The notes under the pieces: generated by a model
What the model was told of the DNA's origin: nothing
Database searches by the model: none
What the model saw: only the letters and a program-made list of their open reading frames with translations
Position numbers and translations under genes: made by a program
Shown here: piece after piece, positions 1-49,680 of the stretch
How the letters are laid out: each line of letters opens with the position of its first letter
Position numbering within the stretch: position 1 is the stretch's first letter
Assembly: GCA_019235885.1 (NCBI GenBank)
Contig: JAFAKB010000085.1
Location: 1-49,680 of the forward strand
Direction of reading: 5' to 3'
DNA from: Candidatus Eremiobacterota bacterium
GTDB lineage: Bacteria > Vulcanimicrobiota > Vulcanimicrobiia > Vulcanimicrobiales > Vulcanimicrobiaceae
DNA: 49,680 nucleotides

Positions 1-131
1 GCGACGATTCGCAGCAGGGGCGATTTCCCCGCCCCGCTCGGCCCGGCCAGCACGGTGACGCCCCGCCCGAACGCCAGCTCGACCTCGAGCGCGAACTCGC
101 GCAGCTGCTTGCGGGCGGCGAGCTCGATCAC
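1..131 (-). CDS. modC: Molybdate ABC transporter ATP-binding protein, N-terminal part (runs off the window)
   Basis: This is the first ~43 codons of the ATPase that powers molybdate import. The GTG start at 131 overlaps the modB stop as GTGA, which marks translational coupling. A Walker A motif, GPSGAGKS, is visible around residues 29-36, preceded by a short strand typical of the ModC start. The Q-loop, signature motif and Walker B lie outside the window. As third gene of modA-modB-modC, its identity rests largely on its neighbours; sulfate or other ABC ATPases share the same Walker A. Confidence 0.85.
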   Translation of the reverse strand, partial: MIELAARKQLREFALEVELAFGRGVTVLAGPSGAGKSPLLRIV

Positions 132-901
132 GGGGCCCGCCGCTCCAAGGCACGGACGGCGGCGACCACCGCGAGCGCGACGGTCACCAGCACCACTGCG
201 AGCGTCGCGGCGAGGTCGACGTCGCCGCTCTCCAGGCCCAGGTAGACCGCGAGCGGGAGCGTCTGCGTCACGCCGGGCAGGTTGCCGGCGAACATGATCG
301 TCGCGCCGAACTCGCCGAGCGCGCGCGCCCAGGCCAGCACCGCGCCGCCGGCGAGCGCGGGGAGCGCCAGCGGCACCGTGACGCGCGCAAAGGTCCGCAG
401 CGGGCCCATCCCCAGCGTCGCCGAGGCTTCCTCGTAGACGCGCTCGACCGCGGCGAACCCGGCGCGCGCCGCGCGGACGTAGAACGGCGCGCCGACGAAG
501 AGCTGCGCCAGCACGACCGCCGCGGTGGTGAACGCGAGGCGCACGTGCAGCGCGTCGAGCGCCGGCGCGGCGAGCCCCGCGCGGCCGAAGACGAACAGCA
601 GCGCCAGCCCGGCGACCGCCGGCGGGACGACGATCGGCAGATCGACGATCGCGTCGAGCACGCCCCGTCCTGCAAAGCGCCCGCGCGCGAGGACGTACGC
701 GAGCGGCGTGCCGAGCAGCAGCGTGAGCGTGAGCGAGCAGCACGTCGTGACGAGCGAGATGCGCAGGGCCGCCAGCGCGCTGGGCGATGCGATCATCGTT
801 GCGAAGCGAGCCGGCGCGAGATGCAGGTACAGCGCCGCCAGCGGGACGGCGATGAACAAGACGAAGAGCGCCGCGGCGATCGCGACCGCGGCGCGAATCA
901 T
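128..901 (-). CDS. modB: Molybdate ABC transporter permease
   Basis: The 257-aa inner-membrane channel subunit passes molybdate from ModA into the cytoplasm. About six hydrophobic segments are visible, starting at residues 2-25. The EAA loop that contacts the ATPase appears as EEASATLGMGPLRTFARVTVPLALP, followed by the ARALGEFGATIMFAGN stretch that is characteristic of ModB. The ATG at 901 overlaps the modA stop by 4 bases and the gene ends in a 4-base overlap with modC, so the three are one operon. Length matches the family. Confidence 0.95.
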   Translation of the reverse strand: MIRAAVAIAAALFVLFIAVPLAALYLHLAPARFATMIASPSALAALRISLVTTCCSLTLTLLLGTPLAYVLARGRFAGRGVLDAIVDLPIVVPPAVAGLALLFVFGRAGLAAPALDALHVRLAFTTAAVVLAQLFVGAPFYVRAARAGFAAVERVYEEASATLGMGPLRTFARVTVPLALPALAGGAVLAWARALGEFGATIMFAGNLPGVTQTLPLAVYLGLESGDVDLAATLAVVLVTVALAVVAAVRALERRAP

Positions 902-1674
902 TCCTCGAAGCCGCGTGCCTTCAGAAACGCGAGTCCGGCCGGCGAGGTCATGAAGTCGGCGAACGCGCGCGCGCCGGCGGCGTTCGGAGCGCTCTTCACC
1001 ACCGCGATCGGATAGAGCGCCTCCGGCGCGACGCCGGGCGGGAACCGCAGCATGCGCACTTTCGGCGCAAGCGCCGGCGTGACGTCGGTGACGTAGATGA
1101 CGCCTGCGTCGGCCTCGCCGAGGCCGATCTTCGTCGCGACCGCTTTGACGTCGGTCTCCTCGCTGACGACGTTGGCATTGACGCGGCTCGCGAAATCGGC
1201 GCCGTAACCAGGATCCTTCGCAAGGTTCGCCAGCGCGGTGCGCGCGTACGCGCCGACCGGAACCGTGCTCGCGGCGAGCACGACCTTCACGCCCGGTTTC
1301 GCCAGGTCGGCGAGCGCGGCGACGCGGTCGTCGTTCTTCGGCGCGACGACGACCAGCCGGTTGCGGGCCAGCGTGCGCGGCGCTACGACGAGGTCGGCGA
1401 CGCGCGTCATCTGCGCCGCATTGGCGGAGACGAACACGTCGGCCGGCGCGCCTTGCTGGAGCTGCGTCGCCAGCGTGTCGGAGCCGCCGTAGCTGAAGCG
1501 CACCGGATAGCCGGTGCGCTTGGTGAACGCGGGCGCCGCGGCGTCGAACGCCTCGCGCAGCGACGCCGCCGCGAAGACGGTGACGACGGGCTTGTCGTCC
1601 GCCGCCGCCGCGAGCGGAGCAAGTGCGAGCGCGGCGGCGAGCGCGAAGCTGACGAACCGAAGCATGACTCGCAC
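898..1674 (-). CDS. modA: Molybdate-binding periplasmic protein
   Basis: The 258-aa solute-binding protein captures molybdate (or tungstate) outside the membrane. A Sec-type signal peptide occupies roughly residues 1-25, with cleavage near AAA-DDK. The mature part starts with VTVFAAASLREAF, then has SYGGSDTLATQLQQGAPADVFVSA and a later ADAGVIYVTD strand, all typical of ModA. It is the first gene of the mod operon. A 109-base gap separates it from the divergent WYL regulator; that gap contains a palindrome that could control both. Confidence 0.95.
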   Translation of the reverse strand: MRVMLRFVSFALAAALALAPLAAAADDKPVVTVFAAASLREAFDAAAPAFTKRTGYPVRFSYGGSDTLATQLQQGAPADVFVSANAAQMTRVADLVVAPRTLARNRLVVVAPKNDDRVAALADLAKPGVKVVLAASTVPVGAYARTALANLAKDPGYGADFASRVNANVVSEETDVKAVATKIGLGEADAGVIYVTDVTPALAPKVRMLRFPPGVAPEALYPIAVVKSAPNAAGARAFADFMTSPAGLAFLKARGFEE

Positions 1675-1746
1675 CGCTACGGCGCGCGCGGTGCGCGACC
1701 TTTTCGGCGCCGAAATGGTGAAGGCTGCAGGCTGGGCCGAAAGTCG

Positions 1747-1762
1747 ACATGAGTTGTCATGT
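1747..1762. promoter_or_regulatory. Inverted repeat, candidate operator between modA and the WYL gene
   Basis: ACATGA-GTTG-TCATGT is a perfect 6-bp inverted repeat with a 4-base spacer. It sits 22 bases before the WYL regulator start and 73 bases before modA on the other strand, just upstream of the likely -10 of the regulator. Autoregulation by the WYL protein is an inference; a second factor acting on modA is possible. Confidence 0.5.
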
Positions 1763-1771
1763 TTCGGAGCG

Positions 1772-1777
1772 TAGAGT
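1772..1777 (+). promoter_or_regulatory. Possible -10 element giving a leaderless WYL transcript
   Basis: TAGAGT ends 6 bases before the ATG at 1784 and no Shine-Dalgarno sequence precedes that start. Transcription beginning about 7 bases after the hexamer would start at the ATG itself. No good -35 is seen at 16-18 bases, so the call is tentative. Confidence 0.3.
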
Positions 1778-1783
1778 CTCGGT

Positions 1784-2740
1784 ATGAAGGCGAGCCGACT
1801 GCTTTCGATGCTGTTGCTGCTGCAGTCCGCCGAGCGCCGGACGGCCGGCGAGTTGGCCGAGGCGCTCGAAGTTTCGGAACGGACCGTCCACCGCGACGTC
1901 GAGGCGCTGAGCGCGGCGGGCGTGCCCGTGTACGCCGAGCGCGGCGTGTACGGCGGGATCGCGCTGGCGGCCGGTTACCGCCGGGCGCTCACCCAGTTCG
2001 GCGAGGACGAGATTCGCGCGCTGTTCATCTCGGGTTCGAACCCGCTGGTCGACCTCGGGCTCGGCGTCGAGCGCGAGCGCGCGCTCGAGAAATTGTCCGG
2101 CGCGCTGAGCGACGTGCAGCGCAAGGCGGCGGCGAAGTCGCGCGGCCGCATTCATTTGGATCAGCGGCGCTGGAACCAAGCAGCGCAGCCGCAGGAGCAT
2201 TTGGCGGTGCTGCGGCGCGCGGTGTGGGACGACCGGCGCGTGGTGTTGCGCTACCGCGACCGCGAGCGCAAGGCGACGGAACGCATCGTCGACCCGCTGG
2301 GGCTCGTTGCGAAGGCGGGGATCTGGTATCTGGTCGCGCGCATCGACGGCGGCGAGTACCGCACCTTTCGCGCCGAGCGGATCGCCGGCGTGGAGCCGAC
2401 CGACGAACCGTTCGCGCGGCCGGACGGCTTCGACCTCGACGCGTTCTGGCGCACGTGGACGACCACCGTCGAAGAGAAATCGCCGCGTTTCGCGGTCGTG
2501 CTCGCGGTGCGCCGCGACGCGCTCGACACGGTCACCGGGTATTGGGAAACGCACGTGCTCGGCGACGCGGACGACGGCGCGACGGTCACGGTGCGCGTGA
2601 TCTTTCCCGGCCAGGACGCGGCTTTGCACACCCTGATCGCGTGGGGCGGCGACGTGCGCATCGTCGAACCGCCCGAGCTTCGCGCGGAGATCGTGGCGCG
2701 CGCCCGCGCGGTTCTGGCGCATCACCGCGCGAAGGCCTAG
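1784..2740 (+). CDS. HTH/WYL-domain transcriptional regulator
   Basis: The 318-aa protein is a YafY/DeoR-type regulator. Residues 1-60 form a winged helix (LLLLQSAERRTAGELAEAL, then VSERTVHRDVEALSAAGVPV), followed by the GGIAL wing. Residues 140-220 carry the WYL domain; its core is IWYLVARIDGGEYRTFRAERI, a ligand-sensing fold. A WCX-like C-terminal part follows (from about 240). The gene is divergent from modA, with a palindrome in between, so it may regulate itself or molybdate uptake. Such proteins act as repressors or activators; the ligand cannot be read from sequence. Confidence 0.9.
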   Translation: MKASRLLSMLLLLQSAERRTAGELAEALEVSERTVHRDVEALSAAGVPVYAERGVYGGIALAAGYRRALTQFGEDEIRALFISGSNPLVDLGLGVERERALEKLSGALSDVQRKAAAKSRGRIHLDQRRWNQAAQPQEHLAVLRRAVWDDRRVVLRYRDRERKATERIVDPLGLVAKAGIWYLVARIDGGEYRTFRAERIAGVEPTDEPFARPDGFDLDAFWRTWTTTVEEKSPRFAVVLAVRRDALDTVTGYWETHVLGDADDGATVTVRVIFPGQDAALHTLIAWGGDVRIVEPPELRAEIVARARAVLAHHRAKA

Positions 2741-2742
2741 GA

Positions 2743-2768
2743 GTTTGTCGGGCTTTCGCCCGACAAAC
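2743..2768 (+). terminator. Strong hairpin after the WYL gene
   Basis: GTTTGTCGGGC pairs perfectly with GCCCGACAAAC over 11 bp around a TTTC loop, starting two bases after the stop codon. There is no U-tract, so it is either a factor-assisted terminator or an mRNA-stabilising stem. Confidence 0.6.
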
Positions 2769-2801
2769 GACGACGGGCGGATCGGGCGAGCCCGAACGCA
2801 A

Positions 2802-2822
2802 GGGTTCACCAACGGTGAACCC
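2802..2822. promoter_or_regulatory. Perfect inverted repeat upstream of the 2861 gene
   Basis: GGGTTCACC-AAC-GGTGAACCC is a 9-bp perfect inverted repeat 38 bases before the next start codon. The position fits an operator or a leader hairpin. The regulator is unknown. Confidence 0.4.
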
Positions 2823-2860
2823 ACTAGGGCCGGCCGCGCGGCGCGGGGTACGATACCGGC

Positions 2861-4610
<1,750 letters not shown>

Positions 4611-4693
4611 CGCACATGGCGGCAACGAAGGAGATCCGCAAGCCGTCCTCGATCTCTGCACGACGATCCACGGGTTGGAAGAGGCCGCCGCCG

Positions 4694-5467
4694 ATGTCGA
4701 AGACCGTTTACGAGCTGAAGTACCGGCTGCTGGAAAAGGGCGTGGAGCCGCGCCCGATCCGATTGGCGGTTCCGGGTTGGGGCGGCGAAGACGTGAAACG
4801 CGCGAACGGTGCGGTGCCTCAGCCATGGCACTGTGTGCCGTTTCTTGCCGGCGCTTCCTACGGCCTCGAGCTGGTCTATGACCTGGACGCCGAGTGCCGC
4901 GTCGGGTGGGACGGCGGGCAACTGCGGTTTCTGGGCGATTTCAGCAAACCCGAAAGCTCGCGTATGGCGTGGCCTCCGTTCCGCTCGATCAGCCCGAACC
5001 ACTACTCGCTCGGGACGATGGTCGACCTCCAAGTGCCGGAGGGGTATTCGCTGCGCGTCGAGCCGCACCCGAGCTTCTTCAACGACACAACGGCATCGGT
5101 TCCGGCCGCCGTCATAGGAAACTTGGAGACGTCGTGGTGGCCGATGTTTTTTTTCGTGACCTTCAAGAACCCCGGGCGCAACGAAGAGCACCGCTTTCGC
5201 AAAGGAATGCCGTACGCCCAACTGATCGTCGTGCCGACCGACGTCCGCTATCGTGTCACGCGAATGTCCGCGCAGGACGAGCGCGCGCGCGAGGCCGCCG
5301 CAAATGCGATGCTGACGAAACGCCGCGCGCTGACGCGCCGTCGCTGGCTCTCCGACCAGAACGTCCCCTTCGACGACCTCTACCGCCGCTTGGCGAACGC
5401 TGTGCGGGTGAAACGTGGCTTCGCCGCGCAGCCTGACTCGAGCAGGCGCGCGGACGAACGGACCTAG
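4694..5467 (+). CDS. Protein resembling DUF6065
   Basis: This 257-aa soluble protein has no recognised catalytic motif. A central beta-rich region (about residues 40-180) contains QPWHCVPFLAGASYGLELVYD, a stretch around SPNHYSLGTMVDLQVPEGYSL and a FRKGMPYAQLIVVPTDV strand. This layout recalls the DUF6065 family, a resemblance judged by eye. The C-terminus is a basic helical tail. ATG 4694 is preceded by GGAAGAGG; an in-frame ATG at 4616 would add 26 residues and place the start 6 bases after the GH1 stop. Its stop overlaps the stop of the convergent peptidase gene by 4 bases. Confidence 0.55.
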   Translation: MSKTVYELKYRLLEKGVEPRPIRLAVPGWGGEDVKRANGAVPQPWHCVPFLAGASYGLELVYDLDAECRVGWDGGQLRFLGDFSKPESSRMAWPPFRSISPNHYSLGTMVDLQVPEGYSLRVEPHPSFFNDTTASVPAAVIGNLETSWWPMFFFVTFKNPGRNEEHRFRKGMPYAQLIVVPTDVRYRVTRMSAQDERAREAAANAMLTKRRALTRRRWLSDQNVPFDDLYRRLANAVRVKRGFAAQPDSSRRADERT

Positions 5468-6687
5468 TCCACCCATCTGCGCGCAAAGGTGGTCAACGAT
5501 CGTCCGCTCACGGTCGCCGCAAGCGCCAGGAAGCCGGCGCTGGTCAGCGCGCCACGACCGGCCGCGCGATCGAGCCGGTAGAGGAGGTCGCGAAACGCGT
5601 CCTCCCCGAGCGTCTTGCGCAGCGCGGCGACCGCGAAACCGCCCTTTGCACGCAAGATAAATGCCGCGACCTTCCCCGGCGAGCCGGAGAGGGCGGCCAG
5701 CCCGTCGCGCGGCAGGCGACCGTCGTTCAGCGTTCGGAGCGCGTCCAAGGTTGCGCGGCGATAGTCCGGATACGTGCCGGCATCGCAGGCGAGGTGCAGC
5801 CCGTACTCGGCGAGCGACTCCGCGACCCAATGCGCGTCATCCGCGAATACTGCTCGCGTTCCCCACCACAGATGACCTGCTTCGTGCACAACGACCGCGG
5901 CCGGCGGCCCGCGCAAAACGCCGGATGCGAGCCGGATCAATCCCGGCCGCGTGTAGCAGAAGGTCGACCGCGGGCGGTTCACGATCGCAATCCGAACCGT
6001 GGGCTGGGACAACTCCGGAAGAAACCGCGACCACAATGCGACGCCGCGCTGCACGAGCGAGGCTCCGAGCCGAAGCTCCGCTGCGCCGCACGCGCCGAAC
6101 GTCTCCGGCAGGGAGTCGTGCCGCAGGTGGGCCGCGCCGCGTATCGCGATCGCCGTCACGCCCGAGAGCGTCGTGGACGTCACGGCGGTCATTCCCGTAG
6201 GAAACGTCAGATCGCAGTTCCAGCGCAGCGGCTCCGGCGGAACTGGGACCGGGAGCCAAGTTGCGAGACCGTCAAGCTCGATCTCGGCGTCTCCGAAACG
6301 GACGCCCGGCGGCGACGGCATGCCACGGATCGAGAACTCGACGGTAGCCGCATCCGGATCGGCCGGCGTCAACGCGAGCTCCACGCGCGTCTCGCTGGGA
6401 TCCTCGCCACGCTCGCGCGCTTGGCGCGCGGGGACGCCATTCACGGCGACGATCTCGTATCCCGCGTTGACTTTGAATCGCGGCGGCAGGCGATGCCCCG
6501 GCGGCGCGGTCCAAGTCACGTCGAGCGCGAGCCCGTCGGGCGCGATGTGGCCGCGCGCGTCCGCGAGGAGCGCCGGCTCCGGTTCAGGGAGAATGCTCGA
6601 CGTCCGATCCAATTTTTTCGACACGGCTAGGCGGCCGGCCGGTTTTCTGCTCGGCGGAAAGGCTCTCGTTTCTCCGGCCGGCATCAC
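5464..6687 (-). CDS. M1-like zinc metallopeptidase, divergent from the RiPP-type operon
   Basis: The 407-aa protein carries a gluzincin site, HEAGHLWWG at residues 268-276 with the third zinc ligand in the following AESLAEYG helix (E290), matching the M1 pattern HExxH...E. The N-terminal half is beta-rich and lacks a signal peptide or membrane segment. It is homologous along its length to the C-terminal ~390 residues of the 695-aa protein at 9221, which has lost the catalytic glutamate. It is transcribed away from the candidate precursor across 172 bases. A role as leader peptidase of the system is my inference. The start is uncertain: GTG-ATG at 6687/6684, or a later GTG at VSKKL. Confidence 0.75.
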   Translation of the reverse strand: MMPAGETRAFPPSRKPAGRLAVSKKLDRTSSILPEPEPALLADARGHIAPDGLALDVTWTAPPGHRLPPRFKVNAGYEIVAVNGVPARQARERGEDPSETRVELALTPADPDAATVEFSIRGMPSPPGVRFGDAEIELDGLATWLPVPVPPEPLRWNCDLTFPTGMTAVTSTTLSGVTAIAIRGAAHLRHDSLPETFGACGAAELRLGASLVQRGVALWSRFLPELSQPTVRIAIVNRPRSTFCYTRPGLIRLASGVLRGPPAAVVVHEAGHLWWGTRAVFADDAHWVAESLAEYGLHLACDAGTYPDYRRATLDALRTLNDGRLPRDGLAALSGSPGKVAAFILRAKGGFAVAALRKTLGEDAFRDLLYRLDRAAGRGALTSAGFLALAATVSGRSLTTFARRWVD

Positions 6688-6859
6688 ACCTATCCACAGA
6701 GTGATCGTACCGGGCAGGATTCGAGATTTTCTGTTTGTAGTTCATCGCTGCCGCACGTAACGCTTCCCGGGAGAAGGTCGGTACTCGGCACTAGGGGTCT
6801 TCCGAGAGCAAGCCGCCGTGGCAAGTGTAGACACTGGGCTCTGAAATTCGGAGGTACAT

Positions 6860-7144
6860 GTGGGCGATAACCTCGATTTACTCAAGGAACTGACCGAAGG
6901 CGAAGACGAGTTCGACGCCGACCTGATGGCTTGCGGCTGCAGATACGCGGCGGCCCCGGGAATGACCCAAGAGCCCGTCGAGCTGCGCGAAGTGCTCGAC
7001 CTGTACGGGCTCAAGGATCAGAAGCTCTACGCGTTCGTCGAAACCCTGATCGCGGAGTGCCAGATCGAGGCTGCGAAAGTCGTGGAGGTCGCCGACAAGG
7101 CCGCGAGGGCCACGGGCGCCGCGAACGTCGGCGCTACCGCGTAA
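6860..7144 (+). CDS. Candidate RiPP precursor peptide, 94 aa
   Basis: This is the first gene of the maturation operon. The GTG at 6860 is preceded by GGAGG at 6850-6854 with ideal spacing; an overlapping ATG at 6858 would stop after 11 codons, so GTG is the true start. The first 22 residues are acidic and leader-like (DLLKELTEGEDEFDADL). Then comes MACGCRYAAAPGMT with two cysteines and an arginine, then a helical part with AECQIE, and an alanine/glycine-rich tail. It matches no family I know. Position, size and leader character support a precursor, but it could also be a small chaperone; which segment is the core is unknown. Confidence 0.55.
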   Translation: MGDNLDLLKELTEGEDEFDADLMACGCRYAAAPGMTQEPVELREVLDLYGLKDQKLYAFVETLIAECQIEAAKVVEVADKAARATGAANVGATA

Positions 7145-7161
7145 CCGCTCAACGGTCTTCA

Positions 7162-7187
7162 GCGCACCTCGCGCTCGCGAGTTGCGC
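7162..7187 (+). promoter_or_regulatory. Stem-loop between the candidate precursor and maturation genes
   Basis: GCGCA-c-CTCGCG-CT-CGCGAG-t-TGCGC forms an 11-bp stem with one internal mismatch, 17 bases after the precursor stop. There is no U-tract. Such hairpins commonly let a precursor be made in excess over its enzymes by partial termination or by protecting the 5' message. Confidence 0.5.
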
Positions 7188-7232
7188 TTGACGCTAACGT
7201 CGCCGTGGTCTACGGCTGTTTAAGGCTGTCTC

Positions 7233-7505
7233 ATGTCCGAAACGACGACCGGGGCCGAGCGCGATTTCGTCTGGCGGTTCAAGCTCGACGAAAAACCGCT
7301 CGTGCCCCTTAACGACGATCCGCTGTTGGAGCTCATGCGCGTCCAGTGGGAGCAGTTGCTCAGCCTTTGCGTGCCGATGCACGGCGAGCAGCGCGTGAAG
7401 GTGGACGGTTTCGCGCTGCTGCGGGATCTCGACACCGTTCATCCGATCTTTGCGGACGACGCCCGCCTGGGGACGGCACGTGACGACGATCGATCTGATC
7501 GATAG
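7233..7505 (+). CDS. Stand-alone copy of the radical SAM N-terminal domain, 90 aa
   Basis: This small soluble protein matches no named family. However, its middle (LLELMRVQWEQLLSLC, then GEQRVKVDGFALLRD) aligns with the first ~60 residues of the two radical SAM-PDZ enzymes in the same operon (PRIEAIRRELQALLRCV, then GEPVEIDGFRLRD in the one at 7480). It therefore looks like a free version of that domain, possibly a peptide-binding or docking module playing the part an RRE domain plays elsewhere. The ATG at 7233 has a weak AAGG upstream. Its last 26 bases overlap the start of the next gene. Confidence 0.6.
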   Translation: MSETTTGAERDFVWRFKLDEKPLVPLNDDPLLELMRVQWEQLLSLCVPMHGEQRVKVDGFALLRDLDTVHPIFADDARLGTARDDDRSDR

Positions 7506-9210
7506 CGCGCCGCCGGCCGAGCCGCAGCGCCCGCTGAGCGCAGGGCGCGAACGCGCCTTACGCGTTCGCAGCCTCAAGGGATACGAGTCGGTCGACGGCA
7601 CGCTGCTCACGGAGCCGCGGATCGAAGCGATTCGCCGCGAGCTGCAGGCGCTGCTGCGGTGCGTTCAGCTCGAGAGCGGCGGCGAACCCGTCGAGATCGA
7701 CGGGTTCCGGCTGCGCGACGCCGCGAACTGGGCCGACTACCCGACTTCGTTATCCGACATCTTCTGGCACTTGTCGTCGGTCTGCAACTTCGGCTGCGAA
7801 TTCTGCTACGAAAAGGGCAATCCGGCGGGTTTTCCGATCCAGAACCTGACGCGCATGGCGACGCTCGACGAGATCAAGACGCGTTTGGCGCATTACGATC
7901 CGGACAAGCACACCGGCGTCTTCACGCTTCGCACGTCGATCAACGAGCCGTTCGTCAACCCCCGGGCGCTCGAGGCGCTGCGCCTGCTGCGCGAAAAGAG
8001 CTCTCGAGAGCTCATCTCCTTCGTGACGAACGGCTCGCTGCTCGGCGAGGAGATCGTCGCGGCGATGCGCGATCTTCGTCCAATCTTCTTCAACCTCTCG
8101 ATGTACAGCATCGACGAGCAGGTGCGCCGAACGATCCTGAACGATCGGCGGCCCGACCGCGCGGTGCGCGCCGTTACGCTGCTTCGCGAGTACGAGATCC
8201 CGTTCATGTCGAACGTCGTCATGTGGCCGTCGATTCCGTTCGACGATCTCGATCGCACGGTGGCGTTCTTGGAAGAGAACCGCGCGACCGTCGTTCGCGT
8301 GTGCTTGGGCGGGTACTCGCGCTATCTGGAGGGAAATTTCGAGCGCTTCGAGGCCAAGGACTTCTGGCCGAAGGTCGTGGAGTACGTAGACCGGCTGCGC
8401 GATCGCTATCGCGTACCGATCTTGATCGAGCCGAACGCGTTCGTTCAAACCAGCACCGACGCGTTCATCGACGGCGTCGTCGTCGACTCGCCGGCCGACG
8501 AAGCCGGTTTGCAGCGCGGCGACCTCGTGCTCGCCGTCGACGGCAGGCCGGTGCGCTCGCGCACCGAGATGATGAGCCGCGTCCGCCGCAGCCGCGACGC
8601 GCAGCGCTATCGCCAGCCGGGCGTCGCGGCGGCCGCCGAGAACGGCGCCGCGTCGAAAACCGGTACCGTCTCGCTGCTGGTGCGCCGCGGCGAGCGAACC
8701 TTCGAGGTCCAGCTCGACCGTTCGCTCGCGCGATCGATGAGCTCTTACCCGTACCGCGAGATCGCCGCGTTCAACGATTTTGCCTACGGGCTGGTCGTCA
8801 CCGACTCGCTCAGGTTCTCTTCGCTCCTCGAAGCCCGCCGCCTCATGGAGAAGCATCGCGCCAAGCGCGTCCTGCTGCTCAGCTCGATGCTCATGGAACC
8901 GGTCGTCTCGACGATGCTCGCCAAGACCGATGCGTTCGCCGGGTTCGACGTTTCCGTGCGGGTACCGGAGAACCGCTATTTCGGAGGATCGATCAACATC
9001 GGCGACCTTCTCGTCGTGAGCGACTTCGTCGCCGCGGTCGAGTCGTTTCGCGCCGAGGGCGGAGCCGATCCCGATCTCGTGCTCATCCCCGCCTCGCCGT
9101 TCGCGTCCTCGCCGTGGGGACGGGACCTCACGGGCCGGCCGTGGCTCGACATCGAGCGCAACACGGGACTTCCCGTCGCGCTCATCCCTTGCCCGAATCT
9201 GATCTACTAG
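7480..9210 (+). CDS. Radical SAM protein with PDZ and DUF512-like domains (copy 1)
   Basis: The 576-aa enzyme would use an Fe-S cluster and S-adenosylmethionine to start radical chemistry. Residues 35-85 hold the domain shared with the 90-aa protein. The cluster-binding motif CNFGCEFC is at 102-109, within a MoaA/NifB-like barrel to about 310. A PDZ domain follows near 325-415 (VVVDSPADEAGLQRGDLVLAVDG), and the C-terminus resembles DUF512 (RVPENRYFGGSINIGDLLVV). No SPASM cysteines are seen. GTG 7480 is preceded by GGGGA; a TTG 30 bases upstream is the alternative. It is paralogous to the protein at 13744. The target is unknown; the candidate precursor is the obvious guess. Confidence 0.85.
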   Translation: MTTIDLIDSAPPAEPQRPLSAGRERALRVRSLKGYESVDGTLLTEPRIEAIRRELQALLRCVQLESGGEPVEIDGFRLRDAANWADYPTSLSDIFWHLSSVCNFGCEFCYEKGNPAGFPIQNLTRMATLDEIKTRLAHYDPDKHTGVFTLRTSINEPFVNPRALEALRLLREKSSRELISFVTNGSLLGEEIVAAMRDLRPIFFNLSMYSIDEQVRRTILNDRRPDRAVRAVTLLREYEIPFMSNVVMWPSIPFDDLDRTVAFLEENRATVVRVCLGGYSRYLEGNFERFEAKDFWPKVVEYVDRLRDRYRVPILIEPNAFVQTSTDAFIDGVVVDSPADEAGLQRGDLVLAVDGRPVRSRTEMMSRVRRSRDAQRYRQPGVAAAAENGAASKTGTVSLLVRRGERTFEVQLDRSLARSMSSYPYREIAAFNDFAYGLVVTDSLRFSSLLEARRLMEKHRAKRVLLLSSMLMEPVVSTMLAKTDAFAGFDVSVRVPENRYFGGSINIGDLLVVSDFVAAVESFRAEGGADPDLVLIPASPFASSPWGRDLTGRPWLDIERNTGLPVALIPCPNLIY

Positions 9211-9220
9211 CGAGCTTCCG

Positions 9221-11308
9221 ATGGCGGCGCCCTTGGTTGAGGTCAAGATCGAGGAAGGCATCGCCGAACCCGAGGCGGACCGTGAGCCGGAGGAGGTCGC
9301 CGCGCTGGCCGAGGCCTACCATGTCGATCGCGCGTTCGCCCCGGCGGCCGCGGCGTGGTCCGCTCTCGCCTCGATGGAGTACGAGCCGCAGGAGTCCGCG
9401 CTGAAGGCGGCGATCTCTTGGCTCGCGCTCGGCGAGATCGAGGAGGGCGTGCGCTGGCTCCGGCGGGCGCGCCGCAGCGGTACGCCGCCGGGCGACCTGC
9501 TCTACGTGATCGCGCAGCAGCAGTGGGCGACCGGCCGCCTCAAGCGCGCGCTGCGAACGCTCGAGCTTGCACGCCGTCTCGCCGGCCGGGCCGGTCCGGA
9601 GACGACCCTGCTCGGGGTGTATGCGCACCGCTTGCACGATCGCGACCGTGCCGGCCGGCTCTTCGCGGAAGCCGCCGCGGCCGGCGACGCATGCGCGCTC
9701 GCAAACTCGGTGAGCCTGGCGGGAGACGCCGCCGCTCCCGAAGTGGCGCTCAGCGCGCTGGCGCGGGCCGCAACCGGCGAACCGCAACGGTTCGAACCGT
9801 ACGTCCTCGCCGCGCGGCTCGCGCGAACCTGCGGCTCGCTCGGCCCGCCGGCGCTGTTCCTTGCCCGCGCGAGGCTGCGGCGCGACGGCGTCGTTCCGCT
9901 CGCGCCGCGCCGGCCGGCCGCGGAGACGGAGCTCGCCGTGCGCGTGCGCGGATTCGTTTCTCCGGACGGGATCCGCGCTTCGGTCGTTTGGCGCGCGGGC
10001 GATAGGACGCCGCTGCCCGAGCGGTTTCGATTGAATCGTGGTTTTCGCGAGGTGCGCGTCTTCGGTGCGGCCGTCGAACCGGCGGGGCACGATCCGCGCG
10101 GCGAGGCGGCGATCTATGCGGTGCCCGCATCAGCCGGCGGCGGCGCTCGCGAGGTCACGATCGAGATCGACGGCGTTCCGCTGCCGCCGGGTGCGCGCTT
10201 CTCGGCGGAGGAGGTCGAGCTGGACGCGATCGCCGAGTGGCTCCCAGCCCCCGAGCCGCCGGTGCGCATTCGCTGGGACGTCGAACTGACGGCGCCGCCG
10301 GCGATGACGCTCGCGACGTCGGTTCATCCGGCGGGCGTCACTGCCATCGCCATGCGCCGCCCGGCGACGCTGGAGCTTGGCGAGCTGCGCATCGTCGGGC
10401 GCCGTCCGGCTGCTGAGCTCCGGCTCTCCGCCCAGCTCGTCGCGCGCGGGCTGGCCGAGTGGCGCGCATTGCTTCCCGGCGTCGTGCAGCCGGCGGCGAC
10501 GGTCGCCGTCGTAGACCGTCCGCGCTCGCAGTTCTGCTATGCGCGAGCGGGCCTGGTGCGGGTGACGAACGGGGCGTTGAACGGACGGTCCGCGGCGCAG
10601 CTCGTTCACAAGGCGAGCCATCTTCTGTGGGGCAACGAGGTTCGGTTCGCCGACGATGCGCGCTGGCTGGCGGAGTCACTCGCCGACTACGGGATGCACC
10701 TCGCCTGCGAGAGCGGCGCACTGCCTGACTACCGCCGGCAAACGCTCGCCGCGCTGAGAACGCTGGACGGCGGCACGTTGTGCGCGACGGGGCTGGCGAC
10801 GCTGGCGGCGATCCGGAACAAGCCGGCGGCGTTTCGGCTGCGCGCGAAGGGCGGCTTCGTCATCGCCGCCCTGCGCGCGGCGATGGGCGAAGACGCGTTC
10901 CGCGCGCTGCTGTACGCGGTTGCCGCTGCCGGGCGGCGCGAGCCGGTCGACTCGTACCTTTTTTTTGCGCTCGCATCGCGCAAGAACGGCGCATCCCTCA
11001 ACTGGTTCGCTCGGCAGTGGGTGTACGAATCGTGCGAGCTGATCCTGGCCGCCCACGAGCCGGTAGCGGTCTCCTCGGAAGACGGCCGCTGGCAACTCTC
11101 GTTTCGGGCAGCTTGCGAGGGCGTCGCGGTTCCCGGTGCACCGGTGTGCTATCTCGTGTCGCTCGCCGGCGGCGCGGCGGTGCGGCTGAACGTCGACCTC
11201 AACCTCGGCGCACGGCAGGTCACCTGCACGCTCGGCGAGCGCCCCGTCTCGATTCACCCCGATCCCGATGCGTGCTGGTACGCATCCACTTCAATCTGCG
11301 CGATATAG
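9221..11308 (+). CDS. TPR protein fused to an inactivated M1-like peptidase domain
   Basis: The first ~230 of 695 residues are alanine-rich helical repeats of TPR type, which suggests protein binding. Residues ~235-610 are homologous to the peptidase at 5464-6687, but the zinc motif reads HKASH (463-467) instead of HEAGH. Both histidines and the distal glutamate (E485) are kept while the catalytic glutamate is a lysine, so hydrolysis is not expected. A C-terminal beta domain of about 85 residues follows. It lies 10 bases after the first radical SAM gene and probably acts as scaffold or substrate-recognition subunit, possibly pairing with the active peptidase. Confidence 0.75.
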   Translation: MAAPLVEVKIEEGIAEPEADREPEEVAALAEAYHVDRAFAPAAAAWSALASMEYEPQESALKAAISWLALGEIEEGVRWLRRARRSGTPPGDLLYVIAQQQWATGRLKRALRTLELARRLAGRAGPETTLLGVYAHRLHDRDRAGRLFAEAAAAGDACALANSVSLAGDAAAPEVALSALARAATGEPQRFEPYVLAARLARTCGSLGPPALFLARARLRRDGVVPLAPRRPAAETELAVRVRGFVSPDGIRASVVWRAGDRTPLPERFRLNRGFREVRVFGAAVEPAGHDPRGEAAIYAVPASAGGGAREVTIEIDGVPLPPGARFSAEEVELDAIAEWLPAPEPPVRIRWDVELTAPPAMTLATSVHPAGVTAIAMRRPATLELGELRIVGRRPAAELRLSAQLVARGLAEWRALLPGVVQPAATVAVVDRPRSQFCYARAGLVRVTNGALNGRSAAQLVHKASHLLWGNEVRFADDARWLAESLADYGMHLACESGALPDYRRQTLAALRTLDGGTLCATGLATLAAIRNKPAAFRLRAKGGFVIAALRAAMGEDAFRALLYAVAAAGRREPVDSYLFFALASRKNGASLNWFARQWVYESCELILAAHEPVAVSSEDGRWQLSFRAACEGVAVPGAPVCYLVSLAGGAAVRLNVDLNLGARQVTCTLGERPVSIHPDPDACWYASTSICAI

Positions 11309-11318
11309 GTATCTTCGA

Positions 11319-12839
11319 ATGGACTTCACCGACCGCCAGGTCTTGCTCATCGCTCCCGAGATCATCAACCTTCGCTCGATGCCGTGCGTCGGACTGGGCT
11401 ACATCGGCGCGTATCTCAAGCAGCAGGGCCGCAACGTGCGCATCGTCGACGCGCAGTTCACGAAGGAAGATCCACTGCCGGTCTTGGCCGCCGCCGAGCC
11501 GACGCTGGTCGCGATCGGAGTCGACTCGCGCACCATCTTTCGCGGCCTGAGGATCGCCCGCTGGGCGAAGCGCTTCGGGCACGTCACCCTGCTCGGCGGC
11601 CTCCACGTCTCGCTGATCAAGGAGCAGATCCTCGATTGGGACGAGGTCGATTACGGCATCGTCGGCGACGGCGAGATATCGACGAACCAGTTACTCGAAG
11701 CGCTGGAAGGCCGGCGCGCGCTCTCCGAGGTCTCCGGGCTGGTGTACCGGCAACCCGACGGCACGCGGGCGCGGAACCTCAACAAGACCGAAGAGCTGCC
11801 GCTGGACGACCTGCCCTTCCCGGATTATCGCCTGGCCGGCATCGATCATTTCCCGCTCTATCCGCTGGTCACGTCGCGCGACTGCCCGTACAAGTGCACC
11901 TACTGCACGGTGGGGAACATCTCGCACGGACGCTTTCGCTCCCGTTCGGCGGAGAGCTGCGTTCGCGAGCTGCTGCTCGCCAAAGAACGCTACAACGTTC
12001 GCGGCTTCCTCGTCGTCGACGAGAACTTCGCAGTCATCAAGGGCCGAGCCTACGAGTTCTTGGAGCTGTTGAACAAGTACCGCGTCGGTCTGCCGTGGAC
12101 GTCGTTCGAGGGGATTCGCGCCGACGCGCTCAACGACGACTTCTTGACGCTGCTCAAAGCGTCGGACTGCCGCTGGATCAACTTCGGGATCGAAAGCGCG
12201 GAGAACGCCGTTCTCAAGACCGTGCTCAAGGGGTCCAAGTTCGAGACGGTCGAGCGCGCGGTGCGCAAATCGCGCGAGTACAAGTTCAAGGTCGGCGGCT
12301 TCCTGATCGTCGGGCTGCCGGAGAGCAGCTTCGAGCACGACATGAGAACGGTCGACTGGGTCACGAAACACCTCGACCGGGCGCAGTTCTGGATGTCGAT
12401 TCCGTACTACGGGACGAAGCTTCACGAGTGGGTGAAGCAGAACGCACGGCTGCTCCGCCCGCCGGTCGGCGACAACCTCGTCAACTCGCTGAGCACGATG
12501 CCGTACTACGACACGCCGAACTATCCGGCGCGCCAGGTGAAGCGCGCTCACGTCGTGGCCTCGTTCCGGACCGGACTGTCCTATTTCTTCGAGCAGATGG
12601 ACAAGGAGGCGCTGAACGCGCCGCGCGAGCGGCACCGCCGCGACGTCTACCAGCGGCGTCTGGTCCAGTTCGCGGTACGGTGGGACCCCTCGTGGCTGCC
12701 GAACATCACGCGCGGGCGGCGGCTTCCGGACGCGATCGATCCGGTTCACGCGGCGATGCACGCGGGGCAGCAGGACGAACCGCTGCCGCGCGATCTGCAA
12801 TCGCCCTACAGCACGCCGGTCGGTGCCGCCGCGTCATGA
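11319..12839 (+). CDS. B12-binding-type radical SAM enzyme
   Basis: The 506-aa protein has an N-terminal cobalamin-binding-like Rossmann region (residues 1-130, including VGLGYIGAYLKQQG and TLLGGLHVSLI). The radical SAM motif CPYKCTYC lies at 189-196, then a barrel with GIESAENAVLKTVLKG. This BchE/class B architecture usually methylates unreactive carbons or rearranges rings. No DxHxxG box is obvious, so cobalamin may be bound base-off or not at all. It starts 10 bases after the pseudopeptidase gene and overlaps the methyltransferase by 4 bases (ATGA), which fixes it in the operon. Methylation of the peptide is inferred. Confidence 0.85.
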   Translation: MDFTDRQVLLIAPEIINLRSMPCVGLGYIGAYLKQQGRNVRIVDAQFTKEDPLPVLAAAEPTLVAIGVDSRTIFRGLRIARWAKRFGHVTLLGGLHVSLIKEQILDWDEVDYGIVGDGEISTNQLLEALEGRRALSEVSGLVYRQPDGTRARNLNKTEELPLDDLPFPDYRLAGIDHFPLYPLVTSRDCPYKCTYCTVGNISHGRFRSRSAESCVRELLLAKERYNVRGFLVVDENFAVIKGRAYEFLELLNKYRVGLPWTSFEGIRADALNDDFLTLLKASDCRWINFGIESAENAVLKTVLKGSKFETVERAVRKSREYKFKVGGFLIVGLPESSFEHDMRTVDWVTKHLDRAQFWMSIPYYGTKLHEWVKQNARLLRPPVGDNLVNSLSTMPYYDTPNYPARQVKRAHVVASFRTGLSYFFEQMDKEALNAPRERHRRDVYQRRLVQFAVRWDPSWLPNITRGRRLPDAIDPVHAAMHAGQQDEPLPRDLQSPYSTPVGAAAS

Positions 12840-13747
12840 GCAACGTCTTGGCACTCCGGATTCACGCGGCGATGCTCGCCGACGACGTGCGCAACCGGCA
12901 GCTCGCGCGCGCGATTGCGAACGTCGTCCGGCCGGGCGACGTCGTCGTGGACGTCGGCGCGGGGAGCGGGTTGCTCTCGATGCTCGCGGCCCGCGCCGGC
13001 GCCCGCAAGGTGTACGCGCTGGAGGGGAGCAGGTTCGCCGGCGTGGCACGGGCGCTCATCGAGCGGAACGGCCTTTCCGGCGTGATCGAGGTACTGCAGA
13101 CCTCCTCGTTCGACTTCGTTCCGCCCGAACCGGCGGACGTCGTCCTGTGCGAAACGCTGGGGTTCGCCGTTTTCGACGAGCGCTTCCGCCAGAACGTCTG
13201 CGACGCCCGAGACCGCATGCTCCGGCCCGGCGGCGCGCTGCTTCCGCGCGCCGTGTCGGTGCAGGCGGCGCCGGTCGTGGCGCCGCCGGAGGCGAGCGCG
13301 ATCGCGCGCCTCGACGAGATCCTCGGATTCGACTTCGGGCCGTTGGCGGACGCGGTCCGCCGCCTGCACCGGCGCTCGTACGTGCGGCCGGCTTGCGAGC
13401 TCGCCGCAAGCCGGACGGTGCTGCGCGAAGACTGCGCCACGATGCAGTTCGCGCAGGCGCTGCGAACGCTCACCGAGTTCACCGTCGCGACCGGTGGAGA
13501 GCTCGGAGGTTTCGCGATGTGGTTCGACGCCGATCTCGGCGGCGGGATCACGATGAGCAGCCGGTCGCCCGAACCCGAGAACCACTGGGGACAGGCGTTT
13601 CTACCATTGCGGGAATCGGTTCGGGTGCATGCCGGCGACGTGGCGACGCTCTCGCTCGCGATCGTCGACTCGCTGGACCAGTTCACGCTCCGCTGGGACA
13701 GCACGGTGCGCCCGTATGCGACCATCGCGGAAGCGAGCGTCGCATGA
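12836..13747 (+). CDS. PRMT-like SAM-dependent methyltransferase
   Basis: The 303-aa class I methyltransferase has the SAM-binding motif VVDVGAGSGLLSMLAARAG (residues 37-55) and an acidic residue after the next strand (ALEGS). The order of later motifs is that of protein arginine methyltransferases: the double-E loop region is VLCETLGFAVFDE and the THW loop is NHWGQAFLPL. PRMT-like enzymes are uncommon in bacteria. Both ends overlap neighbours by 4 bases (ATGA). It probably methylates a side chain of the operon's peptide, perhaps the arginine of CGCRY; whether it keeps arginine specificity is unknown. Confidence 0.8.
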   Translation: MSNVLALRIHAAMLADDVRNRQLARAIANVVRPGDVVVDVGAGSGLLSMLAARAGARKVYALEGSRFAGVARALIERNGLSGVIEVLQTSSFDFVPPEPADVVLCETLGFAVFDERFRQNVCDARDRMLRPGGALLPRAVSVQAAPVVAPPEASAIARLDEILGFDFGPLADAVRRLHRRSYVRPACELAASRTVLREDCATMQFAQALRTLTEFTVATGGELGGFAMWFDADLGGGITMSSRSPEPENHWGQAFLPLRESVRVHAGDVATLSLAIVDSLDQFTLRWDSTVRPYATIAEASVA

Positions 13748-15360
13748 AGCTTGCGACACCCGATTACATCACCAAAGAGGCGCGCCGGCGCGCTCCGTAT
13801 CAGAGCTTGGACTCCGCCCGGCTCTCCGAGCCGCGGCTCGAGCTGATCCACCGACGGCTGCAGGCCCTGCTCCGCGTCGTCCAGCTCGAATCAAACGGTG
13901 CGCCGATCGAGATCGACGGCTTCCGACTGCGCAACCCCGCCGACTGGCAGACCCGCCTGCCGTCGGCGATGAGCGAGCTCTGGCACATCTCCACCGCGTG
14001 CAACATGCGGTGTCCGTTCTGCTACGAAGAGGGCGATCCGCCGGGTGTCTCGGTCTTGAACGAGCCCGCCGAGATGGCCACGCTAGAAGAGATCGAGACG
14101 AGACTGCGCTACCGGAACGCGCGTGCGAAAACCGGGGTCTTTCAGCCGCTCACGTACATCAATGAGATCTTCTGCAACCCGTCGGCGATGGAGATCATCG
14201 AACGCCTCCGGCAGGAAAGTCCCGACGAGGTGCTCACCTTCGTCACGAACGGGACGTACCTCACCGAGCCGGTCGTGGCGCGCCTGGCGAAGCTGCGGCC
14301 GATCTTCTTCAACTTCTCGGTCAACAGCGCCGATCCGGAGATCCGCCGGCGCATCCTCCGCGATCAGAACCCGTCGGTGGCGATCGACGCGCTGCGTTTG
14401 CTGCGTGAGTACGAGATCCCGTACGTCGGGAGCTTGGTGTGCTGGCCGACGATTCCGTGGTCGGACATCAAGAACACCGTCCGCGTCCTCGACGCCGAAG
14501 GCTGCGCCGTCGTTCGCTACTCGCTCAGCGCGTACAGCAAGCATCTCAAGGGACGCCGTTTCGATCGCAAGGAGTTCTGGTCGCAGGGCCTCGCGGTCGC
14601 GCTGCAGCTGATGGACGAGGTCGACACGCCGATCAAGGTCGAGCCGTATCACTACATGGATCCGACCAACGAACCGAACCTCGCGGGCGTCATCAAGGGC
14701 TCACCGGCGGCGCGAAGCGGGTTGCGGACGCGCGACCGGATCGAGGCGATCGACGGCGTCGGGGTGCCGACGGTGAACCACGCGCTGAGCCAGCTCGCGA
14801 AGCATGCACGGCAGTCGCGGCCGATCTCCGTCCGCTACCGGCGCCATAGCGACGGCGCGGTGGCGGAGGCGACGCTCGACCGAACCGCGGCGGCCGACGC
14901 ATACCCGTTCGGGGCGATGCGCGAGCTCAAGGGATTCGAATGGGGGCTCGTGCTGGTCGACAACTTGCGGTTCAGCTATTTCGTCGACGTGCGGAACGCC
15001 ATCGAGGAACACGGCGCACGCGACGTGCTGATCTGCTCCTCGGAGCTGATGAAGCCGGTGGTCGAACAGATGATCGCCGACGCGGGGGTCTTCGACGGCT
15101 GCCGACTGTTCGTCGAAGTTCCCGAGAACCGCCATTTCGGCGGCACCGTCGTCTTGGGCGATCTCCTCACGGTCTCCGACTACGTCGCGTTCATCGCCGA
15201 GTTCACCGCGAAACAGCCGGTGGATCTGGTTGTCATCCCGTCCTCGCCGTTCACGCTGGGCGGCTGGAAACGCGATTTGGCCGGCGTCCCGTTCACCGAG
15301 ATCGAGCGGCGGAGCGGGACGCCGGTCGCGCTTATCGAGTGCAAACCGCTGCAAGGGTAA
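13744..15360 (+). CDS. Radical SAM protein with PDZ and DUF512-like domains (copy 2)
   Basis: The 538-aa protein is a paralogue of the enzyme at 7480 with the same domain order: shared N-terminal domain (PRLELIHRRLQALLRVV...IEIDGFRLRN), radical SAM motif CNMRCPFC at residues 86-93, a PDZ domain near 310-395 (VIKGSPAARSGLRTRDRIEAIDG), and a DUF512-like end (VEVPENRHFGGTVVLGDLLTV). The two copies keep the same FxxNPxA, FVTNG and REYEIP segments, so the substrates are probably related. The ATG at 13744 overlaps the methyltransferase stop as ATGA. Two non-identical copies suggest two successive modifications or a heterodimer. Confidence 0.85.
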   Translation: MKLATPDYITKEARRRAPYQSLDSARLSEPRLELIHRRLQALLRVVQLESNGAPIEIDGFRLRNPADWQTRLPSAMSELWHISTACNMRCPFCYEEGDPPGVSVLNEPAEMATLEEIETRLRYRNARAKTGVFQPLTYINEIFCNPSAMEIIERLRQESPDEVLTFVTNGTYLTEPVVARLAKLRPIFFNFSVNSADPEIRRRILRDQNPSVAIDALRLLREYEIPYVGSLVCWPTIPWSDIKNTVRVLDAEGCAVVRYSLSAYSKHLKGRRFDRKEFWSQGLAVALQLMDEVDTPIKVEPYHYMDPTNEPNLAGVIKGSPAARSGLRTRDRIEAIDGVGVPTVNHALSQLAKHARQSRPISVRYRRHSDGAVAEATLDRTAAADAYPFGAMRELKGFEWGLVLVDNLRFSYFVDVRNAIEEHGARDVLICSSELMKPVVEQMIADAGVFDGCRLFVEVPENRHFGGTVVLGDLLTVSDYVAFIAEFTAKQPVDLVVIPSSPFTLGGWKRDLAGVPFTEIERRSGTPVALIECKPLQG

Positions 15361-15367
15361 CGCTCCA

Positions 15368-16756
15368 ATGCTCAAGCTAAGCCAATTCAGCGTCGTCCAC
15401 AACCTTGCCGAGCGCGGCCTGGCCACTCACAACCTCGTCTTCAACACGCGGACTTCGAAGAGCTTGGTCGTGACGAGCGAGGTGTGGGAAACACTGGTGG
15501 CGTCGTTCGGCGCCCCGGCCGAAGCTCGGGCGGAGCTGCGCGCGCCGATCGAACGGCTCGTCGAGCTCGGCATCGCCGTGCGGGACGACACCGACGAAAG
15601 AGCGGCGTACGGCGCCGGCTTCGACGCGCAGCGTTTTCACCCGAAGCAGGTCTTCCCGATCTTCGCCGTGACGACGGCGTGCAACATCGGCTGTACGTAC
15701 TGCTACGAAGCCGGCGTGCTCGGCAAGACGATGACGCCCAAGGTGATCGACGGGATCGCGCGCTGGGTGGAGGAGCGGATGGTCGTCGACGGGATCCGCA
15801 CCATCGTGCCGCTGCTGTTCGGCGGCGAGCCGCTGCTCTATCCGAAGCTGCTGTACGTGCTCATGGACCGCGTCAACGAGGTCGTGGCGCGATACGGCGG
15901 TTTCTGCCAGTACACCGCCTCGTCGAACGGGATGCGGATGACCGACGAGCTCGCGGCCGCGCTCGCGCAACGCGGCTTGGTGCAGATCCAGATCTCGCTC
16001 GACGGGCCCAAGTGCGTCCACGACGAGCGCCGGATCGGGAAGCGCGGCGAGCCCTCGTTCGACCAAGCGCTGCGGGGGATCCGCAGCGCTGCGACTGCGA
16101 TTCGGACGGTCACCGTGAAGGTGAACTTCGATCGCCACAACCGCGGCGCGATCGCGCAGCTCTTCGACGACCTGGTCGCAGAGGGACTCGCCGGGCGCAT
16201 CAAGGTCAAGCTGGAAGCGGTCGCCTTTCAGGCTCCGGATTCCAAAACGGTGCATCCTCGCGACGTCGTCATCCCGCCGGAGTCCGAAGAGATGGCGAAC
16301 GCGTACACCGAGCTGATCCTCGAAGCCAAGGCGCGCGGGATCGCGGTGGAGCGCGACACGGCGCACACCACGCCCTGCATGATGTCCTCGCACCACGGCG
16401 TCGCGATCGGGCCCGACGGCAGCATCGTGAAATGCATCAGCCTCGTCGGCCGCTCCGAGTTCGCGGTCGGGAACGTCCTCGACACGGCGCAGTACGACTC
16501 GGAGAGCTACGCCAGCCAGATGAACGTGCTCAAGCGGCTGGACGAGTGCTTCGAGGAGCGATGCCCGTACGTTCCCGTCTGCGCCGGCGGCTGCACCTAT
16601 GAGTCCGTGGTGCGAACGGGCCGCTACGACCTTCGTTTTTGCACCAAGCCGAATTTGCGGCTGTTCCACTTCCAGCGCCAGTTGATGCGGCACGAGAAAG
16701 AGCTGGTTGCGCTCGGCATGCGCCCCCTGGCAGCCCGCGAGGTGAGCGCAACGTAG
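15368..16756 (+). CDS. Radical SAM/SPASM peptide maturase
   Basis: The 462-aa protein has an N-terminal region of about 95 residues typical of SPASM maturases (FSVVHNLAERGLATHNLVFNTRTSKSLVV). The radical SAM motif CNIGCTYC is at 105-112, with a GGEPLLYP motif after it. The C-terminal SPASM segment holds a cysteine series that binds extra Fe-S clusters (CISLVG..., CFEERCPYVPVCAGGC). Known relatives form thioether, C-C or epimerised products in peptides. The start is 7 bases after the preceding stop, and the stop overlaps the MFS start by one base. Confidence 0.9.
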   Translation: MLKLSQFSVVHNLAERGLATHNLVFNTRTSKSLVVTSEVWETLVASFGAPAEARAELRAPIERLVELGIAVRDDTDERAAYGAGFDAQRFHPKQVFPIFAVTTACNIGCTYCYEAGVLGKTMTPKVIDGIARWVEERMVVDGIRTIVPLLFGGEPLLYPKLLYVLMDRVNEVVARYGGFCQYTASSNGMRMTDELAAALAQRGLVQIQISLDGPKCVHDERRIGKRGEPSFDQALRGIRSAATAIRTVTVKVNFDRHNRGAIAQLFDDLVAEGLAGRIKVKLEAVAFQAPDSKTVHPRDVVIPPESEEMANAYTELILEAKARGIAVERDTAHTTPCMMSSHHGVAIGPDGSIVKCISLVGRSEFAVGNVLDTAQYDSESYASQMNVLKRLDECFEERCPYVPVCAGGCTYESVVRTGRYDLRFCTKPNLRLFHFQRQLMRHEKELVALGMRPLAAREVSAT

Positions 16757-18009
16757 TGCTCATTCCCTCATCGCCGCGCTGGAGACGACTCTTCTCGGCA
16801 TACGTCGCCTCGACGTTCGGCGATCAGTTCACGAGGATCGCGCTGCTGCCGAAGGTCGGTGGTTTGGGCGGTTCGCTCGTGTGGCTCGTGGCGGTCGCGC
16901 TCGCTCAAACCGCGCCGGTCATGATCATCGCGCCGATCGCCGGCTATCTGAGCGACCGCGGGCACCAGCGCCGGTACCTGATCGCGGCGGACCTCTCGCG
17001 CGCCGGAATCCTGGTCGCGCTGGCGTTCATCCAATCGCTGCCGATCGTCGCGGTCGGCGCTGCCGCCATCGCGACGTTCACGGCGCTGTTCCGGCCGATC
17101 GAGGCGGCGCTGGAGGCGGATCTGCTCGCCGAGGACGAGCTGACGCGCGCCAATGCCGCGCGGGTCGCGGCGAATCAAACGCTCTCCATCGCGGGACCGG
17201 CGCTGGCGGGGCTGCTGCTCATCTGGCTCTCGCCCTCGAAGGCGCTGCTCATCGACGCGCTGTCGTTCCTGATTTCGGCGGTCGTCATCGCCGGGCTGCC
17301 GGCCGACGTCGTGCGGGCCGCCCCGGCCGGAACGCCGGCGGCGTCGTTGGGCGGCAGCATGCGTGAAGGCTTCGCCTACATCGCCGGACGCGTCGATCTG
17401 CGCACGCTGTTCGCCGTTCTCGCGATCACCATGGCCTTGCTCGGGATGCAGAACCCGCTCTTCTACGGGTACGTGCAGCAGTCGCTCCGCGGCGACGGGC
17501 CCGTTTACGGCCTGCTCATCTCGGCCTTGGGCGTCGGAGGGCTGCTGGCGAGCCTGGTGGTGCTGGGCCGGCCCGCCAAGATGTCGGTCACCGTGCTGCT
17601 CGCGACGCTGTGCTTCGACGGCGTCGCGCTGCTCGCGTTCTCCTTCTCGCGCAACGTGATCTTGAGCACCGTCCTCATGGTGGCGCTGGGAGCGATCGGT
17701 TCGGTCTTTGCGATCGCCGTGCGAACATACTTGCAGACGTACACCGCACCGCGCGTCAGAGGCCGCGTCCTCGGGACGTTCCTTTCCCTGCAGGCCCCCA
17801 TCGAAGCGGTCTCGCTGACCGTCGGCTTGTTCCTGGCCGGACTCTTCCCCGCGTGGCTCATGCTGCGGGGCGGAGCGGTGTGCGAGATCGCCGCCGCGGT
17901 CGCCGCGCTCATCGTCATGTACTATTTCGGCCGCGATCGAACGCAGCTCGCCGCCGGGTTCACGCCGTCGGAAGGAGGGATTGGAGAGACATGGACAGAG
18001 CTCGCATAG
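16756..18009 (+). CDS. MFS exporter
   Basis: This 417-aa membrane protein shows about twelve hydrophobic segments and an N-terminal cytoplasmic signature, APIAGYLSDRGHQRR, between helices 2 and 3. It resembles EntS-like MFS_3 exporters. GTG at 16756 shares a base with the SPASM gene stop (TAGTG); a longer frame upstream would run into that gene. The last 19 bases overlap the NifU-like gene. Export of the finished product is the natural reading of the context. Confidence 0.85.
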   Translation: MLIPSSPRWRRLFSAYVASTFGDQFTRIALLPKVGGLGGSLVWLVAVALAQTAPVMIIAPIAGYLSDRGHQRRYLIAADLSRAGILVALAFIQSLPIVAVGAAAIATFTALFRPIEAALEADLLAEDELTRANAARVAANQTLSIAGPALAGLLLIWLSPSKALLIDALSFLISAVVIAGLPADVVRAAPAGTPAASLGGSMREGFAYIAGRVDLRTLFAVLAITMALLGMQNPLFYGYVQQSLRGDGPVYGLLISALGVGGLLASLVVLGRPAKMSVTVLLATLCFDGVALLAFSFSRNVILSTVLMVALGAIGSVFAIAVRTYLQTYTAPRVRGRVLGTFLSLQAPIEAVSLTVGLFLAGLFPAWLMLRGGAVCEIAAAVAALIVMYYFGRDRTQLAAGFTPSEGGIGETWTELA

Positions 18010-18590
18010 AAGCGCTCGTCGCCGACGGGCGGCTGAGCTCGCGCGACATCGACGCGATCATGGTCGGCGCGGGTTATCTGAGCTACGATCTCGTCGAGGA
18101 CTATCTGGCGGCGAAGGAGGCGACGGCGGACGGGAGCGGCGCCGCCGCGCCGCGCGAGATTCCGAGCACGACGATCAGCCTGCTCGCAGAAGAGATCACC
18201 GAGCGCATCTGCGGGTGCCAAGTGCACGACGGCGGCCAAACCACGCTGCTCAGCGCGGACCGGCACGAGGTCGAGATGGAAGTCGGCGGCGCGTGCGTTC
18301 ATTGCCCGCAGATCCTGTACACGATCGACGTGCTTCAGCGCGCGATCAAGTTTCGCGATCCGAGCGTCACGTCGGTCTCCGTTCAAGGCGTTCGGCTGCA
18401 CGAGCGGGTCGAGCTTCCGGAGAACCGGCAGTACACGCTGGCGCTATTCATGAAGACGTTCGGGCTCACGTTTCGCGACATCGACGACGCGCTGCTTCGC
18501 AAAGGACGCCTCACGGACGAGGACATGCACCGCTTGGCGTCGGTGAAGCAGACGTTGATGGCGGCTCGGCATGCAGCACAGCCAGAATGA
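17991..18590 (+). CDS. NifU C-terminal-like Fe-S carrier protein
   Basis: Residues ~62-132 of this 199-aa protein match the NifU/Nfu scaffold fold: LAEEITERICGCQVHDGG, VEMEVGGACVHCPQIL with the cluster-binding C102-x2-C105, and DPSVTSVSVQGV. Flanking helical segments on both sides contain related RDIDAIM and RDIDDAL motifs, unlike housekeeping Nfu proteins. The ATG at 17991 has GGAGAG directly upstream and overlaps the MFS gene by 19 bases. A dedicated carrier feeding clusters to the four radical SAM enzymes is plausible; a sulfur-transfer role for YcaO/TfuA is the alternative. Confidence 0.75.
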   Translation: MDRARIEALVADGRLSSRDIDAIMVGAGYLSYDLVEDYLAAKEATADGSGAAAPREIPSTTISLLAEEITERICGCQVHDGGQTTLLSADRHEVEMEVGGACVHCPQILYTIDVLQRAIKFRDPSVTSVSVQGVRLHERVELPENRQYTLALFMKTFGLTFRDIDDALLRKGRLTDEDMHRLASVKQTLMAARHAAQPE

Positions 18591-19818
18591 AGCGTTCGAG
18601 CGCGCGTTCGAGCAGCGGGCACCGAAACGTCATGTGAAAGGGACGCATCGGACGGTCGGCCCGGCCGAGACGCTGGCGCGGGCGAGGCAGGTCGCGCCGT
18701 CGATGGGGATCACGCGGATCGCCAACGTGACCGGCTTGGACGTCGTCGGCATCCCGGTGACGATGGTCGTCCGCCCGAACGCGCGCTCGCTCTCGGTCTC
18801 GCAGGGGAAGAGCCTGGACCTCGACGCCGCCAAGGCGTCCGGGATCATGGAGTCGATCGAGCTTCATCACGCCGAGAACGTCGAGCGGCCGCTCCGATTC
18901 TGCACGGCGGAAGAGCTGCGGCGCGAACATTCCGTCGCGGACCTCGCCGCGCTCAGCCGTCCGTCGAACAGCATTTTCCACGACGACCTTCCGATGCTGT
19001 GGATCGAGGGGTTCGATCTGGTCGACCGGCGCAGCACGTGGGTTCCCTACGAGATGGTGAGCCTCAATTGGCGGCTCCCGCTCCCTCCCGGCCACGGAAG
19101 CTTCACCTCCTCGTCGAACGGGCTCGCGTCGGGAAACACGCTGCTCGAGGCGACGAGCCATGCGATCTGCGAGCTGGTCGAGCGCGACGCGACCGCGCTC
19201 TCGTACGCATCCGGAGTCCCGGCGACGATCATCGATCTCGCGACGATCGACGATCCGGACTGCAGGACGGCGCTCGAGATGTACGAGGCGGCGGGATTCG
19301 AGGTGTTCGTCTTCGACATCACCTCGGACGTCGGCGTGCCAGCGTTCTCGTGCATCGTCGTCGACCCGGCCCAGGGGCACGTGGTCGACTACCGCCGCGC
19401 CGGCGGTGACGGCTGCCACCTGGACCGCAACATCGCGCTGCTGCGCGCTCTCACCGAGGCGGCACAGAGCAGGCTCACGATGATTGCCGGCTCGCGCGAC
19501 GATCTCGCCCGACGCGCGTACCAGCCCGGCGCGGACGTCGGACGCCGTCTCGAGCACGAGGGGCGCACGCGAGCGAACGGCGATTTCCGCGCGGTCGAGA
19601 CGCTGGCGACCGACGATTTGCGCGACGACGTCGTCAGGCTCTTAGCGATGCTGCGCAAGGCGGGCCTCGAGCACGTCATCGCCTTCGACTTGAGCCGGCC
19701 GGATCTGCCGTTCTCCGTGGTGCGCGCGATCGTCCCGGGGCTGGAAGGGATGCGCACCGCTCCGAATTATCGCCCGGGCGCGCGGGCGCAGCGCGCGATG
19801 CGGAGCGCTCCGGCGTGA
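18571..19818 (+). CDS. YcaO-domain protein
   Basis: YcaO enzymes use ATP to activate the peptide backbone, making azolines or, with TfuA, thioamides. This one is 415 aa. The ATP/Mg site is visible at residues ~180-208, SNGLASGNTLLEATSHAICE followed by LVERDA. Further matches are VSQGKSLDLDAAKASGIMESIE (about 75-95) and a C-terminal arginine-rich tail. There is no proline-rich C-terminus of the cyclodehydratase type and no E1/ocin-ThiF partner in the operon, which favours thioamidation. The gene overlaps its neighbours by 20 and 4 bases. Confidence 0.93.
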   Translation: MQHSQNEAFERAFEQRAPKRHVKGTHRTVGPAETLARARQVAPSMGITRIANVTGLDVVGIPVTMVVRPNARSLSVSQGKSLDLDAAKASGIMESIELHHAENVERPLRFCTAEELRREHSVADLAALSRPSNSIFHDDLPMLWIEGFDLVDRRSTWVPYEMVSLNWRLPLPPGHGSFTSSSNGLASGNTLLEATSHAICELVERDATALSYASGVPATIIDLATIDDPDCRTALEMYEAAGFEVFVFDITSDVGVPAFSCIVVDPAQGHVVDYRRAGGDGCHLDRNIALLRALTEAAQSRLTMIAGSRDDLARRAYQPGADVGRRLEHEGRTRANGDFRAVETLATDDLRDDVVRLLAMLRKAGLEHVIAFDLSRPDLPFSVVRAIVPGLEGMRTAPNYRPGARAQRAMRSAPA

Positions 19819-21173
19819 TCGTCATCTTTGCCGGCCCTTCGCTGGACCGAGCGGCGCGCGACCGCTGCGCCGCGGAGTACCTGCCGCCCGCGGCGCAAGG
19901 CGACGTCTACAAAGCCGCGCTGAGACGGCCGAACGCGATCGGCATCATCGACGGGCTCTTCGAGGGCGTACCGTCGGTGTGGCACAAAGAGATTCTCTGG
20001 GCGATGTCCCAGGGGATCCACGTCGTCGGCGCGGCGAGCATGGGCGCATTGCGGGCGGCCGAACTGGCGCCGTTCGGCATGGTTGGGATCGGCCGAGTCT
20101 TCGAGCAGTTTCGCGACGGCGTTCTGGAGGACGACGACGAGGTCGCGGTCCTGCACGGCGACGCGGCGTCGGGATACCGCCCGTTCACCGAGGCGATGGT
20201 CGATCTCCGGGCCGCCGTTGCGAGCGCCGTTGCCGAAGGAATCGTTCCGGCCGCGAGCGCGGATCGTTTCGTGGCCGCGGCAAAACGGCTGCACTACCGC
20301 GACCGGACGAAGCGCGCCGCCCTCGAGCGCGCGCGAGAGGCGGGCATTCCGGAACGCGACGTCGCTGTGCTCGATCCCTATCTGAGCGCGCACCGCGTTT
20401 CGCAGAAGCGCGAAGATGCGCTGGCGCTCGTCACGTACATGGCGGCACGGGAGCCGTCGTTCGCCGAACCGTTCTCGCCGGCATTTCAGTTTCAGAACAC
20501 CATCTTCTGGCAGGAGTTCACGCGCGTCGTCGGCGACGTGCGGGGCGGGGGCCTCCCGGACGTCGGCCAGGCGCTGACCTTCGAGGACGTGCTCGACGAG
20601 CTGCGGCTTCACTTCGGCAGCGCCTCCACGTTCTTGCAAGGGGCGCTGCTCCGCTTTCTCGCGATCCGCGAGTGCGAGCGCTCGAACCTGCTCGTCGACG
20701 AAGAGTCGCTCAAGGAGTCCATCGAGCGCTTTCGGCGCGAGCACGGGCTGCTTTCGGGAGCGGCGTTCACCCGCTGGCGGACGAGCAACGACCTGACCGA
20801 GGTCGACCAGGTGCTGCGCTTCTTCAAGGATCAGGCGCGAGTCTACACCGTGGACGACCGTTTCGCACTCAACGCGCAGCACTACGTGTTGGACTGCTTG
20901 CGCGGGAGCGGCATGTACGAAGCGGTCGTCGAGCGCGCAAAGGAGAAGCGCCGGTTCCTCGAGACCGCGCCGCCTCCGAGGACGCAGCACGACGTTCAGG
21001 AGCGCGTCGAGCGCGCCCTCGACTGGTACGCGTCGCTCGGCGGACGGAACGGAGCGCGGCCTGAGAGCCGGCACGTGCGGGCCGGCTACGAGGACAAGGA
21101 GACGTTCTTGGTCGCCCTTTGCAAAGAGTTCGAGTTCGTGCAGGCGCAGGCCGCGACGCTCGGTTCGCGCTGA
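19815..21173 (+). CDS. TfuA-like protein
   Basis: The first ~200 residues match TfuA, the partner that lets YcaO install thioamides. Visible signatures are the N-terminal VIFAGPSL, PPAAQGDVYKA, AIGIIDGLFEGVPSVWHKEI (about 41-60), VVGAASMGALRAAEL (about 70-84) and a DDEVAVLHGDA loop. The C-terminal ~250 residues are an extension that many TfuA proteins carry in variable form. The GTG start overlaps the YcaO stop (GTGA), tight coupling that fits a two-component enzyme. Confidence 0.9.
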   Translation: MIVIFAGPSLDRAARDRCAAEYLPPAAQGDVYKAALRRPNAIGIIDGLFEGVPSVWHKEILWAMSQGIHVVGAASMGALRAAELAPFGMVGIGRVFEQFRDGVLEDDDEVAVLHGDAASGYRPFTEAMVDLRAAVASAVAEGIVPAASADRFVAAAKRLHYRDRTKRAALERAREAGIPERDVAVLDPYLSAHRVSQKREDALALVTYMAAREPSFAEPFSPAFQFQNTIFWQEFTRVVGDVRGGGLPDVGQALTFEDVLDELRLHFGSASTFLQGALLRFLAIRECERSNLLVDEESLKESIERFRREHGLLSGAAFTRWRTSNDLTEVDQVLRFFKDQARVYTVDDRFALNAQHYVLDCLRGSGMYEAVVERAKEKRRFLETAPPPRTQHDVQERVERALDWYASLGGRNGARPESRHVRAGYEDKETFLVALCKEFEFVQAQAATLGSR

Positions 21174-21178
21174 AGAGC

Positions 21179-21979
21179 ATGGCGACCGCGCCCGTTTCGG
21201 TCGTAGAGGTGAAGCGATGGATGGACGAGCTCGCCGCCGAGCTCGGTGGTGCGGGGCTGGATCGGATCGAGGAGATGCTGCGCATCCGAGCCGGACTCAC
21301 CGTCGCCAGCAAGGCTCCGTATCAGCACCCGTACGCGCTGCACGTTCCCGGGCTCGCCGCCCTGCCCTGGCACGATCAGTCCGAGTTCCCGTGGGCCGGC
21401 GTCGTCGCCCGATCGGCGGCCGCGATACGGAGCGAGCTCGGCGATCTGCTGCGTGAAGGCGTCGAACAACCGTACATCGAGCCGTTCGACGCCCCGCTTC
21501 ACGGTCTCGACGGCACCGCAGCCGAAACCGCGGCGGACCGATTCGGCACGGCGACCGCGACGGCGAGAGATTGGACTGCCTTGTTCTTGTATCGTCACGG
21601 AATGTGGATCGACGCGAATGCCCGCTGGTTGCCGAGTGCTCGCCGGATGATCGAGCTGACCCCGTACGCGCCGGGTGAGGGGCTCTGTTCGGTGCTTGAG
21701 CCGCACGGCCGGATCCGGCTTCACTCGGGCGGCTGCAACGCCGTGTTGACGTGTCATCTTCCGCTCGTCGTGCCCGACGGATGCGCGCTCAGCGTCGGCC
21801 TCGAAGCACGGGCCTGGGTCGAGAACCGGCTGGTCGTCTTCGACGACACCTTCTTGCACAAGGCGTGGAACGACTCCGAGCAGCGGCGCGTGTGCTTGAT
21901 ATGGGAGGTCTGGCACCGCGACCTCACCGCGATCGAGATTCGCGCGCTCTCGGTGCTGTATCCGCGGCTGATGTTCTAG
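21179..21979 (+). CDS. Aspartyl/asparaginyl beta-hydroxylase-like dioxygenase
   Basis: The C-terminal half of this 266-aa protein matches the Asp_Arg_Hydrox fold of Fe(II)/2-oxoglutarate enzymes. The first iron-binding histidine is in RLHSGGCNAVLTCHLPL (H182) and the second in FDDTFLHKAWN (H227), 45 residues apart as expected; an RRVCLIWEVWH strand follows. The N-terminal ~110 residues are specific. It begins 5 bases after TfuA, preceded by GAAGAG. Hydroxylation of an Asp, Asn or other residue in the precursor is the likely role. Confidence 0.82.
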   Translation: MATAPVSVVEVKRWMDELAAELGGAGLDRIEEMLRIRAGLTVASKAPYQHPYALHVPGLAALPWHDQSEFPWAGVVARSAAAIRSELGDLLREGVEQPYIEPFDAPLHGLDGTAAETAADRFGTATATARDWTALFLYRHGMWIDANARWLPSARRMIELTPYAPGEGLCSVLEPHGRIRLHSGGCNAVLTCHLPLVVPDGCALSVGLEARAWVENRLVVFDDTFLHKAWNDSEQRRVCLIWEVWHRDLTAIEIRALSVLYPRLMF

Positions 21980-22051
21980 CATCCGCTGCCCGCCAGGGCC
22001 GGGCGCCAACGTCTCGAACAGGTCGTGTTTCGGCGTGCCGGGGCTCGATAC

Positions 22052-23707
22052 GTGTCGATCAGCGCAAAGAACGTCTCCATCGCGTACGGCTACAAGGTCG
22101 TGCTCGATCACGTCGATACGAGCCTGAACCGGGGTGAGCGGATCGCGCTGATCGGCGAGAACGGGGCGGGAAAGTCGACGCTCCTGCGGATAATAGCAGG
22201 GCTTGAAGCGCCCGACGAGGGGGTGGTCCACCGCACCCCGCGGGACGAGATCGGCTATCTCCCGCAGACGCTGGCAGCGCTCGAAACCGAGACGATCGGG
22301 GACGTCATCGCGCTCGCCCTCGCGGGGCTGCGCCACTTGGAAGACCGTATGCGCGAGCTCGAGCGCGCGATGGCGTCGTCGTCCGATCCGCGTGTCCTCG
22401 AAGAGTACGGCGAGGTCGCCGCGCATTTCGAATTGCGCGGCGGCTATCAGCTCGGCTATCGGATACCGGAGGTGCTCGCCGGGCTCGGCGTCGGCTACCT
22501 CACCGAAGACCGCCGCGTGAGCGAGTTGTCCGGAGGAGAAAAGGCGCGCGTCAGGCTGGCGTCGCTCTTGATCGCCGCACCCGACACTCTGCTGCTCGAC
22601 GAACCGACGAACGACCTCGACGACCGCGCGATGCAGTGGCTCGAGGGCTTCCTGAGCTCCTACGCCGGCGGCGTGCTCTTCGTGACGCACGACCGCGACT
22701 TCATCGATACGATCGCGACCAAGATCGTCGAGCTCGACGAACACCGGCACACCTTGATCGCGTACGAAGGCAACTACGAGCGGTACCTGGACGAGAAGCG
22801 CGCCGCGCGCGAGCGCGCGCAGCAAGCATATGAAGCGCAGCAGGACGAGATCCGCCAACTGCGCGAGTACTCCGCCGCCACCGCGCGAGTCGTCGGCCAC
22901 GGGCGCCCGGCACCGGACCGCGACAAGTCCGCCCACAACTTTCGCGGGTCGGGCGTGGAGCGCGCCGTGAGCCGGAACGTTCGCAACGCGCGAGCGAAGC
23001 TCGAGCGGATCGACGCGAACCGGCTCTCGCCGCCGCCGGAGCCACTGCGATTCCGCGGCCGCTTCGCGACCGGCGAGCAGTTCGTCGGGTCGGCGGCGAT
23101 TCTGGCGGAGGGCGTCGTCGTGCGATACGGCGAGGAGGTCGTTCTCGATCACGTGAGCTGCCGGCTGGAGATCGACGATCGCGTCTGCGCGGTGGGGCAG
23201 AACGGCGCCGGCAAATCGACGTTGCTGCGCGTGCTGGCCGGGCTGCAGGCACCGGATGCCGGGACGGTGACGCATTCGAAGATGCTGCGCATCGGCTACC
23301 TGCCTCAGGAACCACGGCTTCCGCTCCCCTCACGCAAGGTGTTGGACAACGTCGCGCACCGGCTGCGCGATGTCGAGTCGGTGTCGTTGGAAGAGGTCGC
23401 CGGATCGCTCGTTCGGTGGGGGCTGCTCGAACGCGAGGATCTGCACAAGAGGGTGACCGAACTTTCGGTCGGCCAGCAGCGCAAGGTCGAAATCGGAATT
23501 CTCATCGCGCTGCAGCCGAACGCGCTGATCCTCGACGAGCCGACGAATCACTTGTCCTTCGACGTCATCGAGTCGCTTCAGCAAGCGTTGACGCAGTTCG
23601 CCGGCCCGGTCTTGATCGCGACGCACGACCGGCGGCTGCTGCGCGAGTTTCCGCGAAAGCTTTGGACGATCGCGTCCGGTCGGTCGGTCGAATCGATCCG
23701 GCGCTAA
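22052..23707 (+). CDS. ABC-F family ATPase (probable self-protection)
   Basis: The 551-aa protein has two ABC domains and no membrane segment. The first has GENGAGKST, LSGGEKARVRLA and LLLDEPTNDLD; the second has GQNGAGKST, LSVGQQRKVEI and ILDEPTNHLS. The linker (about 240-330) is charged and helical. ABC-F proteins act on ribosomes, as translation factors or as antibiotic-resistance proteins. As the last gene of the locus it may protect the producer if the product hits the ribosome, but a housekeeping role cannot be excluded. Start chosen at GTG 22052, directly before the first beta-strand; GTG 22025 adds 9 residues. Confidence 0.88.
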   Translation: MSISAKNVSIAYGYKVVLDHVDTSLNRGERIALIGENGAGKSTLLRIIAGLEAPDEGVVHRTPRDEIGYLPQTLAALETETIGDVIALALAGLRHLEDRMRELERAMASSSDPRVLEEYGEVAAHFELRGGYQLGYRIPEVLAGLGVGYLTEDRRVSELSGGEKARVRLASLLIAAPDTLLLDEPTNDLDDRAMQWLEGFLSSYAGGVLFVTHDRDFIDTIATKIVELDEHRHTLIAYEGNYERYLDEKRAARERAQQAYEAQQDEIRQLREYSAATARVVGHGRPAPDRDKSAHNFRGSGVERAVSRNVRNARAKLERIDANRLSPPPEPLRFRGRFATGEQFVGSAAILAEGVVVRYGEEVVLDHVSCRLEIDDRVCAVGQNGAGKSTLLRVLAGLQAPDAGTVTHSKMLRIGYLPQEPRLPLPSRKVLDNVAHRLRDVESVSLEEVAGSLVRWGLLEREDLHKRVTELSVGQQRKVEIGILIALQPNALILDEPTNHLSFDVIESLQQALTQFAGPVLIATHDRRLLREFPRKLWTIASGRSVESIRR

Positions 23708-23710
23708 GCC

Positions 23711-24367
23711 TCATTCCGCGCAGCCGACGTCGAACGCGATCGGCGGCTGCGTCGCGGCGTAGTGAAAGTCGCAGGTCGATGCGTTTAGGTACAGCGTTTC
23801 GTCCTCACGGTGCTCGCCGTAGCCTTCGTGGATGTGGCCGAAGAGGTGCACCTTCGGGCGGACGCGTCCGCGCAGCTCGCGGAGCAGGTGCGGACAGCCG
23901 GCGTGGTCGCCGCGTTCCGTCCGGTCGAGGACGCCGTGGGGCGGGCCGTGCGTGATGACGATGTCGGTTCCGGCCGGAATTTTAGCCCACGTTCGCTTCG
24001 CGATCGCACCGCGGTCGTCGCGCGGAAAGTTGTACGCCCAGTCGAAGAACCACGGCTGCCACGGCGAGCCGTAGAACGTCACGCCGCCCAATGCGAACGG
24101 CTCGTCGATCAGCAGCGTGACGCCGTGGTCGGCGAACAGCGTGCGCGCTCCGTCGGGATAATCTTCGATCCCGAAGTCGTGGTTGCCGGGGATCGCAACG
24201 ATTGCTCGGAACCGGCCGCGCAGCGAAGCCAACCAGCGCACCGCACGTTCCAATTCGGGAGCTGTCCCCTTCATCGTCAAGTCGCCGGCGTGCAACAGAA
24301 CATCGCCGTCGGGAATGGCAACCCCCTCGGCGCTGTTGTGGGTGTCGGAGAGCGCGATGCACCTCAT
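23711..24367 (-). CDS. Calcineurin-like metallophosphoesterase
   Basis: This 218-aa cytoplasmic protein has the full dinuclear-metal motif set: a start of the form LSDTHN, then GDVLLHAGDLT, IPGNHD, THGPPHG and LFGHIHEGYG. The size and layout match small YfcE/MJ0936-like or UDP-glucose-phosphatase-like phosphoesterases; the substrate is unknown. The ATG is at 24367. The gene converges on the ABC-F gene with a 3-base gap. Confidence 0.9.
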   Translation of the reverse strand: MRCIALSDTHNSAEGVAIPDGDVLLHAGDLTMKGTAPELERAVRWLASLRGRFRAIVAIPGNHDFGIEDYPDGARTLFADHGVTLLIDEPFALGGVTFYGSPWQPWFFDWAYNFPRDDRGAIAKRTWAKIPAGTDIVITHGPPHGVLDRTERGDHAGCPHLLRELRGRVRPKVHLFGHIHEGYGEHREDETLYLNASTCDFHYAATQPPIAFDVGCAE

Positions 24368-24518
24368 TTGATCCGCACAGTGCAGGCGCTTCAAGCGGCG
24401 CATCACCGGCCCCTCCGACCAGCAGGTCACCGGAAAACCACCGCCGCCGAAGCGCTGAACCGGCGCGTCGAGCTGCTGCGGCTGCGCCCAACAACTGGAG
24501 GAACCAACGCCTCTTGCT

Positions 24519-25016
24519 TTGGAAGCAATCCCTGTGGATTTTCGATTTCCGTATAAGTTGACAGATCTTCGAAAGGCTCTCGGAGAACCGACTGTCTTCA
24601 CGTACGGTGCGATAAACGGCCGTGAACAGGGAACCTGCGAAGGCTTTCGCTTTCCTTGCGGTTGCGAGGCGACACCGGTACAGGCAGCGCAATATACCGT
24701 TACGACTCTCTGCACCAACCACTCGACACAGGAACGAGATACGGTGCGCGTCTCGGACCGTCGCCTTCCGCACGTTTTTGGTCGTCGGCTTTCATATCAG
24801 GCTATGGGATTACTCACCGAGCTTATCGCCGCTCAAGAAGGTGCGCCGACGATTGATGGATGTGTAGAAATGACGTTTCCGCCGGCGGCTTTCGTCGGCC
24901 AGGAAGAATCCGTGCGCGTGCTCGTCGACGCACGGATTCTAGAGGACACCGGCGACGGCCATCATCGCCTGCTCGTATTCAACTGTTGGGATAACGTAAC
25001 GCGGGAATGGTACTAG
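24519..25016 (+). CDS. Hypothetical protein, up to 165 aa
   Basis: I do not recognise it. It is soluble, with a cysteine group near residues 40-70 (GTCEGFRFPCGCEAT, then TLCTNH) that might bind a metal, and a mixed alpha/beta C-terminal part ending in FNCWDNVTREWY. The start is unclear: TTG 24519 has a GGAGG too far upstream, and GTG 24534 is an alternative. GC content is lower than in the genes to its left, which may mark the start of the accessory region. Confidence 0.5.
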   Translation: MEAIPVDFRFPYKLTDLRKALGEPTVFTYGAINGREQGTCEGFRFPCGCEATPVQAAQYTVTTLCTNHSTQERDTVRVSDRRLPHVFGRRLSYQAMGLLTELIAAQEGAPTIDGCVEMTFPPAAFVGQEESVRVLVDARILEDTGDGHHRLLVFNCWDNVTREWY

Positions 25017-25165
25017 GAGGAGCGCATGCCGCCGCCGATCCACGAGGCAAATTTATAGCGGCTATTCGCGCAGCGGACACTTCCACTGGTGCGGAGCCGT
25101 AGTCCGCAATCCACGTTAATTGCATTGGCAGCGATCTGAACGATCGGCGCGCGCGACGATTGTCG

Positions 25166-25309
25166 CTAGAGACCCAGCGGCGGGATGGCGTCGTCGACGC
25201 CAGCTCCTCCTGTAGTCGCGGTGACGGTAGCTCCCGTCGTCTTCGCCGGCGGTGACGGCGACGTTGCGAGGAGCGCGAGTGGCGCGAGCGCGGCGATGAC
25301 CGAGCTCAT
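25166..25309 (-). CDS. Possible small secreted peptide, 47 aa
   Basis: The ATG at 25309 follows AGAGAGG by about 9 bases. The product starts with a hydrophobic stretch (SSVIAALAPLALLATSPS) like a short signal peptide, then a Thr/Gly/Ala-rich tail (TTGATVTATTGG). No relatives are known to me. It lies inside the 583-base stretch 25017-25598, where I see nothing else. Confidence 0.35.
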   Translation of the reverse strand: MSSVIAALAPLALLATSPSPPAKTTGATVTATTGGAGVDDAIPPLGL

Positions 25310-25598
25310 GCTGTGAGGACCTCTCTGGGGTTGCGCTATGGACCGGGCCGCATGGACCGGTCCGGCACGGCGCAGAGAGGCCGCGAACAAGGCCGAACGC
25401 CCGGAGTGGCCCGGTCCGGGGTCCGTTGCGCCGTCGGCATCCGCCGTCCTCGCACCGAACGGCCGTCATGCCGCGTCGTCTGGCGGCCCTCCGCGGGAAT
25501 GCGCCGTTTCATACAGTCTGCACGCTTAGCTAGGCAGGAAGTGCTTGGTCGCTTGCTAAGAATCGGCGGGAGTATTTTCTGCAATCGGGTGGTGCCTT

Positions 25599-26771
25599 AT
25601 GGCGGCTGGTTCTTTCGCACGCGGGCTAACCGGAACGGTGCATCGCGTGCCGCATGCGCGTGATGAGACGTGGCGCGTCGGTGTTCGCGGGCATGTCATT
25701 ACGGCGGCGATCGCCGTGTTGGCCGACGGTTTGCCGCGGACGTCGGATCAGATTTGCACCGAGGCGCTGGCGCGCGGACTCGTTCCGCCGAAGACCTCGA
25801 AGCGGTACGTCTACACGGCGCTGATCGAGTACATCGCGCGCACGAAAGGGCACGAGCGCAAGCCGGCGATCGTGCAGGATCGCGACCGGCGGTTTCGCGC
25901 AAACCATCCGGTCGATCCGTGGCCCGCGCCGGCTGCGGCTTCGCTCGGCGATGGTGCGCCGACGGCGGCGTCGCTGGCGGCGCTCGAGCGCGTGCGCGCG
26001 ACGGCGCGCGGGCTCGATCCGGCGGCGTTCGAGGTCGCGGTGTGCGAGCTGTTCGGGACGCTGGGGTTCGTCGCGACGCACGTGGGCCGGTACGACGCGC
26101 CGGACGGGTATCTCGACGCGCCGCTCGGGCCGCTCGCGTATCGGGTGATGGTCGAGTGCAAGACGGCGGCGGCGACGGAGAACTCGGTGGTAACCGAGCC
26201 AAACGTCGTCGAGGCGGCGAAGTTTCGCGAGGCGTACGGGGCGGCGTACTGTCTGCTGGTGGGGCCGGCATTCGGGGCGGAGACCGCATTTGCCGGCGAG
26301 CTGCACACGCATGGCGTGTCGGCGTGGACGGTGGACGATCTCGCGGCGGTGGTGCACACGGGGTTCGATCCGGAGGCGCTGCGCGCGCTGTTCGCGCCGG
26401 GGCTGGTGGTGGACGTGCTGGACGATGCGGTGTGGAGCGCGGCGCACGGCGAGGCGAAGCGGGTCGGCGCGATCTGCGATGCGATCGAGGCGATCGCGGC
26501 GCGGCAGCAGCGCGTCGCGCTGGGCGCGGCGGCGGCGGATGCGCCGCTGCTGGACGTCGATGCGGCCATGATGCTGCTCGACGAGCACTTTGCGGCGAGC
26601 GGCAGTGCCGCGCGCTGCGGTCGCGGCGACGTCGTCGCGGCGTTCGACTGGCTCACGCACCCGCGCGTGCGGCGAGCGATCTGGACCGATGAGGAGCGGC
26701 GGGCGATCGTCGTGACCGCCGCGTTGCGGACTACGTCCGCGGAAGGAGACATCTCGTGCTCGACAAGATAG
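25599..26771 (+). CDS. Mrr-like restriction endonuclease family protein
   Basis: The 390-aa protein has an N-terminal winged-helix-like region (about residues 30-90, VITAAIAVLADGLPRTSDQICTEALARG). Residues ~140-250 carry a PD-(D/E)xK nuclease fold: DPAAFEVAVCELFGTLGFVATHVG, then DGYLD and the VECKTA strand with the E-x-K pair. Mrr-type nucleases cut foreign, often modified, DNA. The C-terminal ~140 residues are a helical region. It overlaps the LigD-like gene by 16 bases, so the two form a pair. The modification or sequence recognised cannot be inferred. Confidence 0.75.
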   Translation: MAAGSFARGLTGTVHRVPHARDETWRVGVRGHVITAAIAVLADGLPRTSDQICTEALARGLVPPKTSKRYVYTALIEYIARTKGHERKPAIVQDRDRRFRANHPVDPWPAPAAASLGDGAPTAASLAALERVRATARGLDPAAFEVAVCELFGTLGFVATHVGRYDAPDGYLDAPLGPLAYRVMVECKTAAATENSVVTEPNVVEAAKFREAYGAAYCLLVGPAFGAETAFAGELHTHGVSAWTVDDLAAVVHTGFDPEALRALFAPGLVVDVLDDAVWSAAHGEAKRVGAICDAIEAIAARQQRVALGAAAADAPLLDVDAAMMLLDEHFAASGSAARCGRGDVVAAFDWLTHPRVRRAIWTDEERRAIVVTAALRTTSAEGDISCSTR

Positions 26772-27631
26772 TCCCGCAGCCCACCCAGCAGCCTGTGCTG
26801 CATTCGCATCCGCTGACCGCGCTTCAGAAGGAACATATTTTCGAGCACTACCAGCGGGCGCTGCCGCTGATGGTGCTGGATTTTCCGCACGTGCCGTTCG
26901 TCGGGGCGTTTCATCCGTACGGGCTCGGGAATCAGCCGACGTTCTCCGGTGGATGGCCGGAACTGCCGGAGTCTATTGCGCACGTGGAGGTGACGGGCGC
27001 GCAGGGCAAGCGGCATCTGTATCCGGGGTTGACGGAGAACGCGGTGCTGTGGCTGGTCCACATGGGGGCGGTCGGGGTGGAGTCGTGGACGCCGAGCCCG
27101 CGCGATCCGGAGAGCGTCGGCTATGCGCGCATTTTGCTGCGGCAGAGCGGCAGCGCCGGGGAGCAGGAGCTGAAGTACGCGATGCTGGCAATGCGCACGG
27201 CGCTGCTGGAGTGTCGTGGGCTGCGGGCGGTTCCGGTGCTGGACGGGGACGCGGGCGCGGCGTTGTTCGTGCCGTTCGCGGATCTGCCGCTCTACGAGGA
27301 CGTGCGGGCGTGGCTGCATCGGCTGTGCAACGCCGCGGCGGAGAAGCATCCGGCGCTGCTGACGTGCGCGAAGAAAGAGCAGGCCGGCGATCGCGTGCAT
27401 CTGTCCGTGGAGAAGAATGCGGTGGGACAGCACAGCAAGCTGCCGTACTCGCTGGCGGGAAATCCGGGGCTGCACATGGTGACGCCGATCGAGTGGAACG
27501 AGCTCGGCGAGGCGCACAACGGGATGTTCACCGCGCGGACCAGCGCGAAGCGGCTGGAGCACGATGTGTTTGCGGAGCAGGCGGCGGCTATCGGAGAGCA
27601 GCGGTTTTCGGACGTGCGCAGCACTGTTTGA
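26756..27631 (+). CDS. LigD polymerase-domain homologue lacking catalytic aspartates
   Basis: The 291-aa protein aligns by eye along its length with the LigD polymerase/primase domain: HPLTALQKEHIFEHYQRALPLM, LWLVHMGAVGVESWT, VHLSVEKNAVGQHSKLPYSL, HMVTPIEWNELG and FTARTSAKRL. In active enzymes the metal-binding pair is D-L-D-P; here that place reads RILLRQS. The third aspartate (VxVD) is also replaced (HLSVEKN). It is therefore probably a nucleic-acid-binding pseudo-polymerase working with the Mrr-like nuclease it overlaps. No Ku or ligase lies nearby. Two decayed copies of its 3' end lie downstream. Confidence 0.65.
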   Translation: MLDKIVPQPTQQPVLHSHPLTALQKEHIFEHYQRALPLMVLDFPHVPFVGAFHPYGLGNQPTFSGGWPELPESIAHVEVTGAQGKRHLYPGLTENAVLWLVHMGAVGVESWTPSPRDPESVGYARILLRQSGSAGEQELKYAMLAMRTALLECRGLRAVPVLDGDAGAALFVPFADLPLYEDVRAWLHRLCNAAAEKHPALLTCAKKEQAGDRVHLSVEKNAVGQHSKLPYSLAGNPGLHMVTPIEWNELGEAHNGMFTARTSAKRLEHDVFAEQAAAIGEQRFSDVRSTV

Positions 27632-27632
27632 T

Positions 27633-27650
27633 GAAACCCTATGTGGTTTC
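27633..27650 (+). terminator. Small hairpin after the LigD-like gene
   Basis: GAAACC-CTATGT-GGTTTC forms a 6-bp stem one base after the stop codon. There is only a short TT after it, so it is a weak terminator at best. Confidence 0.35.
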
Positions 27651-27765
27651 TTGCGGACCACAATTTCGAGGACGGCCCGATGTATGAGAGCGACATCGAG
27701 GCCCGAGTTGGACCTACGCAAGGAAGCCCATGCCGGGCCTGCTCGGTAGCGGTGTTCCGCGCGCC

Positions 27766-27794
27766 TTGCAAACCCAGCGCCGTTAGGTTATATT
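27766..27794 (+). promoter_or_regulatory. Sigma70-type promoter, probably leaderless
   Basis: TTGCAA (27766-27771), a 17-base spacer and TATATT (27789-27794) lie directly before the ATG at 27799. Transcription would start at or next to the start codon, giving a leaderless message. Confidence 0.65.
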
Positions 27795-27798
27795 AGGT

Positions 27799-28032
27799 AT
27801 GCCCCGCGTGTTCCCGCAGATCAATGGGTTCGACGTCAAGGTCAATATCATCGAGGATCAGGACGGGCCGCACGTTCATGTCTTCAAAGCGGGCGTCGAG
27901 TATCGGATCAGCCTTGAGACTTGTAAGGTCCTAACCTACACCGGTGGAACGAAGGCGCAGGCGCGTGCCGCGGAACGGCTCATCGCAGAGCGGATCGACG
28001 AGTGTTGGACGGAGTGGAACAAATGGCACTAA
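27799..28032 (+). CDS. DUF4160 protein
   Basis: The 77-aa protein matches DUF4160: MPRVFPQINGFDVKVNI, the HVHVFKAGVEYRISLE strands with the family's conserved H-x-H, and a C-terminal ERLIAERIDECWTEWN helix. Genes of this family usually sit beside DUF2442 genes and are often suspected to be toxin-antitoxin-like; the biochemical role is unproven. It has its own promoter and overlaps the next gene by 10 bases. Confidence 0.8.
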   Translation: MPRVFPQINGFDVKVNIIEDQDGPHVHVFKAGVEYRISLETCKVLTYTGGTKAQARAAERLIAERIDECWTEWNKWH

Positions 28033-28463
28033 AGCAGCGACATACGGAATCGACGGACGCCGAGCTGGATGCAGCACTCGCGCGCGGTCGGGAAGAACGT
28101 GCGCGTGATGGCGCGTGCGATGTGCGATATGACGCGACGGCGGACCGAATCGAGATCACAATGAACAATTCCGCGACCGTAAGCATCGCTCGCAAGGCGA
28201 TTCCAGGCCTTGAACGCGCGACCGTGGACCAGCTCGCTGATGTGCGCCTCACGCCGCTGGGTACGTCCATGAGCTTCGAGCGAATCGACGCCGACTATGC
28301 AATACATGGTTTGCTCCGCAGGGTGCTGGGTCTTAACGAACAGCAGCGCGCGGCAGGGTCCGTTACCTCGCAGGCAAAGCGCTCGGCAGCGGTCGCTAAT
28401 GGTGCATTGGGAGGACGACCACCAAAAAAAGCTGTTGTCCCGCAGAAGCGGGCGCAACGCTGA
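28023..28463 (+). CDS. DUF2442 protein
   Basis: The 146-aa protein has a DUF2442 core at about residues 35-100 (DVRYDATADRIEITMNNSATVSIARKAIPGLERATVDQLADVRLTPLGTSMSFERIDADYAIHGLL shortened here to its order of strands). A basic C-terminus (GGRPPKKAVVPQKR) looks suited to nucleic-acid binding. It overlaps DUF4160 by 10 bases, so the pair is co-translated, probably as a two-component module. The start was set at ATG 28023 instead of an upstream TTG because that ATG overlaps the preceding stop. Confidence 0.78.
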   Translation: MALKQRHTESTDAELDAALARGREERARDGACDVRYDATADRIEITMNNSATVSIARKAIPGLERATVDQLADVRLTPLGTSMSFERIDADYAIHGLLRRVLGLNEQQRAAGSVTSQAKRSAAVANGALGGRPPKKAVVPQKRAQR

Positions 28464-28577
28464 GGCGTCGGCTCGGGAAGGTGACTATGACACTTCTCGT
28501 GTCGAGGCGACGGCGCGCGCGGCGCTTCAACCGGCGTTTGGTACGAGGGCTTGCTCACCGGAAGAAGTTCTGCGATT

Positions 28578-28766
28578 CTAAGACGGTACGCCTCGGATGC
28601 GCCTCTACCGGCTTGTCCGGCAAGTGCCCGGGGTAAGCATTGAGGAGGTTCGTGCCCGCCGCGAACCTCCTCGCTCTTTGACGGATCTGATGAAGCGGCG
28701 TAGGCGCTGCTGAAAATCGTGGCGTGGATAATATCATGACCGTATGCGGCTGTGCCATACCTAACG
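28578..28766. repeat. 189-bp direct repeat, copy 1
   Basis: About 96% identical to 29353-29540 (roughly seven differences). It contains a strong hairpin and a second short stem (CTTG-tccgg-CAAG). It shows no convincing ORF. It is joined at its right end to a decayed 3' fragment of the LigD-like gene, as is the other copy. Confidence 0.9.
28642..28672. other. Hairpin inside the 189-bp repeat
   Basis: GAGGAGGTTCG and CGAACCTCCTC pair perfectly over 11 bp with a 9-base loop. One arm is Shine-Dalgarno-like and the other anti-Shine-Dalgarno-like. The second copy keeps the stem except for one inserted T. Confidence 0.6.
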
Positions 28767-28812
28767 TGTTTGCGGAGCTGGCGGCGGCTATTGGAGAGCA
28801 GCGGTTTTCGGA
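28766..28812 (+). pseudogene. 3' remnant of a LigD-like gene (fragment B)
   Basis: These 47 bases match 27566-27612 of the LigD-like gene with two differences (encoding VFAE-AAAIGEQRFS). Nothing upstream of it in frame matches that gene, so it is a broken copy. Confidence 0.75.
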
Positions 28813-28873
28813 AGTCACCGGCCTGTTCGAAAGCGGAGCTCGCGAGTAAACTTTCCCGCAGTCGGGAAGGTGA

Positions 28874-29167
28874 CTACCAACCCGCGCCGGTGAGCGGACG
28901 CACGTCGTCCTCGGGGCTGAGGTGAACGACTGCTTCAACGGCGGGGAGGCGTTCTCGGGGGACGAGCATTGGTTCGAGTTCCAGCGCTCGCGCGATCTCG
29001 AGGACGGTGCTCCAGCGGGTTTCTCGGTCGCCGCGCTCGACCGCCGCGATATAGCTCTGCGTCGTGCCGATGCGCTGTGCGAGCTTCGCCTGCGTCAGGC
29101 CGAGCGCAAGGCGACGCCGCTTGAACGCTTGGCCTAGAGTCCTGGACTCTACTATCGCCTCGCACAT
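28874..29167 (-). CDS. Xre-family (HipB-like) regulator, 97 aa
   Basis: An HTH_3 domain covers residues ~10-65 (LGQAFKRRRLALGLTQAKLAQRIG, TTQSYIAAVERGDRETRWSTVLEIARALEL). Size and layout resemble HipB-like antitoxins, but no toxin gene is attached. TATAAT at 29171-29166 overlaps the ATG, an unusual arrangement implying that the transcript starts inside the gene or that another promoter is used. A 17-bp palindrome within codons 6-11 is a candidate operator for autorepression. Confidence 0.75.
   Translation of the reverse strand: MCEAIVESRTLGQAFKRRRLALGLTQAKLAQRIGTTQSYIAAVERGDRETRWSTVLEIARALELEPMLVPRERLPAVEAVVHLSPEDDVRPLTGAGW
29135..29151. promoter_or_regulatory. Palindrome inside the 5' end of the HipB-like gene
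   Basis: TAGAGTCC-T-GGACTCTA is a perfect 8-bp inverted repeat with a single central base. It lies just downstream of the TATAAT of the gene that encodes the HTH protein, where a bound repressor would block transcription. Confidence 0.55.
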
Positions 29168-29352
29168 TATATCAGATCAGGACTGCTTGCAGGCGACCCG
29201 TGCGTAAGACTGCCGCTTGGAGAGCGAAACGGCGATCATTGACTTCGGCAACATATGGTGTGAAGCGGTCTCGCGAAAGCGCGGCCTCGATATTGTCAAT
29301 TTGCGAAGTCGAATACGAGAAGCCCTTGCCCACCGGATGACGTTCAGCTATC

Positions 29353-29540
29353 CTAAGACGGTACGCCTCGGATGCGCCTCTACCGGCTTGTCCGGCAAGT
29401 GCCCGGGGTAAGCATTGAGGAGGTTCGTGCCTGCCGCGAACCTCCTTCGCTCTTTGACGAATCTGATGAAGCGGTAGGCGCTGCTGAAAATCATGGCGTG
29501 GATAATGTCATGACCGTACGCGGCTGTGCCATACCTAACG
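29353..29540. repeat. 188-bp direct repeat, copy 2
   Basis: This is the second copy of the element at 28578-28766. Differences are a few transitions, one added T in the hairpin arm and a lost CG. It is followed within 26 bases by fragment C of the LigD-like gene. Confidence 0.9.
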
Positions 29541-29565
29541 CAAAATAGTCGGATCGACATAATCG

Positions 29566-29712
29566 AACTCGTGTGGAACGCACTCAGCGATGTGCACAAC
29601 GGCATGTACACGGCACGGACCAGCGCGGAACGCCTGGAGCGGGGACGAGTTTGCGGAGGTGGCGGCGGCCATTGGAGAGCAGCGGATTTCGGACGTGCGC
29701 AGCGCTGATTGA
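29566..29712 (+). pseudogene. 3' remnant of a LigD-like gene (fragment C)
   Basis: This matches the last ~48 codons of the LigD-like gene: VWNALSDVHNGMYTARTSAERLE, then after a frameshift EFAEVAAAIGEQRISDVRSAD and a stop. Divergence is higher than in fragment B, so it is an older or different paralogue. Confidence 0.8.
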
Positions 29713-29754
29713 CAAAAATCGTATGTGTTTGGCGGCCTTCCCTTTCGGCCAAAA

Positions 29755-29771
29755 TGGTCCCAAGAGGACCA
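29755..29771. terminator. Hairpin before the Xre-membrane protein operon
   Basis: TGGTCC-CAAGA-GGACCA is a perfect 6-bp stem; a GGCC...GGCC stem lies just before it. It sits between pseudogene C and the next promoter, so it may end read-through transcription. Confidence 0.35.
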
Positions 29772-29782
29772 GGGTGGAAAAG

Positions 29783-29811
29783 TATAGTCGACCATGTCGC
29801 CGTTTAAACGG
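29783..29811 (+). promoter_or_regulatory. -10 element and palindromic operator before the Xre gene
   Basis: TATAGT at 29783-29788 would start transcription near 29795. The perfect 12-bp palindrome CCGTTTAAACGG at 29800-29811 lies between there and the ATG at 29817, so a protein bound to it would block the promoter or ribosome site. Binding by the adjacent Xre protein is inferred. Confidence 0.55.
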
Positions 29812-29816
29812 AAATA

Positions 29817-30167
29817 ATGAGCAAAGGGGAGCAGGCCCTCCGTGTCAACGTCATCGTTGGGCGAGCTAAAATCCGTATGTCCCAAGCTCAACTCGCGAAG
29901 CGAGCCAATGTCTCGCGCCAAACCATCTCCCGGATTGAGCGCGCTGCGACCGACATCCGCATCGAAGTCGTCGAGCGCATTGCCAGTGCGCTCGGCGTGA
30001 CGGTCGCGGACCTTTTCGCCTCCACGGGCGCTAAGCGTGTCAACGATCGCGAACTCGCTCGTCGCGCTGCCACGCCGCGCAGAGACTATGTCGATGCGCG
30101 CGATCTCTTGCTCGCCGTCGACGAGGCGGCTGGGCGATCCGTCGGGCTCCCAGAGGTAGACTTGTGA
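29817..30167 (+). CDS. Xre-family regulator, 116 aa
   Basis: A helix-turn-helix occupies residues ~8-62 (VNVIVGRAKIRMSQAQLAKRANVSRQTISRIERAATDIRIEVVERIASALGV, given here as order of helices), followed by a charged tail. A 12-bp palindrome sits 6 bases upstream. The stop overlaps the GTG start of the membrane-protein gene, so this regulator probably controls its own operon (29817-31444). Confidence 0.8.
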   Translation: MSKGEQALRVNVIVGRAKIRMSQAQLAKRANVSRQTISRIERAATDIRIEVVERIASALGVTVADLFASTGAKRVNDRELARRAATPRRDYVDARDLLLAVDEAAGRSVGLPEVDL

Positions 30168-31084
30168 AGTCGAACGCCTTCATTGCAGGCTTCATCGCCT
30201 TTTGCACCACGTTAGCCTTAACTTGGGAATTTGGACGGCTCCCGGATCTCCACAATACGCTGCCCGCTTTGACGGCCCTGGTTAGCGGGTTTTCAATCGG
30301 CGTAATCGTTTACCAAGTATTCGCATCAAAAGCCAAGCGCCTGGAACGCTCATTGCCGGCCAAGCCGGTCACCGATGAAGAGCGTATACGCGCGTATCAA
30401 GAGCTTGAAGAAGCCTACAACGAAGTCCGCGCACTTATAGATCGGGTTCCGAAGGGCCCGCCTCATCTCGACGGACCGCATTTTGAGACGGCGGCATTTC
30501 TCCTCGAGGAGGCGAAAGCAGGATTCGAGCGTGTGGATAGCGGCTCCAGCAACATAGAATCGAAGGCGACATCGCTAATTTCAATCGTAGCCGGAGCATC
30601 GAGTGCGCTAGGAATCTTCGGATTTTCGAAGGACGGGAAGGCAGTCGTAGCCACGCCGACGATTCTTGCCGCCTTCACATTCGCTGTTATCGCGCTCATT
30701 TGTCTGCTTTACGTTCTTCGATCCAAGCATTATAAGGACCCGGCGATCGATAAGTATGTATCCGCTGGCATGGTGGCGGAAGATAACCGCGTCGGCATCG
30801 CGCTCAGCCTCGCGAAAGCATATCGCGAATCGCGTGATGTCTTGGCACAAACGATACGTTATGAGCCCCTGGCACTTTTTATCGGCTACGTCTCAATTGC
30901 TACGGCGGCGGGGCTTGTTCTCATAAACGCCGCGACGGCTCGTGTCGATATGGCAGCAACCGTGCGGCCTAAGACCGCCGCAACGGCTTCGGGCAAAGGT
31001 CGAGCTATGCCGGCTCCAACGCGGCCCAAATTAACACACTCGTCGCCTCGGCTGCCCCGGCCGGCGCGGACCCCGGCGCCCTGA
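30164..31084 (+). CDS. Membrane protein of a possible defence operon
   Basis: The 306-aa protein has about five hydrophobic segments (near residues 5-22, 33-52, 137-155, 168-187, 233-255). A helical cytoplasmic region (55-135) precedes a segment of the form SNIESKATSLISIVAGAS. That K-A-x-x-L-hydrophobic pattern recalls SLATT/PycTM-like effector membrane domains, a weak resemblance. The last ~40 residues are Pro/Arg-rich. A second frame, open from 30973 to 31152, also reads like protein, so a frameshift near the C-terminus is possible. It is translationally coupled to the Xre gene (GTGA). Confidence 0.65.
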   Translation: MKSNAFIAGFIAFCTTLALTWEFGRLPDLHNTLPALTALVSGFSIGVIVYQVFASKAKRLERSLPAKPVTDEERIRAYQELEEAYNEVRALIDRVPKGPPHLDGPHFETAAFLLEEAKAGFERVDSGSSNIESKATSLISIVAGASSALGIFGFSKDGKAVVATPTILAAFTFAVIALICLLYVLRSKHYKDPAIDKYVSAGMVAEDNRVGIALSLAKAYRESRDVLAQTIRYEPLALFIGYVSIATAAGLVLINAATARVDMAATVRPKTAATASGKGRAMPAPTRPKLTHSSPRLPRPARTPAP

Positions 31085-31196
31085 ATGCTGGCTTGACTTT
31101 CGCCGCATTGGACGGAGGCGCAACCGAGGCAATGGTATTGGTGTCGGAATGAGCAGGACGGGAACGTTTGGCCCAGCAGCGAAACAGTGAGGCATA

Positions 31197-31328
31197 ATGG
31201 CGCATAATACGGACACGTCGGGGCAGCAGGCACAGCCGTCCCGTCCCCCGGCTAGCTCGACGAGCGAGCCTCGCGGACCATTCGCGGATGTCCCTTCGGC
31301 GCCGCTCATCGACCGGACGCGCAACTAG
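31197..31328 (+). CDS. Small Pro/Ser-rich peptide, 43 aa (first of a pair)
   Basis: The ATG at 31197 has GAGG 6 bases upstream. The product is polar and disordered, ending in GPFADVPSAPLIDRTRN. The next ORF starts in its stop codon (TAGTG) and repeats the motif GPF-x2-(V/I)PSAPL. Shared motif and coupling are the evidence that both are real. Confidence 0.45.
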   Translation: MAHNTDTSGQQAQPSRPPASSTSEPRGPFADVPSAPLIDRTRN

Positions 31329-31444
31329 TGGGCGACGAGCCGTCGCCGGTCGGCCCCGTCCCGGAATCGGGACCATTTAGTCCGATTCCGAGTGCACCGC
31401 TCACTCCAATTGATAAAGGCGCGCCAACTCCAACCGCGGAGTGA
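31328..31444 (+). CDS. Small Pro-rich peptide, 38 aa (second of a pair)
   Basis: The GTG at 31328 overlaps the preceding stop. The peptide contains GPFSPIPSAPLTPIDKG, paralogous to the end of the previous peptide. No known family. From 31445 to 31651 I see nothing else. Confidence 0.42.
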   Translation: MGDEPSPVGPVPESGPFSPIPSAPLTPIDKGAPTPTAE

Positions 31445-31651
31445 GCGCGTCGTCACCTGTGCCGGGCGGTCAGCGTCAGGGTTAGATCGAGCCCGATCGC
31501 CATGGTTACGCTGGCAGAAACTGACTCACCCTGGGCACATTGGTTAAAAAATTTGTGCACCTTCGGTTGGTCTTTTGGCCAGTTAATCGCAATGCCGGGA
31601 TCCGGCGGCAGCCGGCTGCAAATGGCCGTGACGCGGCAAAATCAATTGCAC

Positions 31652-32461
31652 CTATGCGGTTTCGCATTCCTCACCCTGCTCGCCGCGACAAACGGACTCA
31701 GCTGCCCGGAACCCATGCTGTGCTGACTGAAGCACACGCGCGAAGTAGCGCGCGTTCCCCCGGTCGATGTCGGTGATAAGCGCGTCCCATTCTCGCATGG
31801 CCGCCTCGACCCGGGCATAGCCGAACGCCTCCAACACTTCGTCAGACGGCCGGCCGCCTACGCGCGCTAGGTTCAGCACAATCCACCGCTCGCCGCCGAC
31901 CAACATCGGCTCCCATTCGTACTCCCAGCTCTCCCCAGAACACTCTGGTGGGACGTCGGGCGCATCAAGGATCGCCGGCGGGATGCCGACCTCCGACCGA
32001 ATGTCGAGGTAACCAAGGCGCTCCAAGGGCGGGAACCACACCTCGCAAAGGGTGGCGAGCCTCTCCCGCATCGCCTCGTGCCGCGGATCACCCAGGCACA
32101 CCCCGTGGCTCCAGACCGCGCGGCACAGCGCGAAGAGTCGGCCGTAAACCCCCAAGAGTGTGTAGAGGTACAGAACGGCGCGTGCATCGTCGGCAGCCTT
32201 TCGCGCAGCGACCGCTTCGGCATCGAGCCGGGCCGCGACGTACTTCCCTTCAGCGTCGGTCGCGCGAACGAGTTCCCAAGGGTCGGTCCCGAGCACCGAC
32301 GCGAGCTGATCGATTGCATTCGGCGACAGCGCCCGGGCCCCGTCTTCCGCTCGCGAGAGCGTGCCCTGTGTAATTCCAGCGGCCTTAGCGAGGCTCGTCT
32401 GGCTGAGGCTCCGCTCTGACCGCATCGCCCGCAGTCGATTGCCGAATCTTGCATTCACCAT
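31652..32461 (-). CDS. Xre-family regulator with a long C-terminal domain
   Basis: The 269-aa protein starts with a clear HTH (residues ~4-60: FGNRLRAMRSERSLSQTSLAKAAGITQGTLSRAEDG and so on, then LASVLGTDPWELV). The rest resembles the IrrE-less, ImmA-like C-terminal part of phage-type repressors only in length; no HExxH is present. The ATG at 32461 is preceded 6 bases upstream by TACTGT, another probable leaderless start. Longer frames upstream lack coding character. Confidence 0.75.
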   Translation of the reverse strand: MVNARFGNRLRAMRSERSLSQTSLAKAAGITQGTLSRAEDGARALSPNAIDQLASVLGTDPWELVRATDAEGKYVAARLDAEAVAARKAADDARAVLYLYTLLGVYGRLFALCRAVWSHGVCLGDPRHEAMRERLATLCEVWFPPLERLGYLDIRSEVGIPPAILDAPDVPPECSGESWEYEWEPMLVGGERWIVLNLARVGGRPSDEVLEAFGYARVEAAMREWDALITDIDRGNARYFARVLQSAQHGFRAAESVCRGEQGEECETA

Positions 32462-32680
32462 GGATCTACAGTACCGCGTGGCTCGCACGCATGGATAGAG
32501 GCATAACAGCGGCAAGAGAACAGCCGGCTCGGAGTGTTCGCCACCGGAAGGCGCGCCTTCGCTTGGTAGCTCCATAGGGTCGGCACGCTTGGCGAACCTG
32601 CAACCGAGACGCTTGACCTCGGCCATGATAGCGGCTCATGCGTTCACCATCGCGCCCTCTCCCTGGAGGCAGTCCCGGCT

Positions 32681-33520
32681 TCACCGCGCCCTATCGAGGG
32701 TTCTCAGCCGGCTCTGTACCTCTTGCACGAGTCGGCCGCGGCCTTCGGCATTATTGAGGTAGTGAATAAACCGGAGGTGCCTCAGGTCGAACGGCACGTC
32801 GTCGGGCGACTGCGTTATAAGGATCACGTCCCTACCGACTGTGTGCGCTATCCCGGTTTCATAGAAGACGTTAGCGTTCTTGCCTGACAGGTCGCAGATG
32901 ACGACGCTTGAGGTGCTGATTAGCGAAACCACATCTTGAATTATCGCGTCGTGGTTCCAGATGTTGTCGGCGCGCTCACATCGTTTACCGATGCTCCGGA
33001 TGCTGGTCTCAAGTGCATTGTAAATTTCGTTAAATCCTGCGTCGAATGGCATCATCACCGAAACGAGGCTCTCGTCGACCGGTTCCTGACTAAGTTGAAA
33101 AACTTTCGGCGACGGCGCCCTCGTACCGCTACGCATCAGCACGTAGAACAAGTCAACGGCCTTAATCGCCCAATGCGTCCTCGTGAATTCCCAATCGCCG
33201 ATCTCCAACTCGTGCGCAAGCTCTTCGACTTTGGCATTCGAGATTGGCGGGATCGCAGCGTCGAAGCTGTACTCAAGAGCGTAGTTCGCGCCCTCTTCTC
33301 GAATCCTCGTGATGGTTCCAACGTGAGCGCTCTGGTTCCCGGCACCGCCATTCTCAGCCATAAATAGCGCTGGTAGGCGGGAAACGGCGTTAACGTCTAG
33401 TGTGTTGCCTGGCTTGTATAGGGCTTTCAGCGCATCTGACGTAAATTCCAGCACACGGTTGCGCGGGAATGCTTGTCGGTTGAGGTTCCAACCATTGCCC
33501 GCAACGATTAGGCTATACAC
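32681..33520 (-). CDS. TIR-like / nucleoside deoxyribosyltransferase-like protein
   Basis: In this 279-aa protein the C-terminal ~130 residues match a domain of the TIR/deoxyribosyltransferase fold: VSVMMPFDAGFNEIYNALETSI, CERADNIWNHDAIIQDVVSLI, SSVVICDLSGKNANVFYETGIAHTV with the likely catalytic glutamate in YE, and DVPFDLRHLRFIHY. Such domains bind nucleotides or cleave glycosidic bonds and are common effectors in defence systems. The N-terminal 150 residues are unrecognised. The start is GTG 33520. The 298 bases beyond it (33521-33818) show no gene or clear signal. Confidence 0.75.
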   Translation of the reverse strand: MYSLIVAGNGWNLNRQAFPRNRVLEFTSDALKALYKPGNTLDVNAVSRLPALFMAENGGAGNQSAHVGTITRIREEGANYALEYSFDAAIPPISNAKVEELAHELEIGDWEFTRTHWAIKAVDLFYVLMRSGTRAPSPKVFQLSQEPVDESLVSVMMPFDAGFNEIYNALETSIRSIGKRCERADNIWNHDAIIQDVVSLISTSSVVICDLSGKNANVFYETGIAHTVGRDVILITQSPDDVPFDLRHLRFIHYLNNAEGRGRLVQEVQSRLRTLDRAR

Positions 33521-33818
33521 GATAGCTCAATCAAAAATGGCGCAGACGTAGCGGCGTAAGGTTCAAGGGCTCTCCAAGACAGGTCGTTCTGCGTGACAAG
33601 CGCCGCGGTTCTCCGTACGCGGGCGCAGCTTCATGCTGCAGCTTAGAAGCTCCCTTCGCCATCATGCCCCTAAAAACTCTAGCGGGGAGGCCACCACGCC
33701 TTGGACCGGAGCAGTGGGCCCGTCCGCCGTTCGGTACGGGTTCGCTCCAGCATCAGACGCTCCCGGCAAATCGCCGTTCTGAGAATGGCTGAGGCAGCAA
33801 CGGTGTCCAGCCGTTCGG

Positions 33819-34430
33819 CTATTCGACCCCTCTTGGACATCGCAGCCGCGAGGATCGTACGCAGGCTCGCTCGGTGCAGTTGTGTTCGCCGCAGACGAGG
33901 CGGCAGAGAGGCACGCCGAGGGCCGCTGCGAGTGCCGGTAGAACGCTTTTGTCTGCGGGCTTGCCGGACTCGAGCCGTTGGATCGTGCTCGCGAGAACGG
34001 CGGCTTCCGTTGATAGGTCGTAGACGCTATATCCGCGTGCGATGCGAAGGCGGAAGATACGAGCCGACAGCGGCTCTACCGGTGCGGTTCTTCGGTGGCC
34101 GTTCCATCGCTTTGAGGCCGACGTAGGCGAGTGCTTGGAGATCATCGCTTCGCCTTGATGCACCAGAAGGTGGCTTCGAGCGCGTAGCTGATCGATGCGC
34201 GCAGGCAGACGCAAGCGAAGCGCACGTGCGACTCGTTTTGCGGGGTTGTGGACCTTGTAACGGAAGCCGCCGGTGGGCTCGTCGACCCAGGCGTCGATTC
34301 CGTTCTCGCGGAGGAAACGGACGACGACTTCCGCGTTGAAGTCGTCGGCCTGCACCAGGCCGGCCGTGTTTTGGTGCTGTTCGTCCGTCACATCGGCCAT
34401 GCAGGCGTAAAATTCGACGGGCCCGGGCAT
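33819..34430 (-). CDS. SOS-controlled Xre-type protein, 203 aa
   Basis: The C-terminal half has an HTH (residues ~125-185: LSARIFRLRIARGYSVYDLS, EAAVLASTIQRLESGKPADK, LPALAAALGVPLCRLV). The N-terminal part includes a short alpha/beta stretch (FNAEVVVRFLRENGIDAWVDEPTGGFRYKVHNP) like a small sensor domain. The ATG overlaps the stop of a 33-aa ORF (TAATG). Transcription probably begins at the promoter at ~34630, which contains a LexA-type box. Internal starts at MADV or MISK are possible. Confidence 0.6.
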   Translation of the reverse strand: MPGPVEFYACMADVTDEQHQNTAGLVQADDFNAEVVVRFLRENGIDAWVDEPTGGFRYKVHNPAKRVARALRLRLPARIDQLRARSHLLVHQGEAMISKHSPTSASKRWNGHRRTAPVEPLSARIFRLRIARGYSVYDLSTEAAVLASTIQRLESGKPADKSVLPALAAALGVPLCRLVCGEHNCTERACVRSSRLRCPRGVE

Positions 34431-34531
34431 TATGCGACCGCCCGGTGCGGAGGATCAGACGGGGCACATTCGGCGACGGCGATGCCGTGCCGAGGGCTCG
34501 ACGTCGATGCGTCGAACTCGTAGGTTGTCAT
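34430..34531 (-). CDS. Possible 33-aa leader gene coupled to the Xre gene
   Basis: The ORF starts at ATG 34531 (MTTYEFDASTS...) and its stop overlaps the next start as TAATG. It is the first ORF after the SOS promoter. No known relatives; the coupling is the main evidence. Confidence 0.35.
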   Translation of the reverse strand: MTTYEFDASTSSPRHGIAVAECAPSDPPHRAVA

Positions 34532-34631
34532 TTCGATGCTTATCCCATCGGGGTGACGGGCTCGGTCGGTGGGCTTAACACCGGCCGGGCCGCATTGTCT
34601 TGAATGCGCGCAGGTTGTGCGCTAGGTTGAA

Positions 34632-34660
34632 ATTATAGCACGAACGTGCGTTCGTGTGGA
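34632..34660 (-). promoter_or_regulatory. Minus-strand promoter with a LexA/SOS box
   Basis: On the minus strand, TATAAT lies at 34637-34632 and TCCACA, a 4-of-6 match to -35, at 34660-34655 with a 17-base spacer. Inside the spacer is CGAACGTGCGTTCG (34641-34654), which fits the Gram-positive SOS consensus CGAAC-RNRY-GTTCG exactly and extends to an 8-bp-arm palindrome. LexA bound here would block RNA polymerase. Confidence 0.7.
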
Positions 34661-34692
34661 AGCACTCAAACGGTTTGCGCTAACGCATTACG

Positions 34693-37554
34693 CTAAGTCG
34701 CGACCAGCGCCGGCGCGGGTTGCGCGCGGAACATTACGGTAACGCGCGTGCCGCCGCGCGGCCCGGGATGAATTTGCACCTCGTCGGCGACGGCGCGCAC
34801 CAGCGACAGCCCGCGGCCGGTCTCGGCGTACGGATCGGGGCGCAGCTCATGCGGGACGAAGCCCGAGCCGCTGTCTTCGACCATCAGCGTCACGTCGCCG
34901 GTGCCAGCGTTCGAGGCGAGGACGCGCACGGTGCCGGGCGCGTGCCGCACCGCGTTCGCGACGAGCTCGCCGAACGCGAGCGCGCTCGCGAAGCGCAAAT
35001 CCTCGCGCCCCGTCCACTCCGCAATGATGTCGCCGATCTCGTGGCGCACCTGCGCACTGGTCCAGCTGTCCTCGGCCGCGAAGCGCCACTCGCGCTCGTC
35101 GCCGGGCAGCTCCGCGGCGAACCGGTCGATGGTCACGGTGAGGATCGCGATGTCGTCGCTGGGCTCGTCCTCGCCCAGAACTTCCTTCATCAGCGCGGCG
35201 GCGAGGTGTTCGATCTCCTGGCTCGCCAGCGTCTTGATCGCTTCCTCGATGCGGCGCTCGCCTTGCAACAGATCGCGCGCGAACTCCATCAAGCCGTCGG
35301 TGAAAAACACCAGCGTGCACGGCGCTTTCAAGCGCAGCGCGAAATCCACGCCCTGCTCGTCGCGCAAGCCGATCGGCAGCCCCGCGCTCGGGAGACGCGA
35401 CAGCTTACCGCCGCAGTAGACGAGCGGCGGCGGATGGCCGGCGGTCGCGTACGAGAAGCGGCCGGTGACCGGATCGAGCACGCCGACGATCGCGGTCACG
35501 AACAGCGTGCGGCCGCTGGCGACGAGCAGCCGGCTCGCGCGGTCGAGAATCGCCGCCGGATCGGCCGACTCGAACGACGCCGCGCGCAGCGCCTGGCGGA
35601 TCTCGCCCATGATCACCGCGGCTTGCAGGCCGTGTCCCGTCACGTCGCCGATCGTCAGCGCGACCCGGCCGTCCGGCAGCTCGAAGGCGTCGTAGAAGTC
35701 GCCGCCGACGCGCTGCGACTCGGACGCCGCCGAGTACGAGGCGGAGAACTGAAGGTCGGGCAAAATCGGCAGCTGCGCCGGCAGCATCGCGCGCTGCAGC
35801 GCGTCGGCGGTCGTGCGCTCGCGCTCGTACAAGCGCGCGTGCTCGAGCGAGAGCGCGGCGCGGCGCGCGAACTCGCGGACCAAGCCGGCGTCGTCGGCGT
35901 CGTATGCGCGCCCGCTGGTGCGCACCAGCGCCAGCACGCCGATCGTCACCTCGCCGCTCAGCAGCGGAACGATCATCGCCGCGCCCGCGGGCAGCTCGCT
36001 CACCCACGGATCGGGGAAGCGGTCGGGCTGATCGAGGACGACCGGCTCGCCGCCCCCGACGATGCGGCTGACCGCGTCGTGCAAAGCGGGCTGCAGCGGC
36101 GCGCCGATCCAGCGCCGCGTGTCGAGCTCGTCGCCGATGTCGGTGCTGCCCAAACCGGTCAGCACATAGCGCCCTTCGTCGTCGAGCAGCGCCACCCAGG
36201 TGCGTTCGGCGAGCCGCGGGATCAGCAGCCCCTTCATCGCCGCGACGGTCGCGGTGACGTCGAGCGAGGCGCCGAGCCGCTCGCCCGCGCGCGCCAGAAA
36301 CGCCTCGCGCTCTTCGAGCCGTTTCTGCGCGTCGACGTCGGTGCAGGTGCCGATCCAGGCGACGATCTCGCCTTCGGCGCCGCGCGCGGGGACCGCGTTC
36401 ACCAGGAACCAGCGATAGCGGCTGGTCGCGCCTTCGCGCAAGCGGTACTCGGCGGCGAACGGCTCCCCGGTGCGCAAGCTGTGCCGCCAGCGCTCGCGGC
36501 TCTGCAGCTCGTGCTCGGGATGGAGCGCGGTGCGCCAGCCGGCCTCGCGCGCGCGGGCGAGATCGCACAGCGTGTACTCGACCCAGCGGTCGTTCACGTA
36601 CTCGACGTCGCCGGCGGCGTTCGTCGTCCAGATCAGTTGCGGCACCACGTTCGCAAGCGACGCGTAGCGCGCTTCGCCGACGGCGAGCGCTTCGGCGGTC
36701 GAGCGGCTGCGCGCGGCGAGCCGCAGCATCAGGTCGTTGAACTTCACCAGGAAGACCGCCAGCACGACGACCGCCGCGACGAGCTCTTCGATGCGCGCGG
36801 CGTACCAGCCGAACGAATAGCGCCCCGAGGAGAGCTCGCCGCCGGTGACGATCGCGACGAACCGCGCGAGCAGCACGATGCCGAGCCACACCCCGGTGAT
36901 GCTCTTGAGGCCGTCGGCGACGACGTACAGCGCGACCAGCATCTCCGCGGCCGAGAGCGGGATCACCCAGCTCTGCCACAGCCCGGTGAACTCGTTGCTG
37001 CGCGGGCCGCCGACGAGCCAGCCGTGACCGGCCGTCACCAGCAGCGTGAAGCCGAACGTCGCAACGAGCGTGCCGATGCCGAGCACCCGCGCGCCGTCAC
37101 GAGAGAGCTGCCAGTTGCGGCGCGCGGCGAGTCCTTCCCAGATCAGAAACCCGCCGAAGCCGAGCTGCGAGGCGATGTAGAACCACGACGCGGTCTGCAA
37201 GCCCGCGCCGAGCAGCCCGGTCGGGGTGAAGAGGCCGGGGAAGGTGAGTACGTACAGCGTCTGCGTCAGCGCCGCGTACGCGTACGCGATCGCGAGCAGC
37301 GCGAGCTTGCCGTCGCGCACGATCCGGTACTGCGCGTAGATCAGGACCGCGGTCAGGACGAGCGCGACGACGCCGGCGCCGACGACGGTCGGGACGAACG
37401 CCGGCACCTCGCCGAGCCGGGCGCGCGAGAACGGGATCGAGAGCGCGAAGAGCGCGATCAGCGCCAGCGCGCTGAACGCGCCCCAGCGGCGGTCGCCGTC
37501 GCTCGCCGGCGCGGTCGCGATGTTCTCGACCGCGCGGGACTCGAACGCCGTCAC
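34693..37554 (-). CDS. Membrane sensor with PAS, GAF, SpoIIE phosphatase and HATPase domains
   Basis: The 953-aa protein has a MASE-like membrane sensor of about eight helices (residues ~25-285). A PAS domain follows (about 305-430, [28 protein letters not shown]), then a GAF domain (about 440-595), a PP2C/SpoIIE phosphatase (about 620-810, with [26 protein letters not shown] and SDDIAILTV), and an anti-sigma-factor-like histidine kinase ATPase (about 825-940, [23 protein letters not shown]). Such proteins switch partner-switching stress pathways (RsbU/RsbW type). The start was set at GTG 37554, before the membrane domain; msrA starts divergently 38 bases away. Confidence 0.88.
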
Positions 37555-37592
37555 GCCGCCACCGTACCGCCCCCGCGGCGGTTGAACCGGAC

Positions 37593-38063
37593 GTGAGCAC
37601 GCAAACCGCAACCTTCGCCGCCGGCTGCTTCTGGGGGGTCGAGGCGGACTTCCGCGACATCCCCGGCGTCCTCGACGCCGAGGCCGGCTACACCGGCGGA
37701 ACGACCGAGAACCCGAGCTACCGCGACGTCTGCAGCGACCGGACCGGGCACGCCGAGGCCGTCCGCGTCACCTTCGATGCGGACAAGGTCTCCTACGATA
37801 CGCTGCTCGATGCTTTTTGGTCGCTCCATGATCCCACTCAGGTGAACCGCCAAGGACCCGACGTCGGGACACAGTACCGCTCCGCCGTCTTTTACAACGA
37901 CGAAACACAACGTCTTGCGGCGGAGGCGAGCAAGGCGCGGGCGCAGGCCAAGTTCCCTCGCCCCATCGCTACGCAGATCGTGCCCGCGCAACCTTTCTAC
38001 CGCGCCGAGGACTACCACCAGCGCTATCTCGAGAAGCAGGGCCTCCGGCACTGCCGGATCTAG
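37593..38063 (+). CDS. msrA: Peptide-methionine (S)-S-oxide reductase
   Basis: The 156-aa enzyme repairs oxidised methionine. The catalytic cysteine is in GCFWG (C12), and [22 protein letters not shown]-like [19 protein letters not shown] and YHQRYLEK are all present. It starts with GTG and ends in a 4-base overlap with the convergent secreted-protein gene. No MsrB is fused. Confidence 0.95.
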
Positions 38064-38659
38064 AGGCTGCCGCTGGTCGTGGCGGCGCCGGCCGGCCGGT
38101 TCACGAACTGCTCGACCGCGTCGGCCAGCGCCTCGTTCGTGATCTCGGTCAGCCCGGCGGCGACGTTCTGGCCTTTGTGCACCTTGTTGGCGGTCGTGTA
38201 CGTCTTCCAGCGCACGACGCCGCTGCAGTCGATCAAGTACAAACGCAGCTGCGCGCGAATCGGCGAGCGGTCGAAGACGCCGGATGACGAGACGACGCCG
38301 CCGACGACCGGCAGGAAACCGGTGAGGTTGCGCTCCTTCGACTGCTCGAAGCGGATCTGCGGGATCAGCAGACCCTCCGCGTTGTAGTCGCTGCACATCT
38401 GGCGCGCCGTTCCGACGGCTTCGATCGCGTCGATCGGGGTGGCGATCGCGCTGCGCACCCGCCGGTCCGAGAGGTCGATCGAGAACTGCTTCGTCGCGTT
38501 GCGGTAGATCGGGTCGGTGTCGCCGGGATCGCCGAACGGCACGATCACGTACAGCGGCCCGCCGGCGTTCTCGACGGCCGCCGCGGGAAGCGGGGCAGCG
38601 CAAAGCGAGGAAGCGCAAAGCGTGACGGCGAGCGTACGGACCAGGCGTCGCAAGAGCAT
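38060..38659 (-). CDS. Secreted hypothetical protein, 199 aa
   Basis: A signal peptide covers residues ~1-28 ([20 protein letters not shown]). The mature part begins [21 protein letters not shown] and includes [17 protein letters not shown] and a short beta-rich end with [15 protein letters not shown]. The pattern resembles periplasmic or surface proteins of unknown function. It has two conserved-looking cysteines (MCSD, LIDCSG) that could pair. Confidence 0.65.
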
Positions 38660-38662
38660 CTC

Positions 38663-39067
38663 GTGATCCCAACGTTCGGGCGGCGGGGCGCCGTTCCCGG
38701 CGAGCCGAACGGGCCGTCGGTGAGACGCCGTGCGCTCGCCGCGCTTGCGGCCTACTACCTCGTCACCGGCACCTGGCCGCTCGTCTCAATGCGCTCGTTC
38801 GAGGCCGTCACCGGGCCGAAGACGGACCGCTGGCTGGTGAAGATGGTCGGCGCGCTCGCCGTCGCCAACGGCACCGCGCTGGCGTTCGGCACGCTGCAAG
38901 ACGAGATCGCCGACGAGACGCTCGTTCTCGCCGCGTGCAGCGCGCTCGCGTTCGCGTCGATCGACTTGGTCTACGTCGCGCGCGGGCGAATCAGCGCCGT
39001 CTATCTCGGCGACGCGGCACTCGAGCTCGCGCTGGCCGCAACGATACTCGGCTCGGCCGCGTTGTAG
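38663..39067 (+). CDS. Small membrane protein, 134 aa
   Basis: Four hydrophobic segments can be seen (about residues 22-42, 60-78, 84-104, 112-132). There is a conserved-looking segment TGPKTDRWLVKMVGALAVANG between the first two. The family is unknown to me. GTG start at 38663, 4 bases from the divergent secreted-protein gene. It ends 7 bases before the old yellow enzyme gene, so they may share a transcript. Confidence 0.65.
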   Translation: MIPTFGRRGAVPGEPNGPSVRRRALAALAAYYLVTGTWPLVSMRSFEAVTGPKTDRWLVKMVGALAVANGTALAFGTLQDEIADETLVLAACSALAFASIDLVYVARGRISAVYLGDAALELALAATILGSAAL

Positions 39068-39073
39068 CGCGCG

Positions 39074-40171
39074 ATGTCCGCCCTGTTCTCACCGCTTCGG
39101 CTGCGCGAGGTGACCCTGCGCAATCGCGTCGTCGTCTCGCCGATGTGCGAGTACTCCTCGGAGGACGGTTTCGCGAACGACTGGCACGTCGTGCACCTCG
39201 GCAGCCGCGCCGTCGGCGGCGCGGCGCTCGTCCTGACCGAAGCGATCGCGGTGACGGCGGAGGGCCGCATCTCGCCGCAGGATCTCGGCATCTGGCAAGA
39301 CGCGCACGTCGAGCAGCTGGCGCGGATCGCGCGCTTCTGCGAGGCGCAAGGCGCGCGCTGGGGGACGCAGCTCGCGCACGCCGGCCGCAAGGCGTCGACG
39401 AAGCGGCCGTGGGAAGGGAGCGGCGCGGTCGCGCACGGCGGCTGGACGCCGCTCGCACCCGGCAGCGCGCCGTTCGATTCGACCTATCCGGTGCCGCGCG
39501 CGCTCGACGAAGACGGGATCGCGCGGATCCTGCGCGCGTTCGCCGAGGGCGCGCGGCGCACGCTCGAGGCGGGCGGAACGGTGATCGAGATTCACGGCGC
39601 GCACGGCTACCTGCTGCACGAGTTTCTCTCGCCGCTCGTCAACACGCGCACCGACCGCTGGGGCGGTTCGTTCGAGAACCGCACGCGGCTCGTGCGCGAG
39701 GTCGTGCGCGCGGTGCGGAGCGTATGGCCGGAGCGCTATCCGCTCTTCGTGCGGCTCTCGGCGACCGATTGGGTTCCCGGCGGCTGGGACGTCGACCAGA
39801 CGGTCGCGCTCGCGCGGCTGCTGCGCGACGAAGGGGTCGACCTGATCGACTGCAGCTCGGGCGGCGCGGTGCCGGTCCCGCCGGGGACGATCCCGGTCGG
39901 GCCGCTGTACCAAACGCCGTTCGCCGAGCAGGTTCGGCGGGAAGCCGGGATCGCGACGGCGGCGGTCGGGATGATCGCGGAGCCTGCTGATGCCGAGGCG
40001 ATCGTCGCCGGTGGGCGGGCGGATCTGGTCGTGCTCGCGCGCGAGCTGCTGCGCGATCCCTACTGGCCGCTGTTCGCGGCGCGCGCGCTCGGGGCCGAGG
40101 CGCCCTGGCCCTCGCAGTACCTGCGCGCGGTCGGCGAGCGCGCGACGATGCGAGTTCCGGAGCGCGTCTAG
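39074..40171 (+). CDS. Old yellow enzyme, YqjM-type NADPH:flavin oxidoreductase
   Basis: The 365-aa FMN enzyme reduces activated C=C bonds. The class-defining cysteine is in SPMCEYSS (C25). The catalytic histidine pair is in IEIHGAHGYLLHEFLSP; WGTQLAHAGRKAS and the FMN-phosphate site near VGMIAEPADAEAIVAGGRADLVVLAR are also visible. The physiological substrate is unknown; roles in oxidative stress and detoxification are common for the family. Confidence 0.93.
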   Translation: MSALFSPLRLREVTLRNRVVVSPMCEYSSEDGFANDWHVVHLGSRAVGGAALVLTEAIAVTAEGRISPQDLGIWQDAHVEQLARIARFCEAQGARWGTQLAHAGRKASTKRPWEGSGAVAHGGWTPLAPGSAPFDSTYPVPRALDEDGIARILRAFAEGARRTLEAGGTVIEIHGAHGYLLHEFLSPLVNTRTDRWGGSFENRTRLVREVVRAVRSVWPERYPLFVRLSATDWVPGGWDVDQTVALARLLRDEGVDLIDCSSGGAVPVPPGTIPVGPLYQTPFAEQVRREAGIATAAVGMIAEPADAEAIVAGGRADLVVLARELLRDPYWPLFAARALGAEAPWPSQYLRAVGERATMRVPERV

Positions 40172-40217
40172 CAGCCGCCCTTGTCGCGCGCGCCGGGGCG
40201 CGTGATGGACGGGTGTG

Positions 40218-40529
40218 ATGACGACGATAGGACAACGGGTTCACGCGGCGCGGATCGCCGCGGGGCTCTCTCAAGGACAACTCGCAGAGCGCGCGGGCGT
40301 CGCTCAAGCCGCGATCTCGCGCATCGAGCGCGGCGAGACGCGCGAGCCCGGCGTGCTGATCATGGCCGGGATCGCGCGCGCGCTCGCGCTGAGCATCGAC
40401 GAGCTGGTCGCGCACAACCTGCGCGGACGCACGGCGCAGCAGGTGCTGGCCGAACGCATCGCGGCGCTCGAAGCGCGGGTCGCCGTGCTAGAAGAACGCA
40501 TCGACGGCGGCGCGCGCGGCGGTGTGTAG
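40218..40529 (+). CDS. Small Xre-family regulator
   Basis: An HTH_3 domain fills residues ~4-66 (IGQRVHAARIAAGLSQGQLAERAGVAQAAISRIERGETREPG, shown as helix order), and a short coiled coil ends the protein (LAERIAALEARVAVLEERI), probably for dimerisation. GTG-ATG gives two adjacent starts; ATG 40218 is chosen. Its last 42 bases overlap the convergent TetR gene. Confidence 0.8.
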   Translation: MTTIGQRVHAARIAAGLSQGQLAERAGVAQAAISRIERGETREPGVLIMAGIARALALSIDELVAHNLRGRTAQQVLAERIAALEARVAVLEERIDGGARGGV

Positions 40530-41045
40530 TGCGCGCGCCACCGTCGCGGCGTCGCACGGCGCGTCTCCACCGATCCAGGCCGCGATGAGCGCGAGCTGCC
40601 CGCCGGCGAGGTGCGCGCTGACGAGCTCGCTCGGAAGCGTGTGCGGCGAAGCGCGGGATGCGGCGCGCCGCCGCGCTTCGAGGCGCTCGGCGAGCAGGCG
40701 CGCGAGCACGCGCTCCATTACCAAGCGCGCGGCGCCGTTGAAGACGACGCGGCCGAGCTCGCGCTGCTCCCACATGTGCTCGGCGATCGGGCGCGGCGCG
40801 TCGGGACTCACGGCGAACAGCGCTTCGGCGAGCGCGCCGAGCGGCTGCGCGACGCTCTGTTCGAACACGTCGTCTTTGTTCTGGAAGTGCTCGTAGAAGG
40901 TCGAGCGCCCGACGCCGGCGCGCTCGATCACATCGCCCGCGCCGAAGCCGTCGTAGTTGCGCTCGACGATCAGCTCGTAGAACGCTCCGAGCACGAGCGC
41001 TCGCGTGCGCGCGACCCGCCGGTCCGGCTTCTTCCCTGCTTTCAA
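40488..41045 (-). CDS. TetR-family repressor
   Basis: The 185-aa protein has the TetR DNA-binding domain at about residues 10-58 (TRALVLGAFYELIVERNYDGFGAGDVIERAGVGRSTFYEHFQNKDDVF as helix order), and an all-helical ligand domain behind it. It is divergent from the membrane-protein gene at 41139. Two TCCGGA-containing half-sites in the gap are candidate operators, so it probably controls itself and that gene. Confidence 0.9.
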   Translation of the reverse strand: MKAGKKPDRRVARTRALVLGAFYELIVERNYDGFGAGDVIERAGVGRSTFYEHFQNKDDVFEQSVAQPLGALAEALFAVSPDAPRPIAEHMWEQRELGRVVFNGAARLVMERVLARLLAERLEARRRAASRASPHTLPSELVSAHLAGGQLALIAAWIGGDAPCDAATVARALHTAARAAVDAFF

Positions 41046-41056
41046 GCTGAGCGCTC

Positions 41057-41092
41057 CGTTTCCGGACGTTGCGCCGATTTTGTCCGGAAGCG
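41057..41092. promoter_or_regulatory. Candidate TetR operator
   Basis: CGTTTCCGGAC (41057-41067) and GTCCGGAAGCG (41082-41092) form 11-bp inverted arms with one mismatch, 14 bases apart. Each arm contains the palindrome TCCGGA. The site lies 12 bases upstream of the TetR start and 47 bases before the divergent gene. Confidence 0.55.
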
Positions 41093-41138
41093 GACGCGCA
41101 AGCGCAAGCGGTCCATCGTTTTTCGGCCGTGAAGCGCT

Positions 41139-41858
41139 ATGGTAGCGGAAGCTTCACGTCCGGAGTATTTCATCGTGTCGAACGCCCAGCCGCTTCCTGC
41201 CGAACCCTGGGCGCCGCCCGGAAAGGTCGCCGGGTATGCGATCGCCGCGTCCGCGGTGCTGATGATCGTGGCGATCGTCATGCATCCGCAGGCCCGACAC
41301 CGCCACGTGAGCGAAGTCGTGGCCGAGATCGGCCGGCTCGCGCCGATGCTGGCGTTCATGCACGGGACGGTGATCGCGTTCGTGATCGTGCTGCTGTACG
41401 GCATGTGCGTCTACTCGCTGCGGCGCGGCCTGCGCCGCGAGCTGGTTCTCGGCGCGGTCGTCGTTTACGCGGCCGGCGCCGGCGTGCTGGTGCTCGCGGC
41501 GCTGATCGACGGCTTCCTCGTCTCGGACGTCGCGCGCAACTACGCGGGCGCATCGCGCGAGGCGCTGCGCGACGGCGCGGCCATTCTCTCGGCATGCAGC
41601 GCCGCCATTCAGGTGCTCACGAAGTTCGGCGTCGTCGCGTTCTCCGTGGCGATCGCGCTGTGGTCGGCCGACCTCGTCCGCGACGGCGCGCGGGCGCGCA
41701 TCGTAGCGATCATCGGCTTCGCCGCGGCGGTGATCTCGCTGGTGGTGCTGTTCGGGGCGGGGCGGTTCATCGTGCCGCTGACGCTGAGCGCCATCGTGCT
41801 CGCGCAAGGAATCTGGTACATCGCGGTCGCTTCGCTGCTCGTGCAAGAGCGCGTGTAG
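41139..41858 (+). CDS. Integral membrane protein, probable TetR target
   Basis: The 239-aa protein shows about six hydrophobic segments (near 30-48, 70-90, 100-122, 155-172, 182-205, 210-232). Family not recognised. A histidine-rich loop, MHPQARHRHVSE, follows the first segment. ATG 41139 has no clear Shine-Dalgarno sequence; GTG 41175 would remove 12 residues. Context suggests control by the adjacent TetR. Confidence 0.7.
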   Translation: MVAEASRPEYFIVSNAQPLPAEPWAPPGKVAGYAIAASAVLMIVAIVMHPQARHRHVSEVVAEIGRLAPMLAFMHGTVIAFVIVLLYGMCVYSLRRGLRRELVLGAVVVYAAGAGVLVLAALIDGFLVSDVARNYAGASREALRDGAAILSACSAAIQVLTKFGVVAFSVAIALWSADLVRDGARARIVAIIGFAAAVISLVVLFGAGRFIVPLTLSAIVLAQGIWYIAVASLLVQERV

Positions 41859-41898
41859 GGCCGCGTTGCGCGGCGCGCAAGCGCGAGGAGCGATCTGG

Positions 41899-41971
41899 AG
41901 CCGACGGCCGGACTCGAACCGGCGACCTGCTATTTACGAAACAGCTGCTCTACCAACTGAGCTACGTCGGC
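41899..41971 (-). tRNA. tRNA-Thr (anticodon CGT)
   Basis: The cloverleaf reads cleanly: acceptor GCCGACG/CGTCGGC, D-arm GCTC...GAGC, anticodon stem GCTGT/ATAGC around TTCGTAA (anticodon CGT), and T-arm GCCGG-TTCGAGT-CCGGC. CCA is not encoded. It reads the threonine codon ACG, the codon that dominates the thr leader further along. Confidence 0.96.
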
Positions 41972-42060
41972 GTTGAGGCGGCGGGCGCCGCGACCGCCCA
42001 GGGTTCGCGGGACCGCCCTGCGACCCTTCATTCGTGCTTGCTTGCGCCGAAATACCATAG

Positions 42061-43683
42061 GTGATCCGCCGCGCAGTGGTTCTCGTTGCGCTTGCCGCAG
42101 CGCTGGTCCCGGCCCCGCCGGCTGCCGCCGAAGAGCTTCCGGTCGCCACCGTCGGCGCGCCGATCCCCGTCGAGGCCGAGCCGGCCTCCTTGCTTCGGCC
42201 GGCGACGATGCGCGCCGTGTTTCGCGTCCCGCGGGCCGACACCGCGCTCTACATCGGAACCCCCTCGTACGTGCGCGACCTCTCGATCACGCTGGTCGGT
42301 CCCGGCCCGCGGCGCGCGACGCTGGTGGCCGCGCCCGACCTCCCCGGCCGCATGCTCGGCCTGCGCCTGCCCGACGACGCTGCGGACGCCGACCGCATCG
42401 AGCTCCAAGCGACCACCGTCAGCGCGGCTACCCCGCCATATCTGCTGCCGGCCGAACGGCTCGCGACGATCGGCTGGAGCCGCTGGTGGCTGCAAGCGCT
42501 GTTCGGACTGTTCGGCGCGCTCGCGCTGCTGAGCGCGCTGCTCGGGCTCGTGCTGCGCGCGCGCGCGTTCGCATGGTGCTCCGCGCTCGCCGCCGCGAAC
42601 GCCGGCCTGATGCTGCCGTGGCTCGGCATCGTGCGGCCGCCGCCGGAGACCAGCGAGCTGCTGCACGCGGCGCTGCAATCGCTCGCGTACGCCGCGCTCG
42701 CCGCGCTCACGCTCGCCTTCTTCCGCACCGTTCGCCTCCCGCGCGCGGTGACGCGGACGCTGTGGGCGCTCGTCGCGCTGAACGCCGGCGTCGTCGCCGG
42801 CGGCGACGTGCTGCAAGATCTCTGGCCGCTCCCCGACGCGCTCGCGCAAGCGCTCGCGTTCGCGCTCGACGGTGCGTTCGTCGGCTTCGGCATCCTCGCG
42901 CTGCGCCGCAACGCAGCGGGCGCGCGCTGGTATCTGCTCGCCACCGCGCTCGCCGCGCTCGGATTCCTGGCCGCGAACGTTCCGCTGCTCGACGCGTCGC
43001 TCGCACAAGCGACGCCGCAGCTCGGCATCGCGTTGGAAACGCTGCTCCTGTTCGTCACGCTCACCGTGAAGCTCGCGCAGCGCAACGAAAGCGCGCCCGT
43101 CGCTGCAGCGGCACCGCTTCCGCCGCGCGCGGCAGTCCTCGGCCCGCCGCCGCCGAACGCCGACGGCCTCACCGGGATCCCGAACCGCATCGCGCTCGAC
43201 GATGCGCTCGCGCGCGCATGGAACCACGCGCGCCGCACCGCCGAACCGCTCGCCGCGCTGTTGCTCGACGTCGACCACTTCAAGAAGTACAACGAGGAGT
43301 ACGGCCACCTCGCCGGCGACGACGCGCTGCGCCGCGTCGCCGCCGCGCTCGCGCAGACGACCGCGCGCCGCCACGGCGACCTCGCCGGCCGCTACGGCGG
43401 CGAAGAGTTTCTCGTCCTCCTCCCCGACACGCCGCTGCCCGAAGCGGTGCAGCTCGCGCGCGAGCTGCAGCGCTCGATCGAGCAGCTCGACATCGCGCAC
43501 GGCAGCGCACCGGCGCGCCGGCTCACGGTCAGCACCGGCGTCGCCGCGTTCGTCCCGCAGCACGACGGCGACGGCGGCGAATTGATCCGGCGCGCCGGCA
43601 ACGCGCTGTACCTGGCGAAGACGATGGGCCGCAACCGCGTCGTCGCCGACGAATCGCCGGCGCCGCAGCCTGCGTTGACGTAG
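42061..43683 (+). CDS. Diguanylate cyclase with extracytoplasmic sensor and 7TM region
   Basis: The 540-aa protein has a signal peptide (1-23), a periplasmic beta domain (about 25-135), seven membrane segments (about 140-345, 7TMR-DISM-like) and a GGDEF domain (about 375-525). The active site is RYGGEEF; the product-inhibition I-site is RHGD, five residues before GGEEF. DVDHFKKYNEEYGHLAGDDALRRVA confirms the metal and substrate site. It makes cyclic di-GMP in response to an outside signal. A second GGDEF gene starts 1 base after its stop. Confidence 0.9.
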   Translation: MIRRAVVLVALAAALVPAPPAAAEELPVATVGAPIPVEAEPASLLRPATMRAVFRVPRADTALYIGTPSYVRDLSITLVGPGPRRATLVAAPDLPGRMLGLRLPDDAADADRIELQATTVSAATPPYLLPAERLATIGWSRWWLQALFGLFGALALLSALLGLVLRARAFAWCSALAAANAGLMLPWLGIVRPPPETSELLHAALQSLAYAALAALTLAFFRTVRLPRAVTRTLWALVALNAGVVAGGDVLQDLWPLPDALAQALAFALDGAFVGFGILALRRNAAGARWYLLATALAALGFLAANVPLLDASLAQATPQLGIALETLLLFVTLTVKLAQRNESAPVAAAAPLPPRAAVLGPPPPNADGLTGIPNRIALDDALARAWNHARRTAEPLAALLLDVDHFKKYNEEYGHLAGDDALRRVAAALAQTTARRHGDLAGRYGGEEFLVLLPDTPLPEAVQLARELQRSIEQLDIAHGSAPARRLTVSTGVAAFVPQHDGDGGELIRRAGNALYLAKTMGRNRVVADESPAPQPALT

Positions 43684-43684
43684 C

Positions 43685-46444
43685 GTGCTCACCGCCCCCG
43701 CCGCCCGCCGCATCGCGCAGCTGCTGCGCGCTCCGCAGCCGCTCGCCGACGCGCTGGCCGACGCGGCCGCCGAAATGCGCGGGCTGCTCGGCGCGCGCGG
43801 CGTCGCGCTGGTGGTGCGCCGCGAGGGCCGCTCGCACCGCGGGCAATCGGGAACGATCGCCGATCACGTCACCGAGATCCCGCTCGCGGACGCCGACGTC
43901 GAGGGGACGCTGATGGTCTCCGGCGCCGCGCAGGTATCCGAGGAGCTCGCGCTGATCGTCACGCTGGCGCTCTCCGCGCGCTTTCTCGCCGAGTCGGCGC
44001 AGACCGACGGCCTCACCGGCGTCGCGAACCGGCGCACGTTCGACCTGCGCTTCGAGGAAGAATGGCTGCGCGCGAAGCGCGAAGGAACCTCGCTCGCGGT
44101 CGCGATCCTCGACATCGACTACTTCAAAGTCTACAACGACCGCCACGGCCACCTCGCCGGCGACGACGCGCTGCGCCGCGTCGCGCACGCCGCCTCGGCG
44201 AACCTGCAGCGCGCCGGCGACCGCTTCGCGCGCTACGGCGGCGAAGAGTTCGCCGCGATCCTGCCCGCCACGACGCTCGCCGGCGGGATCGCCGCCGCCG
44301 AGCGCATCCGCAACGCCGTCACCGCGCTGGCGATCCCGCATCCGGTCGGCAAAGCCGGCCGGCTCACCGTCAGCATCGGCGTCGCCGCCGCGGAACCGGC
44401 GCGCGGCGGCAGCGCGCACGAATTGCTCGCGGCCGCCGACCGCGAGCTGTACCGCGCGAAAGCGGAAGGCCGCGACCGCGTCGCCGCCGACGGCTACGCG
44501 CTCGAGCACGCGCGCGACGAAGGCCTCCCGCAACCGTTCTCCGCGCTGATCGGCCGCGACGAAGATCTCGCCACGGTGCGCCGCGCGATCGACGCGCATC
44601 GCGTGGTGACGATCGCGGGCGACGCCGGTGTCGGCAAGACGCGCCTCGCGCTGGCCGTCGCGCACGAAGCCGCGCCGCGCTTCGCGCGCGTCCGCTTCGT
44701 CGACGCGGTCGGCGCGGTCACGCGCGAGGAGCTGCTCGCGCGCCTCGCCGCCGCGCTCGGCGTTCCCGATGCGGACCCGGCGCTCGGCACGATCGCCGGC
44801 GCGCTGACCGAACCGGCGCTGCTCGTCCTCGACGGCTGCGAACGCATCGCCGGCGCCTGCCGCGAGGTCGTCGATGCGCTCGCCGAAACGCCGCTGCGCT
44901 GGCTGATCACCAGCCGCACGGCGCTGGACGCGCGCGACGAGCGCGTCGTGCATCTCAGCCCGCTCGACGAGCGCGCGGCCGGTACGCTCTTCGCCGACCG
45001 CGCGCACGCGCTGGCCGCGCTCGACGAGCGGGAGACGCGCGCGTTCGCCGCCGTCGCGGTCTTCCGCGGCAGCTTCACCGCCGGCGACGCCGCCGCGGTG
45101 ATCGCGGACGAAGCGGTCGACGCGCGCCGGGCCGACGCGCTGCTGCGCGCCTTCGCCGCGCGCTCGCTGCTCGACGCGGCCTCGCACGGCGGCATCACGC
45201 GCTGGCGCATGATCGACCCCGTCCGCGAGGCGCTGGCTGCGATCCCGCGCTTCGAACGGCACGCGCCGCGCGCGCACGCCGCGCACCTGCGCTGGTGCCG
45301 CGCGCGCCTCGACGCGATCGCCGCGCGAACCGGCACCGGAACGAATCACGCCGCGCTGGTCGAGTCCGAGACGGTGATCGACGAGGTGCGCGCCGCGCTC
45401 GACCGCGCGCTGCAGGACGAGAGCCTCGTGCGCGACGGCGCGGAGCTGTGCTACGTCGCGGTGCGCCAGTGGTTCGCCGTCCGCCACCCGCACGAAGGCC
45501 GCCTGCGCTGCGAAGCGTTCATCGGCCGCAGCGAACGGCTCGCGCCGGTGCACCGCGCGCGCCTGCACGCCGCCGCCGCGCGCCTGGCCTTCGTCGAAGG
45601 CGACCTCGTGGCGACGGAGACGCACGCGCGCGCCGCCGACGCGCTGCTCGGCGAGGACGACGCGATCGAACGCTCGACGGTGCTGAACTTCCTGGGCATC
45701 GTCGCGAAGTTCCGCGGCGACTACGGCGAAGCCGAGCGCCTCTTCCGCCTCGGCTGCGAGCTCAACGCGCGGATCGGCAACAAGCGCGGCGAGGCGATCG
45801 CGATCGGCGCGCTCGGCACGGTCGTGTTCGACTTCCGCCTCGACCACGACGAAGCGGTGCGCCGCTTCCGAGAAGCAGCCGCGACGTTTCGCGCGATCCA
45901 CGACGACTTGAACGCGCTGGTGATGCTCGGCAATACGGCGGAGTCGCTCGCCGCGCGCGGCGACGTCGCCGAAGCCGCGCGCATCGTCACCGCCGCGGTC
46001 GAGGAGAGCCGCGCGTTCGGCAACCGGGCCACGTCGGCGCAGCTCTTGTGCGTGAGCGCGCTGGTGGCCGATTTGCAGGATGATCGCGCCGGCGCGGCGC
46101 GCGCGATGCGCGAAGTCGTCGCGCTGCTCGCGGCCGGCTCACCGGGCGCGGTCATGCTGATGGCGTTCGACTTCGCGGCCCGCATCGTCGCGCACAGCGG
46201 CGGCGACGACGTGCTCGCCGCGACGCTGGTCGGCGCGGCGGAACGCCACGCCGCCGCGCAAGCGACGCCGCTGCTCCCGATCCAGCGCTTCTGGCGCGAC
46301 CCGATCGTCGCACAGCTTCGCGAACGCCTCGGCGCCCGCTACGACGACGCCGCGGCGCGCGCGCGCGCGACGAGTGAAGCCGAGCTGCTCGCCGCGCTCG
46401 ACGACTACTTGCAGACGCTCGAACGCACCGGCGCGAGCGGCTGA
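43685..46444 (+). CDS. GGDEF - STAND ATPase - TPR fusion protein
   Basis: The 919-aa protein begins with a GAF-like segment (about 1-105), then a diguanylate cyclase domain (about 107-270) with RYGGEEF near 183 and an I-site RAGD five residues earlier. After a linker comes an AP-ATPase-like NTPase (about 285-530: VTIAGDAGVGKTRLALAVA, LLVLDGCERIAG, RWLITSR). TPR-like repeats follow (about 590-860). This is the layout of LuxR/AfsR-type regulators with the DNA-binding output replaced by a cyclase. GTG start 1 base after the preceding stop. Confidence 0.85.
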   Translation: MLTAPAARRIAQLLRAPQPLADALADAAAEMRGLLGARGVALVVRREGRSHRGQSGTIADHVTEIPLADADVEGTLMVSGAAQVSEELALIVTLALSARFLAESAQTDGLTGVANRRTFDLRFEEEWLRAKREGTSLAVAILDIDYFKVYNDRHGHLAGDDALRRVAHAASANLQRAGDRFARYGGEEFAAILPATTLAGGIAAAERIRNAVTALAIPHPVGKAGRLTVSIGVAAAEPARGGSAHELLAAADRELYRAKAEGRDRVAADGYALEHARDEGLPQPFSALIGRDEDLATVRRAIDAHRVVTIAGDAGVGKTRLALAVAHEAAPRFARVRFVDAVGAVTREELLARLAAALGVPDADPALGTIAGALTEPALLVLDGCERIAGACREVVDALAETPLRWLITSRTALDARDERVVHLSPLDERAAGTLFADRAHALAALDERETRAFAAVAVFRGSFTAGDAAAVIADEAVDARRADALLRAFAARSLLDAASHGGITRWRMIDPVREALAAIPRFERHAPRAHAAHLRWCRARLDAIAARTGTGTNHAALVESETVIDEVRAALDRALQDESLVRDGAELCYVAVRQWFAVRHPHEGRLRCEAFIGRSERLAPVHRARLHAAAARLAFVEGDLVATETHARAADALLGEDDAIERSTVLNFLGIVAKFRGDYGEAERLFRLGCELNARIGNKRGEAIAIGALGTVVFDFRLDHDEAVRRFREAAATFRAIHDDLNALVMLGNTAESLAARGDVAEAARIVTAAVEESRAFGNRATSAQLLCVSALVADLQDDRAGAARAMREVVALLAAGSPGAVMLMAFDFAARIVAHSGGDDVLAATLVGAAERHAAAQATPLLPIQRFWRDPIVAQLRERLGARYDDAAARARATSEAELLAALDDYLQTLERTGASG

Positions 46445-46448
46445 GCGC

Positions 46449-47108
46449 TCAGGTTCCGGCGAACTTCGAGTTCGCGACGGCCTCGTTCACCGCGTACGGA
46501 CCGTAGTCGATCGAGGCGTGAATCTTCGTCCCGGTGATGTCAAGGTCTGCCTCGGCGTGCTTCGGCAGCTCGTAACCGCCGGCGGGCTGCTCGGTGATCT
46601 GCATGTCGATCGTCGAGCCGTCGTTGGTCCACCACTGCGCGTGCAGCGGCGCCGCCGGATCGGTCCCTTCGACGTCCACCACCATGCGCGTCACGTCGCT
46701 CGCCGCTTTGGGAGTGCCTTCGAGGTGGTACGGACCGCGGTCGCCGTTCGCGCCGACGAGCCGCAGATCGTACTGCTGCGGCCAAGTCAGCGGCGTGCCG
46801 AGCTCGGCGAACAGCTTGCGGCCTTGGGGCGGAACCCGCTGCACGTCGAGCGCGATCCGGTCGGGCCGTTTGAAATACTGCATGCCGCCGAGCCCGAAGT
46901 GCCACATGATGACCTTGCGCACGTGCACGTCGATGTGGACCGGAACGGAGTACGACTGCAGCGCGGCGTCACGTCCCGTTACGCGCGTGAGAATCTCGGT
47001 CGCCGACGGCGTCATCGCCGTGGGAATCGTCGGTGCGGTGCCGAGCGCGGCGACGAGCATCGTCCCCGCGAGGGCGCGTCCCACCGTCCGTGCTGCATTC
47101 GCCTGCAT
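46449..47108 (-). CDS. Secreted LolA/RseB-like protein, 219 aa
   Basis: A signal peptide covers ~1-30. The mature protein starts with TEILTRVTGRDAALQSYSVPVHIDVHVRK, a helix and strand typical of the LolA/MucB-RseB half-barrel fold that binds lipid or lipoproteins. Strands with FKRPDRIALDV and LPKHAEADLDITGTKIHASIDYG follow. No catalytic motif. Converges on the GGDEF-STAND gene with a 4-base gap. Judgement by fold pattern only. Confidence 0.65.
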   Translation of the reverse strand: MQANAARTVGRALAGTMLVAALGTAPTIPTAMTPSATEILTRVTGRDAALQSYSVPVHIDVHVRKVIMWHFGLGGMQYFKRPDRIALDVQRVPPQGRKLFAELGTPLTWPQQYDLRLVGANGDRGPYHLEGTPKAASDVTRMVVDVEGTDPAAPLHAQWWTNDGSTIDMQITEQPAGGYELPKHAEADLDITGTKIHASIDYGPYAVNEAVANSKFAGT

Positions 47109-47207
47109 GGTTCTGACCTCCGACTACCCAGCTCGCAACCGGCCCCGCGCCGGCCTCAGGCTCCGAGTATTCCCCATTCCCATGAAGCTATGATGAGGGC
47201 GTACACC

Positions 47208-47241
47208 GCGAATGCCGAGCGGTCAGCCGCTCGGCATTCGC
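47208..47241 (-). terminator. Long perfect hairpin after hom
   Basis: GCGAATGCCGAGCGG and CCGCTCGGCATTCGC pair over 15 bp around TCAG, 21 bases after the hom stop. There is no U-tract, but position and strength suggest the end of the metX-hom transcript. Confidence 0.55.
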
Positions 47242-47261
47242 TCGCTCGGCCGCCGACGTGA

Positions 47262-48455
47262 CTACGCGGCGTCGCGCCAGATTGGGATGACCGAGCGCAC
47301 TTCGCCGCGCTCCCGCAACGCGCCGGCCGCAGCTTCCAGGCGATCGAGCGGGACCGCCGCCGTCGTCACGACGGTGCTGTCCGCGAACCGCACCAGCACC
47401 GGCGCGCGCAGCGGTCGGGCGACGAGATCGGCGCCGTCGTGCGCCGGAACACACTCGCGCGCGCCGAGCGCCGCGAGCACGTCGGCGACGACGGCCGACG
47501 CCGTCGCGTCGCCGCCCGCGCCGAAGCCCGAAAACACGAGCGGCCCGCAGCCGCGCCCCAGCACGCGCACGACGTTCTCCGCGCCGCGCGGCCGCGCGAA
47601 CGGATGATCGTCCGGCACGAACGCCGGCGTCACGCCCGCTTCGATCGCATCGCCCGCGCGCCGCGCCACCGCGACCAGCTTCAGCCGCAAGCCGCGCTCC
47701 GCGCCGGCGCGCACGTCCTCGCGCGAGATCCCGCCGATCCCGCGCCGCGCGAGCACCGCAGAAACCGACGGCCGCCGAAACGCGAGCCCGGCGAGAATCG
47801 CGAGCTTGTGCGCCGCATCGTGCCCATCGATGTCGCTGCGCGGATCGTGCTCGGCGAACCCGAGCCGCTGCGCTTCGGCGAGCGCTTCCGCGTAGTCCGC
47901 ACCGCTCTCCATTGCGTCGAGGACGAAGTTGGTCGTCCCGTTCAGCACGCCGCCGATCTCGAGCACGTCTTCGTCGGCGAGCGCACCGGCGAGCGCGCGC
48001 ACGATCGGAATCGCGCCGCCGACCGCGCCTTCGTAGCGCAGCGAGGCGCCCGTGCGCGCCGCGAACGCCGCCAGCCACGGCCCTTCGGTCGCGATGAGAT
48101 CTTTGTTCGCCGTCACGACGTCCTTGCCGCGCGCGATCGCGCGCAGCACGAGCTCGCGCGCCAGCCCCAGCCCGCCGATGCAATCGACCACGACGCGCAC
48201 CTGCGGATCGTCGACCACCTCGAACGGATCGCCGCCGAACTCGCTCCACGCGACGTCGCGCGGCTTGCGCGGATCGCGCACGGCGATCGCTTCGATCAGC
48301 CCCGGATGCGAGGCGATCAACCGCCGCGCGACGCCCGATCCGACGGTGCCGCATCCGAGCAGTCCGACGCGGCCGAGCGCGCGCGTCCTCGTCGCTGCGG
48401 TCACCGGAGACGGCATCGCATCGGACGAGCAGAGAACGCGCGGCAGGACTTGCAC
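47262..48455 (-). CDS. hom: Homoserine dehydrogenase
   Basis: The enzyme reduces aspartate semialdehyde to homoserine, the branch point to threonine and methionine. The NAD(P) fold shows VGLLGCGTVGSGVARRL. The family signature is ALAGALADEDVLEIGGVLNGTTNFVLDAM, with VVTANKDLIA and EAQRLGFAEHDPRSDIDGHDAAHKLAILAGLAF. At 397 aa it has a shortened ACT-like C-terminus. The start is GTG 48455 because a perfect GGAGG lies 5 bases upstream; the ATG at 48467 would overlap that ribosome site. An attenuator lies upstream. Confidence 0.93.
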   Translation of the reverse strand: MQVLPRVLCSSDAMPSPVTAATRTRALGRVGLLGCGTVGSGVARRLIASHPGLIEAIAVRDPRKPRDVAWSEFGGDPFEVVDDPQVRVVVDCIGGLGLARELVLRAIARGKDVVTANKDLIATEGPWLAAFAARTGASLRYEGAVGGAIPIVRALAGALADEDVLEIGGVLNGTTNFVLDAMESGADYAEALAEAQRLGFAEHDPRSDIDGHDAAHKLAILAGLAFRRPSVSAVLARRGIGGISREDVRAGAERGLRLKLVAVARRAGDAIEAGVTPAFVPDDHPFARPRGAENVVRVLGRGCGPLVFSGFGAGGDATASAVVADVLAALGARECVPAHDGADLVARPLRAPVLVRFADSTVVTTAAVPLDRLEAAAGALRERGEVRSVIPIWRDAA

Positions 48456-48501
48456 GGGAACCTCCATGTCGTTGAATCGCAAACGAAGTGTCAAGGGAAT
48501 G

Positions 48502-48530
48502 AAAAAGGCCCTCGCCGTTCGGCGGGGGCC
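48502..48530 (-). terminator. Attenuator terminator upstream of hom
   Basis: In the minus-strand RNA, GGCCCCCGCC (48530-48521) pairs with GGCGAGGGCC (48516-48507) with one mismatch, followed by UUUUU (48506-48502). The upstream leader segment CGGCGAGGGC (48590-48581) is identical to the 3' arm, so it can take the 5' arm and prevent the terminator. Confidence 0.85.
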
Positions 48531-48556
48531 AGTCTTGCGATCGGTGCGTCTGCGCG

Positions 48557-48640
48557 TTACGCCGACGTGGATCGAGACCTGCCCTCGCCGAGGGAAGTCG
48601 TCGTCATCGTCGTCGTGGTCGTCACGCAGAGCCCGAACAT
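48557..48640 (-). CDS. thrL-like: Threonine leader peptide, 27 aa
   Basis: Starts at ATG 48640 inside the 3' end of metX and reads MFGLCVTTTTTMTTTSLGE..., with eight Thr codons in nine positions (mostly ACG). It stops 27 bases before the terminator hairpin. A stem CCCTC-GGC-GAGGG covers codons just after the Thr run. When threonyl-tRNA is scarce a stalled ribosome would free the antiterminator segment. No strong Shine-Dalgarno is seen; ribosomes finishing metX may reinitiate. Confidence 0.8.
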   Translation of the reverse strand: MFGLCVTTTTTMTTTSLGEGRSRSTSA

Positions 48641-49677
48641 TGTTCGACGACCCTATCACGGATCACCGAATCGCGCAAGAGGGCGGCCAAGCTTTCCGGG
48701 TGCGCGAGGAACCCGTCGTGACCGTGATCGCTCGGCAGATGGCGGTACGACGAGTCCCACCCCGCTTCGGCCCACCGTGCCGCGCAGCTCCACACGAACT
48801 GCGGCGAGTAGAGCTGATCGCCCTCGATGCCGACGAAGGTGAGCCGCGTTCGCCCCGCCGGCCGCTCGTGCCCGCGCAGGTCGAACAGGTCCATCGCGCG
48901 CGTCAGCACGAGATAGCTGTTGGCGTCGAAGCGCTTCACGAAGACGTCGCCTTGGTGCGCGAGATACCCCTCCACGTCGAAGCGGGCGTCGAGCGTGCGG
49001 GTCGGGTCGCCGCCGGCGCGGTCGGCGCGGTTCGCGTAGCGCCGCTCGAAGAGATCCTCGCTCTTGTACGTCAGCGTCGCGATCGCGCGCGCGAGCCGCA
49101 GCCCGTCGGCCGGCGGTTCGTCGTACCACCCACCCTTGAAGCGCGGGTCGAGCCGAATCGCCTCGCGGGCGACGCCGTTCTGCGCGATCCCCTGCGCGCG
49201 GAGGTGATCGAACGTCCCGACGACGATCGCGTGATCGACGAGCTCGTCGTGCGCGCGCGCCCACTGCAGCGCCTGCTGCCCGCCGAGCGATCCGCCGATC
49301 GCGATCGCGACGCGCTCGATCCCGAACGCCGCGCGCAGCGCGCTTCGCTGCGCCTCGACGATGTCCGCGACCGCGACGACGGGAAACCGCGGTCCCCACC
49401 GCCGCCCGTCCGGCGCAAGCGACGACGGCCCGGTCGACCCGTAACACCCGCCGAGCACGTTCACGCCGACGACGCACCACCGTTCGAGATCGAACAACCC
49501 GTCGCGCCCGACCAGCCCATCCCACCACTCGACGACCCGCGACGATCCCGTCAGCGCGTGCGCGACGAACACGACTTTCGCCCCGTCCGCCGCCGGCTCG
49601 GCCCCATACCGCGTCACCCGCTGGACGACACCGGGAACCGAAGCGCCGGAGACGAGCTCCAGCGCCCCGATCTCCAC
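48622..49677 (-). CDS. metX: Homoserine O-acetyltransferase family protein
   Basis: The 351-aa alpha/beta hydrolase activates homoserine for methionine synthesis (acetyl or succinyl donor). It has the nucleophile elbow GGSLGGQQALQW, the early VFVAHALTGSS oxyanion region, NVLGGCYGSTGPSS, and the catalytic aspartate and histidine in VGIEGDQLYSPQF and SDHGHDGFL. GTG at 49677 is 3 bases from the window edge, so a longer N-terminus cannot be excluded. Its end overlaps the leader peptide by 19 bases; hom follows in the same operon. Confidence 0.92.
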   Translation of the reverse strand: MEIGALELVSGASVPGVVQRVTRYGAEPAADGAKVVFVAHALTGSSRVVEWWDGLVGRDGLFDLERWCVVGVNVLGGCYGSTGPSSLAPDGRRWGPRFPVVAVADIVEAQRSALRAAFGIERVAIAIGGSLGGQQALQWARAHDELVDHAIVVGTFDHLRAQGIAQNGVAREAIRLDPRFKGGWYDEPPADGLRLARAIATLTYKSEDLFERRYANRADRAGGDPTRTLDARFDVEGYLAHQGDVFVKRFDANSYLVLTRAMDLFDLRGHERPAGRTRLTFVGIEGDQLYSPQFVWSCAARWAEAGWDSSYRHLPSDHGHDGFLAHPESLAALLRDSVIRDRVVEQCSGSA

Positions 49678-49680
49678 GTC

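Follow-up and report, generated by a model that had tools for sequence, protein, structure and literature searches.

A predicted leaderless threonine attenuator upstream of hom in Candidatus Eremiobacterota and its Met/Cys counterparts in related genera

The metX-hom Locus

The window (i.e., the whole stretch of 49,680 nucleotides that we analyzed) comes from a 4.5 Mb MAG (G000) of Candidatus Eremiobacterota (WPS-2), an uncultured soil bacterium. The named genomes closest to it are bins of Candidatus Eremiobacterota/WPS-2, recovered from palsa and soil. On the minus strand, metX is followed by a promoter-like pair of hexamers, a leader ORF, a hairpin with a U5 tract and, finally, hom. The features are, in this direction:

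48622..49680, minus strand: metX, homoserine O-acetyltransferase, reaching the end of the contig (NF001209, 312 bits; TIGR01392, 305 bits)
48673..48678, minus strand: predicted promoter -35 hexamer TTGCGC, inside the 3' coding end of metX (TTGnnn-17/18-TAnnnT kept across the genus loci)
48650..48655, minus strand: predicted -10 hexamer TAGGGT, after a 17 nt spacer and 9 nt upstream of the leader AUG (conserved spacing)
48557..48640, minus strand: leader peptide ORF, MFGLCVTTTTTMTTTSLGEGRSRSTSA*, 27 codons (homologous in 13/13 loci of the genus and sister genus)
48596..48622, minus strand: regulatory codons 7-15, eight Thr and one Met (ACG ACC ACG ACG ACG ATG ACG ACG ACT)
48590..48594, minus strand: 5' arm CCCTC of the predicted protector hairpin 1:2 (CCCTC-GGC-GAGGG; consensus fold of 13 sequences)
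48581..48590, minus strand: predicted antiterminator strand (region 2), CGGCGAGGGC, same as the terminator 3' side
48507..48530, minus strand: predicted intrinsic terminator hairpin (regions 3 and 4), GGCCCCCGCC-GAAC-GGCGAGGGCC, -18.0 kcal/mol by folding
48502..48506, minus strand: U5 tract, predicted termination site (from sequence)
48461..48465, minus strand: ribosome-binding site of hom, GGAGG (from sequence)
47262..48455, minus strand: hom, homoserine dehydrogenase, GTG start at 48455 (NF004976, 333 bits for a cut-off of 205)

The profile scores of metX lie below their cut-offs, just under it for NF001209 (312 vs. 331) and further for TIGR01392 (305 vs. 500). The original prediction had listed a leader with eight Thr codons out of nine, a 10-mer identical to the terminator 3' side, a terminator with its U5 tract and the GGAGG of hom, and all of these are present. 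It was also right in placing the leader start inside metX: the start precedes the end of the metX stop codon, itself within the leader ORF, by 19 nt.

Elsewhere in the genome, thrC and thrB lie directly after ilvD (L160), on another contig than that of the window, an arrangement that joins threonine with branched-chain genes. The assembly also contains a second metX fragment behind metY (L214, G000:C47:1-4500), which we compared with window positions 49119-49680. This terminal fragment of contig C47 is only 84% identical to the window metX, so that C47 is not simply the next contig; it could be a second copy or come from a co-binned relative. Further along the window, positions 43685-46444 encode a large protein in which, by eye, a GGDEF-like part is followed by an ATPase/TPR-like part.

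A Short ORF Rich in Threonine Codons

The leader is a short translatable ORF rich in codons for a product of the pathway, with eight Thr among nine regulatory codons here and a Thr-rich run in 13/13 relatives. At the background Thr frequency, the chance of finding at least eight Thr in nine codons is about 1e-9 per site, and such a run occurs only once among the 99,308 nine-codon windows of the six frames of the window. Matches for Asp, Ser and Val at the leader come from reading the Thr repeat in a shifted frame or on the opposite strand. The full combination of promoter, short ORF, terminator and antiterminator is found once in the window and in 0/80 Markov-shuffled strands. Over all the leaders of this class (Thr-class), Thr represents 29% of the residues, against a background of 5.8%, while the leaders outside the class contain 17% Met and 9% Cys.

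A Predicted Promoter Close to the Leader Start Codon

The pattern TTGnnn-17/18-TAnnnT is retained in the genus loci, including those without metX upstream. We scanned for promoters tolerating a spacer of 16-18 nt and a gap of 4-12 nt between the -10 hexamer and the AUG. In the leader loci, the spacer is 17 or 18 nt, and the gap is 6-10 nt, mostly 7, in 49/49 of them (the promoter of L008 being cut by the contig start). An RNA starting 6-8 nt past the -10 hexamer would have the AUG at its 5' end or a few bases from it, leaving no space for a ribosome-binding site. From this spacing, we infer that the hom-leader RNA starts at the leader AUG or within about 3 nt of it, that hom probably has its own promoter and that translation of the leader probably begins on a leaderless RNA. 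For comparison, Sinorhizobium has a leaderless trpL leader.

Predicted Mutually Exclusive Terminator and Antiterminator

Two further elements characteristic of attenuators were found: a predicted intrinsic terminator between the leader and hom and, starting shortly after the regulatory codons, a predicted antiterminator that excludes it. In 46/49 loci, a strong hairpin and its T tract lie 15-38 nt past the leader stop. The window hairpin carries one C.A mismatch, which is probably the reason why a generic terminator scan did not include it among its matches.

The 10-mer CGGCGAGGGC is present twice, i.e., within the leader and on the terminator 3' side. Its leader copy, region 2, lies directly 3' of the regulatory codons and is able to pair with the terminator 5' arm. 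This duplex reaches -16.4 kcal/mol in the window, a value equaled by 6/200 dinucleotide shuffles. Across the Thr class, the duplexes range from -15 to -30 kcal/mol, with at most 6/200 shuffles as good in 13/13 loci. Overall, 31/46 loci fall within a limit of 10/200 shuffles, and in the Met/Cys loci of g36, g30 and g33 the antiterminator pairing does not rise above shuffles. The leader RNA as a whole folds with a z of -3.0. In the consensus fold of 13 sequences, hairpin 1:2 is extended by bases of the Thr codons, and we observed in it a two-sided change from G-C to C-G (columns 54/77).

Taking one leader from each of 17 genera, the pairing of each leader with its own terminator arm has a mean of -17.0, against -14.4 +/- 0.6 when partners are permuted, and 0/20,000 permutations matched the natural assignment. 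Clear examples of arms that changed and still pair are GGCGAAGGGCG:CGCCCUUCGCC and CGAGGCGGC:GCCGCCUCG. The antiterminator and terminator arms co-vary, then, between genera; within the genus they hardly vary and are too conserved to yield a signal.

Proposed Mechanism of Attenuation

With high confidence, we interpret this element as a ribosome-mediated transcription attenuator that would make hom respond to charged threonyl-tRNA. The RNA would be initiated from the promoter in the metX 3' end, with its 5' end on the leader AUG or no more than a few bases off, and ribosomes loaded on this leaderless AUG would enter the Thr run as they translate. When Thr-tRNA is short, a ribosome would stall in the run and leave the leader segment GGCGAGGGC free to pair with the terminator 5' arm, allowing RNA polymerase to proceed into hom. 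When Thr is plentiful, the ribosome would move on and cover GGCGAGGGC, and the hairpin CCCUC-GGC-GAGGG may re-form behind it; the terminator would then form and transcription would stop near 48502. The sensed amino acid would be set by the codon content of the leader, the RNA switch itself being retained across the family.

We imposed a ribosome footprint (extending 18 nt upstream and 12 nt downstream from the start of the A-site codon) on the fold, in a simple equilibrium model. The predicted antiterminator probability is about 0.75-1.0 for every A-site position that precedes the last one to three Thr codons, and falls to zero once the ribosome has passed them, from the Leu-Gly-Glu-Gly codons on. 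With the ribosome at the leader stop, the antiterminator is available again in the model, because the stop codon lies 21 nt past region 2. The trp-type geometry, a sub-type on which membership of the class does not depend and in which a ribosome at the stop codon masks region 2, is thus not found here, so that timing or the 1:2 hairpin would have to bring about termination in replete cells.

Conservation in the Genus and Sister Genus

Among 99 genomes of the family, 66 contain hom at E <= 1e-40, the genomes of the relatives all being MAGs. The Thr leader element precedes hom in 11/11 genomes of the genus and in 2/2 of the sister genus g19, and these 13 loci retain the Thr leader (e.g., MTTTITTTTT, MTTTMTITTT, MMTTTIMTI), the antiterminator tail, the terminator and the promoter. 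The proposal of a threonine attenuator on hom is thereby strengthened, as both the Thr run and the stems pass the conservation check in 13/13 loci.

The upstream neighborhood is more variable. Another gene separates metX from the leader in G001, G004 and G008; the leader of G002 and G005 follows a gene other than metX. The leader element hence travels with hom. The metX-hom operon initially proposed holds only in part: metX does lie upstream here, but this adjacency is accidental, since the predicted promoter located in the metX 3' end is retained by relatives with another upstream gene. The same loci bear on another reading, in which a constitutive terminator of metX would be accompanied by a coincidental short ORF. 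A strong hairpin behind metX would indeed stop read-through RNA, on which the leader has no ribosome-binding site; however, the element is retained where metX is not upstream, and its leader codons, promoter spacing and antiterminator pairing are conserved, which makes this reading most improbable. In the broader proposal given below, the terminator would insulate hom from metX read-through, because only the leaderless RNA from the hom promoter would have its leader translated.

The antiterminator tail reads LGEGRSxSTSA in most of the 13 loci. Such a conserved peptide, together with the known ability of leader peptides to act in trans (peTrpL, PMC7298713), could suggest that the leader controls hom translation, causes nascent-peptide arrest or produces a trans-acting peptide, rather than affecting transcription termination. 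We consider this very unlikely: the tail is also the antiterminator/1:2 strand, the RNA pairing is preserved across genera whose peptides differ, and the predicted intrinsic terminator, followed by a T tract, stays clear of the hom GGAGG.

The identity of the signal leaves more latitude. Every member of the genus has Met codons, Ile codons or both alongside or within the Thr run, so that Thr may not be the sole signal, and the same switch could be multivalent, sensing Thr, Met and Ile as the set of amino acids derived from homoserine. The thr leader of E. coli likewise contains both Thr and Ile. On the other hand, Met (7%) and Ile (6%) are much rarer than Thr in Thr-class leaders, and ATG, ATT and ATC are one or two changes away from ACG and may result from drift. 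We retain multivalent sensing as a less probable variant of the Thr attenuator.

Proposed Re-Coding of the Leader and Tandem Attenuators

In about 12 other genera of the family, the same promoter-leader-terminator arrangement precedes hom with Met/Cys codons (e.g., MMCSMCCMQMH). The leaders of g22 and g6 carry Ile/Thr/Met, that of g24 is weak (MISFASRMSTCC), and one group of the family has hom-metY and no leader. On the Hom protein tree, all Thr leaders fall in one clade (support 100/100), and the distribution of the Met/Cys class is accounted for by 4 changes, where 15.8 are expected by chance. Threonine is not, then, a signal common to hom across the family, as Met/Cys codons take its place in most of the related genera, and the amino acid controlling hom would seem to have changed during evolution. 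In several Met/Cys genera, metY or metX follows hom, which fits hom as a member of a methionine unit there.

The idea that the leader type follows from the gene adjoining hom is weakened by the sister genus g19, which has a Thr leader with no metX next to hom.

We also searched further upstream with the hom-leader covariance model (its E-values are rough, and matches above about 1e-6 are weak). A second element was found in 11/11 genomes of the genus, i.e., a Met/Cys leader (e.g., MDACCMAMMAMCAAREGRCRSSSP) that precedes metY-metX, although in G003 only metX follows it. This supports the original expectation of a Thr leader that would control hom but not metX, the metY-metX genes of the genus having their own leader. 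In g7, g33, g37 and g30, the layout is the other way around, with a Thr leader (MMLFASSVTTTTTTTTTTTTGG...) before thrC-thrB (thrC being named by HMM in the relatives), then a Met/Cys leader before hom. In either layout, the homoserine branch point would hence be served by two putative attenuators, with hom under Thr in one and under Met/Cys in the other; the tandem claim rests on the genomes in which a single contig spans both elements (G001, G003, G004, G006, G008, G009 and G010).

Our broader proposal, held with middling confidence, is that a leaderless cassette has been re-coded before hom according to the clade, mostly with Met/Cys and with Thr in the clade of the window, and that paired attenuators split the homoserine branch point, either as Met/Cys on metY-metX and Thr on hom, or as Thr on thrC-thrB and Met/Cys on hom.

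Comparison with Known Attenuators

No Rfam family exceeded its threshold for the hom leader. Against Thr_leader (RF00506, gathering score 55), the hom leader reaches 14.2 bits and the thrC leaders of the relatives 26-28 bits. The hom element resembles the proteobacterial thr attenuator (RF00506) in its Thr-rich run, intrinsic terminator, competing pairing and downstream homoserine dehydrogenase gene, and differs from it in its predicted leaderless start, in the control of hom with thrC-thrB elsewhere and in its phylum.

The Cys attenuators of mycobacteria are reported as leaderless short ORFs in which codons for the sensed amino acid, Cys included, stand in runs (Canestrari 2020, PMC8764745, as cited in PMC13236596), a design that resembles the one predicted for the hom leader. 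They are described as translation attenuation (PMC13236596), and no conserved intrinsic terminator was found for them (PMC1262725), whereas one is predicted for the hom leader. Upstream of threonine and methionine operons, the same survey of Actinobacteria identified no RNA element (PMC1262725). In Streptomyces lividans, leaderless leader peptides with Met/Cys/Thr content, as predicted here, precede metNIQ (metL) and thrS (thrL) (PMC8079986); they differ in having no clear intrinsic terminator and in serving transporter and tRNA ligase genes, not hom, metYX or thrCB. The trpL of Sinorhizobium meliloti is, as proposed for the hom leader, the leader ORF of a transcription attenuator, and differs by its amino acid, Trp, and its pathway (PMC7298713). 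Our literature search, of partial coverage, retrieved no paper on Eremiobacterota leader peptides and, with limited phrasing as well, none on a methionine attenuator.

The hom element would thus belong to classical ribosome-mediated attenuation, with new traits: a leaderless start, a swappable amino acid and a tandem arrangement at the homoserine branch point. It would extend this mechanism to a phylum for which the literature searched holds no leader-peptide paper, and add Met/Cys leaders with complete terminator/antiterminator sets. The family would also provide a natural series in which the RNA switch persisted as a different amino acid came to be sensed at one enzyme, which makes it testable how easily a regulatory RNA changes its input by codon replacement alone.

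Other hom Genes and Leader-Like Elements

Several genomes of the clade carry a second, ~40%-identical hom, which has no leader upstream and is often right behind another gene (L149-L157). In the genome of the window, the ilvD-thrC-thrB, ilvB, leuA and trpE candidates showed no similar leader by the promoter-ORF pattern.

In the genera without leader, the hom genes (L014-L021, L025, L027, L029) are nearly identical at the DNA level over their first ~45 nt (CGCTTGTCGCTCACTCACCCAGCGCACGCGG), a segment for which Rfam gave no match. The version in another family is TTGCTCACTCAACCAGCACACTGG, with a possible CGCT/AGCG to TGCT/AGCA change. This start codes for SLTHPAH and might also be an RNA element.

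Finally, more leader-like ORFs with a promoter and a terminator were noticed in L231 (near 454, plus strand; MLKFARVIVGLIITTIHSDRCRLAVA) and L232 (456 and 1995, reverse strand; MYAAAMISTLQTMSTSAFWSSMSVLLS), the last of them ~2.3 kb upstream of a thrB-hom pair (G029), which suggests that such attenuators are common in the family.
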